DNA from: Barnesiella sp. An22
GTDB lineage: Bacteria > Bacteroidota > Bacteroidia > Bacteroidales > Barnesiellaceae
Direction: 5' to 3'
Length of the DNA: 64,000 nucleotides
NCBI RefSeq assembly: GCF_002159975.1
Contig: NZ_NFJR01000005.1
Coordinates: 62,001 to 126,000, forward strand
Both the position numbers and the translations under genes were made by a program. Under the pieces are notes generated by a model. The model saw only the letters and a list, made by a program, of their open reading frames with translations, ran no database searches and had not been told where the DNA came from. This document shows positions 1 to 64,000 of the stretch, in pieces; position 1 is the first letter of the stretch, and the number at the start of each line of letters is the position of its first letter.

Positions 1-112
1 TATATATCAATCTGCGTAGCTCTCCGGTACCCCATCGCCCGCCGAGGCATGAGCACCCGGCATCCACGAAATTGTCTGCCGGGTCTCACTCCTCGAGATG
101 CGATGAAAAAAG

Positions 113-904
113 TTAGTTCATGTTTTGTGCAGCCTGAAGCATCTTCTGGTTAATCTTATTGAACCGGCTTAATTGAGCAGGAGACAATTTGCTCGTAGCA
201 TCCGCCATTTTCTGGCTGACCTCCTGAGCCTTGCTCATATAACTCGTATACTCCGACACGGCACTCAAATCGCCGGCACTGGCCTTTTTCAGTAACGAGA
301 TGTACATATCGACATACTCTTCATACGAATCCAGCAGGGAATCCCAATCTTCTGAACCGCTATCGCTGGAAACTGCTGTGTCGCTGGAATCGCTATCCGA
401 TACAGAAGTATTGTCTCCCGCTTCCACAGTAATATCGGCAGTAGCAGCAGGCATAAACTTAATTGTTTCTTTGAAATATTCTTGTGAATAGCCCGGGCGT
501 TCAAACACGAATACAGCCGTGTCACCCACATTTCCCGTAAGGAATTTCTTAAACTTAAGTTCATCTTCACTCTTCATCGACACTGTTGACATATTACCTT
601 CTTCTTCATTAAGAAGATCAATATCAGCACAACCTATAAAGTTTTCAAAGTTAATATCACGAGCATCCACACCTTTAATTCCGTCTTGTACCAGTCTTAA
701 GGTAACCTTGAGATAAATACCCTTATCATCCATAAATGTCAACTCGGCAGGTTGATCTACTACCTCCACATATTTTGCAATCTCTCCGGAAGAAAACTCG
801 GTAAATGTTGGAGTAATGGTTTTGGTTTCTTTTCCAGATCCCGAACAAGATGCCATCATAGCCACAATAGCGGCAAGTCCAAATACAAAAAGAGTCTTTT
901 TCAT
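113..904 (-). CDS. Putative lipoprotein of unknown function
   Basis: 263 residues. The N-terminus is a lipoprotein signal peptide: basic MKK, a hydrophobic stretch, then a lipobox-like MMASC, so the mature protein should begin at Cys20 and be membrane anchored. The middle (residues about 30-155) is soluble and rich in beta-type sequence. A Ser/Asp-rich linker (about 165-190) follows, and then a helical C-terminal segment with many Ala, Lys and Gln, probably a short coiled coil. I do not recognise a catalytic motif or a named family with confidence; conserved Bacteroidales lipoproteins of this layout are usually annotated as hypothetical. It is followed upstream by the TM2-domain gene on the same strand, about 127 bases away. 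Confidence 0.85.
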   Translation of the reverse strand: MKKTLFVFGLAAIVAMMASCSGSGKETKTITPTFTEFSSGEIAKYVEVVDQPAELTFMDDKGIYLKVTLRLVQDGIKGVDARDINFENFIGCADIDLLNEEEGNMSTVSMKSEDELKFKKFLTGNVGDTAVFVFERPGYSQEYFKETIKFMPAATADITVEAGDNTSVSDSDSSDTAVSSDSGSEDWDSLLDSYEEYVDMYISLLKKASAGDLSAVSEYTSYMSKAQEVSQKMADATSKLSPAQLSRFNKINQKMLQAAQNMN

Positions 905-1031
905 AATAGTTTTGTTTAATTTAAATGGTTGTTTAGATTTTGTCTTTACTGTCTTTATATTACAGATTGGGGATAAATTACCCGTGACACGTCATCAAGC
1001 ATTTCACGGTTCAAACAAGGTTCCGATCGTT

Positions 1032-1340
1032 TTACCAATTCAGCAAGGTACGACCCTCTTTGTCGGTGAACTTGCCGGCCAAGATCATAATCCAGTCGAT
1101 GAAGGTCCAGATACCCAATCCACCGAGCGTGAACAACATGGCTATGGCCGTTCCCGTTTTCCCTACATAGAAACGGTGTGCACCCAGACTACCTAAAAAG
1201 AAACAGAAGAGGAAAGCGACCAAACGGCTCTTCTCACTGGCTCCCGACTTTACATCGCTATTGATTCCCGTAGGTGTTCCACATTTGGGGCAAGCTACCG
1301 AACCTTCTTCAAGGTTAGCTCCACATTTTTGACAATACAT
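1032..1340 (-). CDS. Zinc-ribbon plus TM2-domain membrane protein
   Basis: 102 residues. It opens with a zinc ribbon (CQKCG at residues 3-7 and CPKCG at about 18-22), which is followed by a short linker and a TM2 domain: two hydrophobic helices (about 40-58 and 63-85) joined by the typical GxxGxHRFYxG turn. TM2 proteins are small integral membrane proteins of unclear biochemical role. The length and domain order are normal for the bacterial zinc-ribbon TM2 form. The start ATG is the first one in frame and precedes the zinc ribbon directly. Function cannot be stated beyond membrane localisation. Confidence 0.9.
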   Translation of the reverse strand: MYCQKCGANLEEGSVACPKCGTPTGINSDVKSGASEKSRLVAFLFCFFLGSLGAHRFYVGKTGTAIAMLFTLGGLGIWTFIDWIMILAGKFTDKEGRTLLNW

Positions 1341-1571
1341 AGTTTTTAATATTTAAGGTGAATACTAATAAATGTTGATTTTTCTGCAAATATCTATATT
1401 CACCCTTAAAAAACCATAGCCCTTTTTGGGCCTAGTTTTAGGACTTAGGAATATATCTACCTCATTTTCAACAATAAATACATCCAAATACATAGTCCTA
1501 TCCCGGGAACATGCAGGACCTTCCTCTGGATGCAGTGCCACGCATCGCCTACCGCGCGGCACGAGACAGAA

Positions 1572-1610
1572 AACAAAAGCGCCCTGAAAGTGTTGTAACT
1601 TTCAGGGCGC
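1572..1610 (-). terminator. Rho-independent terminator of nadC
   Basis: A perfect 13-bp inverted repeat (GCGCCCTGAAAGT at 1579-1591, its complement at 1598-1610) with a 6-base loop. On the minus strand it is followed by TTTTGTTTT. It lies 26 bases beyond the nadC stop. Confidence 0.85.
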
Positions 1611-1636
1611 TGCCTATTGATAAAACGATTATTTGC

Positions 1637-2485
1637 TTAACAAGCCTTGAAGCTCATGTCGAGCCCTTTCACCGAGTGGGTGAGCGCACCCACCGAGATG
1701 AAGTCGACGCCGCACTCGGCGTAGTCGCGGATGGTGTCGTAGGTGATACCGCCCGACGACTCGGTTTCGTATTTGCCGCCGACAATCTTCACCGCTTCGC
1801 GGGTGAGCTCGGGCGAAAAGTTGTCGAGCATGATGCGGTCGACGCCGCCCACGCGCATCACTTCGCGCAGCTCATCGAGGTTGCGCACCTCGATTTCGAT
1901 TTTCAGGTCTTTGCCTTTCTCTTTCAGATAGTGGTGACAGCGGGTGATGGCATTCTCGATACCGCCGGCAAAGTCGACGTGATTGTCTTTCAACAGAATC
2001 ATGTCGAAGAGTCCGATGCGGTGGTTCACCCCGCCGCCTATCTTCACGGCAGCCTTCTCGAGCATGCGCATGCCCGGGGTAGTCTTGCGGGTGTCGAGTA
2101 TGCGGGTGTGCAGCCCCTCGAGCCGCTTCACATAGCGGCGGGTCATGGTGGCGATACCGCTCATGCGCTGCATCACGTTGAGCATGAGGCGCTCGGTCTG
2201 CAACAGCGACTGGATGCGCCCCTCGACTACAAAAGCCACATCGCCGGGTTTTACCTCGGCACCGTCTTCGATATAGACGGTCATCTTCAACTCGGGGTCG
2301 AAGCGGTGGAATATCTCGCGGGCTACCTCTACACCGGCCAATACGCCGGGCTCCTTAATCAGCAATTTCGATTTTCCCATGGCCGTTGCGGGTATACAAC
2401 ACAAGGTCGTGTGGTCTCCGTCGCCTATATCCTCGGCAAATGCCAGGTCGATCAACTCGTCGACCAACTGCTCGGTAGTTTTCAT
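1637..2485 (-). CDS. nadC: Nicotinate-nucleotide pyrophosphorylase (carboxylating)
   Basis: 282 residues, the usual length for NadC (quinolinate phosphoribosyltransferase). It converts quinolinate and PRPP to nicotinate mononucleotide, CO2 and pyrophosphate in de novo NAD synthesis, in the cytoplasm. The N-terminal open-faced domain carries the family segment EDIGDGDHTT (about 18-27). The barrel domain has the PRPP and quinolinate-binding motifs TRKTTPGMR (about 131-139), GGGVNHRIGL (about 151-160), KDNH and IEVEVRN-like segments, and the C-terminal ESSGGI and FISVGALTHS. It is divergent from rlmH, and a minus-strand TATCTTTG box lies in the shared intergenic space. The other NAD precursor gene here, pncB, is about 9 kb away, so they are not an operon. 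Confidence 0.97.
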   Translation of the reverse strand: MKTTEQLVDELIDLAFAEDIGDGDHTTLCCIPATAMGKSKLLIKEPGVLAGVEVAREIFHRFDPELKMTVYIEDGAEVKPGDVAFVVEGRIQSLLQTERLMLNVMQRMSGIATMTRRYVKRLEGLHTRILDTRKTTPGMRMLEKAAVKIGGGVNHRIGLFDMILLKDNHVDFAGGIENAITRCHHYLKEKGKDLKIEIEVRNLDELREVMRVGGVDRIMLDNFSPELTREAVKIVGGKYETESSGGITYDTIRDYAECGVDFISVGALTHSVKGLDMSFKAC

Positions 2486-2549
2486 ATCTTTCTGTTTTTA
2501 TATTTTTTAAACAACCGCAAAGATAACACAAGGGAAAGAGCAAAACAAG

Positions 2550-2581
2550 TTTGATTTTACTCTTTGTTTATAGTAATTTTG
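2550..2581 (+). promoter_or_regulatory. Bacteroidales promoter for rlmH
   Basis: A -33 box TTTG (2550-2553) and a -7 box TAATTTTG (2574-2581) are separated by 20 bases, matching the Bacteroidales primary-sigma consensus. The rlmH start codon is 20 bases downstream, which also argues against the upstream in-frame start at 2551. Confidence 0.75.
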
Positions 2582-2601
2582 CAGAAAATTTACAAAACGG
2601 C

Positions 2602-3075
2602 ATGAAAATATCGCTACTGGTCGTAGGAAAAACGGTGGAACCGTACTTTGTCGCAGGCATCGAGGAGTACAGCAAACGGCTCGCGCACTATGTGCCGTTC
2701 GAGACGATTGTCATCCCCGAACTGCGCAACACCAAAAGCCTCAGCACCGACCAGCAAAAGGAACGGGAGGCCGACCTCATCCTGAAGGCGCTGCAGCCCG
2801 GCGACTACATCGTGCTGCTCGACGAGCACGGCAAGGAGTTCACCTCGATGCAGTTTGCCGCCTATCTCGAAAAGAAGATGGCCAACGTGGCCAGACGGCT
2901 GGTCTTCGTCGTGGGGGGCCCCTACGGATTTTCCGACCGTATCTACCAGACGGCTCACGAAAAGATTTCGCTCTCGAAGATGACCTATTCGCACCAGATG
3001 ATTCGCCTCATCTTCACCGAACAACTCTACCGGGCCATGACTATTCTCAACAACGAACCTTATCATCACGAATAA
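2602..3075 (+). CDS. rlmH: 23S rRNA (pseudouridine-1915-N3)-methyltransferase
   Basis: 157 residues, the typical length of RlmH, a small SPOUT-fold methyltransferase. It methylates pseudouridine 1915 in helix 69 of 23S rRNA on the assembled 70S ribosome, using S-adenosylmethionine. The N-terminus MKISLLVVGKT and the SAM-binding knot sequences LLDEHGKEFTS, FVVGGPYGFS and the C-terminal MTYSHQMIRLIFTEQLYRA and YHHE are all present. I chose the ATG at 2602 because the family begins MKI and the promoter ends at 2581; a longer reading from 2551 would include the promoter. The stop is 2 bases before the next gene, so the two are probably co-transcribed. Confidence 0.96.
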   Translation: MKISLLVVGKTVEPYFVAGIEEYSKRLAHYVPFETIVIPELRNTKSLSTDQQKEREADLILKALQPGDYIVLLDEHGKEFTSMQFAAYLEKKMANVARRLVFVVGGPYGFSDRIYQTAHEKISLSKMTYSHQMIRLIFTEQLYRAMTILNNEPYHHE

Positions 3076-3077
3076 GC

Positions 3078-3749
3078 ATGAAACGGTTTTTCTACCAATC
3101 AATCCTCACCGCAGCCCTGTTGCTGGCCTGCACCGCCCCGGAGGCCCATGCCCGGGAATACAGCAGTCAGGTGGGCTCGTTGTGGAACTTCACCGTGTCG
3201 AAACAGTTCGGCCGGGTGAACCTGCAACTGCAGCAAAACGTATGGACTCTGGGCAAATACTACGAGCGCTACATGCCCATCTTCACGGTATCGTATACCG
3301 CCATACCCAAGTATTTGAAATTGAACGTGCTCTACTATTACATGAACCAGCAGACTCCCCCGGGCACCTACAAGAACCGCAACCGGTACCACCTGGGGGC
3401 TACCTTCTCCTACCCGGTGAACCGGTGGTCCATGTCGCTCAGCTCGCGATTCGAGTCGACCTACACGGTGGGCACCAGCAAACCGGTGAACAAGTGGCGG
3501 AACAAGTTGCTCTTCAGCTACGCCATCCCCGACAGTCGCTGGACCCCCTTCTTCCACGCCGACATATTCCTCATGCTCAACGGCAGCCACGCCGGTGAGT
3601 TCGACCGGGTATGGTACGACGCCGGAGTCGAATACCGCATCGACAACAAAAACGCCATCGAGTGCAAGGTGCGTGAGGAGCACCTCATCAGCACGGCTCC
3701 CCAGCAACTCAACACCTTTATTTCATTTGGCTATAAGCTGAAGCTGTAA
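3078..3749 (+). CDS. DUF2490-type outer-membrane beta-barrel protein
   Basis: 223 residues with a clear signal peptide (basic KR, hydrophobic core, cleavage near AHA-RE at residue 25). The rest alternates aromatic and polar residues in repeated beta strands and ends in an aromatic/hydrophobic strand with a basic finish (SFGYKLKL), as expected of an outer-membrane barrel. The pattern (short N-terminal strand with W, then YERY, YYYMNQQ, HLGATFSYP, RWRNKLLFSY-like strands) matches DUF2490 proteins, which are common in Bacteroidetes and have no established function. It starts 2 bases after rlmH, yet nothing links the two functionally. Confidence 0.85.
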   Translation: MKRFFYQSILTAALLLACTAPEAHAREYSSQVGSLWNFTVSKQFGRVNLQLQQNVWTLGKYYERYMPIFTVSYTAIPKYLKLNVLYYYMNQQTPPGTYKNRNRYHLGATFSYPVNRWSMSLSSRFESTYTVGTSKPVNKWRNKLLFSYAIPDSRWTPFFHADIFLMLNGSHAGEFDRVWYDAGVEYRIDNKNAIECKVREEHLISTAPQQLNTFISFGYKLKL

Positions 3750-3773
3750 GCAGAGAGAAAGAGACATCACCCC

Positions 3774-4904
3774 TTAATCGACCCAGAAGAGGTCGCTCAT
3801 CACATCGTCGGAGGTGAAGATACCCTGGCGGGTAATACGCATCACACCGTTGTCGATAGCGAGCCGTCCGCCCCGCAAGTGCGGCTGTGCCTGCTCGAGA
3901 CAATATTGCAGACGCTCCTCGCCGAAGTCGGCCCGCAACCGTTCCAAATCGAGACCCCAGCAGGTGCGCAGCGAGGTAAGGATACGCTCGTTGTAGAGGC
4001 TGTCGCGGCTCTCGCACTCCTCGTCGCAGGCCGTTCGCCCCGACTCGACAGCCTCGACATACCTGCGCAACGAAGCGGGATTGATGCGCCGCACCCGACC
4101 GTCGTAGCTGTGAGCCGCCGCACCAAGCCCCAGGTAGGGCACCCCGGTCCAGTACGAGGTATTGTGCCGGGCATACCGCCGGTCGCGGGCAAAATTGGAA
4201 ATCTCGTAGTGCTCATATCCGGCAGCGGCCAGCCGGTCTATCAGTTCGTCGAACATCCGCAGCGACAACTCCTCGTCACACTCCTTCACCTCGCCCCGCT
4301 CGCGCATGCACCACAGGGCCGTGCCCACCTCATAAATAAGACTGTAAGCCGAGATATGCGGCACGCCCAGCGATACCGCCTGTTGCAGATTGGCCTGCCA
4401 TCCCTCGAGGGTCTGGCCCGGCAGTCCATAGATGAGGTCGATGCTGAGGTTGTCGTAGCCGGTCGCCTGGCAAAGCTCCACCGCCTCGACAGCCCCCCGG
4501 GCCGTATGGCGCCGGCGCAGGAAGGCCAGGTCGGCATCGGAGAAACTCTGCACACCCATACTCAAGCGGTTGACCGGCGTATCGGCCAGCGACGCGACAA
4601 ACTCGGGAGTCACATCATCGGGATTCGCCTCGAGGGTCACCTCGCTGCACGCCCCCCAGTCGACCACCGTCGAGAGGGCGTCGAACAGTCGGGCCCGCTC
4701 GGCCACCGTGAGCGTCGAGGGTGTCCCCCCGCCCAGATAGACGGTCGACACCGGCTCTCCCCCCAGCTCGTCGCGACGCAACTGCAGTTCGCGGCACACC
4801 GCCTCGACATAGCGCCCGCGCCACGACGAGTCGGTCGACGAAAAGAAGTCGCAATAGACACAGCGACTCGTACAAAACGGAATATGTATATAGATACCAG
4901 CCAT
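3774..4904 (-). CDS. hemW: Radical SAM heme chaperone HemW
   Basis: 376 residues. HemW binds heme and a 4Fe-4S cluster with SAM and is thought to deliver heme to respiratory enzymes; it was long misannotated as an oxygen-independent coproporphyrinogen oxidase. The cluster motif CTSRCVYC sits at about residues 11-18 after MAGIYIHIPF. The family segments YLGGGTPS, LEANPDD, RLSMGVQSF, DLIYGLPGQ and YEISNFA follow in order. The shorter start at 4904 is chosen because HemW proteins begin just before GIYIHIPF; the upstream in-frame ATG adds an unrelated leader. It is convergent with the DUF2490 gene and divergent from the EF-G paralogue. Confidence 0.95.
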   Translation of the reverse strand: MAGIYIHIPFCTSRCVYCDFFSSTDSSWRGRYVEAVCRELQLRRDELGGEPVSTVYLGGGTPSTLTVAERARLFDALSTVVDWGACSEVTLEANPDDVTPEFVASLADTPVNRLSMGVQSFSDADLAFLRRRHTARGAVEAVELCQATGYDNLSIDLIYGLPGQTLEGWQANLQQAVSLGVPHISAYSLIYEVGTALWCMRERGEVKECDEELSLRMFDELIDRLAAAGYEHYEISNFARDRRYARHNTSYWTGVPYLGLGAAAHSYDGRVRRINPASLRRYVEAVESGRTACDEECESRDSLYNERILTSLRTCWGLDLERLRADFGEERLQYCLEQAQPHLRGGRLAIDNGVMRITRQGIFTSDDVMSDLFWVD

Positions 4905-5055
4905 CAAGGTGCAAAAGTACAAAACTTCGATTCACAAACAATGTTTTGTAACATAGTTTGCACCGTTGCTTTTTCGGAATATAATTTCTAATTTGCGAAC
5001 GCTTTGTTTCAAACGCGCCACAAGCGTTCTTGTTTTATCAAAAAACTTTAATATC

Positions 5056-7215
5056 ATGAAAGTTTACCAATCTCACGAAATCAAAAACATCTCCCTCTTG
5101 GGAAGTAAAGGCTCGGGTAAGACCACCCTCGCAGAAGCTATGCTCTACGAGTGTGGTGTAATAAAACGCCGCGGGACCGTCGAAGGTAAGAACACCGTAT
5201 CGGACTATTTCCCTGTGGAAAAAGAGTATGGATACTCGGTATTTTCCACAGTTTTTTATGCCGAATTTTTAGGAAAGAAACTAAACGTGATCGACTGCCC
5301 GGGAGCCGACGACTTCGTGGGTAGCGCCATCACCGCCCTCAATGTAACGGATACGGGAGTCATCGTCATCGACTCGCAATACGGTGTCGAGGTAGGAACT
5401 CAAAACATCTTCCGTACAGCCGAAAGCCTGAATAAACCCATTCTTTTCGCCATGAACCAACTCGACGGCGAAAAGGCCGATTACGAAAACGTAATCCACC
5501 AGATGCGCGAGACATTCGGCAACCGAATCGTTCAAGTGCAATACCCGCTCAGTTGCGGACCGTCGTTCAACGCCATGATCGACGTACTGCTTATGAAAAT
5601 GTATAGCTGGTCGCCCGAAGGCGGCAAGCCCACCATATCGGACATTCCCGAAAGCGAAATGGAAAAAGCTCGGGAACTGAATCAAAAACTGGTCGAAGCC
5701 GCTGCCGAAAACGACGAGACCCTGATGGAGAAATTCTTCGAACAAGGCTCCTTGACCGAAGACGAGATGCGCGAAGGTATCCGCAAGGGATTGGTAACGC
5801 GCAGCATCTACCCCGTATTCTGTGTGAGCGCCCTGCGCGACATGGGTGTGCGTCGTATGATGGAGTTCCTCGGCAACGTGGTTCCCTTCGTATCGGAGAT
5901 GCCAAAACCCGTGAACACCGCAGGCGAAGAGGTAGCCCCCGACGCCAACGGCCCCACGAGCCTCTTCTGCTTCAAGACAACAGTCGAGCCCCACATCGGC
6001 GAAGTCTCCTACTTCAAAGTCATGTCGGGTACGGTACATCAGGGCGACGACCTCGTGAACGTAGATCGTGGCGACGGCCGCGAGCGGTTGGCCCAGCTCT
6101 TCTGCGTGTGCGGCCAGATACGCACCCCGGTCGAAGAACTCCAGGCCGGCGACATAGGCGCTTCGGTCAAGCTCAAAGACGTGCGCACGGGCAACACCCT
6201 CAATGCCAAAGGCTGTGAATATCACTTCGACTTCATCAAATACCCGGCTCCCAAATACCAGCGGGCCATCAAGCCGGTCAACGAGGCCGATGCCGAGAAG
6301 CTGAGCGAAATCCTCACCCGCATGCACGAAGAGGACCCCACCTGGCAAATCGAGCAATCGAAAGAGCTGAAACAGACCATCGTCTCGGGACAGGGCGAAT
6401 TCCACCTGCGCACCCTCAAATGGCGTATCGAAAACAACGACAAACTCGCTGTCGAATTCATCGAGCCGCGCATCCCCTATCGCGAAACCATTACCAAGGC
6501 TGCCCGTGCCGACTACCGCCACAAGAAACAGTCGGGTGGTGCCGGACAGTTCGGCGAGGTTCACCTCATCGTCGAGCCCTACTACGAAGGTATGCCGGCT
6601 CCCGACACCTACAAGTTCAACAACCAGGAGTACCGCATGAACGTGCGCGACACCCAGACCATCGACCTCGAGTGGGGCGGCAAGCTGGTGGTTTGCAACT
6701 GTATCGTGGGCGGTGCCATCGATGCCCGCTTTATCCCGGCCATCGTCAAGGGATTGATGGACCGCATGGAGCAAGGCCCCCTCACCGGCTCGTATGCCCG
6801 CGACGTGCGTGTATGTATCTACGACGGTAAGATGCACCCGGTAGACTCGAACGAAATCTCCTTCCGCCTGGCCGGCCGCAACGCCTTCAGCGAAGCCTTC
6901 CGCAACGCCGGGCCCAAGATTCTCGAGCCCGTTTACGACGTAGAGGTGCTCACCCCGTCGGATGTCATGGGCGATGTGATGAGCGACCTGCAAGGGCGCC
7001 GCGCCATCATCATGGGTATGGCCAGCGAAAAGGGTTTCGAAAAGATTACCGCCAAGGTACCCTTGAAAGAGATGTCGTCCTACTCGACCGCACTCAGCTC
7101 GATTACCGGCGGCCGCTCGTCGTTCTCGATGAAATTCGCCTCGTACGAACTCGTTCCTTCCGACGTTCAAGAGAAGCTGCTCAAGGCCTACGAAGCTGAA
7201 CAAACCGACGAATAA
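5056..7215 (+). CDS. EF-G paralogue of the Bacteroides EF-G2 type
   Basis: 719 residues with the five-domain layout of elongation factor G: G domain (1 to about 290), domain II, III, IV (YRETITKAARADYRHKKQSG region) and V. The P-loop GSKGSGKT is at 16-23. The G domain departs from ordinary EF-G: the DTPGHVDF motif reads DCPGADDF at 80-87, so the catalytic His is Ala84; NKxD reads NQLD at 134-137; and switch I has YGYSVFST where RGITI is expected. The known Bacteroides thetaiotaomicron paralogue (EF-G2) supports translocation without GTP hydrolysis during carbon limitation, and this protein is collinear with it. That it behaves likewise is inference. Start 5056 is preferred to 4966 because homologues begin at MKVY. 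Confidence 0.93.
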   Translation: MKVYQSHEIKNISLLGSKGSGKTTLAEAMLYECGVIKRRGTVEGKNTVSDYFPVEKEYGYSVFSTVFYAEFLGKKLNVIDCPGADDFVGSAITALNVTDTGVIVIDSQYGVEVGTQNIFRTAESLNKPILFAMNQLDGEKADYENVIHQMRETFGNRIVQVQYPLSCGPSFNAMIDVLLMKMYSWSPEGGKPTISDIPESEMEKARELNQKLVEAAAENDETLMEKFFEQGSLTEDEMREGIRKGLVTRSIYPVFCVSALRDMGVRRMMEFLGNVVPFVSEMPKPVNTAGEEVAPDANGPTSLFCFKTTVEPHIGEVSYFKVMSGTVHQGDDLVNVDRGDGRERLAQLFCVCGQIRTPVEELQAGDIGASVKLKDVRTGNTLNAKGCEYHFDFIKYPAPKYQRAIKPVNEADAEKLSEILTRMHEEDPTWQIEQSKELKQTIVSGQGEFHLRTLKWRIENNDKLAVEFIEPRIPYRETITKAARADYRHKKQSGGAGQFGEVHLIVEPYYEGMPAPDTYKFNNQEYRMNVRDTQTIDLEWGGKLVVCNCIVGGAIDARFIPAIVKGLMDRMEQGPLTGSYARDVRVCIYDGKMHPVDSNEISFRLAGRNAFSEAFRNAGPKILEPVYDVEVLTPSDVMGDVMSDLQGRRAIIMGMASEKGFEKITAKVPLKEMSSYSTALSSITGGRSSFSMKFASYELVPSDVQEKLLKAYEAEQTDE

Positions 7216-7237
7216 AGCCCCGTTTTGTTAAATAATT

Positions 7238-7270
7238 AAAAAGCCACTGGTTTTTCCCAGTGGCTTTTTT
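7238..7270 (+). terminator. Rho-independent terminator after the EF-G paralogue
   Basis: Inverted repeat AAAAAGCCACTGG / CCAGTGGCTTTTT with a six-base loop followed by a T-run, 22 bases beyond the stop codon. Confidence 0.9.
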
Positions 7271-7375
7271 GCATATAAACACTTATTTGTTAAATTTGCG
7301 GGAAAGTGTTAAACAATAAGCTTTTATAGGTTTTCATAAAATAAAACAAAAATAGCGGATTCGGTGTTTATGTAA

Positions 7376-7383
7376 TAAATTTG
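7376..7383 (+). promoter_or_regulatory. -7 box upstream of rprX
   Basis: TAAATTTG matches TAnnTTTG 67 bases before the rprX start. I see no TTTG at the expected -33 distance, so only the -7 element is called. Confidence 0.4.
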
Positions 7384-7449
7384 TGCAAATGATGTAAAAA
7401 ACACAAGCACCGCACCCGTTCAACCGGAAAAAACAAAGAGGCAAACGCA

Positions 7450-8991
7450 ATGAAAAAGTCAACAATCTGGCTACTGGCCATCATTATGGCACTCACGTTT
7501 ATCGGGTTGCTCTATATACAAATCATGTATATGGAGAACATGATAAAAATGAGGAACGAGCAATTTACCGAAGCCGTTAAACGGAGCCTGTATGCGGTAT
7601 CGACAAGCCTCGAACTGGACGAAACGCAACGCTATCTGGACGAGTACCTGGAAGAAGAGGAAAAGAAAATGCTCTCCTCTTACGAACAGAGAAACGACCA
7701 GCAAGACATCACTACGCACCATCAGTTCTCCATCGTGTCGCCCGACGGTTCGGTGGCGAGCTTCTCTTTCCGCGAGCAGACGAGCACCATCATCACCCCG
7801 GCAGCTCCGCAGCCCAAGGACCACAACACCCTCATCAGCACCTACCGCAACATGCAAGAGGCCCGCAAGGGACAATACCTCTACCAGAAGGGGCTGCTCA
7901 ACGAGGTGATACTCAACATGCTCAGCAAGGCCAGCACGCGGCCCGTGATGGAGCGTATCGACATCAAGAAACTCGAGACCTACCTGAAATCGGAGTTTGA
8001 GAACAACGGGCTCAACCTGCCGTTCCAGTTTGCCATCTACAACAAGAACGAAAAGATTCTTTACAGTTCCAACCAGTACGATCCCAAGATCGAAGGAAAC
8101 CTCTTCACCCAGGCCATCTTCCCCAACGATCCGCCGGCCCGTATCAACTACCTGAAGGTCTACTTCCCCACCAAGCGGAACTACATATCGAGCTCGGTCA
8201 AGTTCATGATACCCTCGTTTGCCTTCACCTTCATCCTGTTGGTAACCTTCCTGTTTACCATCATCGTAGCCTTCCGCCAGAAGAAGCTCACCGAGATGAA
8301 AAACGACTTTATCAACAACATGACCCACGAGTTCAAGACCCCTATCTCGACCATATCGCTGGCGGCCCAGATGCTCAACGACCCCTCGGTGGCCAAGAGC
8401 CCGGCCCTGTTCCAGCACATCTCGGGCGTCATCAACGACGAGACCAAGCGGCTGCGCTTCCAGGTCGAGAAGGTGCTGCAGATGTCGATGTTTGACCGGC
8501 AGAAGACGCTGATGAAACTGCACAACGTCGACGTGAACGACATCGTGACCAGCGTAATGAGCACCTTCAAACTGAAGGTCGAGAAGTATGGCGGCGTAAT
8601 CGACGCCGACCTCGAAGCCGAAGATGCCATCGTATCGGTCGATGAGATGCACTTTACCAACGTCATCTTCAACCTGCTCGACAACGCCGTGAAATACCGC
8701 CGCGAAGAGGAGCCCCTCTCGCTCTTCATCCGCACCCGCACCATCGGCGACAAGGTCGAGATTTCGATTCGCGACAACGGTATAGGCATCAAACGGGAAG
8801 ACCTGAAAAAGATATTCGACAAGTTCTATCGCGTATCTACCGGCAACCGCCACGACGTGAAAGGTTTCGGACTGGGCCTCGCCTACGTCCACAAAATCAT
8901 CACCGACCTCAAGGGCGACATCCGCGTAGAGAGCGAGATTAACCAAGGTTCGACATTTATAATTACACTACCACTAATAAAAAACAAATGA
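7450..8991 (+). CDS. rprX: RprX-type sensor histidine kinase
   Basis: 513 residues. An N-terminal transmembrane helix (about 5-25), an extracytoplasmic sensor region (about 26-250), a second helix (about 254-275), then HisKA with the phospho-acceptor in THEFKTPIS (His293) and a HATPase domain with the N box (LLDNAVKYR), G1 box (DNGIGI) and G2 box (GFGLGL). There is no visible HAMP domain; the second helix runs almost straight into HisKA. The pair with the downstream regulator matches RprX/RprY, first described in Bacteroides fragilis. The stop overlaps the regulator start by four bases (ATGA), so the two are translationally coupled. The signal is unknown. Confidence 0.92.
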   Translation: MKKSTIWLLAIIMALTFIGLLYIQIMYMENMIKMRNEQFTEAVKRSLYAVSTSLELDETQRYLDEYLEEEEKKMLSSYEQRNDQQDITTHHQFSIVSPDGSVASFSFREQTSTIITPAAPQPKDHNTLISTYRNMQEARKGQYLYQKGLLNEVILNMLSKASTRPVMERIDIKKLETYLKSEFENNGLNLPFQFAIYNKNEKILYSSNQYDPKIEGNLFTQAIFPNDPPARINYLKVYFPTKRNYISSSVKFMIPSFAFTFILLVTFLFTIIVAFRQKKLTEMKNDFINNMTHEFKTPISTISLAAQMLNDPSVAKSPALFQHISGVINDETKRLRFQVEKVLQMSMFDRQKTLMKLHNVDVNDIVTSVMSTFKLKVEKYGGVIDADLEAEDAIVSVDEMHFTNVIFNLLDNAVKYRREEEPLSLFIRTRTIGDKVEISIRDNGIGIKREDLKKIFDKFYRVSTGNRHDVKGFGLGLAYVHKIITDLKGDIRVESEINQGSTFIITLPLIKNK

Positions 8992-9704
8992 TTATGGAAG
9001 AAAGATTGCGTATTCTACTCTGCGAAGATGATGAGAATCTGGGCATGCTGTTAAGAGAGTATCTGCAAGCCAAAGGCTATGCCGCCGACCTCTTCTCCGA
9101 CGGTGAAAGCGGATACAAGGCATTCCTCAAAGGCAAATATGACCTGTGCGTGCTCGACGTGATGATGCCTAAAAAAGACGGATTCACACTGGCCCAAGAG
9201 ATTCGTACCGTAAACAGCGAAGTCCCCATCATATTCTTGACTGCCAAGTCGCTTAAAGAAGACATCCTCGAAGGTTTCAAAATCGGTGCCGACGACTATA
9301 TCACCAAGCCCTTCAGCATGGAAGAGCTCGTGTTCCGTATCGAAGCCATCCTGCGCCGCGTAAAGGGCAAGAAGGGCAAAGAGGTGACCATGTACAAGAT
9401 CGGACGCTTCACCTTCGATACCCAGAAACAGGTTCTCGCCATCGACGACAAAAGCACCAAACTCACCACCAAGGAGTCGGAGCTGCTCAGCCTCCTGTGC
9501 GCTCACGTCAACGAGATTCTCGAGCGGAACTTCGCCCTCAAGACCATCTGGATCGACGACAACTACTTCAACGCACGAAGCATGGATGTCTACATCACCA
9601 AACTGCGTAAACACCTCAAAGACGACCCGTCGATCGAAATCATCAACATCCACGGCAAGGGCTACAAACTCATTGCCCCCGATGTAGAAGCCAAAACGAA
9701 ATAA
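8988..9704 (+). CDS. rprY: RprY-type OmpR-family response regulator
   Basis: 238 residues: an N-terminal receiver domain with the acidic pair ED (about 13-15), the phosphorylated Asp in CVLDVMMP (about residue 57), the conserved Thr in FLTAK and Lys in TKPFSMEEL. The C-terminal winged-helix DNA-binding domain has LTTKESELLSLL and the RSMDVYITKLRKHL recognition-helix region. It closely follows the B. fragilis RprY pattern. A second in-frame ATG at 8994 gives MEERLRILL, which resembles the homologue N-terminus more, so the true start may be two codons later. It overlaps rprX by four bases and ends shortly before a strong terminator. Confidence 0.95.
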   Translation: MIMEERLRILLCEDDENLGMLLREYLQAKGYAADLFSDGESGYKAFLKGKYDLCVLDVMMPKKDGFTLAQEIRTVNSEVPIIFLTAKSLKEDILEGFKIGADDYITKPFSMEELVFRIEAILRRVKGKKGKEVTMYKIGRFTFDTQKQVLAIDDKSTKLTTKESELLSLLCAHVNEILERNFALKTIWIDDNYFNARSMDVYITKLRKHLKDDPSIEIINIHGKGYKLIAPDVEAKTK

Positions 9705-9726
9705 ACCTCGTCTGCACAAACTCCTG

Positions 9727-9756
9727 AAAAGGCGGCCCGCAAAGCCGCCTTTTCTT
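9727..9756 (+). terminator. Rho-independent terminator of rprXY
   Basis: AAAAGGCGGC (9727-9736) pairs with GCCGCCTTTT (9744-9753) around a 7-base loop, 23 bases after the rprY stop. Confidence 0.85.
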
Positions 9757-9820
9757 ATGTCCGACAACCTGGTCCGGAGCCGACACGACACACCCCGGCC
9801 ATCAATTCATCGTCTTAAAA

Positions 9821-9852
9821 TTTGTTTCTACCTCGGGGGTACACTATCTTTG
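9821..9852 (+). promoter_or_regulatory. Bacteroidales promoter for the acyltransferase gene
   Basis: TTTG at 9821-9824, a 20-base spacer, and TATCTTTG at 9845-9852: a full consensus match. The start codon is 36 bases downstream, which rules out the longer in-frame reading beginning at 9822. Confidence 0.8.
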
Positions 9853-9887
9853 CAACCAAACCACATCAAACGAAAAAGAAACAGTCC

Positions 9888-10616
9888 ATGTTACGTATCC
9901 TTACATTCCTATACCAGTGGCTCATCGCCATGCCTATCCTGCTCGTACTCACCCTGCTCACCGCCATCATCACCCTCATCGGGTGCCGCCTGGGCAAAGG
10001 CAACGTCTGGGGCTACTACCCCGCCCACATCTGGTCGCGGCTCTTCTGCATCTTCTCGCTGGTACGTATCGAAGTACGCGGGCGCGAAAACATCGACAAA
10101 AATACCTCCTATGTATTCGTGGCCAACCACCAGGGAGCCTACGACATATTTCTCATCTACGGCTACCTCAACCACAATTTCAAGTGGATGATGAAAAAGA
10201 GCCTGCGCCACATCCCCTTCGTGGGGAGCGCCTGCGCCGCCGCCGGCCATATCTTTGTCGACAACTCCACCCCCAGCGGTGTGAAAGAGACCCTGCAACA
10301 GGCCGAAGCCACCCTGCAGGGCGGCATGTCGCTCGTCGTATTCCCCGAGGGAGCCCGCACCTGGACCGGTGCCATGCGTCCCTTCAAACGCGGAGCCTTC
10401 CAGCTGGCCGTAGAGTTTTCGCTCCCCGTGGTACCCCTCACCATCGACGGAGCCTTCGCCGTGATGCCCCGCACCACCTACAACTTCAAACCGGGAAAAA
10501 TCATCCTCACCATACATCCGCCCATCTATCCCGATAAGAATCAAGGACATGACCTCGACCGGCTGATGAAAGAGTCGTATCAGGTAATCGAATCGGCTCT
10601 CCCGTTGAGAGGATGA
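9888..10616 (+). CDS. plsC: 1-acyl-sn-glycerol-3-phosphate acyltransferase
   Basis: 242 residues. The PlsC family transfers an acyl chain to lysophosphatidic acid to make phosphatidic acid at the cytoplasmic membrane. A hydrophobic N-terminal helix (about 4-30) serves as the membrane anchor. The catalytic HX4D motif is NHQGAYD (about 80-86), motif II lies near FVDN, and motif III is FPEGART (about 150-156); motif IV is VPLTIDGA. The start at 9888 is set by the promoter. Related acyltransferases acting on other lysolipids cannot be excluded from sequence. Confidence 0.88.
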   Translation: MLRILTFLYQWLIAMPILLVLTLLTAIITLIGCRLGKGNVWGYYPAHIWSRLFCIFSLVRIEVRGRENIDKNTSYVFVANHQGAYDIFLIYGYLNHNFKWMMKKSLRHIPFVGSACAAAGHIFVDNSTPSGVKETLQQAEATLQGGMSLVVFPEGARTWTGAMRPFKRGAFQLAVEFSLPVVPLTIDGAFAVMPRTTYNFKPGKIILTIHPPIYPDKNQGHDLDRLMKESYQVIESALPLRG

Positions 10617-10716
10617 AGTGTAAAAAAAATATTAAACACGAGAAAATTTGTGCCTCTAATGATGGCCATATAAAAATAAAATTGCAACTTTGCAGTCGCA
10701 AAACAAAAACAAAGCT

Positions 10717-10787
10717 TGTCCGGTGGTGTAATGGTAGCACTTCGGATTCTGGTTCCGCCTGTGAGGGTTCGAATCCTTCCCGGACAA
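10717..10787 (+). tRNA. tRNA-Gln (anticodon CTG)
   Basis: A 71-base cloverleaf: acceptor stem TGTCCGG with CCGGACA (7 bp), D arm with TAATGGTAG in the loop, anticodon loop TTCTGGT giving anticodon CTG (10749-10751), and T arm GAGGG-TTCGAAT-CCTTC. The discriminator is A and CCA is not encoded. The first anticodon-stem pair is a mismatch (T-C), the only blemish. This isoacceptor reads CAG; no TTG gene is in the window. Confidence 0.93.
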
Positions 10788-10790
10788 CAA

Positions 10791-10823
10791 AAAACCACCT
10801 TCTTTCTCGAAGGTGGTTTTTTT
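10791..10823 (+). terminator. Rho-independent terminator after tRNA-Gln
   Basis: AAAACCACCTTC pairs with GAAGGTGGTTTT around a 6-base loop, followed by further T residues, starting 4 bases after the tRNA. Confidence 0.9.
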
Positions 10824-10850
10824 GTATACACTACGATATATTGTATATAT

Positions 10851-10903
10851 GATATATATGATATATATGATATATATGATATATATGATATATATGATAT
10901 ATC
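10851..10903. repeat. 9-bp AT-rich tandem repeat (GATATATAT)
   Basis: Five complete and one partial copy of GATATATAT in a row, running into the -7 box of the following toxin-antitoxin operon. The expected -33 position falls inside the tract. Confidence 0.9.
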
Positions 10904-10907
10904 TTTG
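10900..10907 (+). promoter_or_regulatory. -7 box of the antitoxin-toxin operon
   Basis: TATCTTTG matches TAnnTTTG exactly and lies 24 bases before the antitoxin ATG. No TTTG exists at the normal -33 spacing because that position is occupied by the tandem repeat; the nearest upstream TTTG is at 10821-10824, 75 bases away. Confidence 0.55.
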
Positions 10908-10931
10908 CTACATACAGAAAGGAGAAAAGAC

Positions 10932-11225
10932 ATGGAGACTACATTAAAGAGAAAAAACATAGACCTCCCCGTGGATACATTGAAAAAATTGTCGATAATG
11001 GCCGTAGCTCAAGGGAAGAGTTTGAAAGCCTATATCGAACAACTGCTCATTTCAAAAGCCAACAGCATAAACATAGAGGTGAGCGAAAACCCATCACCCT
11101 CGGGCGACACGTGGTTCGACAACCCCGAAAACATGGAATCGGTAAAGCGAGGAATAAACGAAATGAAAGCCGGCAAAGGTAGAACCTGCACGACAGAGGA
11201 GATAAAGAAACTCCTAGAGTTATGA
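10932..11225 (+). CDS. Putative antitoxin of a type II pair
   Basis: 97 residues. The N-terminal half (KRKNIDLPVDTLKKLSIMA, then a helix with KAYIEQLL) resembles a small ribbon-helix-helix DNA-binding fold; the C-terminal half is acidic and flexible, as in antitoxins that wrap their toxin. It is preceded by GGAGAAAAG, a strong ribosome-binding site that fixes the ATG at 10932 rather than the long upstream extension, which would run through the tRNA. The stop overlaps the toxin start (ATGA). Its role is inferred mainly from the neighbour: the product should neutralise the toxin and repress the operon. Confidence 0.8.
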   Translation: METTLKRKNIDLPVDTLKKLSIMAVAQGKSLKAYIEQLLISKANSINIEVSENPSPSGDTWFDNPENMESVKRGINEMKAGKGRTCTTEEIKKLLEL

Positions 11226-11500
11226 ATTACCGATTGATACTTACTCCCGAAGCCGAACAACATTTGCTTGCGTGGAAAAAATCGGGGCAAAAGAAAACAC
11301 TCCAGAAAATAGTCTCCCTCTTCGAAGAGTTGCAACAGCACCCCACAACCGGTACCGGGCAGGACGAGGCTCTGAAAGGTAACCTGCAAGGGTTTTGGAG
11401 CAGACGCATCGACAAAGGTTCCCGACTCATTTATCGAATCGACGACGACATCGTTACCGTATTTGTGGTTTCGCTCAAAGGGCATTACGGAGAAAAATAA
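11222..11500 (+). CDS. Txe/YoeB-family addiction module toxin
   Basis: 92 residues, the usual size for Txe/YoeB toxins, which are ribosome-dependent endoribonucleases of the RelE fold that cut mRNA in the A site. The diagnostic central region is present: a run of the form LKGNLQGFWSRRIDKGSRLIYRI (about 55-77), preceded by FEELQQHPTTGTG. The C-terminus GHYGEK retains the His-Tyr pair, although homologues usually end right at RYHY, so the tail here is slightly different. It overlaps the antitoxin by four bases, so translation is coupled. Confidence 0.88.
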   Translation: MNYRLILTPEAEQHLLAWKKSGQKKTLQKIVSLFEELQQHPTTGTGQDEALKGNLQGFWSRRIDKGSRLIYRIDDDIVTVFVVSLKGHYGEK

Positions 11501-11594
11501 GGTTTCCTATCTTATTCGTTCCTCGCCTTTCACTATATTTACAGAATACAGGAGGCGGCTCCGCATGGTCAAATGTTGAAAACTGCGTTTTCCA

Positions 11595-11626
11595 TTTGCC
11601 TCTGCTCTCATCTTTCACTATATTTG
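11595..11626 (+). promoter_or_regulatory. Bacteroidales promoter for pncB
   Basis: TTTG at 11595-11598, a 20-base spacer and TATATTTG at 11619-11626, 41 bases before the pncB ATG. The stretch TTTCACTATATTT here also occurs once near 11526-11540, without a complete promoter. Confidence 0.8.
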
Positions 11627-11667
11627 TAACAGACATTGGTTGAATACAACGCTAAAATCTTTTCGTC

Positions 11668-12870
11668 ATGCGACAAATCATCACCCACTTTACCGACGAT
11701 GACCTGTATAAGTTTACCATGTGCTGTGCCGTAATCGACAACTTCCCGCGAGCACAGGTGAAATATACCTTTACCGACCGCGACAATACCGTCTATCCGG
11801 CCGGATTTGCCCAGGCTCTGAGCGAACAGATAGAGATGCTCGACTCGGTCATCATCACCGACGAAGAAATCGAGTTTATGAAACGGCAGTGCCGCTATAT
11901 CCCCACCTGGTTCTACACCTACCTGAAGGGCTTCCGCTACAACCACGAGTGGGTGAAGGTGCGTCAGGACGAGGAGGGGCACCTGCATGTCGACATCGAA
12001 GGCAGTTGGGCCAACACCATTCTGCTGGAGGTAAAACTGCTGGCTATCATCTCGGAACTCTACTACGCCATGACCGGCCAGAGCCAGCACTTCGACTACG
12101 ACGCGTACTACACGAAGACCTGCGAAAAGGGCAAACGGCTCCTGGAGGCCGGGTGTGTATTCAGCGACTTCGGTACCCGCCGCCGGGCCTCGTTCGAGAG
12201 CGAAGATACCGTGGTGCGTGCCTTGAAAGCGTGCGACCACAGCCAGCAATGGCCGGGCCGGTTTGTCGGTACCAGCAACGTATACCTGGCCATGAAGCAC
12301 GACCTGCTGCCGGTGGGCACCATGGCTCACGAATTTATCTGTGCCATAGGGGGCATGTTCGGTCCGCAGATGGCCAACCACATGGCCATGGACTACTGGC
12401 GCAACACCTTCCGCGGGGCGTTGGGTACCTTCCTCTACGACAGCTTCGGGTGGAACATCTTCAGCATGAACTTCTCGGAAGACTTTGCCAACCTCTTCAA
12501 AGGACTGCGCATCGACAGCGGCGACAACTACGAGCAGCTGATGAAGATTGTGGAGAAATACCGCTCGCTGGGCATCGACCCCAAGAGCAAGCAAATCATC
12601 TTCAGCAACGCCCTGAATACCCAGCAGGCCATCGAGATACAACAGTATGCCCGGGACTACTGCCAACCCTCGTTCGGGATAGGCACCCACTTTACCAACG
12701 ACTTCGACGGCATAAAACCGATGAACATCGTCATCAAGCTCATTGCGGCCAAAATCACCGAATCGTGGTCGTTCTACAACGACACCTGCAAGATAAGCGA
12801 AGACGACGGCAAGCACACGGGTAATGCCGAGGTGATTGCCCGGTTCATGGAGGCGCTGCATATGAAATAA
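11668..12870 (+). CDS. pncB: Nicotinate phosphoribosyltransferase
   Basis: 400 residues, normal for bacterial PncB. It makes nicotinate mononucleotide from nicotinate, PRPP and ATP in the NAD salvage (Preiss-Handler) route in the cytoplasm. Family segments include DDLYKFTM near the N-terminus, the phosphorylated-His region around FVGTSNVYLA and MAHEF (about 205-225), GDNYEQL, and IIFSNALN near the C-terminus. It has its own consensus promoter and is convergent with the NigD-like gene. Together with nadC the cell can use both quinolinate and nicotinate. Confidence 0.96.
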   Translation: MRQIITHFTDDDLYKFTMCCAVIDNFPRAQVKYTFTDRDNTVYPAGFAQALSEQIEMLDSVIITDEEIEFMKRQCRYIPTWFYTYLKGFRYNHEWVKVRQDEEGHLHVDIEGSWANTILLEVKLLAIISELYYAMTGQSQHFDYDAYYTKTCEKGKRLLEAGCVFSDFGTRRRASFESEDTVVRALKACDHSQQWPGRFVGTSNVYLAMKHDLLPVGTMAHEFICAIGGMFGPQMANHMAMDYWRNTFRGALGTFLYDSFGWNIFSMNFSEDFANLFKGLRIDSGDNYEQLMKIVEKYRSLGIDPKSKQIIFSNALNTQQAIEIQQYARDYCQPSFGIGTHFTNDFDGIKPMNIVIKLIAAKITESWSFYNDTCKISEDDGKHTGNAEVIARFMEALHMK

Positions 12871-12925
12871 TTTGGGGAGAATCGGATTCCCCCCTGTTAT
12901 CCCAGATAGCGCAGAATAGATACAA

Positions 12926-12969
12926 CGAGGGGTTGTGTACGTGAACTTGCGTTCCGTCACAACCCCTCG
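12926..12969. terminator. Inverted repeat between convergent genes, possible terminator
   Basis: CGAGGGGTTGTG (12926-12937) pairs perfectly with 12958-12969, with an inner GAAC-TTGC-GTTC hairpin. It lacks a T-run on either side, so its role as a terminator between pncB and the NigD-like gene is plausible but not certain. Confidence 0.4.
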
Positions 12970-12999
12970 TGCCACACTATCTTCTTACTTACTCTCTGT

Positions 13000-13758
13000 C
13001 TATCGTACCGAGGTGGCGGTCAGACTTCGCTCGCTGGTCCCGGTGGTTGTAGAGCCGGAACCTACGGTATAGTCGAAGTCGCAGGTGTAGTCGCGGGTAC
13101 CGTCATGCAGCGTGCGAACCTCGATTTTCAACCCCTTTATGTCGGGGAATTCACGCTTTATATCGTCCATGCGGAACGAAGCTACCCCCCACAGGAAATG
13201 GTCCAGGTCGGGATCGTCCATGCGGTTGTGCCGCAAGTTGAGGTGCAGGTAGCCCTCCTCGTCGAGCGCGGCGGCTTCGGAATAGTCGCGCACCAGATTA
13301 ATCATGTGCTTCTCCCTACCGAGACCGCGCGTTTCGAATTGTACCGTCAGGTACTTTTCGCTCGTCCACATGCTCAATATGTTCATCGGGTCGTTGCCTA
13401 TGCTGTCGGTCGTTTCGGGAGTAATAGGTATCACATTCTTCACCAGTACCGAATCGATGTCGTTAACCACAATGTAGTAGTCGTACCCCTCGCGCTGCCC
13501 GTCGAGAAAGGTGAAGTTGACAATCACCCGCTTGCCGTTCTTGGTCAGGTAACTCGGCAACCGGTCGCCGTTCGAGGGGAACATGGTCTTTTTATCATCG
13601 AGCTGTATATAGGGAGAGTGTCCCTCCTCGACCACCATATCGCCCACAGCATAGGAATAGGGCACGTAATAACCATCTTCGTCATCGCCGCAGGAGGTCA
13701 ACCCGCACGACAGGATTACACCCAGTAATCCGGTCCACAACATGTGTTTCATTTTCAT
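13000..13758 (-). CDS. NigD-like lipoprotein
   Basis: 252 residues with a lipoprotein signal (basic KMK, hydrophobic core, LTSC lipobox near residue 23). The remainder resembles the NigD-like family of Bacteroidales: a small N-terminal beta domain (about 35-110) that follows the GDDEDGYY start, and a C-terminal Ig-like domain (about 115-240) with the family pattern of YLTVQF and LNLRHN strands. The family is named after a gene of the nigrescin bacteriocin region in Prevotella, but most members have no known role. It is divergent from an ECF sigma gene; the 160-base space probably holds both promoters. Confidence 0.85.
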   Translation of the reverse strand: MKMKHMLWTGLLGVILSCGLTSCGDDEDGYYVPYSYAVGDMVVEEGHSPYIQLDDKKTMFPSNGDRLPSYLTKNGKRVIVNFTFLDGQREGYDYYIVVNDIDSVLVKNVIPITPETTDSIGNDPMNILSMWTSEKYLTVQFETRGLGREKHMINLVRDYSEAAALDEEGYLHLNLRHNRMDDPDLDHFLWGVASFRMDDIKREFPDIKGLKIEVRTLHDGTRDYTCDFDYTVGSGSTTTGTSERSLTATSVR

Positions 13759-13917
13759 ATCTTCTCGTATTTAATTTTATTCGCTTTTTATGGGATAAAC
13801 GGGCCCTATCCCCAAATACTGCACCGGCTACTGTTAAAGAGTGAAAAACAATTTTTCTATCGCCCGCCATGCAGTATTTTTACATCGTTGCATTTATTCA
13901 ATAACAGGATTCTCACC

Positions 13918-14475
13918 ATGAACGAAGCAGAGCTGGTAGCGCGTTGCAAGCAGAAGGAGCCCTCGGCGCAAGCCGAACTCTACCGACGGTATGCCGGCGA
14001 GATGTTTGCCCTCTGCATCCGATACGCCGGCAACCGCGAGACAGCCAAAGACCTGCTTCACGACGGATTCCTCAAGGCATTCACCTCGCTCGACAAGTTC
14101 GACTACCGGGGTGAGGGTTCTTTGAAAGCGTGGTTGAGCCGCATCATGGTAAACACGGCGCTGGAAGAGGCGCGGAAACAGGCGCAGCACCTCGATGTCG
14201 ACCTCGACGAGGCTCCCGAGGTGGCCGACCCCGACTCGACCGACGACGGTCTGGTGCAACAAATCGCCCCCGAGGTCTTGCTCCGCTTCATTGCCGAGCT
14301 GCCCGACGGCTACCGTACGATATTCAACCTCTACACGTTCGAGAACAAGTCGCACAAGGAGATTGCCCGCCTGCTGCACATCAACGAGAAAAGCTCCTCG
14401 TCGCAGCTATACCGGGCACGCACCTTATTGATGAGTCGAATAAAAAGATATTTGGCACAACATGGAGACGAATAA
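13918..14475 (+). CDS. ECF-type RNA polymerase sigma factor
   Basis: 185 residues. Region 2 (about 10-80) carries the core-binding and -10 recognition helices (AGNRETAKDLLHDGFLKAF, then SLKAWLSRIMVN). Region 4 (about 120-180) is a helix-turn-helix with LPDGYRTIFNLYTFENKSHKEI and a final basic helix. I chose the ATG at 13918 because it precedes NEAELVARCKQ, the normal N-terminus; a longer frame from 13744 reads through the promoter area. The stop is overlapped by the downstream membrane protein, its likely regulator. Confidence 0.93.
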   Translation: MNEAELVARCKQKEPSAQAELYRRYAGEMFALCIRYAGNRETAKDLLHDGFLKAFTSLDKFDYRGEGSLKAWLSRIMVNTALEEARKQAQHLDVDLDEAPEVADPDSTDDGLVQQIAPEVLLRFIAELPDGYRTIFNLYTFENKSHKEIARLLHINEKSSSSQLYRARTLLMSRIKRYLAQHGDE

Positions 14476-15811
14476 AAACAGCAACGACTGGCGAAAGAGC
14501 TGGCAAGAACAGCTCGACCACTATTCGGTCACGCCCCCGCCCGAGGTCTGGGAGGAGCTGAGTGAAGAGCTGGCTCCCCGGGTGCGCGTGGGCCGGCGGG
14601 CCGTGCTGTGGGCTGCCGCGGCCTGTGCAGCCATTCTGATAGGATGCTTCGTCGGGCTGCAATATCTCTCGCCGGGAATACCCGCCCACGAGACTCCGCT
14701 ACAAACGGCTCAGGACAACCGACCGACAACGGGCCAGCCCAATCCCGACCACTCCATCGAGGCGATTAACCCCGACCCGGAACCCCCGCTCTATGCCCAG
14801 ACCCAATCGTCTGTAAACGGCCATACGGCTCGAGCAGCCCGTCGGACTGTTACCCCAGCCGCTTCCCTGCCAACTGCGGAGAGCGAACCGACAGTCGAAC
14901 TACAACGGGTCATACCCGACACCACCTCCACAACCGGCCAACCGGCACCGGGCTACGAGGCAGAAGCTCATGAGCAGCCGGCACAACCGGCAACACCTTC
15001 GCCGCGTACGCGCGAGGGCTACACGCTCTACCCCCGCTCGGGCGAGAGCGAACAGACCGCCTACCGCCCGGCCCGCACGCAAACCCGCACAAGCGGTGGC
15101 TGGACCGTGGGGCTCTCGCTGGGCAACAGCCTCATTACCGCCGCAGACAACCGCAACGGATTCGGCAACCTGGCCCCCTACGCTACGGCCGAGATGGCCA
15201 GCCTTCCTTCGCCCGAAACGGGCGTGACGCCCAACGGCAAGGAGGCATCGGCATCACCCTACCAGCAAATCATGCTGCAAAATATCAACGCCCAACCTAC
15301 CACCGACGTGAAGCACCACTTCCCCATCTCGGTAGGCGTCACGGTGCAAAAGTCGCTCAACCCGGCTCTCGCTCTCGAAACGGGACTGGTATATACCTAC
15401 CTCGCCTCCGACCTCATGGCCGGCGATGCCGCCTACTACACCCAGAAACAGCAGTTGCACTACCTGGGTATCCCCCTGAAGCTGCAATGGAATTTTCTGC
15501 GCAAGCGCTATTTCAACCTCTATGTCATCGGGGGCGGCATGGCCGAGAAGTGCATCTATGGCAGCCTGTCGTCGCACTACGAAGCCAACGATCGCCCGTC
15601 GCTCAATCAGGACGAGCGGCTGAGCATCGACCCGCTGCAATGGTCGGTATCGGCAGCCATCGGCATCACCCTCAAGCTGGCGCCTCACGTCAACCTCTAC
15701 GCCGAACCGGGCGTGGCCTACTACTTCGACGACGGGTCGCAGGTCTCGACCATCCGCAAGGAAAAGCCCTTCAACCTCAATCTGCAGGCCGGTCTGCGAT
15801 TCGACTTCTAA
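14462..15811 (+). CDS. Membrane-anchored protein with C-terminal outer-membrane-barrel-like domain, putative anti-sigma
   Basis: 449 residues. A short cytoplasmic N-terminus (DWRKSWQEQLDHY, then PPEVWEELSEEL) resembles the sigma-binding part of anti-sigma factors. One transmembrane helix follows (about 43-65). Then comes a long Pro/Thr/Gln-rich linker (about 75-205) and a C-terminal domain (about 210-449) that looks like a porin-type beta-barrel, with alternating aromatic strands and a terminal GLRFDF. It overlaps the sigma factor by 14 bases, so the two are made together. The combination of an inner-membrane helix with a barrel-like domain is odd, because one chain cannot obviously sit in both membranes; the domain may instead be a periplasmic sensor of barrel-like sequence. 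Confidence 0.8.
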   Translation: METNKNSNDWRKSWQEQLDHYSVTPPPEVWEELSEELAPRVRVGRRAVLWAAAACAAILIGCFVGLQYLSPGIPAHETPLQTAQDNRPTTGQPNPDHSIEAINPDPEPPLYAQTQSSVNGHTARAARRTVTPAASLPTAESEPTVELQRVIPDTTSTTGQPAPGYEAEAHEQPAQPATPSPRTREGYTLYPRSGESEQTAYRPARTQTRTSGGWTVGLSLGNSLITAADNRNGFGNLAPYATAEMASLPSPETGVTPNGKEASASPYQQIMLQNINAQPTTDVKHHFPISVGVTVQKSLNPALALETGLVYTYLASDLMAGDAAYYTQKQQLHYLGIPLKLQWNFLRKRYFNLYVIGGGMAEKCIYGSLSSHYEANDRPSLNQDERLSIDPLQWSVSAAIGITLKLAPHVNLYAEPGVAYYFDDGSQVSTIRKEKPFNLNLQAGLRFDF

Positions 15812-15985
15812 CCAACTGTTCGTCAACGGCGAACCTCTATCCGGCGTCATAGCGCCCGACCCCGTTGTGCCCTGTCATCGCCCGACCGATAAAAATTTTT
15901 CCGCTTTTTCTGTTACAAAGCCGATTGCCGTTCGTTACATTTACAGAAAACAAAAAGAGAAACCCAAGTCGTTCAAACCCCGACA

Positions 15986-16495
15986 ATGAAACAGGAACCG
16001 CTGCTATCGGCTTTCACGCGTTTGCGAGACAATCTGCTGTCGATGTCGCGCCGCATTCTTCAAGACGAAGACGACGCCTCCGATGCCATACAGGATGCCT
16101 TTTGCCGCCTGTGGCCCCTGCGGGACAAGATTCGGAACGAACAGGAGGCCTCGGCCCTGACGGTCACCACCACCCGCAACCTCTGCATCGACCGGGCCCG
16201 GCAAAAGTCCCGTTTCACCGAGTACGACCCCGACCAGTGCGATAGCTGCGACGACGAAACGACTGCCGAGAGCGACGCCGTAGCCGAGCGGTTCAAGGCA
16301 GTACGGCAACTCATCGACAGTGCCCTGACCGAGAACCAGCGGACCATACTCGAGATGCGCGACTTCCGCGGACTCGAAATCGAAGAGATTGCCCAAGAGC
16401 TGCAGATGCAGCCGACAGCCGTACGCATGAATCTGTCGAGAGCCCGCAAGACCATACGCGAACAATATAAAAAACAATACGACCATGACCGGTAA
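15986..16495 (+). CDS. ECF-type RNA polymerase sigma factor (second copy)
   Basis: 169 residues with region 2 (about 10-75; DDASDAIQDAFCRLW and LTVTTTRNLCIDRAR) and region 4 (about 110-165; ALTENQRTILEMRDFRGLEIEEIAQEL, then a basic helix). It is a different ECF subtype from the gene at 13918, sharing only the general fold. The stop overlaps the next gene by 11 bases. The set sigma, membrane protein, DUF6108-like protein and barrel protein looks like one operon. Confidence 0.93.
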   Translation: MKQEPLLSAFTRLRDNLLSMSRRILQDEDDASDAIQDAFCRLWPLRDKIRNEQEASALTVTTTRNLCIDRARQKSRFTEYDPDQCDSCDDETTAESDAVAERFKAVRQLIDSALTENQRTILEMRDFRGLEIEEIAQELQMQPTAVRMNLSRARKTIREQYKKQYDHDR

Positions 16496-16949
16496 ATCAT
16501 CGACACACAGCACCCGCACCCCTCACGACTGGGAGCAGCTCATCGAGCGATACTACGCCGGCGAAACCTCGCTGCACGAAGAGGAGGAGTTGCGAAAGTT
16601 CCTCTTCTCGGGAGAGGCCGACGACCGCTACGACGACACCCGGGCCGTACTCGCCTACACCCAGATGGGCCGGCGTCAGACGGCTCCCCGCGTGCATGCC
16701 ACCCGGCACCACGCGCTGCGGGTCTGGGCGGCTGCCGCCTGCATAGCCCTGATGCTGGGAGGCGGAATCGTCTACTACACCACGGCACCACGCGATACCT
16801 GTGTAGCCTATGTCTATGGCGAAAAACAGACCGACCCCGAAGCGGTAATCTCGCAGATGCAACAGTCGGTATCGCAGTTTGCCTCGACCGATGTCGCCGT
16901 AGAGAGTCAGCTCGACGCCATCTTCTCACCCCTCGAATCCATACCTTAA
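16485..16949 (+). CDS. Single-pass membrane protein, putative anti-sigma factor
   Basis: 154 residues. A soluble cytoplasmic part (about 1-75) contains WEQLIERYYAGETSLHEEEELRKFL, which resembles the short helical zinc-finger-free anti-sigma domains found after Bacteroidales ECF genes. One transmembrane helix follows (about 76-97) and a periplasmic tail of about 55 residues. I see no other motif. The overlap with the sigma gene supports an anti-sigma role, which is inference. Confidence 0.75.
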   Translation: MTGKSSTHSTRTPHDWEQLIERYYAGETSLHEEEELRKFLFSGEADDRYDDTRAVLAYTQMGRRQTAPRVHATRHHALRVWAAAACIALMLGGGIVYYTTAPRDTCVAYVYGEKQTDPEAVISQMQQSVSQFASTDVAVESQLDAIFSPLESIP

Positions 16950-16951
16950 AC

Positions 16952-17413
16952 ATGCTCGTTATGAAACGGTTATACAAAATACTCATCACAAGCCTGCTGC
17001 TCGTCGGCACATCGGTTGCACAGGCTCAGGAAGGTCTGGCCATCGCCCCCCTCTTCGCGGGGCAGTACAACCACGACAAGCAGGCGGTTGTCGTCCTCAT
17101 CAAGGGGGATAAACTGAAGGAGTACCACCTCTCGCTCTTCCGCAGCATCGCCATTACCGACCGCCCCGACGACGTGGCCCTCTTCGAAGCGGCCGTGCGA
17201 GCCGACAGCTCCAAGGCCAACAACAGCGAAACGGTGAAATCGGGCAACAACACCATAGCCGGCTACTACCAACTGCCCCCGGCCTCACCGGGCGGAGAGA
17301 ACCGGTTTATCCTCTTCCGCAAGCTGTCGCCCGACGATGCCACCCTCATCTACCTCGAGGGCCACACGCAGCTCGACCGACTCATCAAACTCTTTATCAA
17401 CAAGAAACAATAA
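16952..17413 (+). CDS. DUF6108-like secreted protein
   Basis: 153 residues (150 if translation starts at the in-frame ATG at 16961, which gives the cleaner signal-peptide start MKRLYK). The signal peptide ends near AQAQ. The mature part is small and beta-rich with a Lys-rich C-terminus. I match it only tentatively to a Bacteroidales domain of unknown function. It begins 2 bases after the preceding stop, so it belongs to the ECF operon. Confidence 0.75.
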   Translation: MLVMKRLYKILITSLLLVGTSVAQAQEGLAIAPLFAGQYNHDKQAVVVLIKGDKLKEYHLSLFRSIAITDRPDDVALFEAAVRADSSKANNSETVKSGNNTIAGYYQLPPASPGGENRFILFRKLSPDDATLIYLEGHTQLDRLIKLFINKKQ

Positions 17414-17428
17414 AAAAACAATATCGAT

Positions 17429-18337
17429 ATGAAACCTATTCTTACGCTCTTGCCTGCGCTCCTGCTCGCCCTGCCTGTCGTGGCGGCCGACATCGAACGC
17501 GACACCACCGTCTACTTCAACCAAAAAGAGATTCAAATCAAAGACTCGGCCGACATCGTATCGGTCAAGGTTTTCGAAGGGGATACACCCTACCAGAAAT
17601 TCTACGAGTCGCGCTACGCCGACGGCAAACGGCAAACCTCGTGGGAACTCTCCGAGTCGGTAGCGTTCCCCTTCTCCGACCTCATCACAGGCAACAAGGC
17701 GAAGAAACGCAAGCGCTTCGACCCGCACTGGTCGGGCGTAGGCTTCGGCTTCTGCAACGGCATGGGTAACGGCATGCGTTTCCTCAACAACCCCAACGGC
17801 ATCTCGCTCGACTTCTCGGGTTCGTTCGAAATTTTCTGGAACTTCATCACCGTCTATACTCCCATCAGCGGCAACAACTGGGGATTCGTCACCGGCTTGG
17901 GTATCGACTGGCGCAACTACGTCATGAACGAAAACCGCTACTTCGTCAAACAGGAGGGGAAAATAAGCGTCGTGCCCTGCCCCGAGGGTGCCGACCTCGA
18001 CTTCTCGCGATTGAAGACCGTCGACCTCACCGTGCCTCTGCTCTTCGAGTGGCAAACCCACAAATTCCTGCACGGCCCCATCTTCTTCTCGCTGGGTCCC
18101 GTCATTGGCATCAAGACTTACAGCAGCACCAAAACCAAATATACCACCGCCGACGGCCAGAAGATACAACTCTTCGAAAAGGGCATCAAGCCCAACCCCA
18201 TCAACCTCGACATCATGGCCCAGGGCGGATACGGTACCTTCGGCTTCTACGTGAAGCTCTCGCCCTTCAACGTCTTGCAGCAGAGCCGTGGTCCCCAGAT
18301 GCGCAGCTTCTCAGCCGGCGTGATGCTCCACTTCTGA
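17429..18337 (+). CDS. Outer-membrane beta-barrel protein of the ECF operon
   Basis: 302 residues. Signal peptide (MKPILTLLPALLLALP, cleavage near VAA-DI). An N-terminal part of about 75 residues precedes a barrel-like region with repeated Gly/aromatic strands (GVGFGFCNGMGNGM, FSGSFEIFWNF, WGFVTGLGIDW) and a C-terminal strand ending in SAGVMLHF, the usual finish for an outer-membrane barrel recognised by BAM. It starts 15 bases after the DUF6108-like gene and ends the operon before a terminator. It could be the target or reporter of the ECF response. Confidence 0.82.
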   Translation: MKPILTLLPALLLALPVVAADIERDTTVYFNQKEIQIKDSADIVSVKVFEGDTPYQKFYESRYADGKRQTSWELSESVAFPFSDLITGNKAKKRKRFDPHWSGVGFGFCNGMGNGMRFLNNPNGISLDFSGSFEIFWNFITVYTPISGNNWGFVTGLGIDWRNYVMNENRYFVKQEGKISVVPCPEGADLDFSRLKTVDLTVPLLFEWQTHKFLHGPIFFSLGPVIGIKTYSSTKTKYTTADGQKIQLFEKGIKPNPINLDIMAQGGYGTFGFYVKLSPFNVLQQSRGPQMRSFSAGVMLHF

Positions 18338-18365
18338 TACACGACATTCATACTCATACGACCCC

Positions 18366-18405
18366 GACCGGATAGAAACCGTCAGTTTCTGTTCGGTCTT
18401 TTTTC
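18366..18405 (+). terminator. Rho-independent terminator of the second ECF operon
   Basis: GACCG with AGAAAC pairs with GTTTCT and CGGTC across a short internal loop, then TTTTTT, about 30 bases after the stop codon. Confidence 0.85.
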
Positions 18406-18500
18406 TACATATAAATGTATATTTATTATATAATACGATAAAAATACGTGTATATATTCAAATATTCCCGAAAAACAGCCGCTAATATTTGCATTATTAT

Positions 18501-18508
18501 TACATTTG
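18501..18508 (+). promoter_or_regulatory. -7 box for nhaC
   Basis: TACATTTG matches TAnnTTTG 26 bases before the nhaC ATG. No TTTG is at normal -33 spacing. Confidence 0.4.
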
Positions 18509-18533
18509 CAAACGAAATCAGAATAAAACCGAC

Positions 18534-20042
18534 ATGAACGAGAAAACCAAAATACCTGCGCCCCTCATCGCTATCATCCCGCTGGTTGTACTGGTGGCCC
18601 TGCTGGCCATGGTCATCCCCATCTTCGGGAGCGATGCCCTGATGGGCGGCAGCCAAGTGTCGCTGCTCGTCGCCTCGGCCGTATGCGTGGCCCTGGCCAT
18701 GGGACTGTATAACTACAAATGGAGCGTACTCGAGGAGGGCATGGCCAAAAACATCAAGAAGGTGACCCCGGCCATCATCATCCTGCTGCTCATCGGGGCC
18801 ATCTCGGGCACCTGGATGCTCAGCGGCGTGGTGCCTACGCTCATCTCCTACGGCCTGCACATCCTCTCGCCGCGCTTCTTCCTGGCTTCGTGCTGCATCA
18901 TCTGCGCCATAGTCTCGGTCATCACGGGCAGCTCCTGGACCACCATCGCCACCATAGGTGTGGCTCTGCTGGGCATAGGCAAGGCCATGGGATTCGACAC
19001 CGGATGGATTGCCGGCGCCATCATCTCGGGGGCCTACTTCGGCGACAAGATTTCGCCGCTCTCCGACACCACCGTGCTCGCCTCGTCGACCACGGGTACC
19101 AAACTCTTCACCCACATACGCTACATGCTGGTTACCACCGTGCCGTCGATAGTCATTACCCTCGTTATCTTCACGGTGGCCGGACTGACGATGAGCCACA
19201 CCGACAGCGCCCAGAGTGCCCTCTTTGCCGACACACTGGCCCAGAAGTTCAACCTCTCGCCCTGGCTGTTGCTGGTGCCTCTCATCACCGGAATCCTGAT
19301 CGTAGTCAAGCTACCGACCATCATCACCCTCTTCATCTCGTCGGTTGTGGCCGGTATCTGCATACTCATTTTCCAGCCCCACGTTCTGCTGCAAATCGCC
19401 CAGAGCGATACCCTCGACTTCGCCACCGGCTTCAAGGCCCTGATGACGTCGGTCTTCGGCAGCACCGCCCTCTCGACGGGCCACCCCGAAATCGACGCGC
19501 TGGTGGCTACCCGGGGCATGCGGGGCATGATGGACACCATCTGGCTCATCATCTGCGCCATGTGCTTCGGGGGAGTGATGTCGGCCAGCCACATGATAAG
19601 CAGCATCACCAACCTCTTCGTGCGGTTCGTACACAAGCCCAAGAGCGCCGTATGCTCGACCGTTGGGGCCGGCCTCTTCTTCAACGCCTGCACGGCCGAC
19701 CAGTATCTGTCGATTATCCTCACGGGCAATCTGTTCAAGGATCTGTATCACAACCGCGGGCTGGAGAGCCGGCTGCTCAGCCGCACGGTGGAAGACTCGG
19801 TGACGGTCACCTCGGTGCTCATCCCCTGGAACTCGTGCGGCATGACCCAGGCTACCGTGCTGGGTGTAGGCACGCTCACCTACCTGCCCTACTGTTTCTT
19901 CAACCTGCTGAGCCCCCTCATGTCGATACTCGTAGCAATCACCGGCTTCAAGATAAAACAGGGTATTGCGGCCCAATTCGCCCCCAAAGCGAGCGAAACG
20001 GTCAAGGGTGCACCCGATGCCGGCCATGTGCTCGTGGGGTAA
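18534..20042 (+). CDS. nhaC: Na+/H+ antiporter of the NhaC family
   Basis: 502 residues with about 11-12 hydrophobic helices. The family-typical GSSWTT motif lies near residue 145 and GAYFGDKISPLSDTT follows near 165-180. NhaC antiporters exchange cytoplasmic sodium for protons at the inner membrane and help with pH and sodium tolerance. The start at 18534 is preferred, since the in-frame extension to 18489 would include the -7 box and lacks a hydrophobic lead. Related NhaC members transport other solutes such as malate/lactate, so the ion is not proven. Confidence 0.9.
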   Translation: MNEKTKIPAPLIAIIPLVVLVALLAMVIPIFGSDALMGGSQVSLLVASAVCVALAMGLYNYKWSVLEEGMAKNIKKVTPAIIILLLIGAISGTWMLSGVVPTLISYGLHILSPRFFLASCCIICAIVSVITGSSWTTIATIGVALLGIGKAMGFDTGWIAGAIISGAYFGDKISPLSDTTVLASSTTGTKLFTHIRYMLVTTVPSIVITLVIFTVAGLTMSHTDSAQSALFADTLAQKFNLSPWLLLVPLITGILIVVKLPTIITLFISSVVAGICILIFQPHVLLQIAQSDTLDFATGFKALMTSVFGSTALSTGHPEIDALVATRGMRGMMDTIWLIICAMCFGGVMSASHMISSITNLFVRFVHKPKSAVCSTVGAGLFFNACTADQYLSIILTGNLFKDLYHNRGLESRLLSRTVEDSVTVTSVLIPWNSCGMTQATVLGVGTLTYLPYCFFNLLSPLMSILVAITGFKIKQGIAAQFAPKASETVKGAPDAGHVLVG

Positions 20043-20087
20043 GCACGCGGCGTCCAAAACAAGCAGAAAGAATTCGGGAAAAAACAG

Positions 20088-20324
20088 TTACTCTTTACTC
20101 TCGGGGAGTGTCGTGCTGCTCAAAATCATGTCGGCCTTGTCCACATCTTCGGCAAAGACATTGAGCCGGATGGCCCCCACCGACGAATTGGTCAGCGGCA
20201 GCACACTCGAGAAAATCTCGTTCGACAGGAAACAAGGCACACCGTTTGTCTCCAACACATCTTTCACGATATTCGCTTCGACCGACGAGTCGAACGTACG
20301 ATACAACACAATCTCTTTTTCCAT
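20088..20324 (-). CDS. DUF2007 domain protein
   Basis: 78 residues. It matches the small DUF2007 (putative signal-transducing protein) family: an N-terminal VLYRTFDSSVEANIVKDVL helix-strand, NGVPCFLSNE, and LNVFAEDVDKADMIL at the end. The fold is ferredoxin-like and resembles the ACT/PII-type regulatory modules; ligand and partner are unknown. It is convergent with nhaC, 45 bases apart. Confidence 0.88.
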   Translation of the reverse strand: MEKEIVLYRTFDSSVEANIVKDVLETNGVPCFLSNEIFSSVLPLTNSSVGAIRLNVFAEDVDKADMILSSTTLPESKE

Positions 20325-20520
20325 AATGGAGCGTTTTAGGTAGTGTTACAAATAGGCGGCATACAAAGCGACAAGCCCAAACGGCTTCCTTTTTGGCTAA
20401 GATAGTGAAAGAAAAACGCAAAAGCAAATAAAAGCCGGGAATTTCGCCGGAACAACGCCTCGACACCTGCCTGATGATTTTGAAGATATAACGCCCCTCC
20501 GCACAAAAATCCCTACCCGC

Positions 20521-21465
20521 CTACCGGTTTTCTTCCAACGAGTGCCACAGATTCTGCACCGCCCCGGTATACTCCTCGACCGACCGCGCCTTCAACACCC
20601 GCTTCTTCAACCGCCGGTCCACGTCGGGCAACAGATACTCCCAAAACGTAGCCATGCGGGCGAGCAACTGATGCACCCCCTGCAACACCCCGGCATAGCG
20701 GGTGAACACCTGGTCGTGCAGCCGGGCCACCCGGGCGTAACCATCGGGCGGCATCGCTCCGTCGCCGGCATAGGCCTCGGCCAACCAGGGACGAGCCAGC
20801 AATCCCCGCCCCACCATCAGGCCAGAGAGCCGGGGGAAGCGCTGCTCGATGCTCCTCATCGCCTCGACCGTAGTCAAGTCGCCATTATAGACCAGCGGAA
20901 GGTGACACGCCTCGTAGAACCGGGCAAAGCCGTCGAGGTCGGGCTCGCCCTTATACTGCTGCCGCCCCACCCGGGCGTGGAGCGTAATCTGTCGCACCGG
21001 CGAGCTCTTGAGCAGCGGCAACAGGCGCAACGACACGTCGGGGCTCTCCCACCCCAGCCGCATCTTCACCGAGAAATCTATCCCGCCATACCCCTCGAGC
21101 GGGCGCAACAGCCGCTCCACCTCGTCGGGGAAAGGCAAGATGCCCGACCCTTTGTGCCGCTTCGCCAGGATGGGAAACGGGCACCCCAGATTGAGGTCGA
21201 TACGCCGATACCCGCAGGCCGCTATACCGTCGACCAACCGGCACAACTCGTCGGGCTGCGAGGCTATCAACTGCGGCACCACCGTCATACCCCGGTTATT
21301 TTCGGGAGCAATATCGCGCAAATCCTTCCGGCGAAAATCATCTTTCTCGATGCGGACAAACGGCGTGTAAAAGGCAGCCACCCCACCGAAAAGCGAGGCG
21401 TGGGCACAACGGTACACCGCATCGGTATACCCTTGCAACGGGGCAAAACAGACGGGCAATGACAT
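20521..21465 (-). CDS. tRNA-dihydrouridine synthase family protein
   Basis: 314 residues of the Dus family, flavoenzymes that reduce uridine to dihydrouridine in tRNA D loops. APLQGYTDAVYR at the N-terminus, DLNLGCPFPILAKRHKGSG with the catalytic Cys (about residue 95), the FSVKMRLGW strand, ITLHARVGRQQYKG and the GLMVGRGLLARPW phosphate-binding loop all fit. I set the start at 21465 because family members begin close to APLxGxTD. The subtype (DusB or DusC-like) cannot be fixed. Confidence 0.93.
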   Translation of the reverse strand: MSLPVCFAPLQGYTDAVYRCAHASLFGGVAAFYTPFVRIEKDDFRRKDLRDIAPENNRGMTVVPQLIASQPDELCRLVDGIAACGYRRIDLNLGCPFPILAKRHKGSGILPFPDEVERLLRPLEGYGGIDFSVKMRLGWESPDVSLRLLPLLKSSPVRQITLHARVGRQQYKGEPDLDGFARFYEACHLPLVYNGDLTTVEAMRSIEQRFPRLSGLMVGRGLLARPWLAEAYAGDGAMPPDGYARVARLHDQVFTRYAGVLQGVHQLLARMATFWEYLLPDVDRRLKKRVLKARSVEEYTGAVQNLWHSLEENR

Positions 21466-21561
21466 GATGGACAAAAGTAGTACAAGCCGAATAGAAATCA
21501 AAATTATACGGCACACTTATCGAGCGGCCCGCTCACATCTCCCGCCCCATGCACCCGGATA

Positions 21562-21600
21562 CAAAAAGAGAGGGCTGCATCGTCTACGACGACACAGCCC
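21562..21600 (-). terminator. Rho-independent terminator of the GH85 gene
   Basis: On the minus strand GGGCTG pairs with CAGCCC around a GTCGTC/GACGAT inner stem, followed by CTCTTTTTGT. It lies about 80 bases beyond the GH85 stop. Confidence 0.75.
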
Positions 21601-21680
21601 CCGCTTGGACTTTATGGCCTTATCCCGCGGCAACCCGGCTCCGAAGCCAGGACACCCGTCGGGGAAAAGGCATTATCGGC

Positions 21681-24600
21681 TTAGCGATTCAGCACCTTAA
21701 CCGTGCGAACCACTTTACCCTCTTTCATCACCTTAACCACGTAAACGCCCTTGGCCCCGAGCGTAATGCTCATGTGCTGGCCGGCAGCTACCGTAGCCTC
21801 TTCCTGAGCCACAAGCATACCCGAAACATTGTATACGCCTACTTGATAAGCACCGGCTTCGGCAAACTCTACAAAGAGGAGATCTTCAACCGTATAGGTG
21901 CGCATCTCATCGGCTACGCCATCTTCTACGGCATCTTTCTGATCGACCAGGAATACCGGATAGGACTTCGTGTCTGAGCCGAGCGTATTCTCAAGCGTCA
22001 AGGTAACGGTATAATCACCGCTCTTGCTGTAAGTCAGCTTCGTAGAACCTTCGGTATCGGTACCGGTCGATTCGGAGAGCTCGCCACGTTTGGCAGTCCA
22101 CGTCGGGAGAGTTTCTACCTGGAAAGCAGTACCGGCAATAAACGGACAACCCGAGATGTAGAGCGGTCTTTGCGGAGTTTGCACACCCGAACCTTGAGCC
22201 GTCGAAGCTACCAGTTTGAACGAGCAGGCTTTTGCACCCTCTTTCGAACCTTTCGACAAGAAATAATTCTGGTCGTTGGCATCGGTTTCAAAATCCCAGT
22301 AAGCGATTACCTTGTCGGGCAGGTCAGAAGCATCGAGACCGGCTTTCACTTGATTCACCTCTTCTTGAGTCATGCCACCGTCCCAAATCAACAGGTCGTC
22401 AACGATACCGTTGTTGGTAACCGGTTGTTCACCACGACCACCGGCGAAGCAGAACCAGTCGGAAGCCGAAACATCGTAACTTGCCTTGGGAACCCAATCC
22501 TCGGTTTTTCCACTTGCAGAAGAACCGTAGGTCCAGGTAGACTCTTGCAGAACACCATTCAGGTAGAAGAGCGAGCGGAATTGACCTTGATCGTTATACT
22601 CGAAGGTAAGAACTACATGGTTCCAAGCATTGGGCGATACAATCGTATTGGGGAAGGTATAGTTCACGGCAACCGGAGAAGCATTACCGTCACCACGAAC
22701 CGTATAGGCGGTAACCCGGCCTTCGCTGGTAATGTTAGACCACATCCAGCCCCAGTTGTTTACAGGCCATCCACCCGCACGGTTCTCGATGCTGAAGAAG
22801 GCAGAAGACTCGGGCAACGTAGTAAAGCGAACCCAAGCCGATACCGAGAAGGATTTACCACCTACGATACCTGCTTCATTCAGGTTACCGCCAATCCAGC
22901 TGTCGTTGATTTCGATACCGCGCGACGAGGCACCATCGGCTTTTCTACCGGTATAACCCAGTGTGAGCGTTTGGTCGAGGTCTACCTTCACTTCGGCAGC
23001 CGAAGTCTCTTCGCCGTCAACCGTCAGCGTATAGATTTCGGGCAGAGCACCTACGGACTCGCTCGTAATCTGTACATAGTAGCCGAAAGTAGATGTTTGA
23101 CCGTTGCAAGTTACCTGCAGGTCATAACCACCAATCTCAGAGATACCGTCTTCTACCGAGAATACCGTCGTATTGGTAGCTTGTTTTACAGTCTCGCCGT
23201 CGCTGTTGAGCAGTTTCCAGTCGGCAGGGTCGTGACGAGGATCGACGTAAGAGATTTCGAAGCTCTCGTTCGGTTTGATTGTCGTCTTGTCGATTTGAAT
23301 GTCGTCGGTCGTCGTGTACTCACCCATATCCATATACTCGCTCCAGGAGATTTCGGAATCGCTCTTCATGTCGACCGAAACGGCAGCAACACCCAGACGG
23401 ATGCGGTCAGAACCCTGCAAGTTGGTAGGAATCGAATAGTACATACCGGCCCACGACGTAGTGATACCCATAAAGATAGGCTCTTCATTCTCTTGTTGAG
23501 CATAGAGCTTGAACATCGAAGCGTTTACATCGAGGTTGTAAACCGGCTCGCCCAGAGGCTTGGTATTGTTCATTTCGAAGATGACCTTGGCATCTACGCC
23601 CTTGTAGTGAGAAGCCAGCACTTTGGCTATCTTGATGACAGGAGCGGCAGGTGTAGTCATCTCGTTACGCGTAATCGAGAATTCGCCCAAGTAGAGTTCC
23701 AGATTCTCGGCGTTCTCAAAGTGGAGAGCAACCATGGCAATATTCCGGTTGGCCAGCGAAGCCAAAGTACCACTGATTGTAAAGGTCTTCTCTACCCACA
23801 TTTCGTCGTCGGCCTCGCTATCGGCAACCGTCAATACCTTGAAACCAGACTCACGCAGAATTGTGGTCTCGTCACCAACGGCAGAGAGAGCCAGATTGAT
23901 GTCGGCCTGACCACGGATCAATTTGTAACGAACCGTAATCTTATCGCCCGAAGCCAGCGTGAAAGCCGTCTTGAAGAGGTGCAGATATTCATCGGCTGTC
24001 GAACCGAAGATGCGCAGACACGAACCGCCTACATAAGCATCGTCGAAGGTAAACTTGGCATCCAGACCATTGGCAACCACCTTGTCGGCCGTTTTGCCCA
24101 AGAACTCGGAAGCAAACCAGAAACGCCAGGTAGGCAGATAGTCTTGTACACCAATGTTGTACCACTCGTTGTCGTTCTGACGTTCGCCCATCCAGTTGAA
24201 GAACTGACCGTTACCCAGATTGAAATAGGTGATGAACGGCTCGGTGGCCAAATCCCAGCTGAGCGAGCTGCGAGCGGTCATAAAGGCCGACATACCGAAC
24301 CAGCCTTCGTTGGGGTGGTGGCTGCCACGATCGAATACCGCAATCTTGTCAATCGGGTTACGACGGCCGTTCGAGAAGAATTGCTCGATTACATTTTGAT
24401 AACCCAACTGTTTCGACATATCGGTACTGCCATAGTTGGCACGGTCGGCCCACAACATGTTGAAATCGTGAGCGCCCCACAAACCGATAGAAACATTGTA
24501 GTCCTCGAGTAACGTCCAAGTCGAGGGGTCGCCACCCTGCATGTTGAAACCGGCATACAAGTCGAGCAAGCTACGGCCGGGAGCCTGGCTATTGATTGTA

Positions 24601-25259
24601 GCCTCATTGAACGTGCTCAACGGAATTCCCCACCAGTTGTAGTTCAAGAACAGTGACGTACGGATGTGCTCTCCATCGCCAAAGGTTTCGTTGTTGTGAG
24701 AACCGAGACCCTGGTCAAAATTGATCTGACCATTATCGTTCGTACCATCATACCAGAAGTTCTCGGCTACGGGGTTTCCTTGTTCGGTCAAATATTTGTG
24801 TACCTCTTCGTTCAGAGCGCGCACATTAGACAGCATCGTCGTATTCGAAGTGTTGAACTCCGAGTTGTAACCGAGACCATCTACACCGTGATAGTGAAGG
24901 AATTTGGCTACCTTCTCACGAATGGTCGCATTCTTGGACATGTTATCCAAAGCGGTAGCCCAATCGGAAGACAAACTGCCCCAGGGAATAGAGGCCACAC
25001 CCGATACTCCTACACCGTTTTTATGGGCGGCATCGGCAAAACCACCGGGCACCCAGCCTTGCGGAGCGGTCCAGTTGCCATAGTGGGTAACATACGACCA
25101 CATACTGAATACTTCGGAATCGAACTTGCCGTTAGGCCGTGCATTCGGGTTACCACCCGAAGCGGTACCTATGGGAACCCAGAACACCAGGTTCTTGTCG
25201 GTCTCTTCGGTCAATGTTTCGTTAATCTGCGTGTTGGCATTGCGGAAACGAGCTTTGGG
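21681..25259 (-). pseudogene. GH85 endo-beta-N-acetylglucosaminidase, 5' end lost to a mobile element
   Basis: At least 1177 residues remain. GH85 enzymes cut between the two core GlcNAc residues of N-glycans. The catalytic pair is in DGLGYNSEF (Asn117 and Glu119 counted from the first start-like codon, a TTG at 25214), the Asn-x-Glu arrangement of this family. A LamG-type domain (about 770-945), Ig/PKD-like regions and a C-terminal type IX secretion sorting-like domain (VYNVSGMLVAQ, GVYVVKV) follow. The open frame extends upstream to a stop at 25260-25262 inside the inverted repeat of the element. No signal peptide is present and no ATG before MWSYV, so the native start was displaced. ATGAAAAGCAAATTTTTT on the minus strand at 27868, across the element, could be the lost start. 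Function is doubtful unless an alternative start is used. Confidence 0.8.
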
Positions 25260-25260
25260 T

Positions 25261-25294
25261 CACACTTATATACTTTAATGTACCAACACTAAAA
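25261..25294. repeat. Left terminal inverted repeat
   Basis: 34 bases that are the exact reverse complement of 27816-27849 (CACACTTATATAC... and TTTTAGTGTTGG... ends). The outer base on each side (T at 25260, A at 27850) extends the match by one. Confidence 0.93.
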
Positions 25295-25337
25295 TCATTG
25301 CCTTGATACATATACAAAGATATTAAACTTTGATACA

Positions 25338-25744
25338 ATGGCAACAGATAACTTTCTGACAACGAAATCTGTTCTCGGTTTGGCGGAGCGAGTAGTGAAA
25401 TGTCCCCCCCCGAGATATTAGTTCTTAATCCAATTGATGGTCAATGGGGTGGAGGTGGTAGTGGAGGGAAATGGGGTGCCTATGTTGACCACATGACAAC
25501 CAATGACCTCCAAAATTACCAATTGATACCTAAACTTTCTGTTGGTCAGTCAATACTATTCCAATTTACCGCTCAAGATATTGGTGAAACCATTACAATT
25601 CCCATTACTCTGTTCTGCATTGACAACTATAATTATATGTTGAGACACATGTTTTATTGGAATGGTGATATGGTTAATGCCGAACTGGATTATAATCCAA
25701 ATGGCCAAATATCATTTAGCCTTGGTGGTACAAGTTTTCAATAA
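25338..25744 (+). pseudogene. Cargo ORF split by a C8 tract
   Basis: Translation from ATG at 25338 (MATDNFLTTKSV) reaches a stop 27 codons later, just after a run of eight C at 25404-25411. One extra C would join it to the open frame that continues to 25744, giving a protein of about 135 residues. The second part has a Gly-rich stretch (GQWGGGGSGGKWG) followed by a beta-rich region. I recognise no family. Whether the tract is a mutation, a phase-variable switch or a sequencing slip cannot be told here. Confidence 0.5.
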
Positions 25745-26106
25745 ACGCCTCCTTTGCCATATTTCTAATAAACCCAAATCCAAGAATTAAATCCTTGATA
25801 CTTCTTGTTTCCCCTCGTGGCGGGAATGGTACCAAATAATGGTATTTATTATCCCAATATCCTCCCGTTACGAGGATTAAATCCTGAAAACTGAAAATTT
25901 CTGAAAATTTTTTCTTGAAATTGATAACATTTCGCCGTTTTCTTGTATAATTAGCAACATCGTAACAGATACGCCAATGGCTGCCCGAACAAGGCAGCCA
26001 TTTTTAGTATAGACTCAATGAAAAAATAATTTGAAAATGTTATCAAATTATAACTCATTGATAGTTAATATGTTAAATAAACATATTATATTTATATAAC
26101 AAAATA
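25745..26106. other. Gene-free part of the element
   Basis: No credible ORF. It contains two ATTAAATCCT sequences (about 25786 and 25881), a terminator hairpin (25977-26001) and a 14-base direct repeat (below). AT-rich throughout. Confidence 0.6.
25977..26005 (+). terminator. Rho-independent terminator inside the element
   Basis: ATGGCTGCC (25977-25985) pairs with GGCAGCCAT (25993-26001) around a 7-base loop, then TTTT. It would end transcripts of the C-tract ORF. Confidence 0.85.
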
Positions 26107-26120
26107 ATGTTATCAAATTA
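26037..26120. repeat. 14-base direct repeat ATGTTATCAAATTA, two copies
   Basis: Identical copies at 26037-26050 and 26107-26120. The second copy contains the first possible start codon of the truncated transposase ORF. Confidence 0.7.
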
Positions 26121-26403
26121 CAATTTCAAAGGCGAAGACTATAGAATGAAGATTTACAAATCATTCGATGATATGAGAGATGCTCTAAAAGATGAGACTG
26201 GATTTAGAGAGTTTCTTGAACAGGCAAAATGGAGAGGCACACCAGTATGTCCTCATTGCGGCTGCATATCAGCAGAGCATTACAAGTTGAAGACCAATGG
26301 AGAATTCAAAGGTCTATACAAATGCAAGCATTGCCGAAAGCGTTTCACAGTCACAACCAAGACAATGTTTGACAGAACACATCAAGAGATGTTTGCTTTC
26401 TAA
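26107..26403 (+). pseudogene. Truncated IS1595-family transposase (zinc-ribbon domain only)
   Basis: 98 residues from 26107, or 85 from the ATG at 26146, which begins MKIYKSFDDMRDALKDE and fits the family better. The zinc ribbon is intact: CPHCG and CKHCRKRF, with the usual FTVTTKTMFDRT ending. A full IS1595 (ISXO2-like) transposase is about 300 residues and continues into a DDE/DDN catalytic core; here a stop follows almost at once. The peptide might still bind element ends, but it cannot catalyse transposition. Confidence 0.75.
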
Positions 26404-26474
26404 TTCGTACTTTTGTTCTCGCAACAGCCCTGCCCGTTTGCGTGGGTGAGAAATAAGGTATATATTTGTACCTA
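26404..26474. other. Inverted repeats overlapping the cargo promoter
   Basis: TTCTC (26416-26420) with GAGAA (26448-26452), and GCAA (26421-26424) with TTGC (26438-26441), form nested dyads that cover the -33 box. They could be an operator for a repressor rather than RNA structure, since they lie upstream of the expected transcript start. Confidence 0.4.
26437..26468 (+). promoter_or_regulatory. Consensus Bacteroidales promoter of the cargo operon
   Basis: TTTG at 26437-26440, a 20-base spacer and TATATTTG at 26461-26468, an exact consensus match. Transcription should begin near 26474, about 260 bases ahead of the first cargo ORF. Confidence 0.75.
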
Positions 26475-26690
26475 AATATTGGATAGAACACGAAAGTGTT
26501 TGAACCTTATTCCTTTCAGACGAATCTGGTAAATTTTTCTTGGACGGGAATAAGTGCCACCTCTCACTATGCTATATGGTGCAGAGGCTGTTGCTTATTT
26601 AGTCCAAAGGCTTTACCAGAGCCTGTCTGAAGAAATAGCAATGGCTCTCTGCACTTTCTTTTGTTCCCCAATCAGCCACAAGGGGATGCC
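26474..26690 (+). ncRNA. Candidate structured RNA or regulatory leader
   Basis: Helices visible in the expected transcript: AACAC-GAAA-GTGTT with a GNRA loop (26487-26500); CAGA-CGAA-TCTG (26517-26528) enclosed by CTTATTCC / GGAATAAG (26506-26513 with 26547-26554); CCTCT-CAC paired with GTG-C-AGAGG (26560-26567 with 2679-like positions 26579-26587); a long stem 26581-26600 with 26633-26652 that includes two G-U pairs; AGGCT / AGCCT inside it (26608-26612 with 26620-26624); and TCCCC / GGGGA (26665-26669 with 26682-26686). CCTCTCAC and the long stem compete for 26581-26587, and the promoter-side AATAAGGT could compete for ACCTTATT, as in RNA switches. G-U pairs and the GNRA loop point to the plus strand. 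I match no named RNA family. Confidence 0.5.
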
Positions 26691-26734
26691 GAAAACCTTA
26701 TCAAAGAGTAGGCAAAACTAATAACATAAGTATT

Positions 26735-26929
26735 ATGCCAAGTTTTTTGCTCAAGGGTACTGCACAAACCCAAATCGGTAAAATTCCAAGAGGTGCAACG
26801 ATTCAAGTAATTAGTCAATCTGGTTCTTGTCCAAGTCAACAAGAAATCCTTACTGCAATAAGGGCTCAATTCGGTATAAATGAGCCAAATGCCAGACCAC
26901 ATTTTTTCAAATGGGAACAAGTGAAGTAA
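26735..26929 (+). CDS. 64-residue protein of the cargo operon
   Basis: 64 residues, beginning MPSFLLKGTAQTQIGKIP. It reads as a small beta-rich fold followed by a helix (QQEILTAIRAQFG) and a polar tail. No signal peptide, membrane segment or known motif. The stop (26927-26929) is directly followed by the ATG of the UDG-like gene with no spacer, so the two are probably translated together. Codon use is AT-rich, as in the rest of the element. Confidence 0.6.
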   Translation: MPSFLLKGTAQTQIGKIPRGATIQVISQSGSCPSQQEILTAIRAQFGINEPNARPHFFKWEQVK

Positions 26930-27748
26930 ATGCCTATGCGAGACCTATTCTGTAACGAATGCGGTCTGTCCTATGATATTCCACACCTTGTTGCCGAAAG
27001 GTTGCTTGGTGTGGAATATCTGCATAGGATAGAAAACCGCTATGAACAGATGCGCAAGTACTATGACTGTACTTGTGTAGAATGGCAAGGAGTGTTTACA
27101 GAGGATTTGAAACCATTTGGTGGATATGACGACACCACCTCCGTGACCATTCCGATTGGCAACTCCCAATTAGGCGCTGACACCAAGACACTGCATAAGG
27201 GGGCAATCGGAGTGGACTTGCCCACTTGGTTCAATGTTCAAGACAACAAGCATATAATGATTGTTGCACAAGACCCATTGAGGAACAACAAGTATTATGG
27301 AGAATGCTATGATGCGGTTATTTCAAGTCCATTTGGCTTGCACTCATTGGAGCATAGACAGAATGCGAGAGGTGGCAAAATGATGGATTTGCTCGTAAAG
27401 AGACTAGTAGCCAATGGATATGGCATTTATCTGACTGATGCCAACAAGTTCTTTATCTATGACCATAAGATAACCGATGAGTTCTCCGGTGCTCATATAG
27501 ACGAGTATGCAGAAATTATGAGACAAGAGATAGAGATTGTAAAACCTACTGTAATCGTGTGCCTTGGCAGGAGTGCCGAAAGGATGTGCAAAAAAATGGG
27601 ACTGTGGAACATTTTGGCATTGCCACATTTGTCTGGAACCGCTCGTGGTGCTATTGTGAGAAAATTCCCAAGATTAGAGGAGATTGGAGCCACAGCAGAG
27701 AACATTGCAGAGGAGTATGCAAGAGAAATTATTAGAAAAATCCAATGA
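26930..27748 (+). CDS. Uracil-DNA-glycosylase-superfamily-like protein
   Basis: 272 residues. Two short segments resemble the UDG superfamily active-site motifs: VAQDPLR (about 112-118; family 1 has GQDPYH) and LPHLSG (about 231-236; family 1 has HPSPLS), separated by about 115 residues with the expected strand IVKPTVIVCLG between. Both the Asp and the His positions are therefore present. The N-terminal part has CNEC (Cys8, Cys11) and CTC (Cys47, Cys49), which could bind metal or a cluster, as in Fe-S containing UDG families. The assignment is by motif only; a repair enzyme, an altered-base nuclease or a non-enzymatic relative are all possible. It starts right after the 64-residue gene. Confidence 0.65.
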   Translation: MPMRDLFCNECGLSYDIPHLVAERLLGVEYLHRIENRYEQMRKYYDCTCVEWQGVFTEDLKPFGGYDDTTSVTIPIGNSQLGADTKTLHKGAIGVDLPTWFNVQDNKHIMIVAQDPLRNNKYYGECYDAVISSPFGLHSLEHRQNARGGKMMDLLVKRLVANGYGIYLTDANKFFIYDHKITDEFSGAHIDEYAEIMRQEIEIVKPTVIVCLGRSAERMCKKMGLWNILALPHLSGTARGAIVRKFPRLEEIGATAENIAEEYAREIIRKIQ

Positions 27749-27761
27749 CTTGAACGGAAAA

Positions 27762-27791
27762 TCCCACAAACCATTTGCATGGAATGTGGGA
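27762..27791. other. Symmetric hairpin near the right end of the element
   Basis: TCCCACA pairs with TGTGGGA (27762-27768 with 27785-27791), then an AA/AA internal loop, then CCAT-TTGC-ATGG. It lies 14 bases after the UDG-like stop and lacks a T-run, so it could be a weak terminator or a subterminal structure of the element. Confidence 0.5.
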
Positions 27792-27815
27792 GAATACTTA
27801 TAACTTTGAACTGAT

Positions 27816-27849
27816 TTTTAGTGTTGGTACATTAAAGTATATAAGTGTG
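27816..27849. repeat. Right terminal inverted repeat
   Basis: Exact reverse complement of 25261-25294. The bases beyond it on the minus strand read ATGAAAAGCAAATTTTTT, possibly the original GH85 start. Confidence 0.93.
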
Positions 27850-28079
27850 AAAAAAATTTGCTTTTCATCTTCAAAAAAGACAGAACTCCCATAATACAGA
27901 CACCCCCGCTCTTCCTCCCGCGACACCCGTTTGCCCGACGACAGGCAAAAAGTTCGGCCTCAACCGCCGCTGTGGTATTAAAAATTCCATCGCCTGCTTT
28001 TGTTAAATATGGCTAACCCACCCCCAGTGACAGGCGAGTTTGACCTATCTTTATGCCTCTCAATAATCGATACCGCTTC

Positions 28080-28997
28080 ATGTTCAAAAAAACTGTAATT
28101 CTCATCACAACAGCAGCCCTCTGGAGTGCCGGAGTATCGGCCCGAACCTTCTCGCCCGAGGCGGCTACGGCTGCCCGGCAACAAATAGAAACGCTCTTGC
28201 AAGACAAAAAGGCGACGGTGGGTGTAGCCTGCTCAATCGACGGAGACGACTTTGCCCTCAACGACACGGTGCGCTACCCGCTCATGAGTGTATTCAAACT
28301 GCATGTGGCCGTGGCTGCCCTGCAACGCATGGAGGCCGAGGGGACCCGGCTCGACGAAGCTTTGACCATCGACTCTACCCAAATGCACCGCGACACCTAC
28401 AGCCCGCTGCTCGGACTCTATCCCTCGGGCAACTTTCGCATCTCGTATACCGACCTGTTGCACTATGCCCTAGCCTTGAGCGACAACAATGCCTGCGACA
28501 TCCTCATCGACTATGCCGGCGGCATCGGGGCGATAAAACATTGTATCGACCGGGCGGGCATCACAGGGTACGACCTCGCCGAGACCGAGGCCTCGATGCA
28601 CGCCGATATACCCGCCTGCTATCGCAACTGGGCCCACCCCTCGTCGGTGGTACAACTGCTGCAAAAGATTCTCGACGGCTCGTTGCTGAACGAGGAGCAT
28701 ACCCGCTTCATGCGCACGACCCTCGTCGAGACCTCGACAGGGCTCAATAAAATCAGGGCAGGCCTTCCCCCGGAGATTGTTCTGGGGCACAAGACCGGCA
28801 GCTCGGGACAGTTGCCCGATGGCCTGACGATTGCCGACAACGACGCCAGCTTCTTCTGCCTGCCCGACGGCCGCCTCTGTTTCCTGGTCGTCTTGGTGAA
28901 GGACTCCCGCGAAAGCGAAACCACCAACGCCGCCCTCATTGCCCGAATTGCCCGCATCGTCTACGACACCGCCACCGCGAATCAACTCTCCCGATAA
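28080..28997 (+). CDS. Class A beta-lactamase, subclass A2-like
   Basis: 305 residues with a signal peptide (FKKT, hydrophobic core, cleavage near VSA-RT). Serine beta-lactamase motifs: S70-V-F-K73 in PLMSVFKLH, SDN at 134-136, the omega-loop Glu in ETEASMHAD (about 168-170), and KTG at 238-240. The omega-loop wording is that of the Bacteroidales subclass A2 (CblA/CepA/CfxA-like) enzymes, which hydrolyse penicillins and cephalosporins in the periplasm. The ATG at 28080 is chosen for its normal signal peptide; an upstream ATG at 28053 adds MPLNNRYRF. It is only 230 bases beyond the right end of the mobile element. No strong promoter is seen (a TATCTTTA box at 28046 has one mismatch). Activity is not proven. 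Confidence 0.92.
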   Translation: MFKKTVILITTAALWSAGVSARTFSPEAATAARQQIETLLQDKKATVGVACSIDGDDFALNDTVRYPLMSVFKLHVAVAALQRMEAEGTRLDEALTIDSTQMHRDTYSPLLGLYPSGNFRISYTDLLHYALALSDNNACDILIDYAGGIGAIKHCIDRAGITGYDLAETEASMHADIPACYRNWAHPSSVVQLLQKILDGSLLNEEHTRFMRTTLVETSTGLNKIRAGLPPEIVLGHKTGSSGQLPDGLTIADNDASFFCLPDGRLCFLVVLVKDSRESETTNAALIARIARIVYDTATANQLSR

Positions 28998-29015
28998 AGC
29001 CCCATCACAAAACAC

Positions 29016-29046
29016 AAAGGGCCTGCCGACAATCGGCAGGCCCTTT
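29016..29046. terminator. Bidirectional terminator between convergent genes
   Basis: AAAGGGCCTGCCGA (29016-29029) pairs perfectly with 29033-29046 around a 3-base loop, with A-tract and T-tract on either side. It serves the beta-lactamase and the M13 peptidase. Confidence 0.9.
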
Positions 29047-29068
29047 GCCATATCTCAATCTCGGATGA

Positions 29069-31099
29069 TTACCAGATGATTACCCGATCGGCAGGAGCCA
29101 GATACATGGGATCGCCCTCTTTGATATTGAATGCCTTGAAGAAGGTATCGATATTACGCAGGGCAGCGTTTACACGCCAGCGGCCCAGCGAGTGGGGGTC
29201 GATTTTGGTCAGACGCAGAATCTCGGCATCGCGAATGTTGCCGGCCCACAGGTTGGCATACGACAGGTAGAAGCGTTGGTCGGCAGTGAAGCCATCGATC
29301 AAGGCAGGCTCTACCCCGTTGAGCGAATTGCGGAATGCCGTGTAGGCTACACGCAGACCACCGTGGTCGGCGATATTCTCGCCCAGCGTGAAGTGACCGT
29401 TGGCATGAACCGTATCGAGCACGATGATATTGTCGTACTGTTTGGCCAGAATCTCGGCCCGTTGGTTGAACTGCTCGGCATCTTCGGGCGTCCACCAGTC
29501 GTTCAGGTTACCATCCTTGTCGTATTGACGGCCCTGGTCGTCGAATCCGTGAGTCATCTCGTGACCGATAACCACACCGATAGCACCGTAGTTCACGGCA
29601 TCGTCGGCATCGAAGTTAAAGAAGGGCGGTTGCAGAATACCGGCGGGGAAGCAAATCTCGTTCGAGGTGGGGTTGTAGTAGGCATTCACCGTTTGCGGGC
29701 TCATGTACCATTTGGTCTTGTCGACAGGTTTGCCCTCGTCTTTGAGCGAGTAGAGCGTTTCAAACTCGGCAGCACGACGCACGTTGGCGTAGTAGCTCTC
29801 TTTCGGGTCGATGGTCAGGCCGCTGTAATCGCGCCATTTGTCGGGGTAACCGATTTTTACGTAGAAGGTATTCAGTTTCTCGTGAGCCTTGGCTTTGGTG
29901 GCATCGCTCATCCATTCGAGGCTGTCGATGTGCTGGCCCAGAGCCGTCTGCAAGTTGGCTACGAGCTGTACCATGCGCTCTTTGGCTTCGGGGGGGAAGT
30001 ATTTGGCTACATACATTTCGCCGACGGCTTCGGAGAGCAGGCTGTTGGGCACGTTGAGAGCCCGTTTCCAGCGGGGTTCGATCTGCTCTTTACCCGACAG
30101 CGTCTTGGAATAGAAGTCGAAGCGGGCGTTTACGAAATCGTCGCTCAGGTAGGGAGCGGCACCGTCGATGCAGTTGAAGGCCAGATAGTCGCGCATCTCC
30201 TGCTCGCTCAGCGTCTTGAGCAGTTCGTTCACGGCCTTGAGCGTACGGGGCTGGCCGATGTTGATTTTCTGGATGCTGTCGAGACCTACGGTCTTGAAGT
30301 AAACATCCCAGTCGAGACCGTCGTACTGTTTCTTCAGGTCGGCAACCGTCATCACGTTGTAACCGGCTTGCGGGTCGCGCAGCTCTTCACGCGTGAAAGC
30401 GGCCTTGGCAATAGCCGTCTCGACCTTCAGCACCGTAGCGGCAGCCTGCTCGGCAGCCTCTTGCGTATAACCCGAAAGGGTGAAGAGGGTCTTGATATAG
30501 TTGGTGTAACTGTCGCGAATCTTGCGGCTGTTCTCGTCGTCGGATACGTAGTAGTCGCGGTCGCCCATGTTCATACCGGCCTGGTACCAACCGGCGATAT
30601 TCATCGAACTGTTCTTGGCATCGGCATCGACATAGATGGCGAAGAACGGAGCCGACATGGTACGGTGCATCTCACCGATCATGGCACTCACGGCCTCTTT
30701 GCCCGAAAGCGACTGGATGCGTTTGAGCTCGTCGGCAATAGGAGCGGCCCCCTCTTGGTTCAGGCGCACGCTGTCTAGCCCCATGTTGTAGAGGTCGCCA
30801 ATCTTCTGGGCCACGCTGCCCGGCTCGGCTTTCTGTTTGCCCAACTCATCGAAGAGCAGACGGATTTGCTCCTGGTTGTTCTCCCGCAGTTGGTCGAAAG
30901 AGCCATAGCGGGCATACTCGGGTTTCAACGGATTTTTCTGCATCCATCCGCCGCACGCATACTCATAGAAATCGTCGCCGCAAGCCACCGTCGTATCGAG
31001 GTTGGTCAGGTCGATACCCGGAGTCTTGGTGACCGATTTGTTTGTACAGCCTGTGGCTATCAAAGCTGCTGCAAACGATAAAATCATTACTCTTTTCAT
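29069..31099 (-). CDS. M13-family zinc metallopeptidase (neprilysin/PepO type), lipoprotein
   Basis: 676 residues. It has a lipoprotein signal (hydrophobic stretch, LIATGC lipobox). The mature protein has the M13 helical N-terminal domain and the catalytic domain with HEMTH (in VIGHEMTHGFDDQG, about 515-528) and the third zinc ligand region ENIADHGG (about 580-587); a C-terminal region ending in R-V-I-I-W is as in the family. M13 peptidases cut oligopeptides outside the cytoplasm. The ATG at 31099 is preferred because the upstream ATG (31126) gives a longer N-terminus without a lipobox at normal distance. Confidence 0.94.
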   Translation of the reverse strand: MKRVMILSFAAALIATGCTNKSVTKTPGIDLTNLDTTVACGDDFYEYACGGWMQKNPLKPEYARYGSFDQLRENNQEQIRLLFDELGKQKAEPGSVAQKIGDLYNMGLDSVRLNQEGAAPIADELKRIQSLSGKEAVSAMIGEMHRTMSAPFFAIYVDADAKNSSMNIAGWYQAGMNMGDRDYYVSDDENSRKIRDSYTNYIKTLFTLSGYTQEAAEQAAATVLKVETAIAKAAFTREELRDPQAGYNVMTVADLKKQYDGLDWDVYFKTVGLDSIQKINIGQPRTLKAVNELLKTLSEQEMRDYLAFNCIDGAAPYLSDDFVNARFDFYSKTLSGKEQIEPRWKRALNVPNSLLSEAVGEMYVAKYFPPEAKERMVQLVANLQTALGQHIDSLEWMSDATKAKAHEKLNTFYVKIGYPDKWRDYSGLTIDPKESYYANVRRAAEFETLYSLKDEGKPVDKTKWYMSPQTVNAYYNPTSNEICFPAGILQPPFFNFDADDAVNYGAIGVVIGHEMTHGFDDQGRQYDKDGNLNDWWTPEDAEQFNQRAEILAKQYDNIIVLDTVHANGHFTLGENIADHGGLRVAYTAFRNSLNGVEPALIDGFTADQRFYLSYANLWAGNIRDAEILRLTKIDPHSLGRWRVNAALRNIDTFFKAFNIKEGDPMYLAPADRVIIW

Positions 31100-31122
31100 T
31101 TTACAATATATATTTATGTGTT

Positions 31123-33102
<1,980 letters not shown>

Positions 33103-33291
33103 ATTTCTCGTTTTATCGGTCGGCAAATATAAGCAAAAAAGCCCAGCTTACTTGAGTTTTTTTGTTAATCCTTTAACATCACCATCCATCGGATACGATG
33201 AAAATGCCGAAATCAATCTCATTTTACCGCCCAGATTTCGGAATCTGGATAAAAAGCCGTAAACTTGTAAGCGTAAATCGCACTTTCCTTT

Positions 33292-36174
33292 ATGACTCCT
33301 TTTCTATACCGCATAGCCCAATCCTTCTACGAGCGTTACGGGCACGACATTTCGCAACTGGCCTTCGTCTTTCCCAACCGGCGGAGCGGCATCTTCTTTC
33401 AGAAGTATCTGGCCGAAGTGGCGGGCAAACCGCTCTTCTCGCCCCGGGTAACGACCATCAACGACCTTATGGCCGAGCTCTCGCCCTACACGACCATCGA
33501 CCGCATCAGCCTGCTGGTGATGCTCTACAAACGGTACATCGAACTGCGGCAGAGCGACGAGACCTTCGACAACTTTGTCTTTTGGGGCGACATGCTGCTG
33601 GGCGACTTCGACGACGTGGACAAATACATGGTCGATGCCCGACAGCTCTATACCAACATACACGACTTGAAAGAGATCGACGAGTTTTACCTCACCGACG
33701 AGCAGATTGCCATCATCAAACGCTTCTGGGGGCACCTTTTCTTCCCCTCGACCGAGAGCGAGAACAAGCAGCAGTTCATCCAGTTGTGGCAGATTCTTTT
33801 CGACCTCTATAACCGGCTGCGAGACGACCTGGCCAGCCAGAACAAGGCCTACGAGGGAATGATTTTCCGCGACGTGGCCGAGCGTTGCCGCCGCAAGGAG
33901 ACGCTCGACCTGCCCTATACGCAGGTGGTTTTCGTGGGATTCAACGCCATCACCGAGGCCGAACGGGTATTCATGGAGTACCTGCGCGACACGGGGCTGG
34001 GCGATTTCTATTGGGACTACTACGCCCCTACCCTGCACGACCCGTACAACAAGGCGGCTTTCTTCCTCAACGACAACAAACGGCGATTTCCCTCGAAAAT
34101 CGACCTCGACGAACGCATCGAGCAGGTGCCCCGCATCGAGCTCATCTCGGTGCCGTCGGCCGTGGGGCAAGCCAAGCAGGCGACCGACATTCTGCAACGG
34201 CTCATCGACGAAAAGCAGCTGTCGCCCGAGCGGGCCATCGACACGGCCATCGTCCTCCCCGACGAGGAGTTGCTGCTCCCCATGCTCTACTCCATACCGC
34301 CCGAAATCTCGACGGTCAACATCACCATGGGATACACGTTGCAACACACGACCGTGGCGGCTCTCATGGATTCGATATTCCAGATGCAGCGGCACGTGCG
34401 CTTCTCGAAGGGCGAACCGCGTTTCTACCACATCGACGTGAAGCAACTGCTGGGACACCGCTTCATCGCCGCCCGTCTGGGCGACGAAGGGCAACGCATC
34501 ACCGCCTTCATCAACGGCAACAACCGGGCTTTCGTTTCGCCCGGCGAGCTGGGCCGTCACCCGCTGGTCGAGCTGCTGTTCCGCATCCCGGCTACGGCCG
34601 ACGAGGCAGCCGACTACCTGACCCGCCTGCTCGAATATCTGCAACAGGATACCGCTGCCGACGAACCGGCCGAGGCGACCGACGAGGAGAACTCGCCCGT
34701 AGGATTCTCGGCCGTGGAGCGGGAGTTCATGTATCACTACTACATCACCATCAAGCGGTTGCGCGACGTGATGACCGAGCAACGTATCGCCATGGGGGTC
34801 GACACCTTCTTCCGCCTGCTGGGCAAGATGGCGGCCTCGATTTCGATTCCCTTCCGGGGCGAACCGCTCTCGGGATTGCAGGTGATGGGTGTGCTCGAGA
34901 CACGGGCTCTCGACTTCGAGAACCTCATCATCCTGTCGATGAACGAAGGCATCTTCCCTGTAAAAAAGGTGGCCCCCTCTTTCATCCCCTATAACCTGCG
35001 GCGGGGATTCGGCATGGCAACCACCGAGCATCAGGACAGTATCTATGCCTACTACTTCTACCGCATGATAAGCCGGGCCAAACGGGTATTCCTGCTCTAC
35101 GACAGCCGTACCGACGGCCTCAAGAGCGGCGAGGTGAGCCGCTATGTCTATCAGCTGAAATACCACTATCGCCTGCCCATCCAGGAGATTCAGATCAACT
35201 GCGACATCGCCACCTTCTCGCCCACGACCATCACGGTCGACAAGCACCGCTTCGGCATCGACCGCAAGCTGGCGGCCTTCCTATCGGGCGGCGACAGTGC
35301 CCTCTCGGCCAGTGCCATCAACCGCTACCTGAACTGCCCCTTGCAGTTCTACCTGCAATATATCGAGGGGCTCGAACGTCCCGACGAGGTGGCCGAGAGT
35401 GTCGACAGCGGTACCTTCGGCAGCATCTACCACGGCATGATGCAGCACATCTACGAACGCATCGAGGGCGACCGCGAGCAGGTGACCGTCACGGCCGACC
35501 ACATCGACGCCATCCGCAAAGACAAGCCGCTGCTCACCCACTACCTCGAGGAGTGCTTTGCCCGCGACTACTACAAAACACCGCAACACCCCCGGCCGCT
35601 CACCGGATACGACTACCTCACGGGCGAAATCATTCTCAAGCTCATCGACAAGACCCTCGAGAAGGACCGCTCGCTCACCCCGTTTGTCTACCGGGCTTCC
35701 GAGTTGCGCATCACGGGCGAAGCTCCCATCAGCGGCCAACGCGCCGTGCAACTGAAGGGGTTCATCGACCGGGTGGACGAGTGCAACGGCCGCATCCGCA
35801 TCGTCGACTACAAGACCGGCAAGGAGCGGCTCGACTTCAAATCGGTCGAAGAGCTCTTCGACAGCTCGGCCACCGAACGCCGCAAAGCCATCCTGCAGGT
35901 GCTGCTCTACTGCAAACTGTACAAGATGAACTATCGGCCGGCCTCGCCCATCTACCCGGCCATCTACATCATACGCAACCTGTTCGACAAATTCGAATGG
36001 AACATCCGCTACGAGAAGGATCTGTTCACCGACTTCGCTCACGTAGAAGAGGAGTTCGACCGGTGCCTCACGGCCTGCCTCGACGAAATCTTCAACCTCG
36101 ACCGCCCCTTCACCCAGACGACCGAAGAGTCGCACTGCCAATATTGCGACTTCAAGTTGCTGTGCAAGCGATAA
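33292..36174 (+). CDS. AddB-like PD-(D/E)XK nuclease/helicase-fold protein
   Basis: 960 residues. The N-terminal half resembles UvrD-like helicase domains without a canonical Walker A, as in AddB. The C-terminal nuclease part starts about residue 660 (SALSASAINRYLNCPLQFYLQ), with GFIDRVDE and IVDYKTGKE (about 840-850) giving the PD-(D/E)XK core, and CQYCDFKLLC near the end. Four Cys (one in NCPLQ, three at the C-terminus) are placed as in AddB, where they bind a 4Fe-4S cluster. AddAB-type enzymes process double-strand breaks for recombination. No AddA partner is in the window, so its complex is not shown. Divergent from the ABC-F gene. Confidence 0.85.
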   Translation: MTPFLYRIAQSFYERYGHDISQLAFVFPNRRSGIFFQKYLAEVAGKPLFSPRVTTINDLMAELSPYTTIDRISLLVMLYKRYIELRQSDETFDNFVFWGDMLLGDFDDVDKYMVDARQLYTNIHDLKEIDEFYLTDEQIAIIKRFWGHLFFPSTESENKQQFIQLWQILFDLYNRLRDDLASQNKAYEGMIFRDVAERCRRKETLDLPYTQVVFVGFNAITEAERVFMEYLRDTGLGDFYWDYYAPTLHDPYNKAAFFLNDNKRRFPSKIDLDERIEQVPRIELISVPSAVGQAKQATDILQRLIDEKQLSPERAIDTAIVLPDEELLLPMLYSIPPEISTVNITMGYTLQHTTVAALMDSIFQMQRHVRFSKGEPRFYHIDVKQLLGHRFIAARLGDEGQRITAFINGNNRAFVSPGELGRHPLVELLFRIPATADEAADYLTRLLEYLQQDTAADEPAEATDEENSPVGFSAVEREFMYHYYITIKRLRDVMTEQRIAMGVDTFFRLLGKMAASISIPFRGEPLSGLQVMGVLETRALDFENLIILSMNEGIFPVKKVAPSFIPYNLRRGFGMATTEHQDSIYAYYFYRMISRAKRVFLLYDSRTDGLKSGEVSRYVYQLKYHYRLPIQEIQINCDIATFSPTTITVDKHRFGIDRKLAAFLSGGDSALSASAINRYLNCPLQFYLQYIEGLERPDEVAESVDSGTFGSIYHGMMQHIYERIEGDREQVTVTADHIDAIRKDKPLLTHYLEECFARDYYKTPQHPRPLTGYDYLTGEIILKLIDKTLEKDRSLTPFVYRASELRITGEAPISGQRAVQLKGFIDRVDECNGRIRIVDYKTGKERLDFKSVEELFDSSATERRKAILQVLLYCKLYKMNYRPASPIYPAIYIIRNLFDKFEWNIRYEKDLFTDFAHVEEEFDRCLTACLDEIFNLDRPFTQTTEESHCQYCDFKLLCKR

Positions 36175-36316
36175 GCCGGAAGAAAGCAGGCTCATAACAT
36201 TGATTATCAAACTAATATATAAGCATTACAGAACCGAAAAATAATTCTTTACCCAACCGGAAGAGTAAAAAGAGAATTTATTTTTATCGAAAAACGATAA
36301 TTTTTTATTGATTTTC

Positions 36317-36347
36317 TTTGCAATTTCAATTTTTATATCTATGTTTG
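36317..36347 (+). promoter_or_regulatory. Bacteroidales promoter upstream of sppA
   Basis: TTTG at 36317-36320, a 19-base spacer and TATGTTTG at 36340-36347. A second -7 like box, TATCTTTG (36405-36412), lies nearer the gene but without a clear -33 partner. Confidence 0.65.
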
Positions 36348-36455
36348 CATAGAATAAACGACGAAGATAAACGACTCATGAGCTTTTTCTTCCGAAAAAG
36401 AGTTTATCTTTGTCAAATCGAATGAAACAAAAACATTAAACAAAGCGATAAGACA

Positions 36456-38201
36456 ATGAAAAAATTTTTCACTACAACCTTCGCCTGTGTGCTGGGCGTA
36501 TTGATTGCAGGCATCTTGCTGATGTTCCTTTCGATTGCAGCACTCACCGGTATGGTGGCTACGACCGAAACGACATATACTCCCCAACCGCATACCATCC
36601 TGAAGCTCGACCTGGGGAGCGTGACCGAACGCAGCCAGGAAGACATCATGGGTCTCTTGCTGGGCAACCAACAGAAGAGCGACGGTCTCGACAACATACT
36701 CAAAGCCATCGAAACGGCCAAGGAGAACAAGAATATCGACGGTATCTACATCGATGCCGGCGGCTTGAACGTAGGCATCGCTACCCTCGACCGCATACAC
36801 CGTGCACTGGTCGACTTCAAAGAGAGCGGCAAGTTTGTCTATGCCTATGCCGACACCTACTCGCAACGCGAATACCTGTTGAGCGCCGCTGCCGACAGCG
36901 TGATGCTGAACCCCGTGGGAGCCATCGACTTCAGAGGTCTGGCCAGCCAGGTGATGTTCCTGAAAGGTCTCTACGACAAACTGGGCATTGAGATGCAGGT
37001 ATTGAAAGTAGGTACCTACAAATCGGCCGTAGAACCCTACATCAACACCCAGATGAGCGACGCCAACCGCGAGCAGACCATGGCCTACATGACCCCCATC
37101 TGGAACCACCTGCTCGAGAACCTGTCGAAAGACCGCAACCTCACCGTCGAGCAACTGAACAACCTGGCCGACACACTGCTGATTACGGTCGACGCCAAAA
37201 CGCTGGTGGCCAAAGGACTGGTCGACACCCTCATGTATCGCCCCCAGATGGACAGCTTCCTCAAGAACAAAGTGGGGATAGATGCCGACGACGACCTCAT
37301 CTTTGCTTCGGCCAACGAGGTAGCCACAATCAAACAGAAAAAGAACAAGGCCAAAGACGAAATCGCCATCGTCTATGCCGAGGGAGGTATCGACCTCGAC
37401 CCGACTACCGGCATCCACTCGGATGAACTGGTAGAGGAGCTCACCAAGATACAAAAGGACGAAAACATAAAAGCCGTGGTACTGCGGGTGAACTCGCCGG
37501 GCGGTAGCGCCTACGGATCGGAACAGATATGGGCCGCCATCGAAGAGATCAAGGCTGCCGGCAAACCGGTTGTCGTATCGATGGGCGACCTGGCTGCCTC
37601 GGGCGGATACTACATCTCGTGCAACGCCGACCGCATCTTTGCCAACCCCACGACCCTCACCGGCTCGATTGGCATCTACGGCATGATTCCCAACTTCGGC
37701 GGACTGGTTACCGGCAAACTGGGTGTCACCTTCGACGGTGTGCAGACCAACCGCTACGGCAACTTCGGTGCCTTCAACCGTGCCATGACCCCCGACGAGC
37801 GCAACCAGATGCAACGCTACATCGAACGGGGCTACGAACTCTTCACCTCACGTTGTGCCGAGGGCCGCGGCATGAGCCTCGAGGCCATCAAGAAGATTGC
37901 CGAAGGTCGGGTTTGGGACGGACAGACGGCCCTCAAGATAGGATTGGTCGACGAGTTGGGCGACCTCGATGCAGCCATTGCCTGGGCTGCCCAAAAGGCC
38001 AACCTCGACAAATACAAGACCAACGCCTACCCGGCTCAAAAGACAGCCATGGAGCAGTTGCTCTCGGAACTCAACACCAACGTGCGGACTCGCATAGCCG
38101 CCTCGTACCTGGGTGAAAACTACAAGTATATACAAGCTCTGGAACAATGCAAGAATATCGACCCCATACAGTATCGTATGGAAGATATTGAACTCTATTG
38201 A
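36456..38201 (+). CDS. sppA: Signal peptide peptidase SppA, long form
   Basis: 581 residues, the long (about 67 kDa) form with two S49-type domains. An N-terminal membrane helix (about 5-30) anchors it with its active site outside the cytoplasm. The catalytic Lys lies in the first domain (FVYAYADTYSQREYLLSAAA region) and the catalytic Ser in the second (PVVVSMGDLAASGGYYIS, about 370-390). SppA removes leftover signal peptides from the inner membrane. It is followed at once by lpxK, whose possible TTG start would overlap its stop. Confidence 0.93.
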   Translation: MKKFFTTTFACVLGVLIAGILLMFLSIAALTGMVATTETTYTPQPHTILKLDLGSVTERSQEDIMGLLLGNQQKSDGLDNILKAIETAKENKNIDGIYIDAGGLNVGIATLDRIHRALVDFKESGKFVYAYADTYSQREYLLSAAADSVMLNPVGAIDFRGLASQVMFLKGLYDKLGIEMQVLKVGTYKSAVEPYINTQMSDANREQTMAYMTPIWNHLLENLSKDRNLTVEQLNNLADTLLITVDAKTLVAKGLVDTLMYRPQMDSFLKNKVGIDADDDLIFASANEVATIKQKKNKAKDEIAIVYAEGGIDLDPTTGIHSDELVEELTKIQKDENIKAVVLRVNSPGGSAYGSEQIWAAIEEIKAAGKPVVVSMGDLAASGGYYISCNADRIFANPTTLTGSIGIYGMIPNFGGLVTGKLGVTFDGVQTNRYGNFGAFNRAMTPDERNQMQRYIERGYELFTSRCAEGRGMSLEAIKKIAEGRVWDGQTALKIGLVDELGDLDAAIAWAAQKANLDKYKTNAYPAQKTAMEQLLSELNTNVRTRIAASYLGENYKYIQALEQCKNIDPIQYRMEDIELY

Positions 38202-38212
38202 TACCGATTCTC

Positions 38213-39316
38213 ATGTATGGCAAATCGATTAAAATAAATCGTTGGCTCATCCCGCTCAGCTGGTTGTACGGCTTCGGGGTCGGTCTCAGGAACAAACTCT
38301 TCGACTGGGGTATTCTCCCGGTCGAAGAGTTCGACATTCCTGTCATATCCGTGGGGAATCTGGCGGTGGGTGGCACCGGCAAGACTCCCCATATCGAATA
38401 TTTAATCGAGTTGCTGCAACCCAAATACCGGGTGGCCGTGCTCAGCCGGGGCTACAAACGCAAGAGCCGGGGCTTCGTACTGGCCGACGCCTCGTCGACC
38501 GCCCGCGAAATAGGCGACGAGCCTTACCAGATAAAACGGAAATTCCCCGGCATCGCAGTAGCCGTCGATGCCAATCGCCGACGCGCTATCAAGCGACTGA
38601 AAGAGCTGCAACCCGACCTCGACGTGATTCTGCTCGACGATGCTTTCCAGCACCGCTATGTATCGCCGCTGGCCTCGATTGTGCTCACCGACTACAACCG
38701 GGCCCTACACCTCGACAAACTGTTGCCGGCCGGTCGGCTGCGCGAGTCGCGCCACGAACTTTCGCGGGCCGACATCGTGATTGTGACCAAATGCCCCGCC
38801 GACATGAAGCCCATCGAATACAACATCATCTCGCGGTGGCTGCACCTCTTCCCCTATCAGCACCTCTACTTCACCACACTCGACTACGGCAAGTTGCAGG
38901 CGGTATTCCCCGAGAAGGCCCCGGCTCGCGAACTGACTCTGAAAGATCTGCCCGCTACGGCCGGACTGATGGTCCTCACCGGCATAGCCAACCCGCGGCC
39001 CATGCTGCAATATCTGGCTCGATGCCATGCCCCGCAAGAGGAACTGCAATACCCCGACCACCACGACTTCTCGAGCAGCGACCTGGCTCATATAGCCCAA
39101 CGGTTCGAGTCGATGAAAGGAACGAAAAAATACATCGTTACAACCGAAAAGGATGCCGCCCGATTACGCTCGGCCGCTCTCGACGACTCCGTGAAACAGG
39201 CCCTCTACTACCTGCCCATCCGGGTACGGTTCATGCAGCATGCCGGCATCTCGTTCGACGAGAAGATAACCGATACCATCTACAAAAACCGCCGCATCAA
39301 GCGTCCCCGCAAATAG
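38213..39316 (+). CDS. lpxK: Tetraacyldisaccharide 4'-kinase
   Basis: 367 residues. LpxK phosphorylates lipid A precursor at the 4' position at the inner-membrane face, using ATP. The P-loop is GGTGKT in VGNLAVGGTGKTPH (about 50-60), after the membrane-associated N-terminal helix, and DDAFQHR (about 145-151) and LTGIANP are typical. I chose the first ATG; a TTG at 38198 overlapping the sppA stop would give a 5-residue longer form. It ends with its stop codon directly against the stop of the convergent receptor gene. Confidence 0.94.
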   Translation: MYGKSIKINRWLIPLSWLYGFGVGLRNKLFDWGILPVEEFDIPVISVGNLAVGGTGKTPHIEYLIELLQPKYRVAVLSRGYKRKSRGFVLADASSTAREIGDEPYQIKRKFPGIAVAVDANRRRAIKRLKELQPDLDVILLDDAFQHRYVSPLASIVLTDYNRALHLDKLLPAGRLRESRHELSRADIVIVTKCPADMKPIEYNIISRWLHLFPYQHLYFTTLDYGKLQAVFPEKAPARELTLKDLPATAGLMVLTGIANPRPMLQYLARCHAPQEELQYPDHHDFSSSDLAHIAQRFESMKGTKKYIVTTEKDAARLRSAALDDSVKQALYYLPIRVRFMQHAGISFDEKITDTIYKNRRIKRPRK

Positions 39317-41695
39317 TCAGAACTCCACCGTAATGCCCAAGGTAGGCAATATGGTTCCGCTCTGCTGGGCGATATACTTCGTGCGGTAACGCTCCGTGCC
39401 GTTGTCGTCGACATAGGTTTCGCCCGTACTGATCAGGAGCGGCTGATTGTCGTACTTGAAGTTGAGTACATTCTGCAAATCGATATAGAATCCCAGCATC
39501 ACCCCTTTGAAATAGAACGACTTGTCTACCCGCAGGTCTACCTCGTAGAAGGTCTTGAGCCGCCCCGTATTGTAGCGGCTGTAATCGTAATAGGGCCGGG
39601 CCGTGGCATCCCAGGCCGGGATGAGCGACGAGACATATTCGTCGTAAGGTGTATAGGGAGCCCCGCCCATCAGCCTCACCTTCATGCCAATATCCCAGTT
39701 CTTGGGCAGTTTATAGGTACCCGATAGCGTGAAGAGGTGCCGGTAGTCCCAGGCCGAGGGCAGGTAACGCCCCGTAGCGGGATTCTGAAACTGGCTGCGG
39801 TACCAGGTGTACGAAGCCAGGGCCGTGAAGCGTCCCAGCCCCAACCAGCGAAGCATCACCTCCACGCCATAGGCCCGCCCCCGAGCGGTCGAGGCGGCCG
39901 CCTCGTTGCCCGAAACACCGTAGTCGGTACCCTTGCAGGCCAGCGGGATGCTGTCGGTGAGCGAAAGCGGCGAGTGAGTATACTTCTTGTAAAAGCCCTC
40001 GACCGTAAGGCGGGCCCACCGGTTGATATAATACTCCAGTTCCACGACCGCCTGGTCGGAACGGATGTAGGTGAGCCGCGAGCGGTTCACCAGCACATCG
40101 TCCTCCTGATAGCCCATGGTCGTATAGGCCGGCAACTGATAGTAGCGCCCTATGCTGCCGTTCAGGTAAATGTTACCCGCCACATTGTAGGAGAGAGCCA
40201 GCCGGGGCGAAAACTGTTTGAGCGGATTGGACATCGGCGACGAGTAGTCGCAGGCATCGAGACGAAAACCGAGCGAAGCCGTGAACCGTTCGCCGGCCGA
40301 CTTGTAGCCCGCCGTGGCAAAAAGCCCCCAGCGGAACAACCCCAGGTCGGTCGAGTAGCGAATCTCGCGAGGCACCTCGGCAAAAGCCCGCTGAAAGGTA
40401 CGGTTGGTATAGACGGCATAGTCGGCGTTGAGACCGGCCGTCACGTCGAACGGGCCCAGCAACGAGCGATTCTCGAGCCGCAGGTGGTTCTCGGTCTCGA
40501 CCGACTTCAGGCGCAAGGTCAGGTTCTCGTCGGTCGACTCGTCGTTGTCGCGATACTTCACGTTGCTGTTGCTCATGTAGCTGCGGCTCAACACCACCGT
40601 CTGAGTGTGGTTTCCCGCATAGTGCTTGTAGACTGCCCCCAGCGTATAAGTGTTCTGCTTGATGGTCGGCAGGTAGTTGAGCAGGTACTGTTTCGACTCG
40701 TCGGCCGGGTCGGTCTCGGTATTCAGCTTCATGTCGTCAATGGCCCCCAGCCCCAGCACGGTGAGCTCGTGCGCCTGCGAGAAACGGGTCTTTATCTTGA
40801 ACTGCGCATCGGTATACCGGGGCAAAAACGGCATGTCGAGCAACGAGAAGAGCAGTTGCAGATAAGATTGCCGCACCGACACCACATAGGTAGTGCGGCT
40901 GCCGATGTGCCCCTTCGAGCCCACCGCCAGCTCCGACGCCCCCACCGTACCCTTGAAGGTATAACGGTCGGGCGTACCGTCGAGCAACTTGAAGTCGAAG
41001 ACCGAGCTCAGCGCATTACCCCGGTTCACCGGGAAAGCCCCCGTATAGAAATTGACCTCGCGAATGAGGTCGGCATCGATAATCCCCACCGGTCCGCCCG
41101 AAGCCCCCTGCGTACTGAAGTGGTTGATGTTGGGAATCTCCACCCCGTCGAGATAAAACTTGTTTTCGGCCGGGCCGCCGCCCCGTATCATCAGGTCGTT
41201 GCGATAGCCACCCCCCGCCACCGTAGCCACCCCGGGGAAGGAGTTGACCACCTTCGAAATGTCGCGATTGGCCCCCGGGCTCTTCTCAATCTCCTGCACC
41301 CCGATGACCCGCCGGGCAATGGGACTCTCGACCGAACTACGAAACGGAGCCGCCACCACACTCACCTCGCCCAGTGCCACCTGCGACTCCTCCAGCCCGA
41401 TGTCGAGCGTATAGTCATACGAAGTAATACGGAACTCGGGCGACACATAGGTCTTGTACCCCACCGACGACACCTGCACCCGATAAGCCCCCGGCGGCAG
41501 ATTGCCGATGCGATAGCCGCCCACCGAGTCGGTCGTCGTCCCCCGCGAGGAGTTCCAGATACCCACACTCACGAAGGGTACCCCCTCACCCGTTTCGCGC
41601 GAAACCACTCGACCCTTTACCGAATAGGTCTGTGCACACCAGGCACACACCACGACACACAGACTACAACCCAACAATAGATACCGTTGCCACAT
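39317..41695 (-). CDS. TonB-dependent receptor with carboxypeptidase-regulatory-like N-terminus
   Basis: 792 residues from the ATG at 41695 (a GTG three codons upstream is also possible). Signal peptide, then a carboxypeptidase-D regulatory-like domain (about 25-110; VKGRVVSRETGEGVPFVSV), a plug domain (about 120-230; ISKVVNSFPGVATVAGGG and RGGGPAENKFYLDGVEIPN) and a 22-strand-type barrel ending TLGITVEF. It lacks the STN domain and no SusD partner is adjacent, so it is not a typical Sus pair; the substrate is unknown. It is tail to tail with lpxK, zero bases apart. Confidence 0.92.
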   Translation of the reverse strand: MWQRYLLLGCSLCVVVCAWCAQTYSVKGRVVSRETGEGVPFVSVGIWNSSRGTTTDSVGGYRIGNLPPGAYRVQVSSVGYKTYVSPEFRITSYDYTLDIGLEESQVALGEVSVVAAPFRSSVESPIARRVIGVQEIEKSPGANRDISKVVNSFPGVATVAGGGYRNDLMIRGGGPAENKFYLDGVEIPNINHFSTQGASGGPVGIIDADLIREVNFYTGAFPVNRGNALSSVFDFKLLDGTPDRYTFKGTVGASELAVGSKGHIGSRTTYVVSVRQSYLQLLFSLLDMPFLPRYTDAQFKIKTRFSQAHELTVLGLGAIDDMKLNTETDPADESKQYLLNYLPTIKQNTYTLGAVYKHYAGNHTQTVVLSRSYMSNSNVKYRDNDESTDENLTLRLKSVETENHLRLENRSLLGPFDVTAGLNADYAVYTNRTFQRAFAEVPREIRYSTDLGLFRWGLFATAGYKSAGERFTASLGFRLDACDYSSPMSNPLKQFSPRLALSYNVAGNIYLNGSIGRYYQLPAYTTMGYQEDDVLVNRSRLTYIRSDQAVVELEYYINRWARLTVEGFYKKYTHSPLSLTDSIPLACKGTDYGVSGNEAAASTARGRAYGVEVMLRWLGLGRFTALASYTWYRSQFQNPATGRYLPSAWDYRHLFTLSGTYKLPKNWDIGMKVRLMGGAPYTPYDEYVSSLIPAWDATARPYYDYSRYNTGRLKTFYEVDLRVDKSFYFKGVMLGFYIDLQNVLNFKYDNQPLLISTGETYVDDNGTERYRTKYIAQQSGTILPTLGITVEF

Positions 41696-42129
41696 ACTTT
41701 TCACCCTCGATCCAAATACAGAGAGCCACAGGCTATATACAACCGGCTCTCCGATTTTGTTCAGAATAGAAAAAATCGCATGTCACGATTACGTAATACG
41801 GCATTCTTGTCCGTATTAAACAAAAGACAATACCATGAAACAGCCAGCCACTATAGCCCTATCCAACCTTTTCGAATGGAATGCAGACGAACGAAACTCC
41901 CTTTGCAAAAACAATATCACCCAAGAATATTCCATCGAGCCATTCAAAAGTGATAAAAAAGACTATATCCGTCCCCGATATAGCCCGCAAGAGATAGTCC
42001 CAACACTATCAAAAGGAAATACTTCTCCCGAAACTTGCCGGGGAAGACTTACAATCCTCTACAGATTGCCGAAGCCTCATCTTTTCATTTCGTAAGTATT
42101 GTTTTTCTATCATTTTTTACCGTAATTTG
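41696..42129. other. Intergenic region between the receptor and the PUL
   Basis: 434 bases without a gene I can support. A short plus-strand frame (41835-42095, 86 codons) has no recognisable features and looks like chance. The -7-like TAATTTG just before 42130 has a base missing relative to consensus. Confidence 0.5.
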
Positions 42130-42735
42130 ATGTCGAAAAAACAAGCAGCTCCTCGACAGTATTACTCCATGCAAATTACCAATCTACAAATAGAAGAGAT
42201 TCAAGCTGGGAAAATCAAAGCCTTCGAGATTTTGTTCAAAGCCTTCTATCCCCGGGTCAAAAGTTTCGCCTTGGGCATGATCAAAAACCCATACGAAGCC
42301 GAGGAGATAGCCCAAAACGTATTTCTGAAAGTGTGGACCAACCGGGAAAAGCTGAAATCGACATACTCTCTGAGCAGCTATATCTTCACCATAGTCCACA
42401 ACGAAGTATATGACTTCTTTCGTGAGAAACACTATCAACTCGGATACCAACAAAACATACGGTCAAATATTCCCAATCTGCAGTACGAAATAGACTCGGA
42501 GTACAATATCAAGGAAATCAAGGCTATCGTCAACCGTACATTGAAAGAGATGCCTCCCCAGCGCAGGACTATCTTCAAAATGAGCCGAGAACAATTTCTC
42601 AGCAACGAAGAGATTGCCCAGGCCCTGGGACTGTCGAAACGAACCGTCGAAAAACACATCGGTCTGGCATTGGCTACCATCAAGAAAAATTTAGGTGATT
42701 TTCTCTTCTGGTTGTTCCTGTTTTTCATTCAATAA
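42130..42735 (+). CDS. ECF sigma factor of the polysaccharide utilisation locus
   Basis: 201 residues. Region 2 (about 20-90; YPRVKSFALGMIKNPYEAEEIAQNVFLKVW) and region 4 (about 130-185; LKEMPPQRRTIFKMSREQFLSNEEIAQALGL) are clear, followed by a short hydrophobic tail. The ATG at 42130 is used; a second ATG at 42169 (MQITNLQIEEIQ) is equally plausible from family length. It is followed by FecR and an STN-bearing SusC, so it should drive this locus when substrate is bound. Confidence 0.92.
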   Translation: MSKKQAAPRQYYSMQITNLQIEEIQAGKIKAFEILFKAFYPRVKSFALGMIKNPYEAEEIAQNVFLKVWTNREKLKSTYSLSSYIFTIVHNEVYDFFREKHYQLGYQQNIRSNIPNLQYEIDSEYNIKEIKAIVNRTLKEMPPQRRTIFKMSREQFLSNEEIAQALGLSKRTVEKHIGLALATIKKNLGDFLFWLFLFFIQ

Positions 42736-42849
42736 ACACACGCAATCAATTATTCCGAGAGTCGGTTTCCGGTATTTTTTAAGAAAAATATACCCGGCCA
42801 TTACGTGTACATCTATGCTTATCCGTATTAACCATATAAAATCAAACCC

Positions 42850-43869
42850 ATGGAAAACTCTATTCCTACCCAACAAGAACTGTCCGGCTACTTCTTCAAC
42901 CGATGCACCCCCGAAGTGGGCCATAAAATAGAACAATGGTTCCTGGCTCACGGCAAAAGCCAAGAAGCCCGAGAGCTGTTATTCTCCTTATGGGAAGAGC
43001 TGGAGGAGACTACAACGATATCGCCCGAGGAAACCGAACAGGCATTTATCCGGTTCAAAGAGCAACTGCTCCTCGACAACGAACCGGAAGAGAACGAATC
43101 GGAAAGTTGGGCCAGTCGATTGCTCTTCCGGGTTCAACGTATTGCCGCCATTCTCATACTGCCGCTCATCCTCGTTTCGGGGTACCTCTTCTACCAAAGT
43201 CAGAAAGAGGCCAATATGGTATGGATAGAAAAAAGTACTCCCTACGGAGACATCAAGCGGATTACCCTCCCCGACAAGACCACCGTATGGCTAAATGCAG
43301 GTAGTACGATTATCTATCCCGAAGAATTCATAGGGAACACCCGCCAGATATTTTTCACCGGAGAGGGGCATTTCACCGTAGCCAGGAACAAAGAAAAGCC
43401 CTTTATCATCAAGTCACACGAAAGCAGTATCGAGGTACTCGGTACCCAGTTCAACCTGAAATCGTACAGCAACGACAATCGCATAGACATAACATTGCTC
43501 GACGGTTCGGTAGCTTTCTATTATCCTAGGAAAACCGACGGAGAAAACCGCTGCAACATGGTTCCCGGCGAACAGATACAATACAACCGCACGACTCACG
43601 AACTGGAAAAGAGCCGTTTTATCCTGTCGGACTACTCGTCGTGGAAAGACGGAAAATACTATTTCAAGAACGAGACCTTGGCAGATATTGCGAAACAACT
43701 CGAACGCAACTTCAACGTCAACATTGTCATCAAGAACGACTCACTCAAAAACATTCCTTATCACATGGCCTTCGTCAACAACGAGACACTCGACGATATT
43801 TTGCAAGCCATGAACCTGGACGGCTACCTGACAATCAAGCGCGATGGTAAAATCATAGAAATTTATTGA
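42850..43869 (+). CDS. FecR-type anti-sigma factor
   Basis: 339 residues. A cytoplasmic N-terminal segment (about 1-90), one transmembrane helix (about 97-118), the periplasmic FecR domain (about 135-230; GDIKRITLPDKTTVWLNAGS) and a C-terminal STN-like/DUF4974 module (about 265-335). FecR proteins hold the sigma factor at the inner membrane and release it on a signal passed by the STN domain of the outer-membrane receptor. The gene sits between the sigma and the SusC, 114 bases after the former. Confidence 0.93.
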   Translation: MENSIPTQQELSGYFFNRCTPEVGHKIEQWFLAHGKSQEARELLFSLWEELEETTTISPEETEQAFIRFKEQLLLDNEPEENESESWASRLLFRVQRIAAILILPLILVSGYLFYQSQKEANMVWIEKSTPYGDIKRITLPDKTTVWLNAGSTIIYPEEFIGNTRQIFFTGEGHFTVARNKEKPFIIKSHESSIEVLGTQFNLKSYSNDNRIDITLLDGSVAFYYPRKTDGENRCNMVPGEQIQYNRTTHELEKSRFILSDYSSWKDGKYYFKNETLADIAKQLERNFNVNIVIKNDSLKNIPYHMAFVNNETLDDILQAMNLDGYLTIKRDGKIIEIY

Positions 43870-43891
43870 CAAACAAACTAACACACTTACC

Positions 43892-46800
43892 ATGGAAAAA
43901 CACAAAAGTCCGCATTTCATCGGTATATCCAAGAAATGTAAAAAATGTATTATGCTGTTTTTATTGTGCTTTGTCTTTACAGGATATGGACAAAACATCT
44001 CGGTCAACTTCCCGAACATAACGGTTGAAAGAGCTTTGGAAATTCTTCGCAATCAAGAAGGCTACTCGTTTTCGGTCAAGACAAACGATGTGAACTTGCA
44101 GAAAAAAGTAAATGCCAATCTCCAAAATCAACCTATCGAAAAAGTATTAAGTACCATATTTCAAGGACAACCCGTATCTTTTGAAATCGACGGCAAAATG
44201 GTCCGAATCATCAAAGGATCGGATAGAGATACGAAAGCATCGCAAACCGCTACCGAGAATCGGAAAATATCGGGACGGGTAACCGACCGTCAGGGCGAAC
44301 CGCTTATCGGCGTAAGCATTATCGCCAAAGGTTCCAACGAGAAAGGTACCATGACCAATATCGACGGATACTACTCGTTGAGCGTACCCGACAAATCGAT
44401 TTTGCAATTCTCGTATATCGGCTACGACACGCAAGAACTGAAAGTCGGGAAAAGCGATATTCTCAACGCCACGCTGCAAGAAAAGATAAACGACCTCGAC
44501 GAGGTAGTAGTCATCGGATACGGCAGTATGAAAAAGAGCGACCTGACCGGCGCTGTCTCTACCGTAAAAACCGAAGACCTGCCCATGTCGGCAAACACTT
44601 CGATTTCGCACATGCTCTCGGGTAGAGCCGCCGGTATCACTTCGGTCCAAAACAGCGCCCAACCGGGAGGCGGCGTAACTCTGCGGATACGTGGCGAAGC
44701 CTCTACCGGTGCCGGCAACGAGCCGCTGTACATTATCGACGGATTTCCCATCGGCGGCTCTCAGGTGGAACCGGCGGCCGATAACCGATATACCGACTTC
44801 GGTTCGCGTAACCCGCTGAACTCGATCAACCCCAACGACATCGAGTCTATCGAAATTCTGAAAGATGCCTCTTCGACGGCTATCTATGGAGCACGAGCTG
44901 CCAACGGTGTCATTATCATCACGACCAAGAAAGGGCGAGAAGGTAAACCGGTAGTCAATTACAGTGCCAATTACGGCGTTCAGCAAATTGCCAACAAGAC
45001 CGAAATGATGAATGCCCAGGAATTTATGACCGAGGCCAACAAGTTTGCCAAAGAGCAATGGCTCTACAACAACCGCATATATCCCTATGGGAATACCGAC
45101 CCTTCGACCATCACAGACCCCATTGTCTATCCCTATACCGACTCTGCCATTCGCAACGCCGGTGAGGGTACCGACTGGTACGACCTCATCACCCGCGAAG
45201 GAATGATCCATCAGCACAACCTCTCGGTATCGGGCGGAACCTCCAACCTGAGATACATGGCTTCGTTCAACTTCTTCGACCAAAACGGTGTGGTACGCAA
45301 CAGCGATTTCACCCGCTATACCGGCCGTCTGAATGTAGAACACCAAATCAACAAAATCTTCAAATACGGTGTCAACGCCACACAGAGTTACATCAAATCG
45401 ACCAACGTACCTCTGGGGACCGAAGATTTCGAAAACTCGGGCCTCATCAACTCGGCCATGTCGTACGACCCCACGACTCCGGTATACAACAAAGACGGGA
45501 GCTATGCCCAAAGCGAGCGCATGACAACCGTACCCAACCCCGTCTCCATGCTCGAAATCGACGACTACACTCAAACCAAACGCTTACTGGTAAATGCCTA
45601 TCTCCAGGCCGAAATCATCAAAGGGCTGGTGGCCAAAGTCAATATCGGATTCGACGACCAAACCGGTGTGCGCAACTCCTATATCCCCACGACTACCCTG
45701 TATGGGAAACAAGAGGGAGGCAAAGCCAGCAAAAGTATGGCTCAACAATTCGACCGATTGCTCGAAGCCACGGTCAACTACGATTTCTCGATAGCCAAGG
45801 CTCACAAATTCAATATCCTGGCCGGCTACTCTTATCAGGACTTTACCAACGAAGGATTCTCGGCAGCCAACTCGCAATTCTTCACCGACATATTCAAATA
45901 CAACTCCCTGGCCTCGGGCGAAGCAGCTCGTCCCACGGTTGCCTCCAACAAGTCGAAGACCATGTTCATCTCCTACTTCGGACGTATCAACTACAACTTG
46001 TTCGACAAATACCTGTTCACCCTCACGGCCCGTGTCGACGGTTCGAATCGTTTCGGTGCCAATAACCGATATGGTATATTCCCATCGGGGGCAGTTGCCT
46101 GGCGTATCAAGCAGGAAGATTTTCTGAAAGATGTCACCTTCCTCTCGGACCTGAAATTGCGATTGAGCTTAGGGCAAACCGGTAACAGCGAAATAGGCAA
46201 CAATGCCTTTGAATACTATACGGCAGCCTGGCAACAATATGTCTTCGGCAACTCGGTAAGCACAGGTACGGCCAAGTCGCAAATAGCCAATCCCGACTTG
46301 AAATGGGAAACGACAACCGAGTTTAACCTCGGTTTGGATTTCGGCTTCTTCGACCAACGGTTGAGCGGAACTTTCGAGTTCTTCAAGAAAGAGGTAAAAG
46401 ACCTTTTGGGATACCGTACCCTGAAATCGTTTATGGAGGTATCGACCGTAGCCGCCAATATCGGCAAGACGCAAAGTACCGGTATAGAAATTTCGTTGAA
46501 GAGCCGCAACTTCACCGGCGAGTTCAAATGGGATACCGAGTTTAACTTCACGCGCTATGTCGATAGGTGGAAAGAACGAAATCCCGAAGACGAACTGAGT
46601 CCCTGGCAAAAAGCCGACGACCCCATACGGGCTCATTATGGCTACCTCTCCGACGGTGTGCTGGGTATCGACGAGGCCGCCCCTGCCTCCATGCCGAACC
46701 TCCTGCCCGGCGAGTACAAGATCAAAGATGTGAACGGTTATCTGCGCGACGAGTTCGGAAATCTGATTCCCGATGCAAACGGTAACGTACAATACACCGG

Positions 46801-47326
46801 AGGGCCCGACGGTATTATCGACGAAGCCGACATCGTGCTGCTGGGCACCTACGACCCGGGCTTCTCGATTGGATTCGGCAATACCTTCGAATACAAGGGT
46901 TTCGACTTGAATATTTTCTTCTATGGCATGTTCGACCGTATCGTCAACAACGCCACCCGCGGAAAATTCTCGATTCCCAATATCCGCTTCATCCTGAACG
47001 GGCAAAACATGATGAAAGAGATTTCGGAACGCTGGTCGAGCGAAAACCCGCACAGCAAATACCCTTCGGGATTCGTAAGCCAATATCCTCAACCCTCGGA
47101 TTACCTGTGGGAAGATGCCTGGTTTATCCGCTGCAAGAACATCACGCTGGGATACACCCTCCCCTCGAAATGGATACACAAGGTATTCTCCCGCGCACGA
47201 ATCTTTGCCGACATATCCAACCCCTTTGTCATCACACCTTATTCGGGCAACGACCCCGAAACCGATTTCAAAGCCGGGTATCCCAACCAACGAACCTACT
47301 CTTTTGGTGTTGACATAACCTTTTAA
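43892..47326 (+). CDS. SusC/RagA TonB-linked outer-membrane protein with STN domain
   Basis: 1144 residues. An N-terminal signal/membrane segment (about 17-34), STN domain (about 38-108; VNFPNITVERALEILRNQ), carboxypeptidase-regulatory-like domain (about 125-205), a TonB box region (LDEVVVIGYG, about 206-215), plug (about 220-340; SDLTGAVSTV, LSGRAAGITSV, DGFPIGGSQV) and barrel ending SFGVDITF. It imports an oligosaccharide together with SusD, and its STN domain should signal to FecR. The start is 22 bases after the fecR stop. Confidence 0.96.
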   Translation: MEKHKSPHFIGISKKCKKCIMLFLLCFVFTGYGQNISVNFPNITVERALEILRNQEGYSFSVKTNDVNLQKKVNANLQNQPIEKVLSTIFQGQPVSFEIDGKMVRIIKGSDRDTKASQTATENRKISGRVTDRQGEPLIGVSIIAKGSNEKGTMTNIDGYYSLSVPDKSILQFSYIGYDTQELKVGKSDILNATLQEKINDLDEVVVIGYGSMKKSDLTGAVSTVKTEDLPMSANTSISHMLSGRAAGITSVQNSAQPGGGVTLRIRGEASTGAGNEPLYIIDGFPIGGSQVEPAADNRYTDFGSRNPLNSINPNDIESIEILKDASSTAIYGARAANGVIIITTKKGREGKPVVNYSANYGVQQIANKTEMMNAQEFMTEANKFAKEQWLYNNRIYPYGNTDPSTITDPIVYPYTDSAIRNAGEGTDWYDLITREGMIHQHNLSVSGGTSNLRYMASFNFFDQNGVVRNSDFTRYTGRLNVEHQINKIFKYGVNATQSYIKSTNVPLGTEDFENSGLINSAMSYDPTTPVYNKDGSYAQSERMTTVPNPVSMLEIDDYTQTKRLLVNAYLQAEIIKGLVAKVNIGFDDQTGVRNSYIPTTTLYGKQEGGKASKSMAQQFDRLLEATVNYDFSIAKAHKFNILAGYSYQDFTNEGFSAANSQFFTDIFKYNSLASGEAARPTVASNKSKTMFISYFGRINYNLFDKYLFTLTARVDGSNRFGANNRYGIFPSGAVAWRIKQEDFLKDVTFLSDLKLRLSLGQTGNSEIGNNAFEYYTAAWQQYVFGNSVSTGTAKSQIANPDLKWETTTEFNLGLDFGFFDQRLSGTFEFFKKEVKDLLGYRTLKSFMEVSTVAANIGKTQSTGIEISLKSRNFTGEFKWDTEFNFTRYVDRWKERNPEDELSPWQKADDPIRAHYGYLSDGVLGIDEAAPASMPNLLPGEYKIKDVNGYLRDEFGNLIPDANGNVQYTGGPDGIIDEADIVLLGTYDPGFSIGFGNTFEYKGFDLNIFFYGMFDRIVNNATRGKFSIPNIRFILNGQNMMKEISERWSSENPHSKYPSGFVSQYPQPSDYLWEDAWFIRCKNITLGYTLPSKWIHKVFSRARIFADISNPFVITPYSGNDPETDFKAGYPNQRTYSFGVDITF

Positions 47327-47339
47327 TACTATTTGAATC

Positions 47340-48869
47340 ATGAAAACCAGGAATATATTTTTCTCATCGTTGCTGCTCATAGCAACTTGTTCGTGCTCAC
47401 TGGAGAACGAAACTTTCGACCAACTCAGCGCCGATAACGTAATGACAACCGAAAGCGATGTAAAAGCTGCTGTCACAGGCATCTACCACGAACTGCGCGG
47501 TGGCGGTTGGGATCGCTATAACTGCGCTTGGGGATCTCTACTGACCATGCAAGTAGGATGTACTGACGAGTGCGACTGCAACTGGGTTTGGGACAAACAG
47601 CTCGACTTTCTGTGGACTGCCGAGACGACCGACCTCAGTGCATTCTACTTAGGCATGGTTCCGGCTGTCACCAAAGCAACCGCCCTGCTCGAACGCATGC
47701 GCCCCATCTCGATTTCGGCACCGGTAAAACGCCGTTACATGGCCGAAGTACGTTGCCTCCGGGCCATGTGGGCATACGACCTCTACGATTTGTACGGCAC
47801 CGTTCCCCTGATTACCGACCCCGATATTGCGCTCGATCCCGAAAGGGCACAGGACTATATGCCCGAGCGACCCTCGGTCGAGTGGTATGTCAACTTCATC
47901 GATACCGAACTGAAGACCGCCGAAGAGAACCTGCAGACCGCCAGCGAACTGAGTGCCAGCGACTACGGCCGCATGACCAAAGGCATTGCCCAAATGTACA
48001 TGCTGAAACTGTACATGCACGAAGCCGGTCAAGAGCGTCATTACCGCAACAACGAAGGCAAGGCCATGATGTGGTGGAGCCGGGTCGACTCGATTACCAA
48101 CGTAATAATCAACGACGGCGAATACATGTTGCAGAAAGACTACATGTCGATATGGTCGCCGTCGAACCAACAAAACAAAGAGGTCATTTTCCCGATTCCC
48201 AATTTCCCGCAAGGCGGATTGGGCAACTGCTTCCTGGCTCATGCCCTGCCCGCCGATTATGTATCGCGGAACGGCATCTCTCTGACCAAATGGGGCGGAT
48301 TCCTCGTACCTTGGGATTTCTACGACACCTACGACCCCAACGACAAACGCCGTAATGCCCTACTGGCAACCTACTGGAACGGCAAAAAGATGGTCGACCG
48401 CCGTACCGAATACACCGGCAAACCGGGAGCCATCCCCATGAAGTATCAAGAAAACCCCAATACGACCGGACAATGGGATGCCAGCGAATATGTAATAAAC
48501 CGCTACGCCGAGGTGATTCTGGCCCGGGCCGAAGCCTTGAACGAGCTTCACGGCCCCACGCAGGAGGCCAAAGACCTGGTACACCAAATCAGGAGCCGGG
48601 CATTCGACAACTACGAAGGGAGCAAATACGAAAAAGAGATAAACGACATTACCGACAGAGATGCGTTCCGCAGCCATCTCTTGAAAGAGAGGGGTTGGGA
48701 GTTCTGCTGGGAAGGCATGCGTCGTCCCGATCTGATTCGCCATGGCGAACTCATTTCCAACGCTCACGCCCGCGGCAAACTCATGGCCGAACCCAAACAC
48801 ATTCTGTATGCGATACCTCAATCGGTTATCTACGAAAATCCTAATCTTAAAAACAACGAAGGTTTCTAA
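47340..48869 (+). CDS. SusD/RagB glycan-binding lipoprotein
   Basis: 509 residues. Lipoprotein signal (hydrophobic core, ATCSC lipobox near residue 19). The TPR-rich SusD fold is seen from the RCLRAMWAYDLYDLYGTVPL segment (about 138-157) and the C-terminal YVINRYAEVILARAEALNE, SRAFDNYEGS and LLKERGWEFCWEGMRRPDLIR segments (about 380-465). It forms the lid of the SusC transporter and binds the polymer or oligosaccharide. It starts 13 bases after susC. Confidence 0.96.
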   Translation: MKTRNIFFSSLLLIATCSCSLENETFDQLSADNVMTTESDVKAAVTGIYHELRGGGWDRYNCAWGSLLTMQVGCTDECDCNWVWDKQLDFLWTAETTDLSAFYLGMVPAVTKATALLERMRPISISAPVKRRYMAEVRCLRAMWAYDLYDLYGTVPLITDPDIALDPERAQDYMPERPSVEWYVNFIDTELKTAEENLQTASELSASDYGRMTKGIAQMYMLKLYMHEAGQERHYRNNEGKAMMWWSRVDSITNVIINDGEYMLQKDYMSIWSPSNQQNKEVIFPIPNFPQGGLGNCFLAHALPADYVSRNGISLTKWGGFLVPWDFYDTYDPNDKRRNALLATYWNGKKMVDRRTEYTGKPGAIPMKYQENPNTTGQWDASEYVINRYAEVILARAEALNELHGPTQEAKDLVHQIRSRAFDNYEGSKYEKEINDITDRDAFRSHLLKERGWEFCWEGMRRPDLIRHGELISNAHARGKLMAEPKHILYAIPQSVIYENPNLKNNEGF

Positions 48870-48871
48870 CT

Positions 48872-50380
48872 ATGTCACACTACAAAAACCTCACTTGGAT
48901 ACTGCCCGTCGCCCTCGCTCTTTTTGTCGCATGCACCGACAAAGACAACGATGGAATACAGTCGGGAGACCAAACGGTCTCTTTCGACCCCGATTTGACC
49001 TCGCTCATACGGAATCCGGCCTCGGGTTGGACTCTCTACGACGATGCCAACGACTACGTATCCAACGCCAAAACCTACTGGTCGCAACAAGATGCAGCCG
49101 CCGAAAAGTATGCCTCGATTTTTTACTGGCGCTCCCGATGGTCGGAACTCGAACCCGAAGAGGGAAAATATGCCTGGGAGCACGACGAAAATTTCAAGGC
49201 CCTCATTCAAGGGGCTCTCGACCGGGGGCTGAAACTGGCCTTCCGAGTCTATGTCGACGGGCAAGACAATATCTACAACGGTACCCCCGACTTTGTAAGA
49301 GAAGCAGGAGCTCAGGGGTATGCGGTGCATCGGTTGTGGGATCCGGCCGACGAGAACAACAACTGGACCCCCTATGCCGATGACCCTGTATTCCAGGAGA
49401 AGTTCGGTAACTTTATCCGGGCCTTTGCCCAGGAGTTCGACGACCCCGCACGAGTAGACTTCATCGACGCCTACAACCTGGGCTGGTGGGGCGAAGGCCA
49501 TCATGTGCAATATCTCAACAACAGCAACAAGTACAGCGTGTATCAATGGATTACCGACCTGTATGCCGAGAATTTCAAGAACGTACTGCTCGTGGTCAAC
49601 TTCGGTACCGAAATAGGCTTTGCCTATGAAAAACAACTGGCTATCGACAAGCACGACTTCCTGACCCGCCGCGACGGAATCGGCAGCTACTGGTTCCAAG
49701 ATACCGAGGTCGAAATCATCAATTCGCTATTCCCGCAAAAAGCCTTCATCGCCGAAGGTTGTTACTGGGGAGGCAATTCAAACAGCTATCAGCCTTGGAG
49801 CACCGACCCTCTGTACGCCGACAAATTCAAGTCTTGGGCCGATTTTTATGCTCAGGCCTACAAAGACGCTATCCGCGGCCATGCCAATACCCTCGATTTG
49901 CGAGAAGCCACCGAAACCCGCGGATGGGTAACTCATGCCAAGGAGTTGGTAAAAGATTTTATCAGCTACGGCGGCTATCGCCTCACTCCGATACAGATAG
50001 AGTTTCAGCCGTCGGTCCAGAGCGGACAATCGCTGACGATAAAGCATACCTGGCGAAACAGTGGTGTGGGAGTATGTCCCAACAACAACCGTCGCTGGAA
50101 CTATAAGTACAAAGTCTCGTTTGCCCTGCTCAATCCCGAGAGCCAGGAAATCGAACAGATGATTACCGACGACAATGCCGAGCCTTCGGCCTGGATCAAG
50201 GGAAAGGACAAGACCTACAGGACAAGCGAAACCGTGTCCCTGCCCGCCGGCGAATACATTTTGGCCGTGGCCATCACCGACGACACTCAAGAGAAAAAAC
50301 CGGGTCTCAACCTGGCCGTAAAAAACGGTTCGTTCACAAACGGCTGGTTGAAGATAGGTACCTTACATGTAACCAAATAA
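48872..50380 (+). CDS. DUF4832-type lipoprotein, putative glycan-active or glycan-binding
   Basis: 502 residues. Lipoprotein signal with cleavage before Cys21 (VAC). Residues about 40-350 look like a TIM-barrel hydrolase-like domain: WSELEPEEGKYAW near strand 2, LKLAFRVYV, DAYNLGWWGEGHH (about 197-209) and IGSYWFQDTE; C-terminal DUF4832-like beta-sandwich (about 380-500). Whether it is catalytic is open, since no catalytic pair can be assigned with confidence. It begins 2 bases after susD, within the operon. Confidence 0.8.
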   Translation: MSHYKNLTWILPVALALFVACTDKDNDGIQSGDQTVSFDPDLTSLIRNPASGWTLYDDANDYVSNAKTYWSQQDAAAEKYASIFYWRSRWSELEPEEGKYAWEHDENFKALIQGALDRGLKLAFRVYVDGQDNIYNGTPDFVREAGAQGYAVHRLWDPADENNNWTPYADDPVFQEKFGNFIRAFAQEFDDPARVDFIDAYNLGWWGEGHHVQYLNNSNKYSVYQWITDLYAENFKNVLLVVNFGTEIGFAYEKQLAIDKHDFLTRRDGIGSYWFQDTEVEIINSLFPQKAFIAEGCYWGGNSNSYQPWSTDPLYADKFKSWADFYAQAYKDAIRGHANTLDLREATETRGWVTHAKELVKDFISYGGYRLTPIQIEFQPSVQSGQSLTIKHTWRNSGVGVCPNNNRRWNYKYKVSFALLNPESQEIEQMITDDNAEPSAWIKGKDKTYRTSETVSLPAGEYILAVAITDDTQEKKPGLNLAVKNGSFTNGWLKIGTLHVTK

Positions 50381-50406
50381 TTCATCAACCCTAAAAACAT
50401 AACACA

Positions 50407-51504
50407 ATGAAAAAGACACTTTTTTATCTGGCATCCATCCTGCTCGTAGCAGGCACCTCTTGCTCGGAAAAGGACGACGAAGGCGGAGGTAAAAATCAAG
50501 AAAGCAACATCGTGCTTTATGCACCCGACGACTTGGAAGAGTTTGACCTCCTGTATGAGAACCCTACCAAGAAACTCGACTTCGAATGGGAAGGTGACCA
50601 AGCCGGTGCTTCGTATTCGCTCATTTTCAGCCTCGACGAAGAGATGAACGAACTCAAACGCATCGAAGTGGGAACCGAAATGGAATATACCCTCACCCAT
50701 CAGGATCTTGACGACCTGCTGGCCGAACTGGGTGTAGGTGAATATAAACGGGGCGAATTGTATTGGGCGATCGAAAGCAACAACAACGGCGCCTTGTCGC
50801 GCAGCGAAGTGCGTAGCATGAAACTCTTCCGCTTCTACAAACCGTTTATCGACCCACGTGACAACCAGGAATACCGGGTTTGCCGCGTTTACGATCCCCT
50901 CACCGAAGACTATGCCGTATGGTTGGCCGACAACCTGCGGGCTACCACCTACTCCGATGGTACCCCCCTCACCGAGAACGACGTGAAGTTCTACACTCCG
51001 CAAGAAGGTGAAGACGAATCGTGGACCAGAATCTTCGGCGGATACTACACGTGGACAGCTACCATGCGCGGGACTCGTGGTGCCGAAGAGGGCGAAAAGA
51101 TTCAAGGTCTGGCTCCCAAAGGTTGGCACATCCCGACCAAAGCCGAATGGGATTTCCTCATCAACGCTTGTGGCGACCCCACCATGCCGGGAACCATACT
51201 CAAAGAGAAAAACTATTGGGATCCCAATGCCGGCGATGTTGGACTCAATTCCATCGGATTCAATCTGGCCGGGACCGGCTACATCTGGAGCATTCCCGAG
51301 AACGATATTATCGAGGCTTTCGCCACATCTTACTACTGGACAGCTACTGCCCCCAAAGAGGGTGATGTTTATCCGTGGAATCCCGATCCCGCCAACTTCC
51401 CCAATCAAGGCGTGACCTACGGCTTCACAAGCAACGACTCGGGGGCAGCCCTCTACCCCTACGACCGTACTCGTGGATACTGCGTACGCTGTGTCCTCGA
51501 CTAA
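50407..51504 (+). CDS. SusE-like/FISUMP surface lipoprotein
   Basis: 365 residues. Lipoprotein signal (VAGTSC). The first part (about 35-150; SNIVLYAPDDLEEFDLLYENP...LDFEW) resembles the Ig-like domain of SusE/SusF proteins. The C-terminal part (about 155-365) is the FISUMP (Fibrobacter succinogenes paralogous) domain: VWLADNLRATTYSDGTPL, YYTWTAT, KGWHIPTKAEWDFL, YYWTAT and the end RGYCVRCV. It is probably a surface glycan-binding protein of the locus, by position and fold. Confidence 0.82.
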   Translation: MKKTLFYLASILLVAGTSCSEKDDEGGGKNQESNIVLYAPDDLEEFDLLYENPTKKLDFEWEGDQAGASYSLIFSLDEEMNELKRIEVGTEMEYTLTHQDLDDLLAELGVGEYKRGELYWAIESNNNGALSRSEVRSMKLFRFYKPFIDPRDNQEYRVCRVYDPLTEDYAVWLADNLRATTYSDGTPLTENDVKFYTPQEGEDESWTRIFGGYYTWTATMRGTRGAEEGEKIQGLAPKGWHIPTKAEWDFLINACGDPTMPGTILKEKNYWDPNAGDVGLNSIGFNLAGTGYIWSIPENDIIEAFATSYYWTATAPKEGDVYPWNPDPANFPNQGVTYGFTSNDSGAALYPYDRTRGYCVRCVLD

Positions 51505-51579
51505 ACTTTTTATCCCTGTTATTGCCGGGGTCTCCGGCAATAACAGGCACTCTTTACCATTAACCTCGAAAACAATATC

Positions 51580-52947
51580 ATGAACATCAAAACTTTGGCT
51601 ATCACATGCCTATTTATACCTCTACTGGGTACGGGCTGTACCGACACCCCACAGACCAAACAGCCCGAGACCTCGCCCATACTGGCCGAACGGCCGCCGA
51701 TGGGATGGAACAGTTGGATCTGTTTCGGGACCTCGGTCACCGAAAATGAGGTCAAAGCCAACGCCGACTTCATGGCCGAACACTTGAAGCCACTCGGCTG
51801 GGAATATATCGTAATTGATGCCGGTTGGTATGCCCCCGGCATGCTGACTCTGGAAGATTACGAATCGAAGGCTCCACACCAGCTTATCGATTCATTCGGA
51901 CGGCTCATCGTCGATCCCGAGAAATTCCCCTCATCCCGAAACGGCGAAGGGTTGAAACCCATAGCCGACTATCTGCACGGCAAAGGGCTGAAACTGGGTA
52001 TCCACATCATGCGGGGTATCCCCATTCAGGCAGTCGAGGCCAACACGCCCATCAAAGGGACTTCGTACAAGGCCCGCGACATCGCCAACATCGACTCGCA
52101 GTGCAAATGGTATTTCGGTTTCTACGGGATAGACATGAGCAAACCCGGAGCTCAGGAGTATTACAACTCGATTTTCGAACTCTATGAATCGTGGGGCATC
52201 GATTATGTCAAAGCCGACGATCTGCTGTCGCCCGTCTATGCTTGCGACGAAATAGATGCCATTGCCCAAGCTGCCCGAAAGGTAAAACGCCCGATTGTCC
52301 TGAGTCTCTCTCCCGGTCCGGCTCCTGTCGAAAACGTAAGGCATCTGCAAAGCGTGGCACAACTCTGGCGCATATCCGAGGATTTCTGGGACAACTGGGA
52401 AGCATTGAAAGCCCAATTCCCCCTCTGCCGCAAGTGGCAAAAGTATATTGTCAAAGGTCACTGGCCCGATGCCGACATGCTCCCTGTCGGTCCGATGGCC
52501 CAACGAGCCATGCGAGGTGCTCCACGCATGAGCCACTTCACACCCGACGAGCAATACACCATGTTTACCTTGTGGGCCATGTTCCGCTCTCCTCTGATGG
52601 TGGGATGCAACCTGCCCGAAATCGACGACTTCACGCTGAGCCTTATCACCAACCAGGAAGTAATCGACATCAACCAACGCTCAAAGGGGAACCGTGAATT
52701 GTTCGAGACTGACGGGATAATCGCCTGGTATGCTCAAAGCGAAGATGAAACGGCCCATTACATAGCGGTATTCAACACAACCGATACGGCGATAGAAGAC
52801 TACACTTTCCCGCTACAGGCCATCAACTACATAGGCGACGGACACATCACCGACCTGTGGAAAAACATACCGGTAGAGATACATAACAATGCCGTTACGT
52901 TCAATATCCCGGCTCATGGCGTAAAACTTATGAAACTGACCAAATAG
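51580..52947 (+). CDS. GH27 alpha-galactosidase-type lipoprotein
   Basis: 455 residues with a lipoprotein signal (lipobox LGTGC). The GH27/GH36 clan barrel begins at PPMGWNSW (about 39-46); the nucleophile Asp is in YVKADDL (Asp213) and the acid/base Asp in RISEDFWDNW (Asp268). A C-terminal beta domain follows. GH27 enzymes are retaining, acting on alpha-galactose or alpha-N-acetylgalactosamine. Substrate detail is inferred from locus context only. It is directly followed by the DUF4091 genes. Confidence 0.9.
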   Translation: MNIKTLAITCLFIPLLGTGCTDTPQTKQPETSPILAERPPMGWNSWICFGTSVTENEVKANADFMAEHLKPLGWEYIVIDAGWYAPGMLTLEDYESKAPHQLIDSFGRLIVDPEKFPSSRNGEGLKPIADYLHGKGLKLGIHIMRGIPIQAVEANTPIKGTSYKARDIANIDSQCKWYFGFYGIDMSKPGAQEYYNSIFELYESWGIDYVKADDLLSPVYACDEIDAIAQAARKVKRPIVLSLSPGPAPVENVRHLQSVAQLWRISEDFWDNWEALKAQFPLCRKWQKYIVKGHWPDADMLPVGPMAQRAMRGAPRMSHFTPDEQYTMFTLWAMFRSPLMVGCNLPEIDDFTLSLITNQEVIDINQRSKGNRELFETDGIIAWYAQSEDETAHYIAVFNTTDTAIEDYTFPLQAINYIGDGHITDLWKNIPVEIHNNAVTFNIPAHGVKLMKLTK

Positions 52948-52954
52948 AATATTT

Positions 52955-54499
52955 ATGAAATCATCACATTTACTGTATATTATCCTCCTGATTACCCTTC
53001 TATCGACCGCCTGCAAAGACAAAGAACCGGAAACACCGGGCAACTCGGGCGACGATATACCGGCAATCGCAACCAATACGTGGCTGTTCAACAGCCTCGA
53101 CAACATGGAAAACTACACCACCACAACCCCCGAAAACCGATACGACATGGATGTGGTGCGCAACGAATACGAGAGTGTACAGCTCGTCATACAAACCGAC
53201 TCCAAAAAGAGCCTGACCATAGAGCGTAGCGGCGATGCCGATGCTATCGAATTTCAGTGCCGCAAAGTTGCCTCCTTCAACGGGAAATACGATGTGCTGG
53301 TCCCCTGCGACAACGAGATAGAACCCGAAGGTAAAATCGTGCGGGCCTGGCTTACGTTCAAGATAAAGCCCAATGCCGAGACCAAACGATACAAAGAGGT
53401 CATTCGTTTCAAAGAGGGCAGCCAGGAGTATGCCGTGGCCATATCGCTCAATGTAGTCGATGCTTCGCTGCCCGAGACCCCCTCTATCGCTTCGGTATTT
53501 GGCATTAACCCCCAGAACTTTATTTTCTCGGGGTTGTCTGAAGAGGGAAAAATCGAGAAGAGAAAAGAGGCTTCGGACCTGTTGCTCGAATATCGAATTT
53601 CGCCCTACTTCTCCACCTGGCTGAGCGGTACGATGAAGACCGAGTGCTTCTCATCGCCCTACGACTGGAACGACGACCGTACGTGGAGCTACCTGGCCGA
53701 CAAACGGTTCAACCGCATTGCTCTCCCCTCTCATGGCCTTTCGGACGAAGAATTACAAGCCATGCTAAACAAGGCTCGCGAAAACGGGCTCCTCGAAAAA
53801 GCCTACTTCTATCTATGGGACGAGCCGACCAAAACAGCCGAGTATGAAGAGATCAGGAGCATGGCCGACCGCATTCACCAATATGCCCCCGAAGCCAAAG
53901 TGCTCACCACCTTCTATTGCGGCCCGACCGATGGAGAGTATAAAGACGATTTGTTGGCCACGTTCGATCTGCTGAACGGAGCCACCTCGCTCTTCTGCAC
54001 CAGTGTATGGGCCTTGCAGGGCAGCGAAACCTGGGCCGACCGGTGCAAAGACAAACTACGCCCGGACCAGGAGTGGTGGAGCTATGTGTGCATGTCAATC
54101 ACCCCCGGTCTTGCGTCCAACTCCACCGCCATTGAAAACCGGGCCACCATGTGGCGTTGCTACAAGGAACAAACTTCGGGATTCCTGTACTGGGTTGTCA
54201 ACGGTTTTGCCAGTGTCTATCCGCTACGGCCTCGTTCCGATTTGCCAGAAGGAGACGGCGTACTCATCTACCCGGGCGAATCGTTCGACTCGGACAAGCT
54301 ATGCACCTCGATCAGGCTGGAACGGTGGCGCGACGGTGCCGAAGAGTACGACATGCTGATGATGTACGAGAAGAAAGTGGGACGCGAAGCCACACTCTCG
54401 CTTTTGAACAACGTATACAAAGGTCCGACCAACTACACCAGTCAAAGCAAATATGCTTTGGCCCTGCGAAAAAATTTAATTGAAGGCATCTCCGAATAA
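52955..54499 (+). CDS. DUF4091 (GH123-like) lipoprotein, first copy
   Basis: 514 residues with a lipoprotein signal. An N-terminal beta-sandwich (about 40-170) precedes a TIM-barrel-like domain with YFYLWDEP (about 285-292), the Asp-Glu pair used in GH123 beta-N-acetylgalactosaminidases, and the C-terminal DUF4091 segment (about 400-470; FLYWVVNGF, GDGVLIYPGE, SIRLERWRDGAEEYDML). A GH123-like activity is likely but not proven. The next gene is its paralogue, with stretches of nearly identical DNA. Confidence 0.85.
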   Translation: MKSSHLLYIILLITLLSTACKDKEPETPGNSGDDIPAIATNTWLFNSLDNMENYTTTTPENRYDMDVVRNEYESVQLVIQTDSKKSLTIERSGDADAIEFQCRKVASFNGKYDVLVPCDNEIEPEGKIVRAWLTFKIKPNAETKRYKEVIRFKEGSQEYAVAISLNVVDASLPETPSIASVFGINPQNFIFSGLSEEGKIEKRKEASDLLLEYRISPYFSTWLSGTMKTECFSSPYDWNDDRTWSYLADKRFNRIALPSHGLSDEELQAMLNKARENGLLEKAYFYLWDEPTKTAEYEEIRSMADRIHQYAPEAKVLTTFYCGPTDGEYKDDLLATFDLLNGATSLFCTSVWALQGSETWADRCKDKLRPDQEWWSYVCMSITPGLASNSTAIENRATMWRCYKEQTSGFLYWVVNGFASVYPLRPRSDLPEGDGVLIYPGESFDSDKLCTSIRLERWRDGAEEYDMLMMYEKKVGREATLSLLNNVYKGPTNYTSQSKYALALRKNLIEGISE

Positions 54500-54513
54500 A
54501 ACAAGACACTACT

Positions 54514-56022
54514 ATGCAATCTACCTTTCTCAAACACCTGCTTCTGACAGGCGGTATCCTCTTATTGGGGTCATGTCAGCAATCAATCGAATGCTATCTG
54601 GTACCTTCGGTCGACAAAGCATCCGACTTTCACGAACTCCAGCCCCACAATTCAGCCGCTCTCATGCTTGCCCGAAACGAAGCCGAACACATTCAACTCG
54701 TTTTCAAGGGCCAAATCGGTGAGACTTATACCATACACCGGACAACCAAAGACAACGGTATTCAATACTCATGCCGACAGATTACTCCCGTATACGGATT
54801 CGACGATGCGCTGGTACCGGTCGAAGATGACAAAATACTACTGACCGATACCATTGCCAAACTGTGGATTACCTACCGCACGACCGATAAAACGGTACCC
54901 GGGAAATACAATGAGCAACTGATTATTGCCGGGAATGGAAAACAACAGAAAATAAAGCTCGACCTGCATGTATACGATGTCACTCTGCCCACTACCCCAT
55001 CGATCCCGGCTACATTCGGTATTATCGAGAAAAACCTCATCGACTCGACATCCGAAGAACAGACTTTAAAAAACAAGCTGGAATGGGCTGAACTGTGTCT
55101 GGACTACCGCATGAATCCCTATTTCTCGACCTGGTTGGCCAACAGCATGCGACACGAGGCTTCGTCGTCGCCCTGGAAATGGGACGATTCCCGCACTCTG
55201 GCATTTCTTGCCGATCCCCGTTTTAACCGTTTTGCCATTCCCTATCACTCGCTCTCGCACGACGAACTGGACGGCATGCTGCAATCGCTCGAAAAGCACC
55301 ACTTGCTCGACCGGGCATATTTCTACCTGTGGGACGAACCGGCATACATGAACGAATACCGACTCATCGGCCAATATGCCCGGGAGATACACTCGCTCAA
55401 GCCTGAAGCCAAAGTGCTCACCACCTTCTATTGCGGCCCGAAAGACGGGCCCTATAAAGATAAACTTTTTTCGGTCTTCGACTTGTGGCAAGGCGACACC
55501 CAGATATTTGCCATGAGTGCCTGGGCATTGCAAGGGAACGAAGCCAATGCCGATACGTGCCGCTCTCTGCTCAAGGAAAACGAAGAGTGGTGGACCTATG
55601 TGTGCATGGGGCCTGGCGAAAACCAGCCCAACCTGCTGCTCTCGATGACGGGATACCAACACCGGGCCGTGCTGTGGCGCAGTTGGAAAGAGCGTACGAC
55701 CGGATTTCTCTACTGGGCAGTCAATGCCTATGCCGAAACCGATACCCTAGCCTTCCGCAAAGACCTACCCGAGGGCGACGGCATTCTCATCTATCCCGGC
55801 CGGTATTTCCATTGCGAGCATCCTGTCGTATCGATTCGCATGGAGCGTTGGAGAGACAGTATGGAGGATTACGAATATCTGGCTCTTCTCGAGAAGAAAA
55901 TCGGACGCGCCAAAAGCGAAACGCTCGTTCAGTCCATCTACAGCAATCCGAATGAATTCACGCAAAACAGCCACGAGATAGAAAAATTCCGAGAATCCGT
56001 ATTGGAAATTCTCTGCCAATAA
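54514..56022 (+). CDS. DUF4091 (GH123-like) lipoprotein, second copy
   Basis: 502 residues, same layout as the preceding gene: lipoprotein signal (LLGSC), beta-sandwich (about 30-155), barrel with YFYLWDEP (about 270-277), DUF4091 at the C-terminus (GDGILIYPGRYFH, SIRMERWRDSMEDYEYL). 37 bases are identical in 53891-53927 and 55405-55441 (encoding EAKVLTTFYCGP), which suggests a fairly recent tandem duplication or conversion. The N-terminal parts diverge more, so substrates may differ. Confidence 0.85.
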   Translation: MQSTFLKHLLLTGGILLLGSCQQSIECYLVPSVDKASDFHELQPHNSAALMLARNEAEHIQLVFKGQIGETYTIHRTTKDNGIQYSCRQITPVYGFDDALVPVEDDKILLTDTIAKLWITYRTTDKTVPGKYNEQLIIAGNGKQQKIKLDLHVYDVTLPTTPSIPATFGIIEKNLIDSTSEEQTLKNKLEWAELCLDYRMNPYFSTWLANSMRHEASSSPWKWDDSRTLAFLADPRFNRFAIPYHSLSHDELDGMLQSLEKHHLLDRAYFYLWDEPAYMNEYRLIGQYAREIHSLKPEAKVLTTFYCGPKDGPYKDKLFSVFDLWQGDTQIFAMSAWALQGNEANADTCRSLLKENEEWWTYVCMGPGENQPNLLLSMTGYQHRAVLWRSWKERTTGFLYWAVNAYAETDTLAFRKDLPEGDGILIYPGRYFHCEHPVVSIRMERWRDSMEDYEYLALLEKKIGRAKSETLVQSIYSNPNEFTQNSHEIEKFRESVLEILCQ

Positions 56023-56048
56023 CTTGTCTAATATTAAATTTTACATCT

Positions 56049-57224
56049 ATGAAAACAAACACATTATCAAAAGTTGCGACACTTGCGACAGCCTGTATCC
56101 TTACCATTCTGTCTGCTCATGCCGACATCGGATCTATTTCGTTAAAGACTTCGGCAGCCGGCCTCAATGCGCTGGAGACCACTATCGGATCCAATCAAAT
56201 AACCATAGAAACCTGGCTTTATATCGACGACAATACGGGGTTCTTTGCCAGTAACATGCACAACGACAAAGGTTTTGTATTGGGATTTGACGGATGGTTC
56301 AAATTCCAGCTCGACGGCGAGTCGCTATGGATCGACCCTACTTCGTGGAAAGGGAATTGGGCCCATATAGCCTGCGTGGCCGACGGCAGTCAAATCATTG
56401 TTTATGTCAACGGCGAGGTTGTCGGCTCACAAAGCAATATCGCCGGTTACGACACAGCCGCCGACGGCTATCCGCTATACTTGGGTCGTGCCCCTTGGGG
56501 AAATCCCTGCATCTGCAAGATGGCCGATTTCAGACTGTGGAGCGTAGCCCGCACACCAGATGAAATCAAAGACAACTATCAAAAACAGATAGACCCTTCG
56601 ACCGAAGGACTAATTAAAAACTTCAATTTTGCCGAAGGCAGTGGAGACCATACGGTCAACCTGGCCGACCCCGAAGGCAACCAGGCCTGGTGCATGGGAA
56701 CCATAGATACCGATTACAGTTGGGAAACGGTTGCCGCAACTCCTGCCAACTTACGGATAGAAAATAAAGCCGACCACTCGTTCGACCTCTTATGGGACGG
56801 GACCGAAGGTAATACCTGGAGTGTAGAATTGCTCGACGGCGACCAGACCGTCGAGAGCCGTACAAACCTCACTGAGCCGAGAGCCAGTTTTACGAACCTC
56901 GACCAAAAGGTCTATACCGCACGTGTAAAAGCTCACTCCTTCATGGAGACCGACTTTTCCGAACCTCTCGCTGTAGACCTGTCGCCTGTATCTTCAATCG
57001 AGCAAATCGCTTCGTCGGTTTCCATCATCCGGCAAAGTAAATCTCTTCATATCACGGGCATACCGAACGGTACTCGAGTAGCTCTCTACTCCAGCCAAGG
57101 CATTCTGTGCGTCCAGACTACTGCCGGCGACCAATCGGCTGTTATCGAAACAAGCGGCTTCGCCCACGGCATATACATCGTACAAATAGAAGGAGTGAAC
57201 AAATCTTATAAAGTAGCTCTCTAA
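56049..57224 (+). CDS. LamG-domain secreted protein with C-terminal sorting-like domain
   Basis: 391 residues. Signal peptide (cleavage near AHA-DI). A LamG/concanavalin-like domain (about 30-215; QITIETWLYIDDNTGFFASN, WAHIACVADGSQIIVYVNGE, KMADFRLWSVARTPDEIKDNY), then a fibronectin-like region (about 225-310), and a C-terminal segment (about 330-391; VALYSSQGILCVQT, GIYIVQIEG.NKSYKVAL) resembling the type IX secretion sorting domain, also found at the end of the GH85 protein. It should be a secreted or surface glycan-binding component of the locus. Confidence 0.82.
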   Translation: MKTNTLSKVATLATACILTILSAHADIGSISLKTSAAGLNALETTIGSNQITIETWLYIDDNTGFFASNMHNDKGFVLGFDGWFKFQLDGESLWIDPTSWKGNWAHIACVADGSQIIVYVNGEVVGSQSNIAGYDTAADGYPLYLGRAPWGNPCICKMADFRLWSVARTPDEIKDNYQKQIDPSTEGLIKNFNFAEGSGDHTVNLADPEGNQAWCMGTIDTDYSWETVAATPANLRIENKADHSFDLLWDGTEGNTWSVELLDGDQTVESRTNLTEPRASFTNLDQKVYTARVKAHSFMETDFSEPLAVDLSPVSSIEQIASSVSIIRQSKSLHITGIPNGTRVALYSSQGILCVQTTAGDQSAVIETSGFAHGIYIVQIEGVNKSYKVAL

Positions 57225-57242
57225 ATCAACTCTTTTCATAGA

Positions 57243-57277
57243 AAAGGCGGGAACATCGATCTGTTGTTTCCGCCTTT
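57243..57277. terminator. Bidirectional terminator between the PUL and ung
   Basis: AAAAGGCGG with GAACA pairs with TGTT and CCGCCTTT, an A-tract and T-tract on the outer sides, between two convergent genes. Confidence 0.85.
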
Positions 57278-57289
57278 GTTACAAAAAAA

Positions 57290-57952
57290 CTACCAGTCGA
57301 TAGGGGCGATACCCTGGCTCTGCAAATAGGCATTGGCACGACCGAAGTGCCTACAACCGAAAAAGCCATGGTCGGCCGAACGGGGTGAAGGGTGTGCCGC
57401 CTCGAGCACCAGGTGCTTGCTAGTATCGATAAGCGAAGCCTTGGCCCGAGCATAGCTGCCCCACAGCATAAAGACCAGATGCTCCCGTTCGTCGCTCAAT
57501 TTGCGGATTACGGCATCGGTAAAAGTCTCCCACCCCCGGTTTCGGTGCGAACCGGTTTCGTGTGCCCGCACCGTGAGTACCGAGTTCATCGGGAATACGC
57601 CCTGCCGTACCCAGCGGTCCAGATTGCCCGATACCGGCATGGGGTTGCCTATGTCGCTCTCGATTTCCCGGAAGATATTGCAGAGCGAACCGGGAATCGC
57701 CACACCTTCGGGAACCGAAAAACAAACTCCGTAATATTGCCCGGGATTGGGATAGGGATCTTGCCCCAGAATAACGACTTTCACGGACTCGAAAGGGCAG
57801 GCATTGAATACCTGAAAAATCTGATGCCCCGGCGGCAATACCTGCACCCGAGCATACTCGCTCCGCACAAAGGCGACCAACTGCTCGAAATAGGGTTTGT
57901 CAAATTCTTCTTGCAATCGACGTCGCCAACTCTCCTCTATCTTTACTTTCAT
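57290..57952 (-). CDS. ung: Uracil-DNA glycosylase, family 1
   Basis: 220 residues, normal for Ung, which removes uracil from DNA to start base-excision repair. The active-site motif reads GQDPYP (about 62-67) where most family-1 enzymes have GQDPYH; the catalytic Asp is kept. AHPSPRSADHGFF (about 187-199) supplies the catalytic His and the DNA-intercalation loop, and VLTVRAHETGSHRNRGWETFTD is typical. The GQDPYP variation is within a form I know from Bacteroidetes. The gene is convergent with the LamG gene; unrelated to the UDG-like gene of the mobile element apart from fold. Confidence 0.93.
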   Translation of the reverse strand: MKVKIEESWRRRLQEEFDKPYFEQLVAFVRSEYARVQVLPPGHQIFQVFNACPFESVKVVILGQDPYPNPGQYYGVCFSVPEGVAIPGSLCNIFREIESDIGNPMPVSGNLDRWVRQGVFPMNSVLTVRAHETGSHRNRGWETFTDAVIRKLSDEREHLVFMLWGSYARAKASLIDTSKHLVLEAAHPSPRSADHGFFGCRHFGRANAYLQSQGIAPIDW

Positions 57953-58177
57953 GGCTTCAACTATGTAACAGCAAAGATAACAAATCGGGGAGAAAACAGA
58001 AACCGAACTTCTGTCCTATTCTGGTACAGGCAAAAAATTTGTTCCTTACCCGAGAATAACAGCCCAACCGTTTCATGTCACAATCTTTCTGTGTATTTTT
58101 GGATTTTCAACCGGGAAGGCCGGCATGTTCCGACCCTCCGCCGAGTATTCTGGCTCTCCCGTTCATTTGTCACGACC

Positions 58178-60871
58178 ATGAAACACCATGTAAAACGCCC
58201 TGCACTTCTGCTGCTTTGTGCCGCCGCACTCTTCTCGATTCTACCCTCCTGGAGTAACGAAAGCTACCAACCGCTGTTCTCTACGGCCGGGTTCTTTGCG
58301 CTGCCCGAAACGGGACGCGAGGTCTACAGCATGAACCCGGCCTGGCGATTTTACAAAGGGCCGGTCGAAGGTGCCGAACGCAACGACTTCGACGACCGCT
58401 CCTGGCGACTGGTCTCGCTCCCCGATGGAATGAATATCTGCCTACCGAGGCCAGCGGCTGCATCAACTATCAGGGCGAGGTGTGGTATCGCAAGCACTTT
58501 ACTCCCGACGAGGCCTGGAGAGGGAGACGGCAGTTTCTCCACTTCGAGGCTATCATGGGCAAATCGAAAGTGTGGCTCAACGGCGTGCTGCTGCAAAGTC
58601 ACTACGGCGGATACCTGCCGGTCATCGTCGATATTACACCTTATCTGAAATATGGTCAAGACAACGTGATTGCCGTGTGGGCCGACAATAGCGACGCCCC
58701 CGCCTATCCTCCCGGCAAAGAGCAGGCGATGCTCGACTTTGCCTACTTCGGCGGCATCTACCGCGATTGCTGGCTCGTCGTGCACAACCCCGTATTCATC
58801 ACCGACCCCAACTACGAAGACGAGAAGGCTTCGGGCGGACTGTTTGTCTCGTACGATCGGGTATCGGAGCAATCGGCCGTGGTCCATATCGATACGCACA
58901 TACGCAACGCGTCGAACCGGATATTCCGCGGGAGGGTCGTATGGCAGCTGTATGACCGCGACGGCAAACTCATCTTCGACCTCGAGAAAACGCTGTCGTT
59001 GGCCGCAGGAAAAGCCCACCGGGTATCGGGCCAAAGTCAAGTTCTGCAGCCCCGCCTGTGGTCGCCCGACTCGCCCCACCTCTACAAACTGCACGTGTAT
59101 GTACAGGATACCAACGGCAAGACTGTCGACGGCTACTATCGCCGCATAGGTATCCGCAGTATCGAGTTCAAGGGAGAGGATGGCTTCTGGCTGAACGGCA
59201 AGCCCTACCCCGAACCCTTAATCGGCGCCAACCGCCACCAGGATTTTGCCGTCATCGGCAACGCCCTCTCCAACAGCCTGCACTGGCGCGACGCCAAAAA
59301 GCTGCGCGATGCCGGCCTGCGGGTCATCCGCAACGCCCACTATCCGCAAGACCCCCGCCTTTATGGATGCCTGCGACGAGCTGGGTCTCTTCGTGATTGT
59401 CAACACACCGGGATGGCAATTCTGGAATCAGGAGCCGGTCTTCGCACAACGCGTGTACAGCGACATCCGCAACATGGTGCGGCGTGACCGCAACCACCCG
59501 TCGGTATGGCTGTGGGAACCTATCCTCAACGAAACCTGGTACCCCGACGACTTTGCCCTGAATGTCGTGAACATCCTGCACGAAGAGTATCCCTATCCCT
59601 ACTGTTATGCCGGATGCGACGTGACGGCTCTCGGCCATCAATATTTCCCCGTACACTTCACTCACCCGCTGAACGGCAAGGGCGGGGCCTTCAACACCGA
59701 TACGCTGGACCCCAAAATCAGCTATTTCACACGCGAATGGGGCGACAACGTCGACGACTGGAATTCGCACAACTCGCCCAGCCGGGTCAACCGGGCCTGG
59801 GGCGAGGCTCCCATGCTCAAACAGGCTCAAGGCTATGCCAAAACCGACTATCAGTATACCTGCTACGACGTGCTCTACCGCAATCCCCGACAACATGTGG
59901 GGGGCTGCCTGTGGCACTCGTTCGACCACCAGCGGGGCTACCATCCCGACCCCTTCTACGGGGGCATCATGGATGCCTTCAGACAACCCAAACTGTCGTA
60001 CTACATGTTCTGTGCCCAGCGCCCGGCCAAAATCAACCCCGACCTGCCGGCCGAGACGGGTCCCATGGTCTATATTGCCAATGCCATGACACCCTTCTCG
60101 CCCGAAGATGTAACGGTCTACAGCAACTGCGACGAGGTGCGGCTCACCTATGGCGGCAACGGCAAGACCCGGATTTACCACAAACCCCAGAATCACGAGG
60201 GGATGCCCTCGCCCGTGATTACATTCAAAGGGGCATTCGACGTGATGCAGGACAAGGAGCTGGCGCGAAACGGAAAACATGCCGACTCGTATCTGCTGGC
60301 CGAAGGAGTGATGGACGGCAAAGTGGTAGCCACCCACAAGGTAATGCCAAGCCGCCGCCCCTCACGTCTGCTGCTCTGGGCCGATGACGAACGGGTAGAG
60401 CTGACGGCCGACGGCTCGGACCTGCTGACCGTGGTAGCCGCCGTAGCCGATGACAACGGCAACATCAAGCGGTTGAACAACTACGAGATAAAATTCGAAA
60501 TCGAGGGCCCCGGCGAACTGGTAGCCAACGAAGAGACCTTCACCAATCCCCGACCGGTCTTGTGGGGTACGGCTCCCGTACTGGTAAGAGCTACGACGAC
60601 GCCGGGCGAAATCAAAGTGCGGGCTTCGGTCGTGTGGTCGGGCAAACATACCCCCGTATCGGCTGAACTGACCCTTGTCTCCCACCGCCCCGCTCTCCCG
60701 ATAATTGCCGACAGCGAGGAGCTGAAACAGCTACAAAACCAGTCGGGCGATACCCGTCAGGCCCGACAATCAACCCCGACCGACTGCGAAAGGCGCATCG
60801 AAGAGTTGCAACAAGAGCTCAACCGACTGAAACTGAAAGAGGTGGAACAACAGCAAAGCGACTTTGAATAG
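58178..60871 (+). pseudogene. GH2-type beta-glycosidase with two frameshifts
   Basis: Three open segments join into a GH2 protein of about 900 residues. The first (from ATG 58178; signal peptide with PSWS cleavage region) shifts frame near 58428-58433, where one base is missing before EYLPTEASGC. The second frame runs to a run of five C at 59352-59356, where one extra base leads to the third frame (FMDACDELGLFVI). With both corrected, the acid/base Glu is in EPILNETW, and the nucleophile Glu in FTREWGDN. A C-terminal coiled-coil tail follows. GH2 includes beta-galactosidases, glucuronidases and mannosidases; the specificity is not readable here. The two opposite shifts could be real decay or base-call errors. 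Confidence 0.8.
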
Positions 60872-60908
60872 CCATCGCCCTGCATAGACAAGTCTCTCCA
60901 TGGCACAA

Positions 60909-60955
60909 AAAAAACCGCGCGGCACATCTCGACGACGTATCGCGCGGTTCGTTTA
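60909..60955 (-). terminator. Terminator after dnaJ (convergent with the GH2 gene)
   Basis: AACCGCGCG (60913-60921) pairs with CGCGCGGTT (60941-60949); on the minus strand eight T residues follow. It lies 16 bases after the dnaJ stop and may also stop plus-strand transcripts. Confidence 0.75.
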
Positions 60956-60971
60956 TCATATCCTATGTGTA

Positions 60972-62129
60972 TTATTCAAACATGTGGCGCAACTTGCTGA
61001 ATATACGCTGCTTGGTCGTGAGCGTAGGTTGCATGTTGGACGAGTTTTTCATCTCTTCGAATTGTTTCTTCTCGGCCGCATTCAGGTTCTCAGGGATGTA
61101 GACCGATACGTTCACTATCAAATCGCCCACGCCGTAACGGTTGACCGAGGGCAGACCTTTGCCCCGCAAGCGGAATATCTTGCCCGGTTGCGTACCCGGC
61201 TCTACCTTGATACGGGCTTTGCCGTCGAGCGTAGGTACATCGACCGAACCACCCAGCACAGCCGTAGGCAGGTCGAGCAGCAGGTTGTATATCAGGTCGT
61301 TCTCGTCACGAACCAAATCGGGGTGCGGCTCCTCTTCAATGAGGATAAGCAGGTCGCCGTTCACACCGCCATGACGGGCAGCGTTACCCTTGCCGGCCAT
61401 CGAGAGCTGCATGCCTTCGGAAACACCGGCGGGGATGTTGAGGGTGATGACCTCCTCCTCGCGCACGATGCCTTCGCCGGCACAGTGGGGGCACTTCTTG
61501 GTGATGATGCGTCCCTCGCCACCGCAATCGGGACAGGTCGTCGTCGACTGCATGGCCCCGAGGAATGTCTGCTGAACCCGAGTCACTACACCCGAACCGT
61601 TACATTTCGTACACGTGGTGTAGGCGGTTCCGTTCTCGGCACCCGTTCCCTTACAGTAGGTACAGCTTACATATTTGGGCACCTTGATTTTCTTCTCGAC
61701 ACCGGTGGCAATCTCCTTGAGGGTGAGTTTTACCTTCACACGCAGGTCCGACCCTTTGTTCACATGCCGACGGCCGCCACGTGAACTGCTGCCGCCGCCA
61801 AAGCCTTCGAATCCGCCGAAACCTCCGCCGAATATATCGCCGAAGTGCGAGAATATATCCTCCATGGACATACCGCCGCCACTGAATCCACCACCGGCAG
61901 CACCGCCCACACCCTGATGCCCGAACTGGTCGTAACGAGCCCGCTTGTCGGGATCGCTCAACACCTCGTAGGCTTCGGCGGCCTCCTTGAATTTCTCTTC
62001 GGCCTCCTTGTTACCGGGGTTCTTGTCGGGGTGATATTGAATAGCTTTCTTACGATATGCCTTCTTTATCTCTTCGGGCGTCGCACTTTTGGCGACTCCC
62101 AGCACTTCATAATAATCTCTTTTTTCCAT
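60972..62129 (-). CDS. dnaJ: Chaperone protein DnaJ
   Basis: 385 residues, full-length type I DnaJ (Hsp40). J domain at 1-70 with HPDKNPG (His-Pro-Asp at about 33-35), a Gly/Phe-rich linker (about 75-125), the zinc-finger region with four CxxCxGxG-like motifs ([36 protein letters not shown]; about 155-220) and the substrate-binding C-terminal domain. It presents substrates to DnaK and stimulates its ATPase. It lies 22 bases downstream of grpE in the same operon. DnaK is not in the window. Confidence 0.98.
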
Positions 62130-62151
62130 TGCTCTCTATCCCTCCAAATCG

Positions 62152-62793
62152 TTATTCACCCACTACTACCTTGGCAAAACGAATTACCTTGTCGTTAAGC
62201 GTATAGCCTTTCTGCACGGTATCGATTACCTTGCCTTTCTGGGCAGGGTCGGGAGCCGGGAATGTAGTCACGGCCTCGTGATACTCGGTATCGAAATCGG
62301 CACCTTGAGTGGGAATCTCTTTCACGCCGTTTTGTTCGAGATAGGTTTTGAATTTGTTGTATATCAAATTCATACCCTCTTTCACGGCTTCCAGATCGTT
62401 ACTGTTTTCCACAGCGGCCAATCCACGTTCGAAGTCGTCGATTACGGGCAGGATAGCCTTCATGCAGTTCTCGCCGCCATTCTTAATCAAATCGGCTTTC
62501 TCGCGCAAGGTCCGTTTACGGAAATTATCAAACTCGGCCATCAACAGCAGATAATCTTTCTGCATCTTTTCGATGGTCGCTTTCAACGTGTCCAGCTCGG
62601 CTGACAATTTGGCAGCCTCATCTACCTCGCCCTCTTCGGCAGCGGCTTCGGTTTCGCCCTTCTCCGCATCCTGGGGCTGTTGCTCACAAGCCTCCTCTTT
62701 GTTCTTTTCAGGAACCTCGTCCTCAATTACTTGCGATTTTTCGCGGTCTTTCTCTTCAGCCATATTTTTAGTTTTTCTTTTTTTACGATTCAT
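62152..62793 (-). CDS. grpE: Nucleotide exchange factor GrpE
   Basis: 213 residues. GrpE releases ADP from DnaK. The long acidic N-terminus (about 15-75) precedes the coiled-coil helix (about 80-130; LKATIEKMQKDYLLLMAEFDNFRKRT) and the small C-terminal beta domain with GADFDTEYHEAV and the TVQKGYTLNDKVIRFAKVVV ending. The start at 62793 is favoured because a strong GGAGG lies 8 bases before it; a later ATG at 62763 (MAEEKDREK) and an earlier frame to 62829 are less likely. It is followed by dnaJ. Confidence 0.95.
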   Translation of the reverse strand: MNRKKRKTKNMAEEKDREKSQVIEDEVPEKNKEEACEQQPQDAEKGETEAAAEEGEVDEAAKLSAELDTLKATIEKMQKDYLLLMAEFDNFRKRTLREKADLIKNGGENCMKAILPVIDDFERGLAAVENSNDLEAVKEGMNLIYNKFKTYLEQNGVKEIPTQGADFDTEYHEAVTTFPAPDPAQKGKVIDTVQKGYTLNDKVIRFAKVVVGE

Positions 62794-62930
62794 ATTCTGC
62801 CTCCTCGAAGAATTATCTTCAACAAGCATTTATATAGTATCAAAAACACTGCCAAACCGATAGCGACTGTATTTTTGTCACGCCCGGCCTACCCGACTGT
62901 CAGCCTCACGCTCGTGCCCGATAAAACACC

Positions 62931-62957
62931 AAGGGGCAGCCCCACCGGGCCGCCCCT
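62931..62957. terminator. Weak terminator-like hairpin before the GH84 gene end
   Basis: AGGGGC (62932-62937) pairs with GCCCCT (62952-62957), with GGG/CCC stacked inside. On the minus strand it is followed by TGGTGTTTT. It lies about 30 bases beyond the GH84 stop. Confidence 0.45.
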
Positions 62958-62985
62958 CGTATATCTGCGACAGCGTGTCGTCGGC

Positions 62986-64000
62986 CTATTTCCGGGTCGG
63001 TACGATTTCGAATATCTCGGCATCGCCCGTGAGCTGTATGGACGAAACACCGGGCTGCAAAGCAACCTTGCAGAAGGGTTCGGTTGCCGTCACCTCGGCC
63101 AGTGTAGAACCGTCGGCGGCCAACTGCTTCACCGTTACGGCCAGCGGCTTGCCATCCTTCCGGCTGTTCATCAACAGAGCATAAGCCTCCACACCGGGTT
63201 TCACCCCGAAGGTGATGGTACCCTCGTTGCGATAACTCGTGCCCAGCTGGCCGTCGAACAGGTAGAGAGCCTGCTGCATGTCGTCGGCCTTCAGGTCAAA
63301 GCCCAACCGCTCGAGACGAGGCGGATTCACCTCGAACGAACGTATCGAGGCATAGTTGGTGCGGGCCGACTCGAGCCGTTTCAAACGAATGTATCGGGCC
63401 TGTACCGGCTCGCCCTGCCAGTCGATGACATACTGCTGCTTCAACTCGCCGGTAAGGGGCGTCCACGTCTTTCCGTCGGCCGAATATTCTACCACGGCGT
63501 GGTCGAAGTAGTCGACATCGTCGACCGAGTTGCGTCCCTGACGAATAGAAACCTCGGTCACCGGCTCAACCTTGCCCAAGTCGAGGCCCATCCAGTCGCC
63601 GGCCTTCTGAGCGATACCCGACGTGTAATAGGTTGCCGTGTCGTGGTCCAGCATCAGTTTCGCCTGCGGAGTCTTGATTGTGCTGAAGGTACCGATGCCC
63701 TTGTAATAGATGGGCGTCTCGCCCCACACGCGGGCCAGGAAACCGTGAGCCATATCGTCCATGGCATTTTCGTAGAAGGGTTGCAGTTTCATGGTTCCGC
63801 TCTTGTGAGCCTCGTAGGCGGCGCGGTCGTCGCGGCTCATGAGGTTTTGCACATAGAGGTTCCAGAAGGCGGCATGGTCGCCATCCGTGCGATAGAGGCG
63901 GGCCAGCTCGATGGTCCGTTTACCGCGCGCACCCAGCTTTTCAAACTCGACGAGCCAGGGGGTCAACTCTTTGACCAGGCCCCGGTTGGCACAGTTGCGC
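62986..64000 (-). CDS. C-terminal part of a GH84-like hexosaminidase, cut by the window edge
   Basis: 338 codons are visible and the frame stays open to the edge (RNCANRGLVKELTPWLVEF), so the true start lies beyond 64000. The first TTG-type codon in the window (63966) is not the start. The visible region contains a helical domain (about residues 1-110) followed by an F5/8 type C-like beta-sandwich (about 115-240; WMGLDLGKVEPVTEVSIRQGR) and a further beta domain. This matches the C-terminal part of GH84 beta-N-acetylglucosaminidase (O-GlcNAcase-like) proteins of Bacteroides. The catalytic domain is outside the window, so the family call rests on the C-terminal region only. Confidence 0.72.
   Translation of the reverse strand, partial: RNCANRGLVKELTPWLVEFEKLGARGKRTIELARLYRTDGDHAAFWNLYVQNLMSRDDRAAYEAHKSGTMKLQPFYENAMDDMAHGFLARVWGETPIYYKGIGTFSTIKTPQAKLMLDHDTATYYTSGIAQKAGDWMGLDLGKVEPVTEVSIRQGRNSVDDVDYFDHAVVEYSADGKTWTPLTGELKQQYVIDWQGEPVQARYIRLKRLESARTNYASIRSFEVNPPRLERLGFDLKADDMQQALYLFDGQLGTSYRNEGTITFGVKPGVEAYALLMNSRKDGKPLAVTVKQLAADGSTLAEVTATEPFCKVALQPGVSSIQLTGDAEIFEIVPTRK

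Follow-up and report, generated by a model that had tools for sequence, protein, structure and literature searches.

We have found a family of structured RNA leaders, recurrent in Bacteroidota, in which two hairpins are joined through their loops and the second hairpin has the layout of a terminator. From sequence comparison, the leader is probably a cis-acting transcription attenuator belonging to a new RNA family.

Setting of the leader

The leader described here lies in a 64,000-nt stretch of DNA from Barnesiella sp. An22 (the window), inside a small mobile element with the following layout.

25260-25294 and 27816-27850: perfect terminal inverted repeats of 35 bp, bounding a small IS1595-type element with cargo
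26107-26403: shortened IS1595-type transposase ORF (PF12760, E 2.8e-12)
26404-26734: leader stretch, between the shortened transposase ORF and a 64-aa ORF
26735-26929, + strand: 64-aa ORF, the first gene 3′ of the leader, with no Pfam match
26930-27748, + strand: ORF of the uracil-DNA-glycosylase (UDG) superfamily (PF03167, E 1.7e-10)

The start codon of the ORF after the leader is at 26735, a correction to the earlier note on this DNA. In L035 (loci are cited by L numbers) the ORF behind the same leader has 39% identity to the 64-aa ORF of the window. A blastn search of the element (26100-28000) against phage and plasmid records gave no match.

A family of leaders

Two models were built, R1 from nine sequences in a MAFFT alignment and R2 from 97 matches; their E-values are rough. 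Window positions 26461-26734 make up one member of the family, with its core as follows.

26503-26668, + strand: conserved RNA core, matched by R1 and R2 (R2 103.8 bits, E 1.1e-13; the window sequence itself is among those used to build both models)

Identical or near-identical cores were removed before counting. R1 has matches in 118 of the 393 genomes examined from the order, with several in many of these and tandem arrangements in some; R2 has matches in 59 of 395 genomes of the phylum. Both figures are undercounts, since only seven candidates were scored per genome. The window's own genome holds 11 places that match R2 at E ≤0.01, this leader included (nine at E ≤0.001). An exact two-loop pattern, ATCTGGTAAATTN{62,92}TTTACCAGA, hits at least 118 stretches in the genome collection, and among the pattern matches listed 79 of 80 loci also match R2 (E ≤0.01), the exception being L160 from Mucilaginibacter. 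Three of nine viral contigs match R2. Member records come from Bacteroides xylanisolvens, Phocaeicola coprocola, Parabacteroides, Hoylesella, Rikenella microfusus, Alistipes, Capnocytophaga, Flavobacterium, Tenacibaculum, Arcicella and four Fibrobacter or Fibrobacterales records. One copy, L214, belongs to the gut strain Bacteroides xylanisolvens XB1A (NC_021017.1). L150 and L155, from records titled Sporosarcina and Clostridia, are of the type found before dihydrofolate reductase (DHFR)-like genes; these two may be mis-binned or transferred.

Counting the window's own, genomes from three families carry near-identical copies of the leader. Over about 26479-26712, taken in 50-base steps, L035 and L036 (from genomes of other families) are 92-100% identical to the window. 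By the same measure L035 has 42-74% identity in the small ORF and 64-92% in the UDG gene, and L036 has 78-98% in the UDG gene; in L036 the leader is followed by another gene, a 561-aa ORF with the look of a secreted protein. The leader thus resembles a module that may outlive its neighbour genes. Diverged copies in other genomes mostly show 69-76% identity over 70 to 150 bases, with some shorter stretches higher, and keep the shape.

The core and its homologues have no match among the 4227 families of Rfam 15, and a known family for the core was found in none of the scans, which were run at E ≤1 on window 25200-28100 and 15 loci, at E ≤0.1 on 16 loci, and at the gathering threshold on 11 loci and the entire window. 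The earlier note had been unable to place the leader in any known family; this holds for the core and fails for the last 36 bases, which belong to a described motif.

26679-26714, + strand: Rfam DUF805b RNA (RF02914, 45.6 bits, gathering cut-off 35.6)

The RNA family, with a core that has no Rfam 15 model, would therefore seem to be new. The same note had considered the leader a working RNA of the element. We reject this idea because the family is independent of IS1595-type elements: it reaches far beyond them and precedes many unrelated genes.

Promoter boxes and folding of the window leader

The 5′ part of the leader carries two boxes of one type.

26408-26415, + strand: distal promoter box TACTTTTG, TAnnTTTG type, assigned from sequence (related members share the layout)
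26421-26429, + strand: strand z, GCAACAGCC, putative 5′ end of the distal-promoter RNA and perfect complement of 26586-26594
26461-26468, + strand: proximal promoter box TATATTTG, a TAnnTTTG box common across members
26487-26500, + strand: GNRA hairpin AACAC-GAAA-GTGTT

Both the promoter claimed ahead of the leader (the box at 26461-26468) and the GNRA hairpin are present as described in the earlier note. Among 165 members, 109 have TAnnTTTG between −130 and −20 relative to the core, against a shuffle mean of 14.9; for a control stretch farther upstream the count is 10 of 151. Six matches that are antisense shadows were dropped from the promoter-box and downstream-ORF counts.

The leader stretch 26404-26734 folds at −103.7 kcal/mol (z −4.67; none of 100 shuffles equal), and for 26474-26737 the folding z is −3.84, with one of 200 shuffles as good. 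The pair 26452-26459/26504-26511 of the earlier note, in which L035 departs from the window by one base, begins upstream of the predicted proximal start and would be possible only in RNA begun farther upstream.

Structure and covariation of the core

The helices of the core are listed below; covariation is given against its null, and cis energies (both strands from one member) against trans energies.

26506-26554, + strand: 5′ hairpin HP1, s1 (26506-26513) with s3 (26547-26554); covariation 0.62 against a null of 0.25±0.02
26515-26521 with 26625-26631, + strand: s2ext:s6, inter-loop helix; cis −10.4 against trans −3.5 kcal/mol in 92 members
26525-26533 with 26612-26620, + strand: loops of H2 and H5, kissing; covariation 0.44 against 0.12, 99% paired
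26540-26545 with 26602-26607, + strand: s3pre:s4post, inter-loop helix; covariation 0.47 against 0.21
26579-26600 with 26633-26654: HP2, made of b:c and s4:s7 and ending in a U-tract
26593-26639, + strand: s4 (26593-26600) with s7 (26633-26639), the inner part of the terminator-like HP2; covariation 0.74 against 0.24
26608-26624, + strand: hairpin H5, AGGC...GCCT

A covariation analysis of homologues found that the pairs proposed from the window alone are kept through compensatory changes. This applies to the helix 26506-26513/26547-26554 and to the long stem 26581-26600/26633-26652, in which b:c (covariation 0.51 against 0.32) adds to the stronger signal of s4:s7. Three well-supported helices, s2ext:s6, H2:H5 and s3pre:s4post, were absent from the earlier note.

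The nested, terminator-like fold has 94.1% of 2998 cells paired in 96 distinct rows. This set still includes one antisense shadow, L075, which was removed from the pair statistics. The covariation of the fold is 0.488 against 0.214 in shuffled alignments (0 of 500 as high) and at most 0.085 when the fold is slid along an alignment that had been fitted to it. RNAalifold, applied to an unfitted MAFFT alignment of nine members, picks the same fold, with 9 of 30 pairs changed on both sides. The inter-loop helices covary although they lie outside R1, the model that made the alignment, and three unrelated strand pairs taken as controls stay near the null. In the column test the best diagonal was chosen on the real data and the same diagonal was kept for the null; one alignment analysis skipped columns with more than half gaps.

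For s2ext:s6 the column covariation is 0.58 against 0.21. This helix and s3pre:s4post are paired in 65 and 59% of column cells, low shares that arise because positions shift and lengths change between members. The comparison of cis and trans energies avoids this problem for s2ext:s6, and s3pre:s4post, taken together with the neighbouring s3 and s4, gives cis −17.2 against trans −10.3. For H2:H5 the same comparison is circular, its anchor having been chosen by complementarity, and column covariation is the fair test. Pair statistics come from row set A3; the loci of set A4 were found by the exact loop pattern, and their H2 and H5 loops are therefore no independent test. Across the pairs there are 414 G-U pairs against 38 A-C mismatches, an asymmetry indicating that the conserved molecule is the + strand RNA.

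Energy minimisation favours a single long hairpin. As the sole fold we rejected it, because its outer helix s1:s7 has a covariation of 0.26 against a null of 0.24 and shows no cis excess (cis −4.9 against trans −4.6). A partner exchange by branch migration among s1, s3, s4 and s7 was dropped on the same grounds.

Terminator-like end and competing strands

The competing strands and the U-tract are as follows.

26560-26567, + strand: strand a, antiterminator-like partner of b (26579-26587)
26579-26594, + strand: strand b, common partner of a, c and z
26642-26654, + strand: strand c; 26647-26654 pairs with b (26579-26586) and 26642-26646 with d (26674-26678)
26655-26665, + strand: U-tract after the stem
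26666-26685, + strand: d hairpin, CCCC/GGGG, with strand d in its loop

In 184 of 195 members six or more of the nine nucleotides after c are T, a count reached by 12 of 183 control 9-mers; because the models cover the U-tract, members are in part selected for this feature. A simple scan for consensus terminators, which allows loops of 3-8 only, found nothing; the terminator-like stem of the leader encloses a long structured loop.

The energies for b:c are −17.4 in cis and −12.7 in trans, and those for c:d −9.8 and −7.7, while the control pairs a:c, b:d and a:d differ by at most 0.6 kcal/mol. For a:b the values are −13.9 and −11.6 kcal/mol, a cis excess of 2.3, and the stretch from a to b folds with z < −2 in 82 of 95 members (single-letter shuffles); its column covariation is marginal at 0.34, the null having a mean of 0.30 and a maximum of 0.34. 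The competing helix 26560-26567/26579-26587 claimed earlier is thus real, with weaker support than b:c. Given this and the lack of covariation in s1:s7, complete refolding into a second state is not proven. The near-identical copies L035 and L036 do not keep the pair c:d, and in other members, L063 and L067 for example, it is weak. Strand d comes after the U-tract, and c:d on its own therefore cannot block termination.

In nested folding of the window RNA, b pairs with a at 0.61-0.87 and with c at 0.0. The best nested fold, which contains a:b, has −65.9. The terminator fold (−38.0) and the inter-loop duplex (at most −27.6) together come to about the same value; this sum is an upper bound, since it includes no pseudoknot penalty and counts some pairs twice. 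On these modelled values the energies of the two states are plausibly similar, and the calculation says no more than that.

Proposed mechanism

Comparison of members shows a family with conserved pairs, a U-tract, a preceding promoter box and a place before genes. It bears out the earlier description of a switch-like leader: the helices covary, the mutually exclusive partners a and c of strand b are both conserved, a promoter box stands before and a gene after. The pattern is that of an attenuator, with a conserved stem leading into a U-tract and a conserved helix, a:b, that excludes b:c. Attenuation is the best fit because it accounts for the promoter box, the sensor-like core, the terminator-like stem with its U-tract, the competing helix, the tandem copies and the nearness of a gene; against it stands the fact that the downstream genes share no pathway. 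We infer termination, switching in the cell and a signal that acts on the loop-loop core.

RNA polymerase would start at the TAnnTTTG promoter and make an RNA of roughly 190 nt, in which the two hairpins would lock by their loops through s2ext:s6, the kissing H2:H5 and s3pre:s4post. In the OFF state the second hairpin (b:c plus s4:s7) and the U-tract behind it would act as a terminator. In the ON state b would be held by a, leaving c free, possibly to be held by d; the terminator would not form and transcription would read through into the gene. In the subset of members with a distal promoter, z at the 5′ end of the RNA would hold b in place of a.

The leader might instead control translation or mRNA stability, b:c and c:d burying or freeing the start region and the U-tract serving as a spacer or protein site. 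In many members c:d would put a pseudoknot close before the start codon, and in some DUF805 or DUF805b elements follow; we consider this unlikely, because a T run placed directly after a G+C-rich stem in 184 of the 195 members is the layout of a terminator and some members have a weak c:d or none.

Distal promoter and the tag

The attenuator model can be extended to members with a distal promoter. After eleven matches that are antisense shadows had been dropped, GCAACAGC was found within 230 nt upstream in 13 of 195 members, 10 of which carry its complement GCTGTTGC in the core; 18 cores hold GCTGTTGC in all. Six loci (L073, L112, L102, L132, L159 and L208) have a different tag that is still complementary to their own b, over 9 to 13 nt. 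Eleven members (L045, L040, L036, L035, L053, L161, L188, L073, L159, L208 and L112) have a TAnnTTTG box whose start is 11-14 nt upstream of the tag; L048, L197, L102 and L132 have no such box, and in L047 it is 21 nt away. For complementary runs of at least 10, the counts are 14 of 190 members in cis and 9 of 1125 pairings in trans; certain cis runs, such as those in L092, L108 and L163, lie elsewhere and may be due to chance. This suggests that long RNAs from the distal promoter could capture b and read through.

A wider reading would join these elements into a phylum-wide RNA device for plug-in control of horizontally moved genes, in which a terminator hairpin and an upstream hairpin would lock by their loops into an intramolecular four-way-junction complex and the choice of promoter would set the outcome. 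The distal-promoter RNA would start with a tag z of about 10 nt directed against b, so that long transcripts would read through and short ones stop, and the controlled genes would include restriction enzymes against modified phage DNA, type III methyltransferases and UDGs. This reading is doubtful: the tag is found in a small subset of members only, and in nested folding of the window the share of z:b is low, 0.30 for RNA reaching to the U-tract and 0.11 for RNA reaching to the start codon.

Genes behind the leaders

In 188 of 195 members the ATG of an ORF of at least 50 aa lies no more than 420 nt behind the leader; the distance is at most 120 nt in 155 of them and 30-60 nt in 97. Judged by a crude pattern, the first ORF starts like a secreted protein or lipoprotein in 60 of 94 cases. 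Tandem leaders, either two before one gene or adjacent leader-gene units, are seen at L092, L108, L118, L122, L073 and L085. The set of 96 matches behind the tandem and first-ORF surveys still includes the antisense shadow L075.

Pfam and PADLOC searches covered 150 downstream proteins, cut at 300 aa (11 of 161 ORFs had been dropped beforehand); the sample was shaped by the searches made, so the gene counts are not unbiased frequencies. At least one protein matched each of 84 Pfam families, the commonest of which was matched by 12. The proteins include 12 with RibD_C (DHFR-like), seven PvuRts1I-like restriction enzymes, four N6/N4 methylases and one C5 methylase. Among the PADLOC matches listed (25 families) are seven modification-directed restriction enzymes and four type III methyltransferases. 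By eye, small helix-turn-helix proteins recur, as does a second UDG relative (L159). Across the 150 proteins we did not find the downstream genes of one pathway expected of a metabolite riboswitch; a riboswitch deduced from gene content was ruled out, the genes being too mixed.

A leader with an identical R2 score is found in Parabacteroides, Phocaeicola, Bacteroides, Hoylesella, Xylanibacter and Leyella records. In three of the four plasmid records that match L170, the gene after this shared leader is annotated as a ‘dihydrofolate reductase family protein’ and lies beside a sigma-54 dependent regulator; the fourth carries no annotation at that gene.

The position of the genes bears on the idea of a free-standing, trans-acting small RNA, about 190 nt long and unconnected with the gene that follows. 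Such an RNA would be framed as the leader is, by a promoter box and a terminator-like end, yet it would leave unexplained the start codon within 120 nt in most members (155 of 195), the covariation of c with d beyond the U-tract and the ability of several leaders to stand in tandem before one gene; we judge it improbable. That the leader is a DNA palindrome or mobile repeat (a recombination site or MITE-like sequence) devoid of RNA function is hardly credible, for although it forms a long imperfect palindrome, with near-identical copies in the genomes of three families and copies in elements common to several genera, G-U pairs outnumber A-C mismatches on one strand (414 against 38), the promoter box, U-tract and start codon keep preferred positions and the helices covary without sequence identity.

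As a putative attenuator with several copies per genome in many Bacteroidota and strong covariation, the leader would constitute a major regulatory class in gut bacteria. It precedes accessory genes (secreted-looking proteins, restriction-modification and genes of elements common to several genera), and the signal it responds to could explain how acquired DNA is controlled in Bacteroidota.

Relation to known systems

Attenuators and riboswitches whose expression platform is an intrinsic terminator have the order promoter, leader, gene, with a terminator stem and U-tract, a competing helix and, in cases, tandem copies. The leader shares this layout, its terminator-like stem with a U-tract, a competing helix and tandem copies. 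It differs in having no known aptamer, in preceding genes without a common pathway and in a terminator loop that is itself paired to the loop of an upstream hairpin. In CopA/CopT and related antisense kissing complexes, two hairpins pair through their loops and a four-way junction can form. The loops of the two hairpins of the leader kiss likewise; unlike in CopA/CopT, both hairpins belong to one RNA and the second is terminator-like.

The closest descriptions in the literature are of palindromic candidates with predicted terminators, mostly or wholly from Bacteroidetes, among them HMP2_4205, a 132-bp sequence near TPR genes (PMC8040213, in the part available); compared by description only, the available text mentions neither a two-hairpin loop-loop structure nor a switch for them. 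Long 5′ UTRs and predicted terminators have been reported in B. thetaiotaomicron, with no mention of such a family in the accessible portion of the paper (PMC7366714), and the accessible portions of PMC11109978 and PMC8632094 contain no passage on Bacteroidetes genera. None of the titles and abstract openings listed from the openly licensed literature describes such a leader; among openly licensed papers, supplements excluded, none contains ‘DUF805b’ and none combines ‘DUF805’ with ‘RNA motif’. Our claim of novelty follows from Rfam 15 and this literature (supplements excluded), neither of which shows such a core.

DUF805b (RF02914) matches the last 36 nt of the leader in L035 and L036 as it does in the window, and DUF805 (RF03081) follows the core in L068 and L071. 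Among 43 sources scanned (40 distinct places), five have DUF805 or DUF805b at the cut-off and L062 has one below it. Both are short elements in their own right, located near the start region; neither matches the core of about 165 nt. The DUF805 sites are at 1396-1464 in L068 and at 1692-1757 and 2656-2724 in L071; the recurrence farther downstream in L071 makes DUF805 look like a separate start-proximal element. In the genome of the window, a DUF805b-like site below the threshold (32.3 bits) lies at L003 1501-1535 (G000:C2:80556-80590), before an outer-membrane-protein-like ORF, and R2 has no match at this site.

Other features of the element

L035 keeps more of the transposase gene than the window does, split over two separate ORFs, so that the L035 copy too looks interrupted. 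A target-site duplication is not visible at the window copy; the ends of the L035 copy have a short direct repeat. The two copies differ in where they carry an extra cargo ORF of 114-122 aa: it is at one end of the element in the window (25400-25744, with no Pfam match) and at the other end in L035 (9899-10267). Upstream of the transposase, window 25768-25960 shows inverted repeats by eye, and parts of it are 96% conserved in L035; it is possibly a second structured RNA, and a search for repeats of at least 18 nt gave none in this stretch. Just beyond the element, at 28053-28997, is a beta-lactamase-superfamily ORF (PF13354, E 7e-33).
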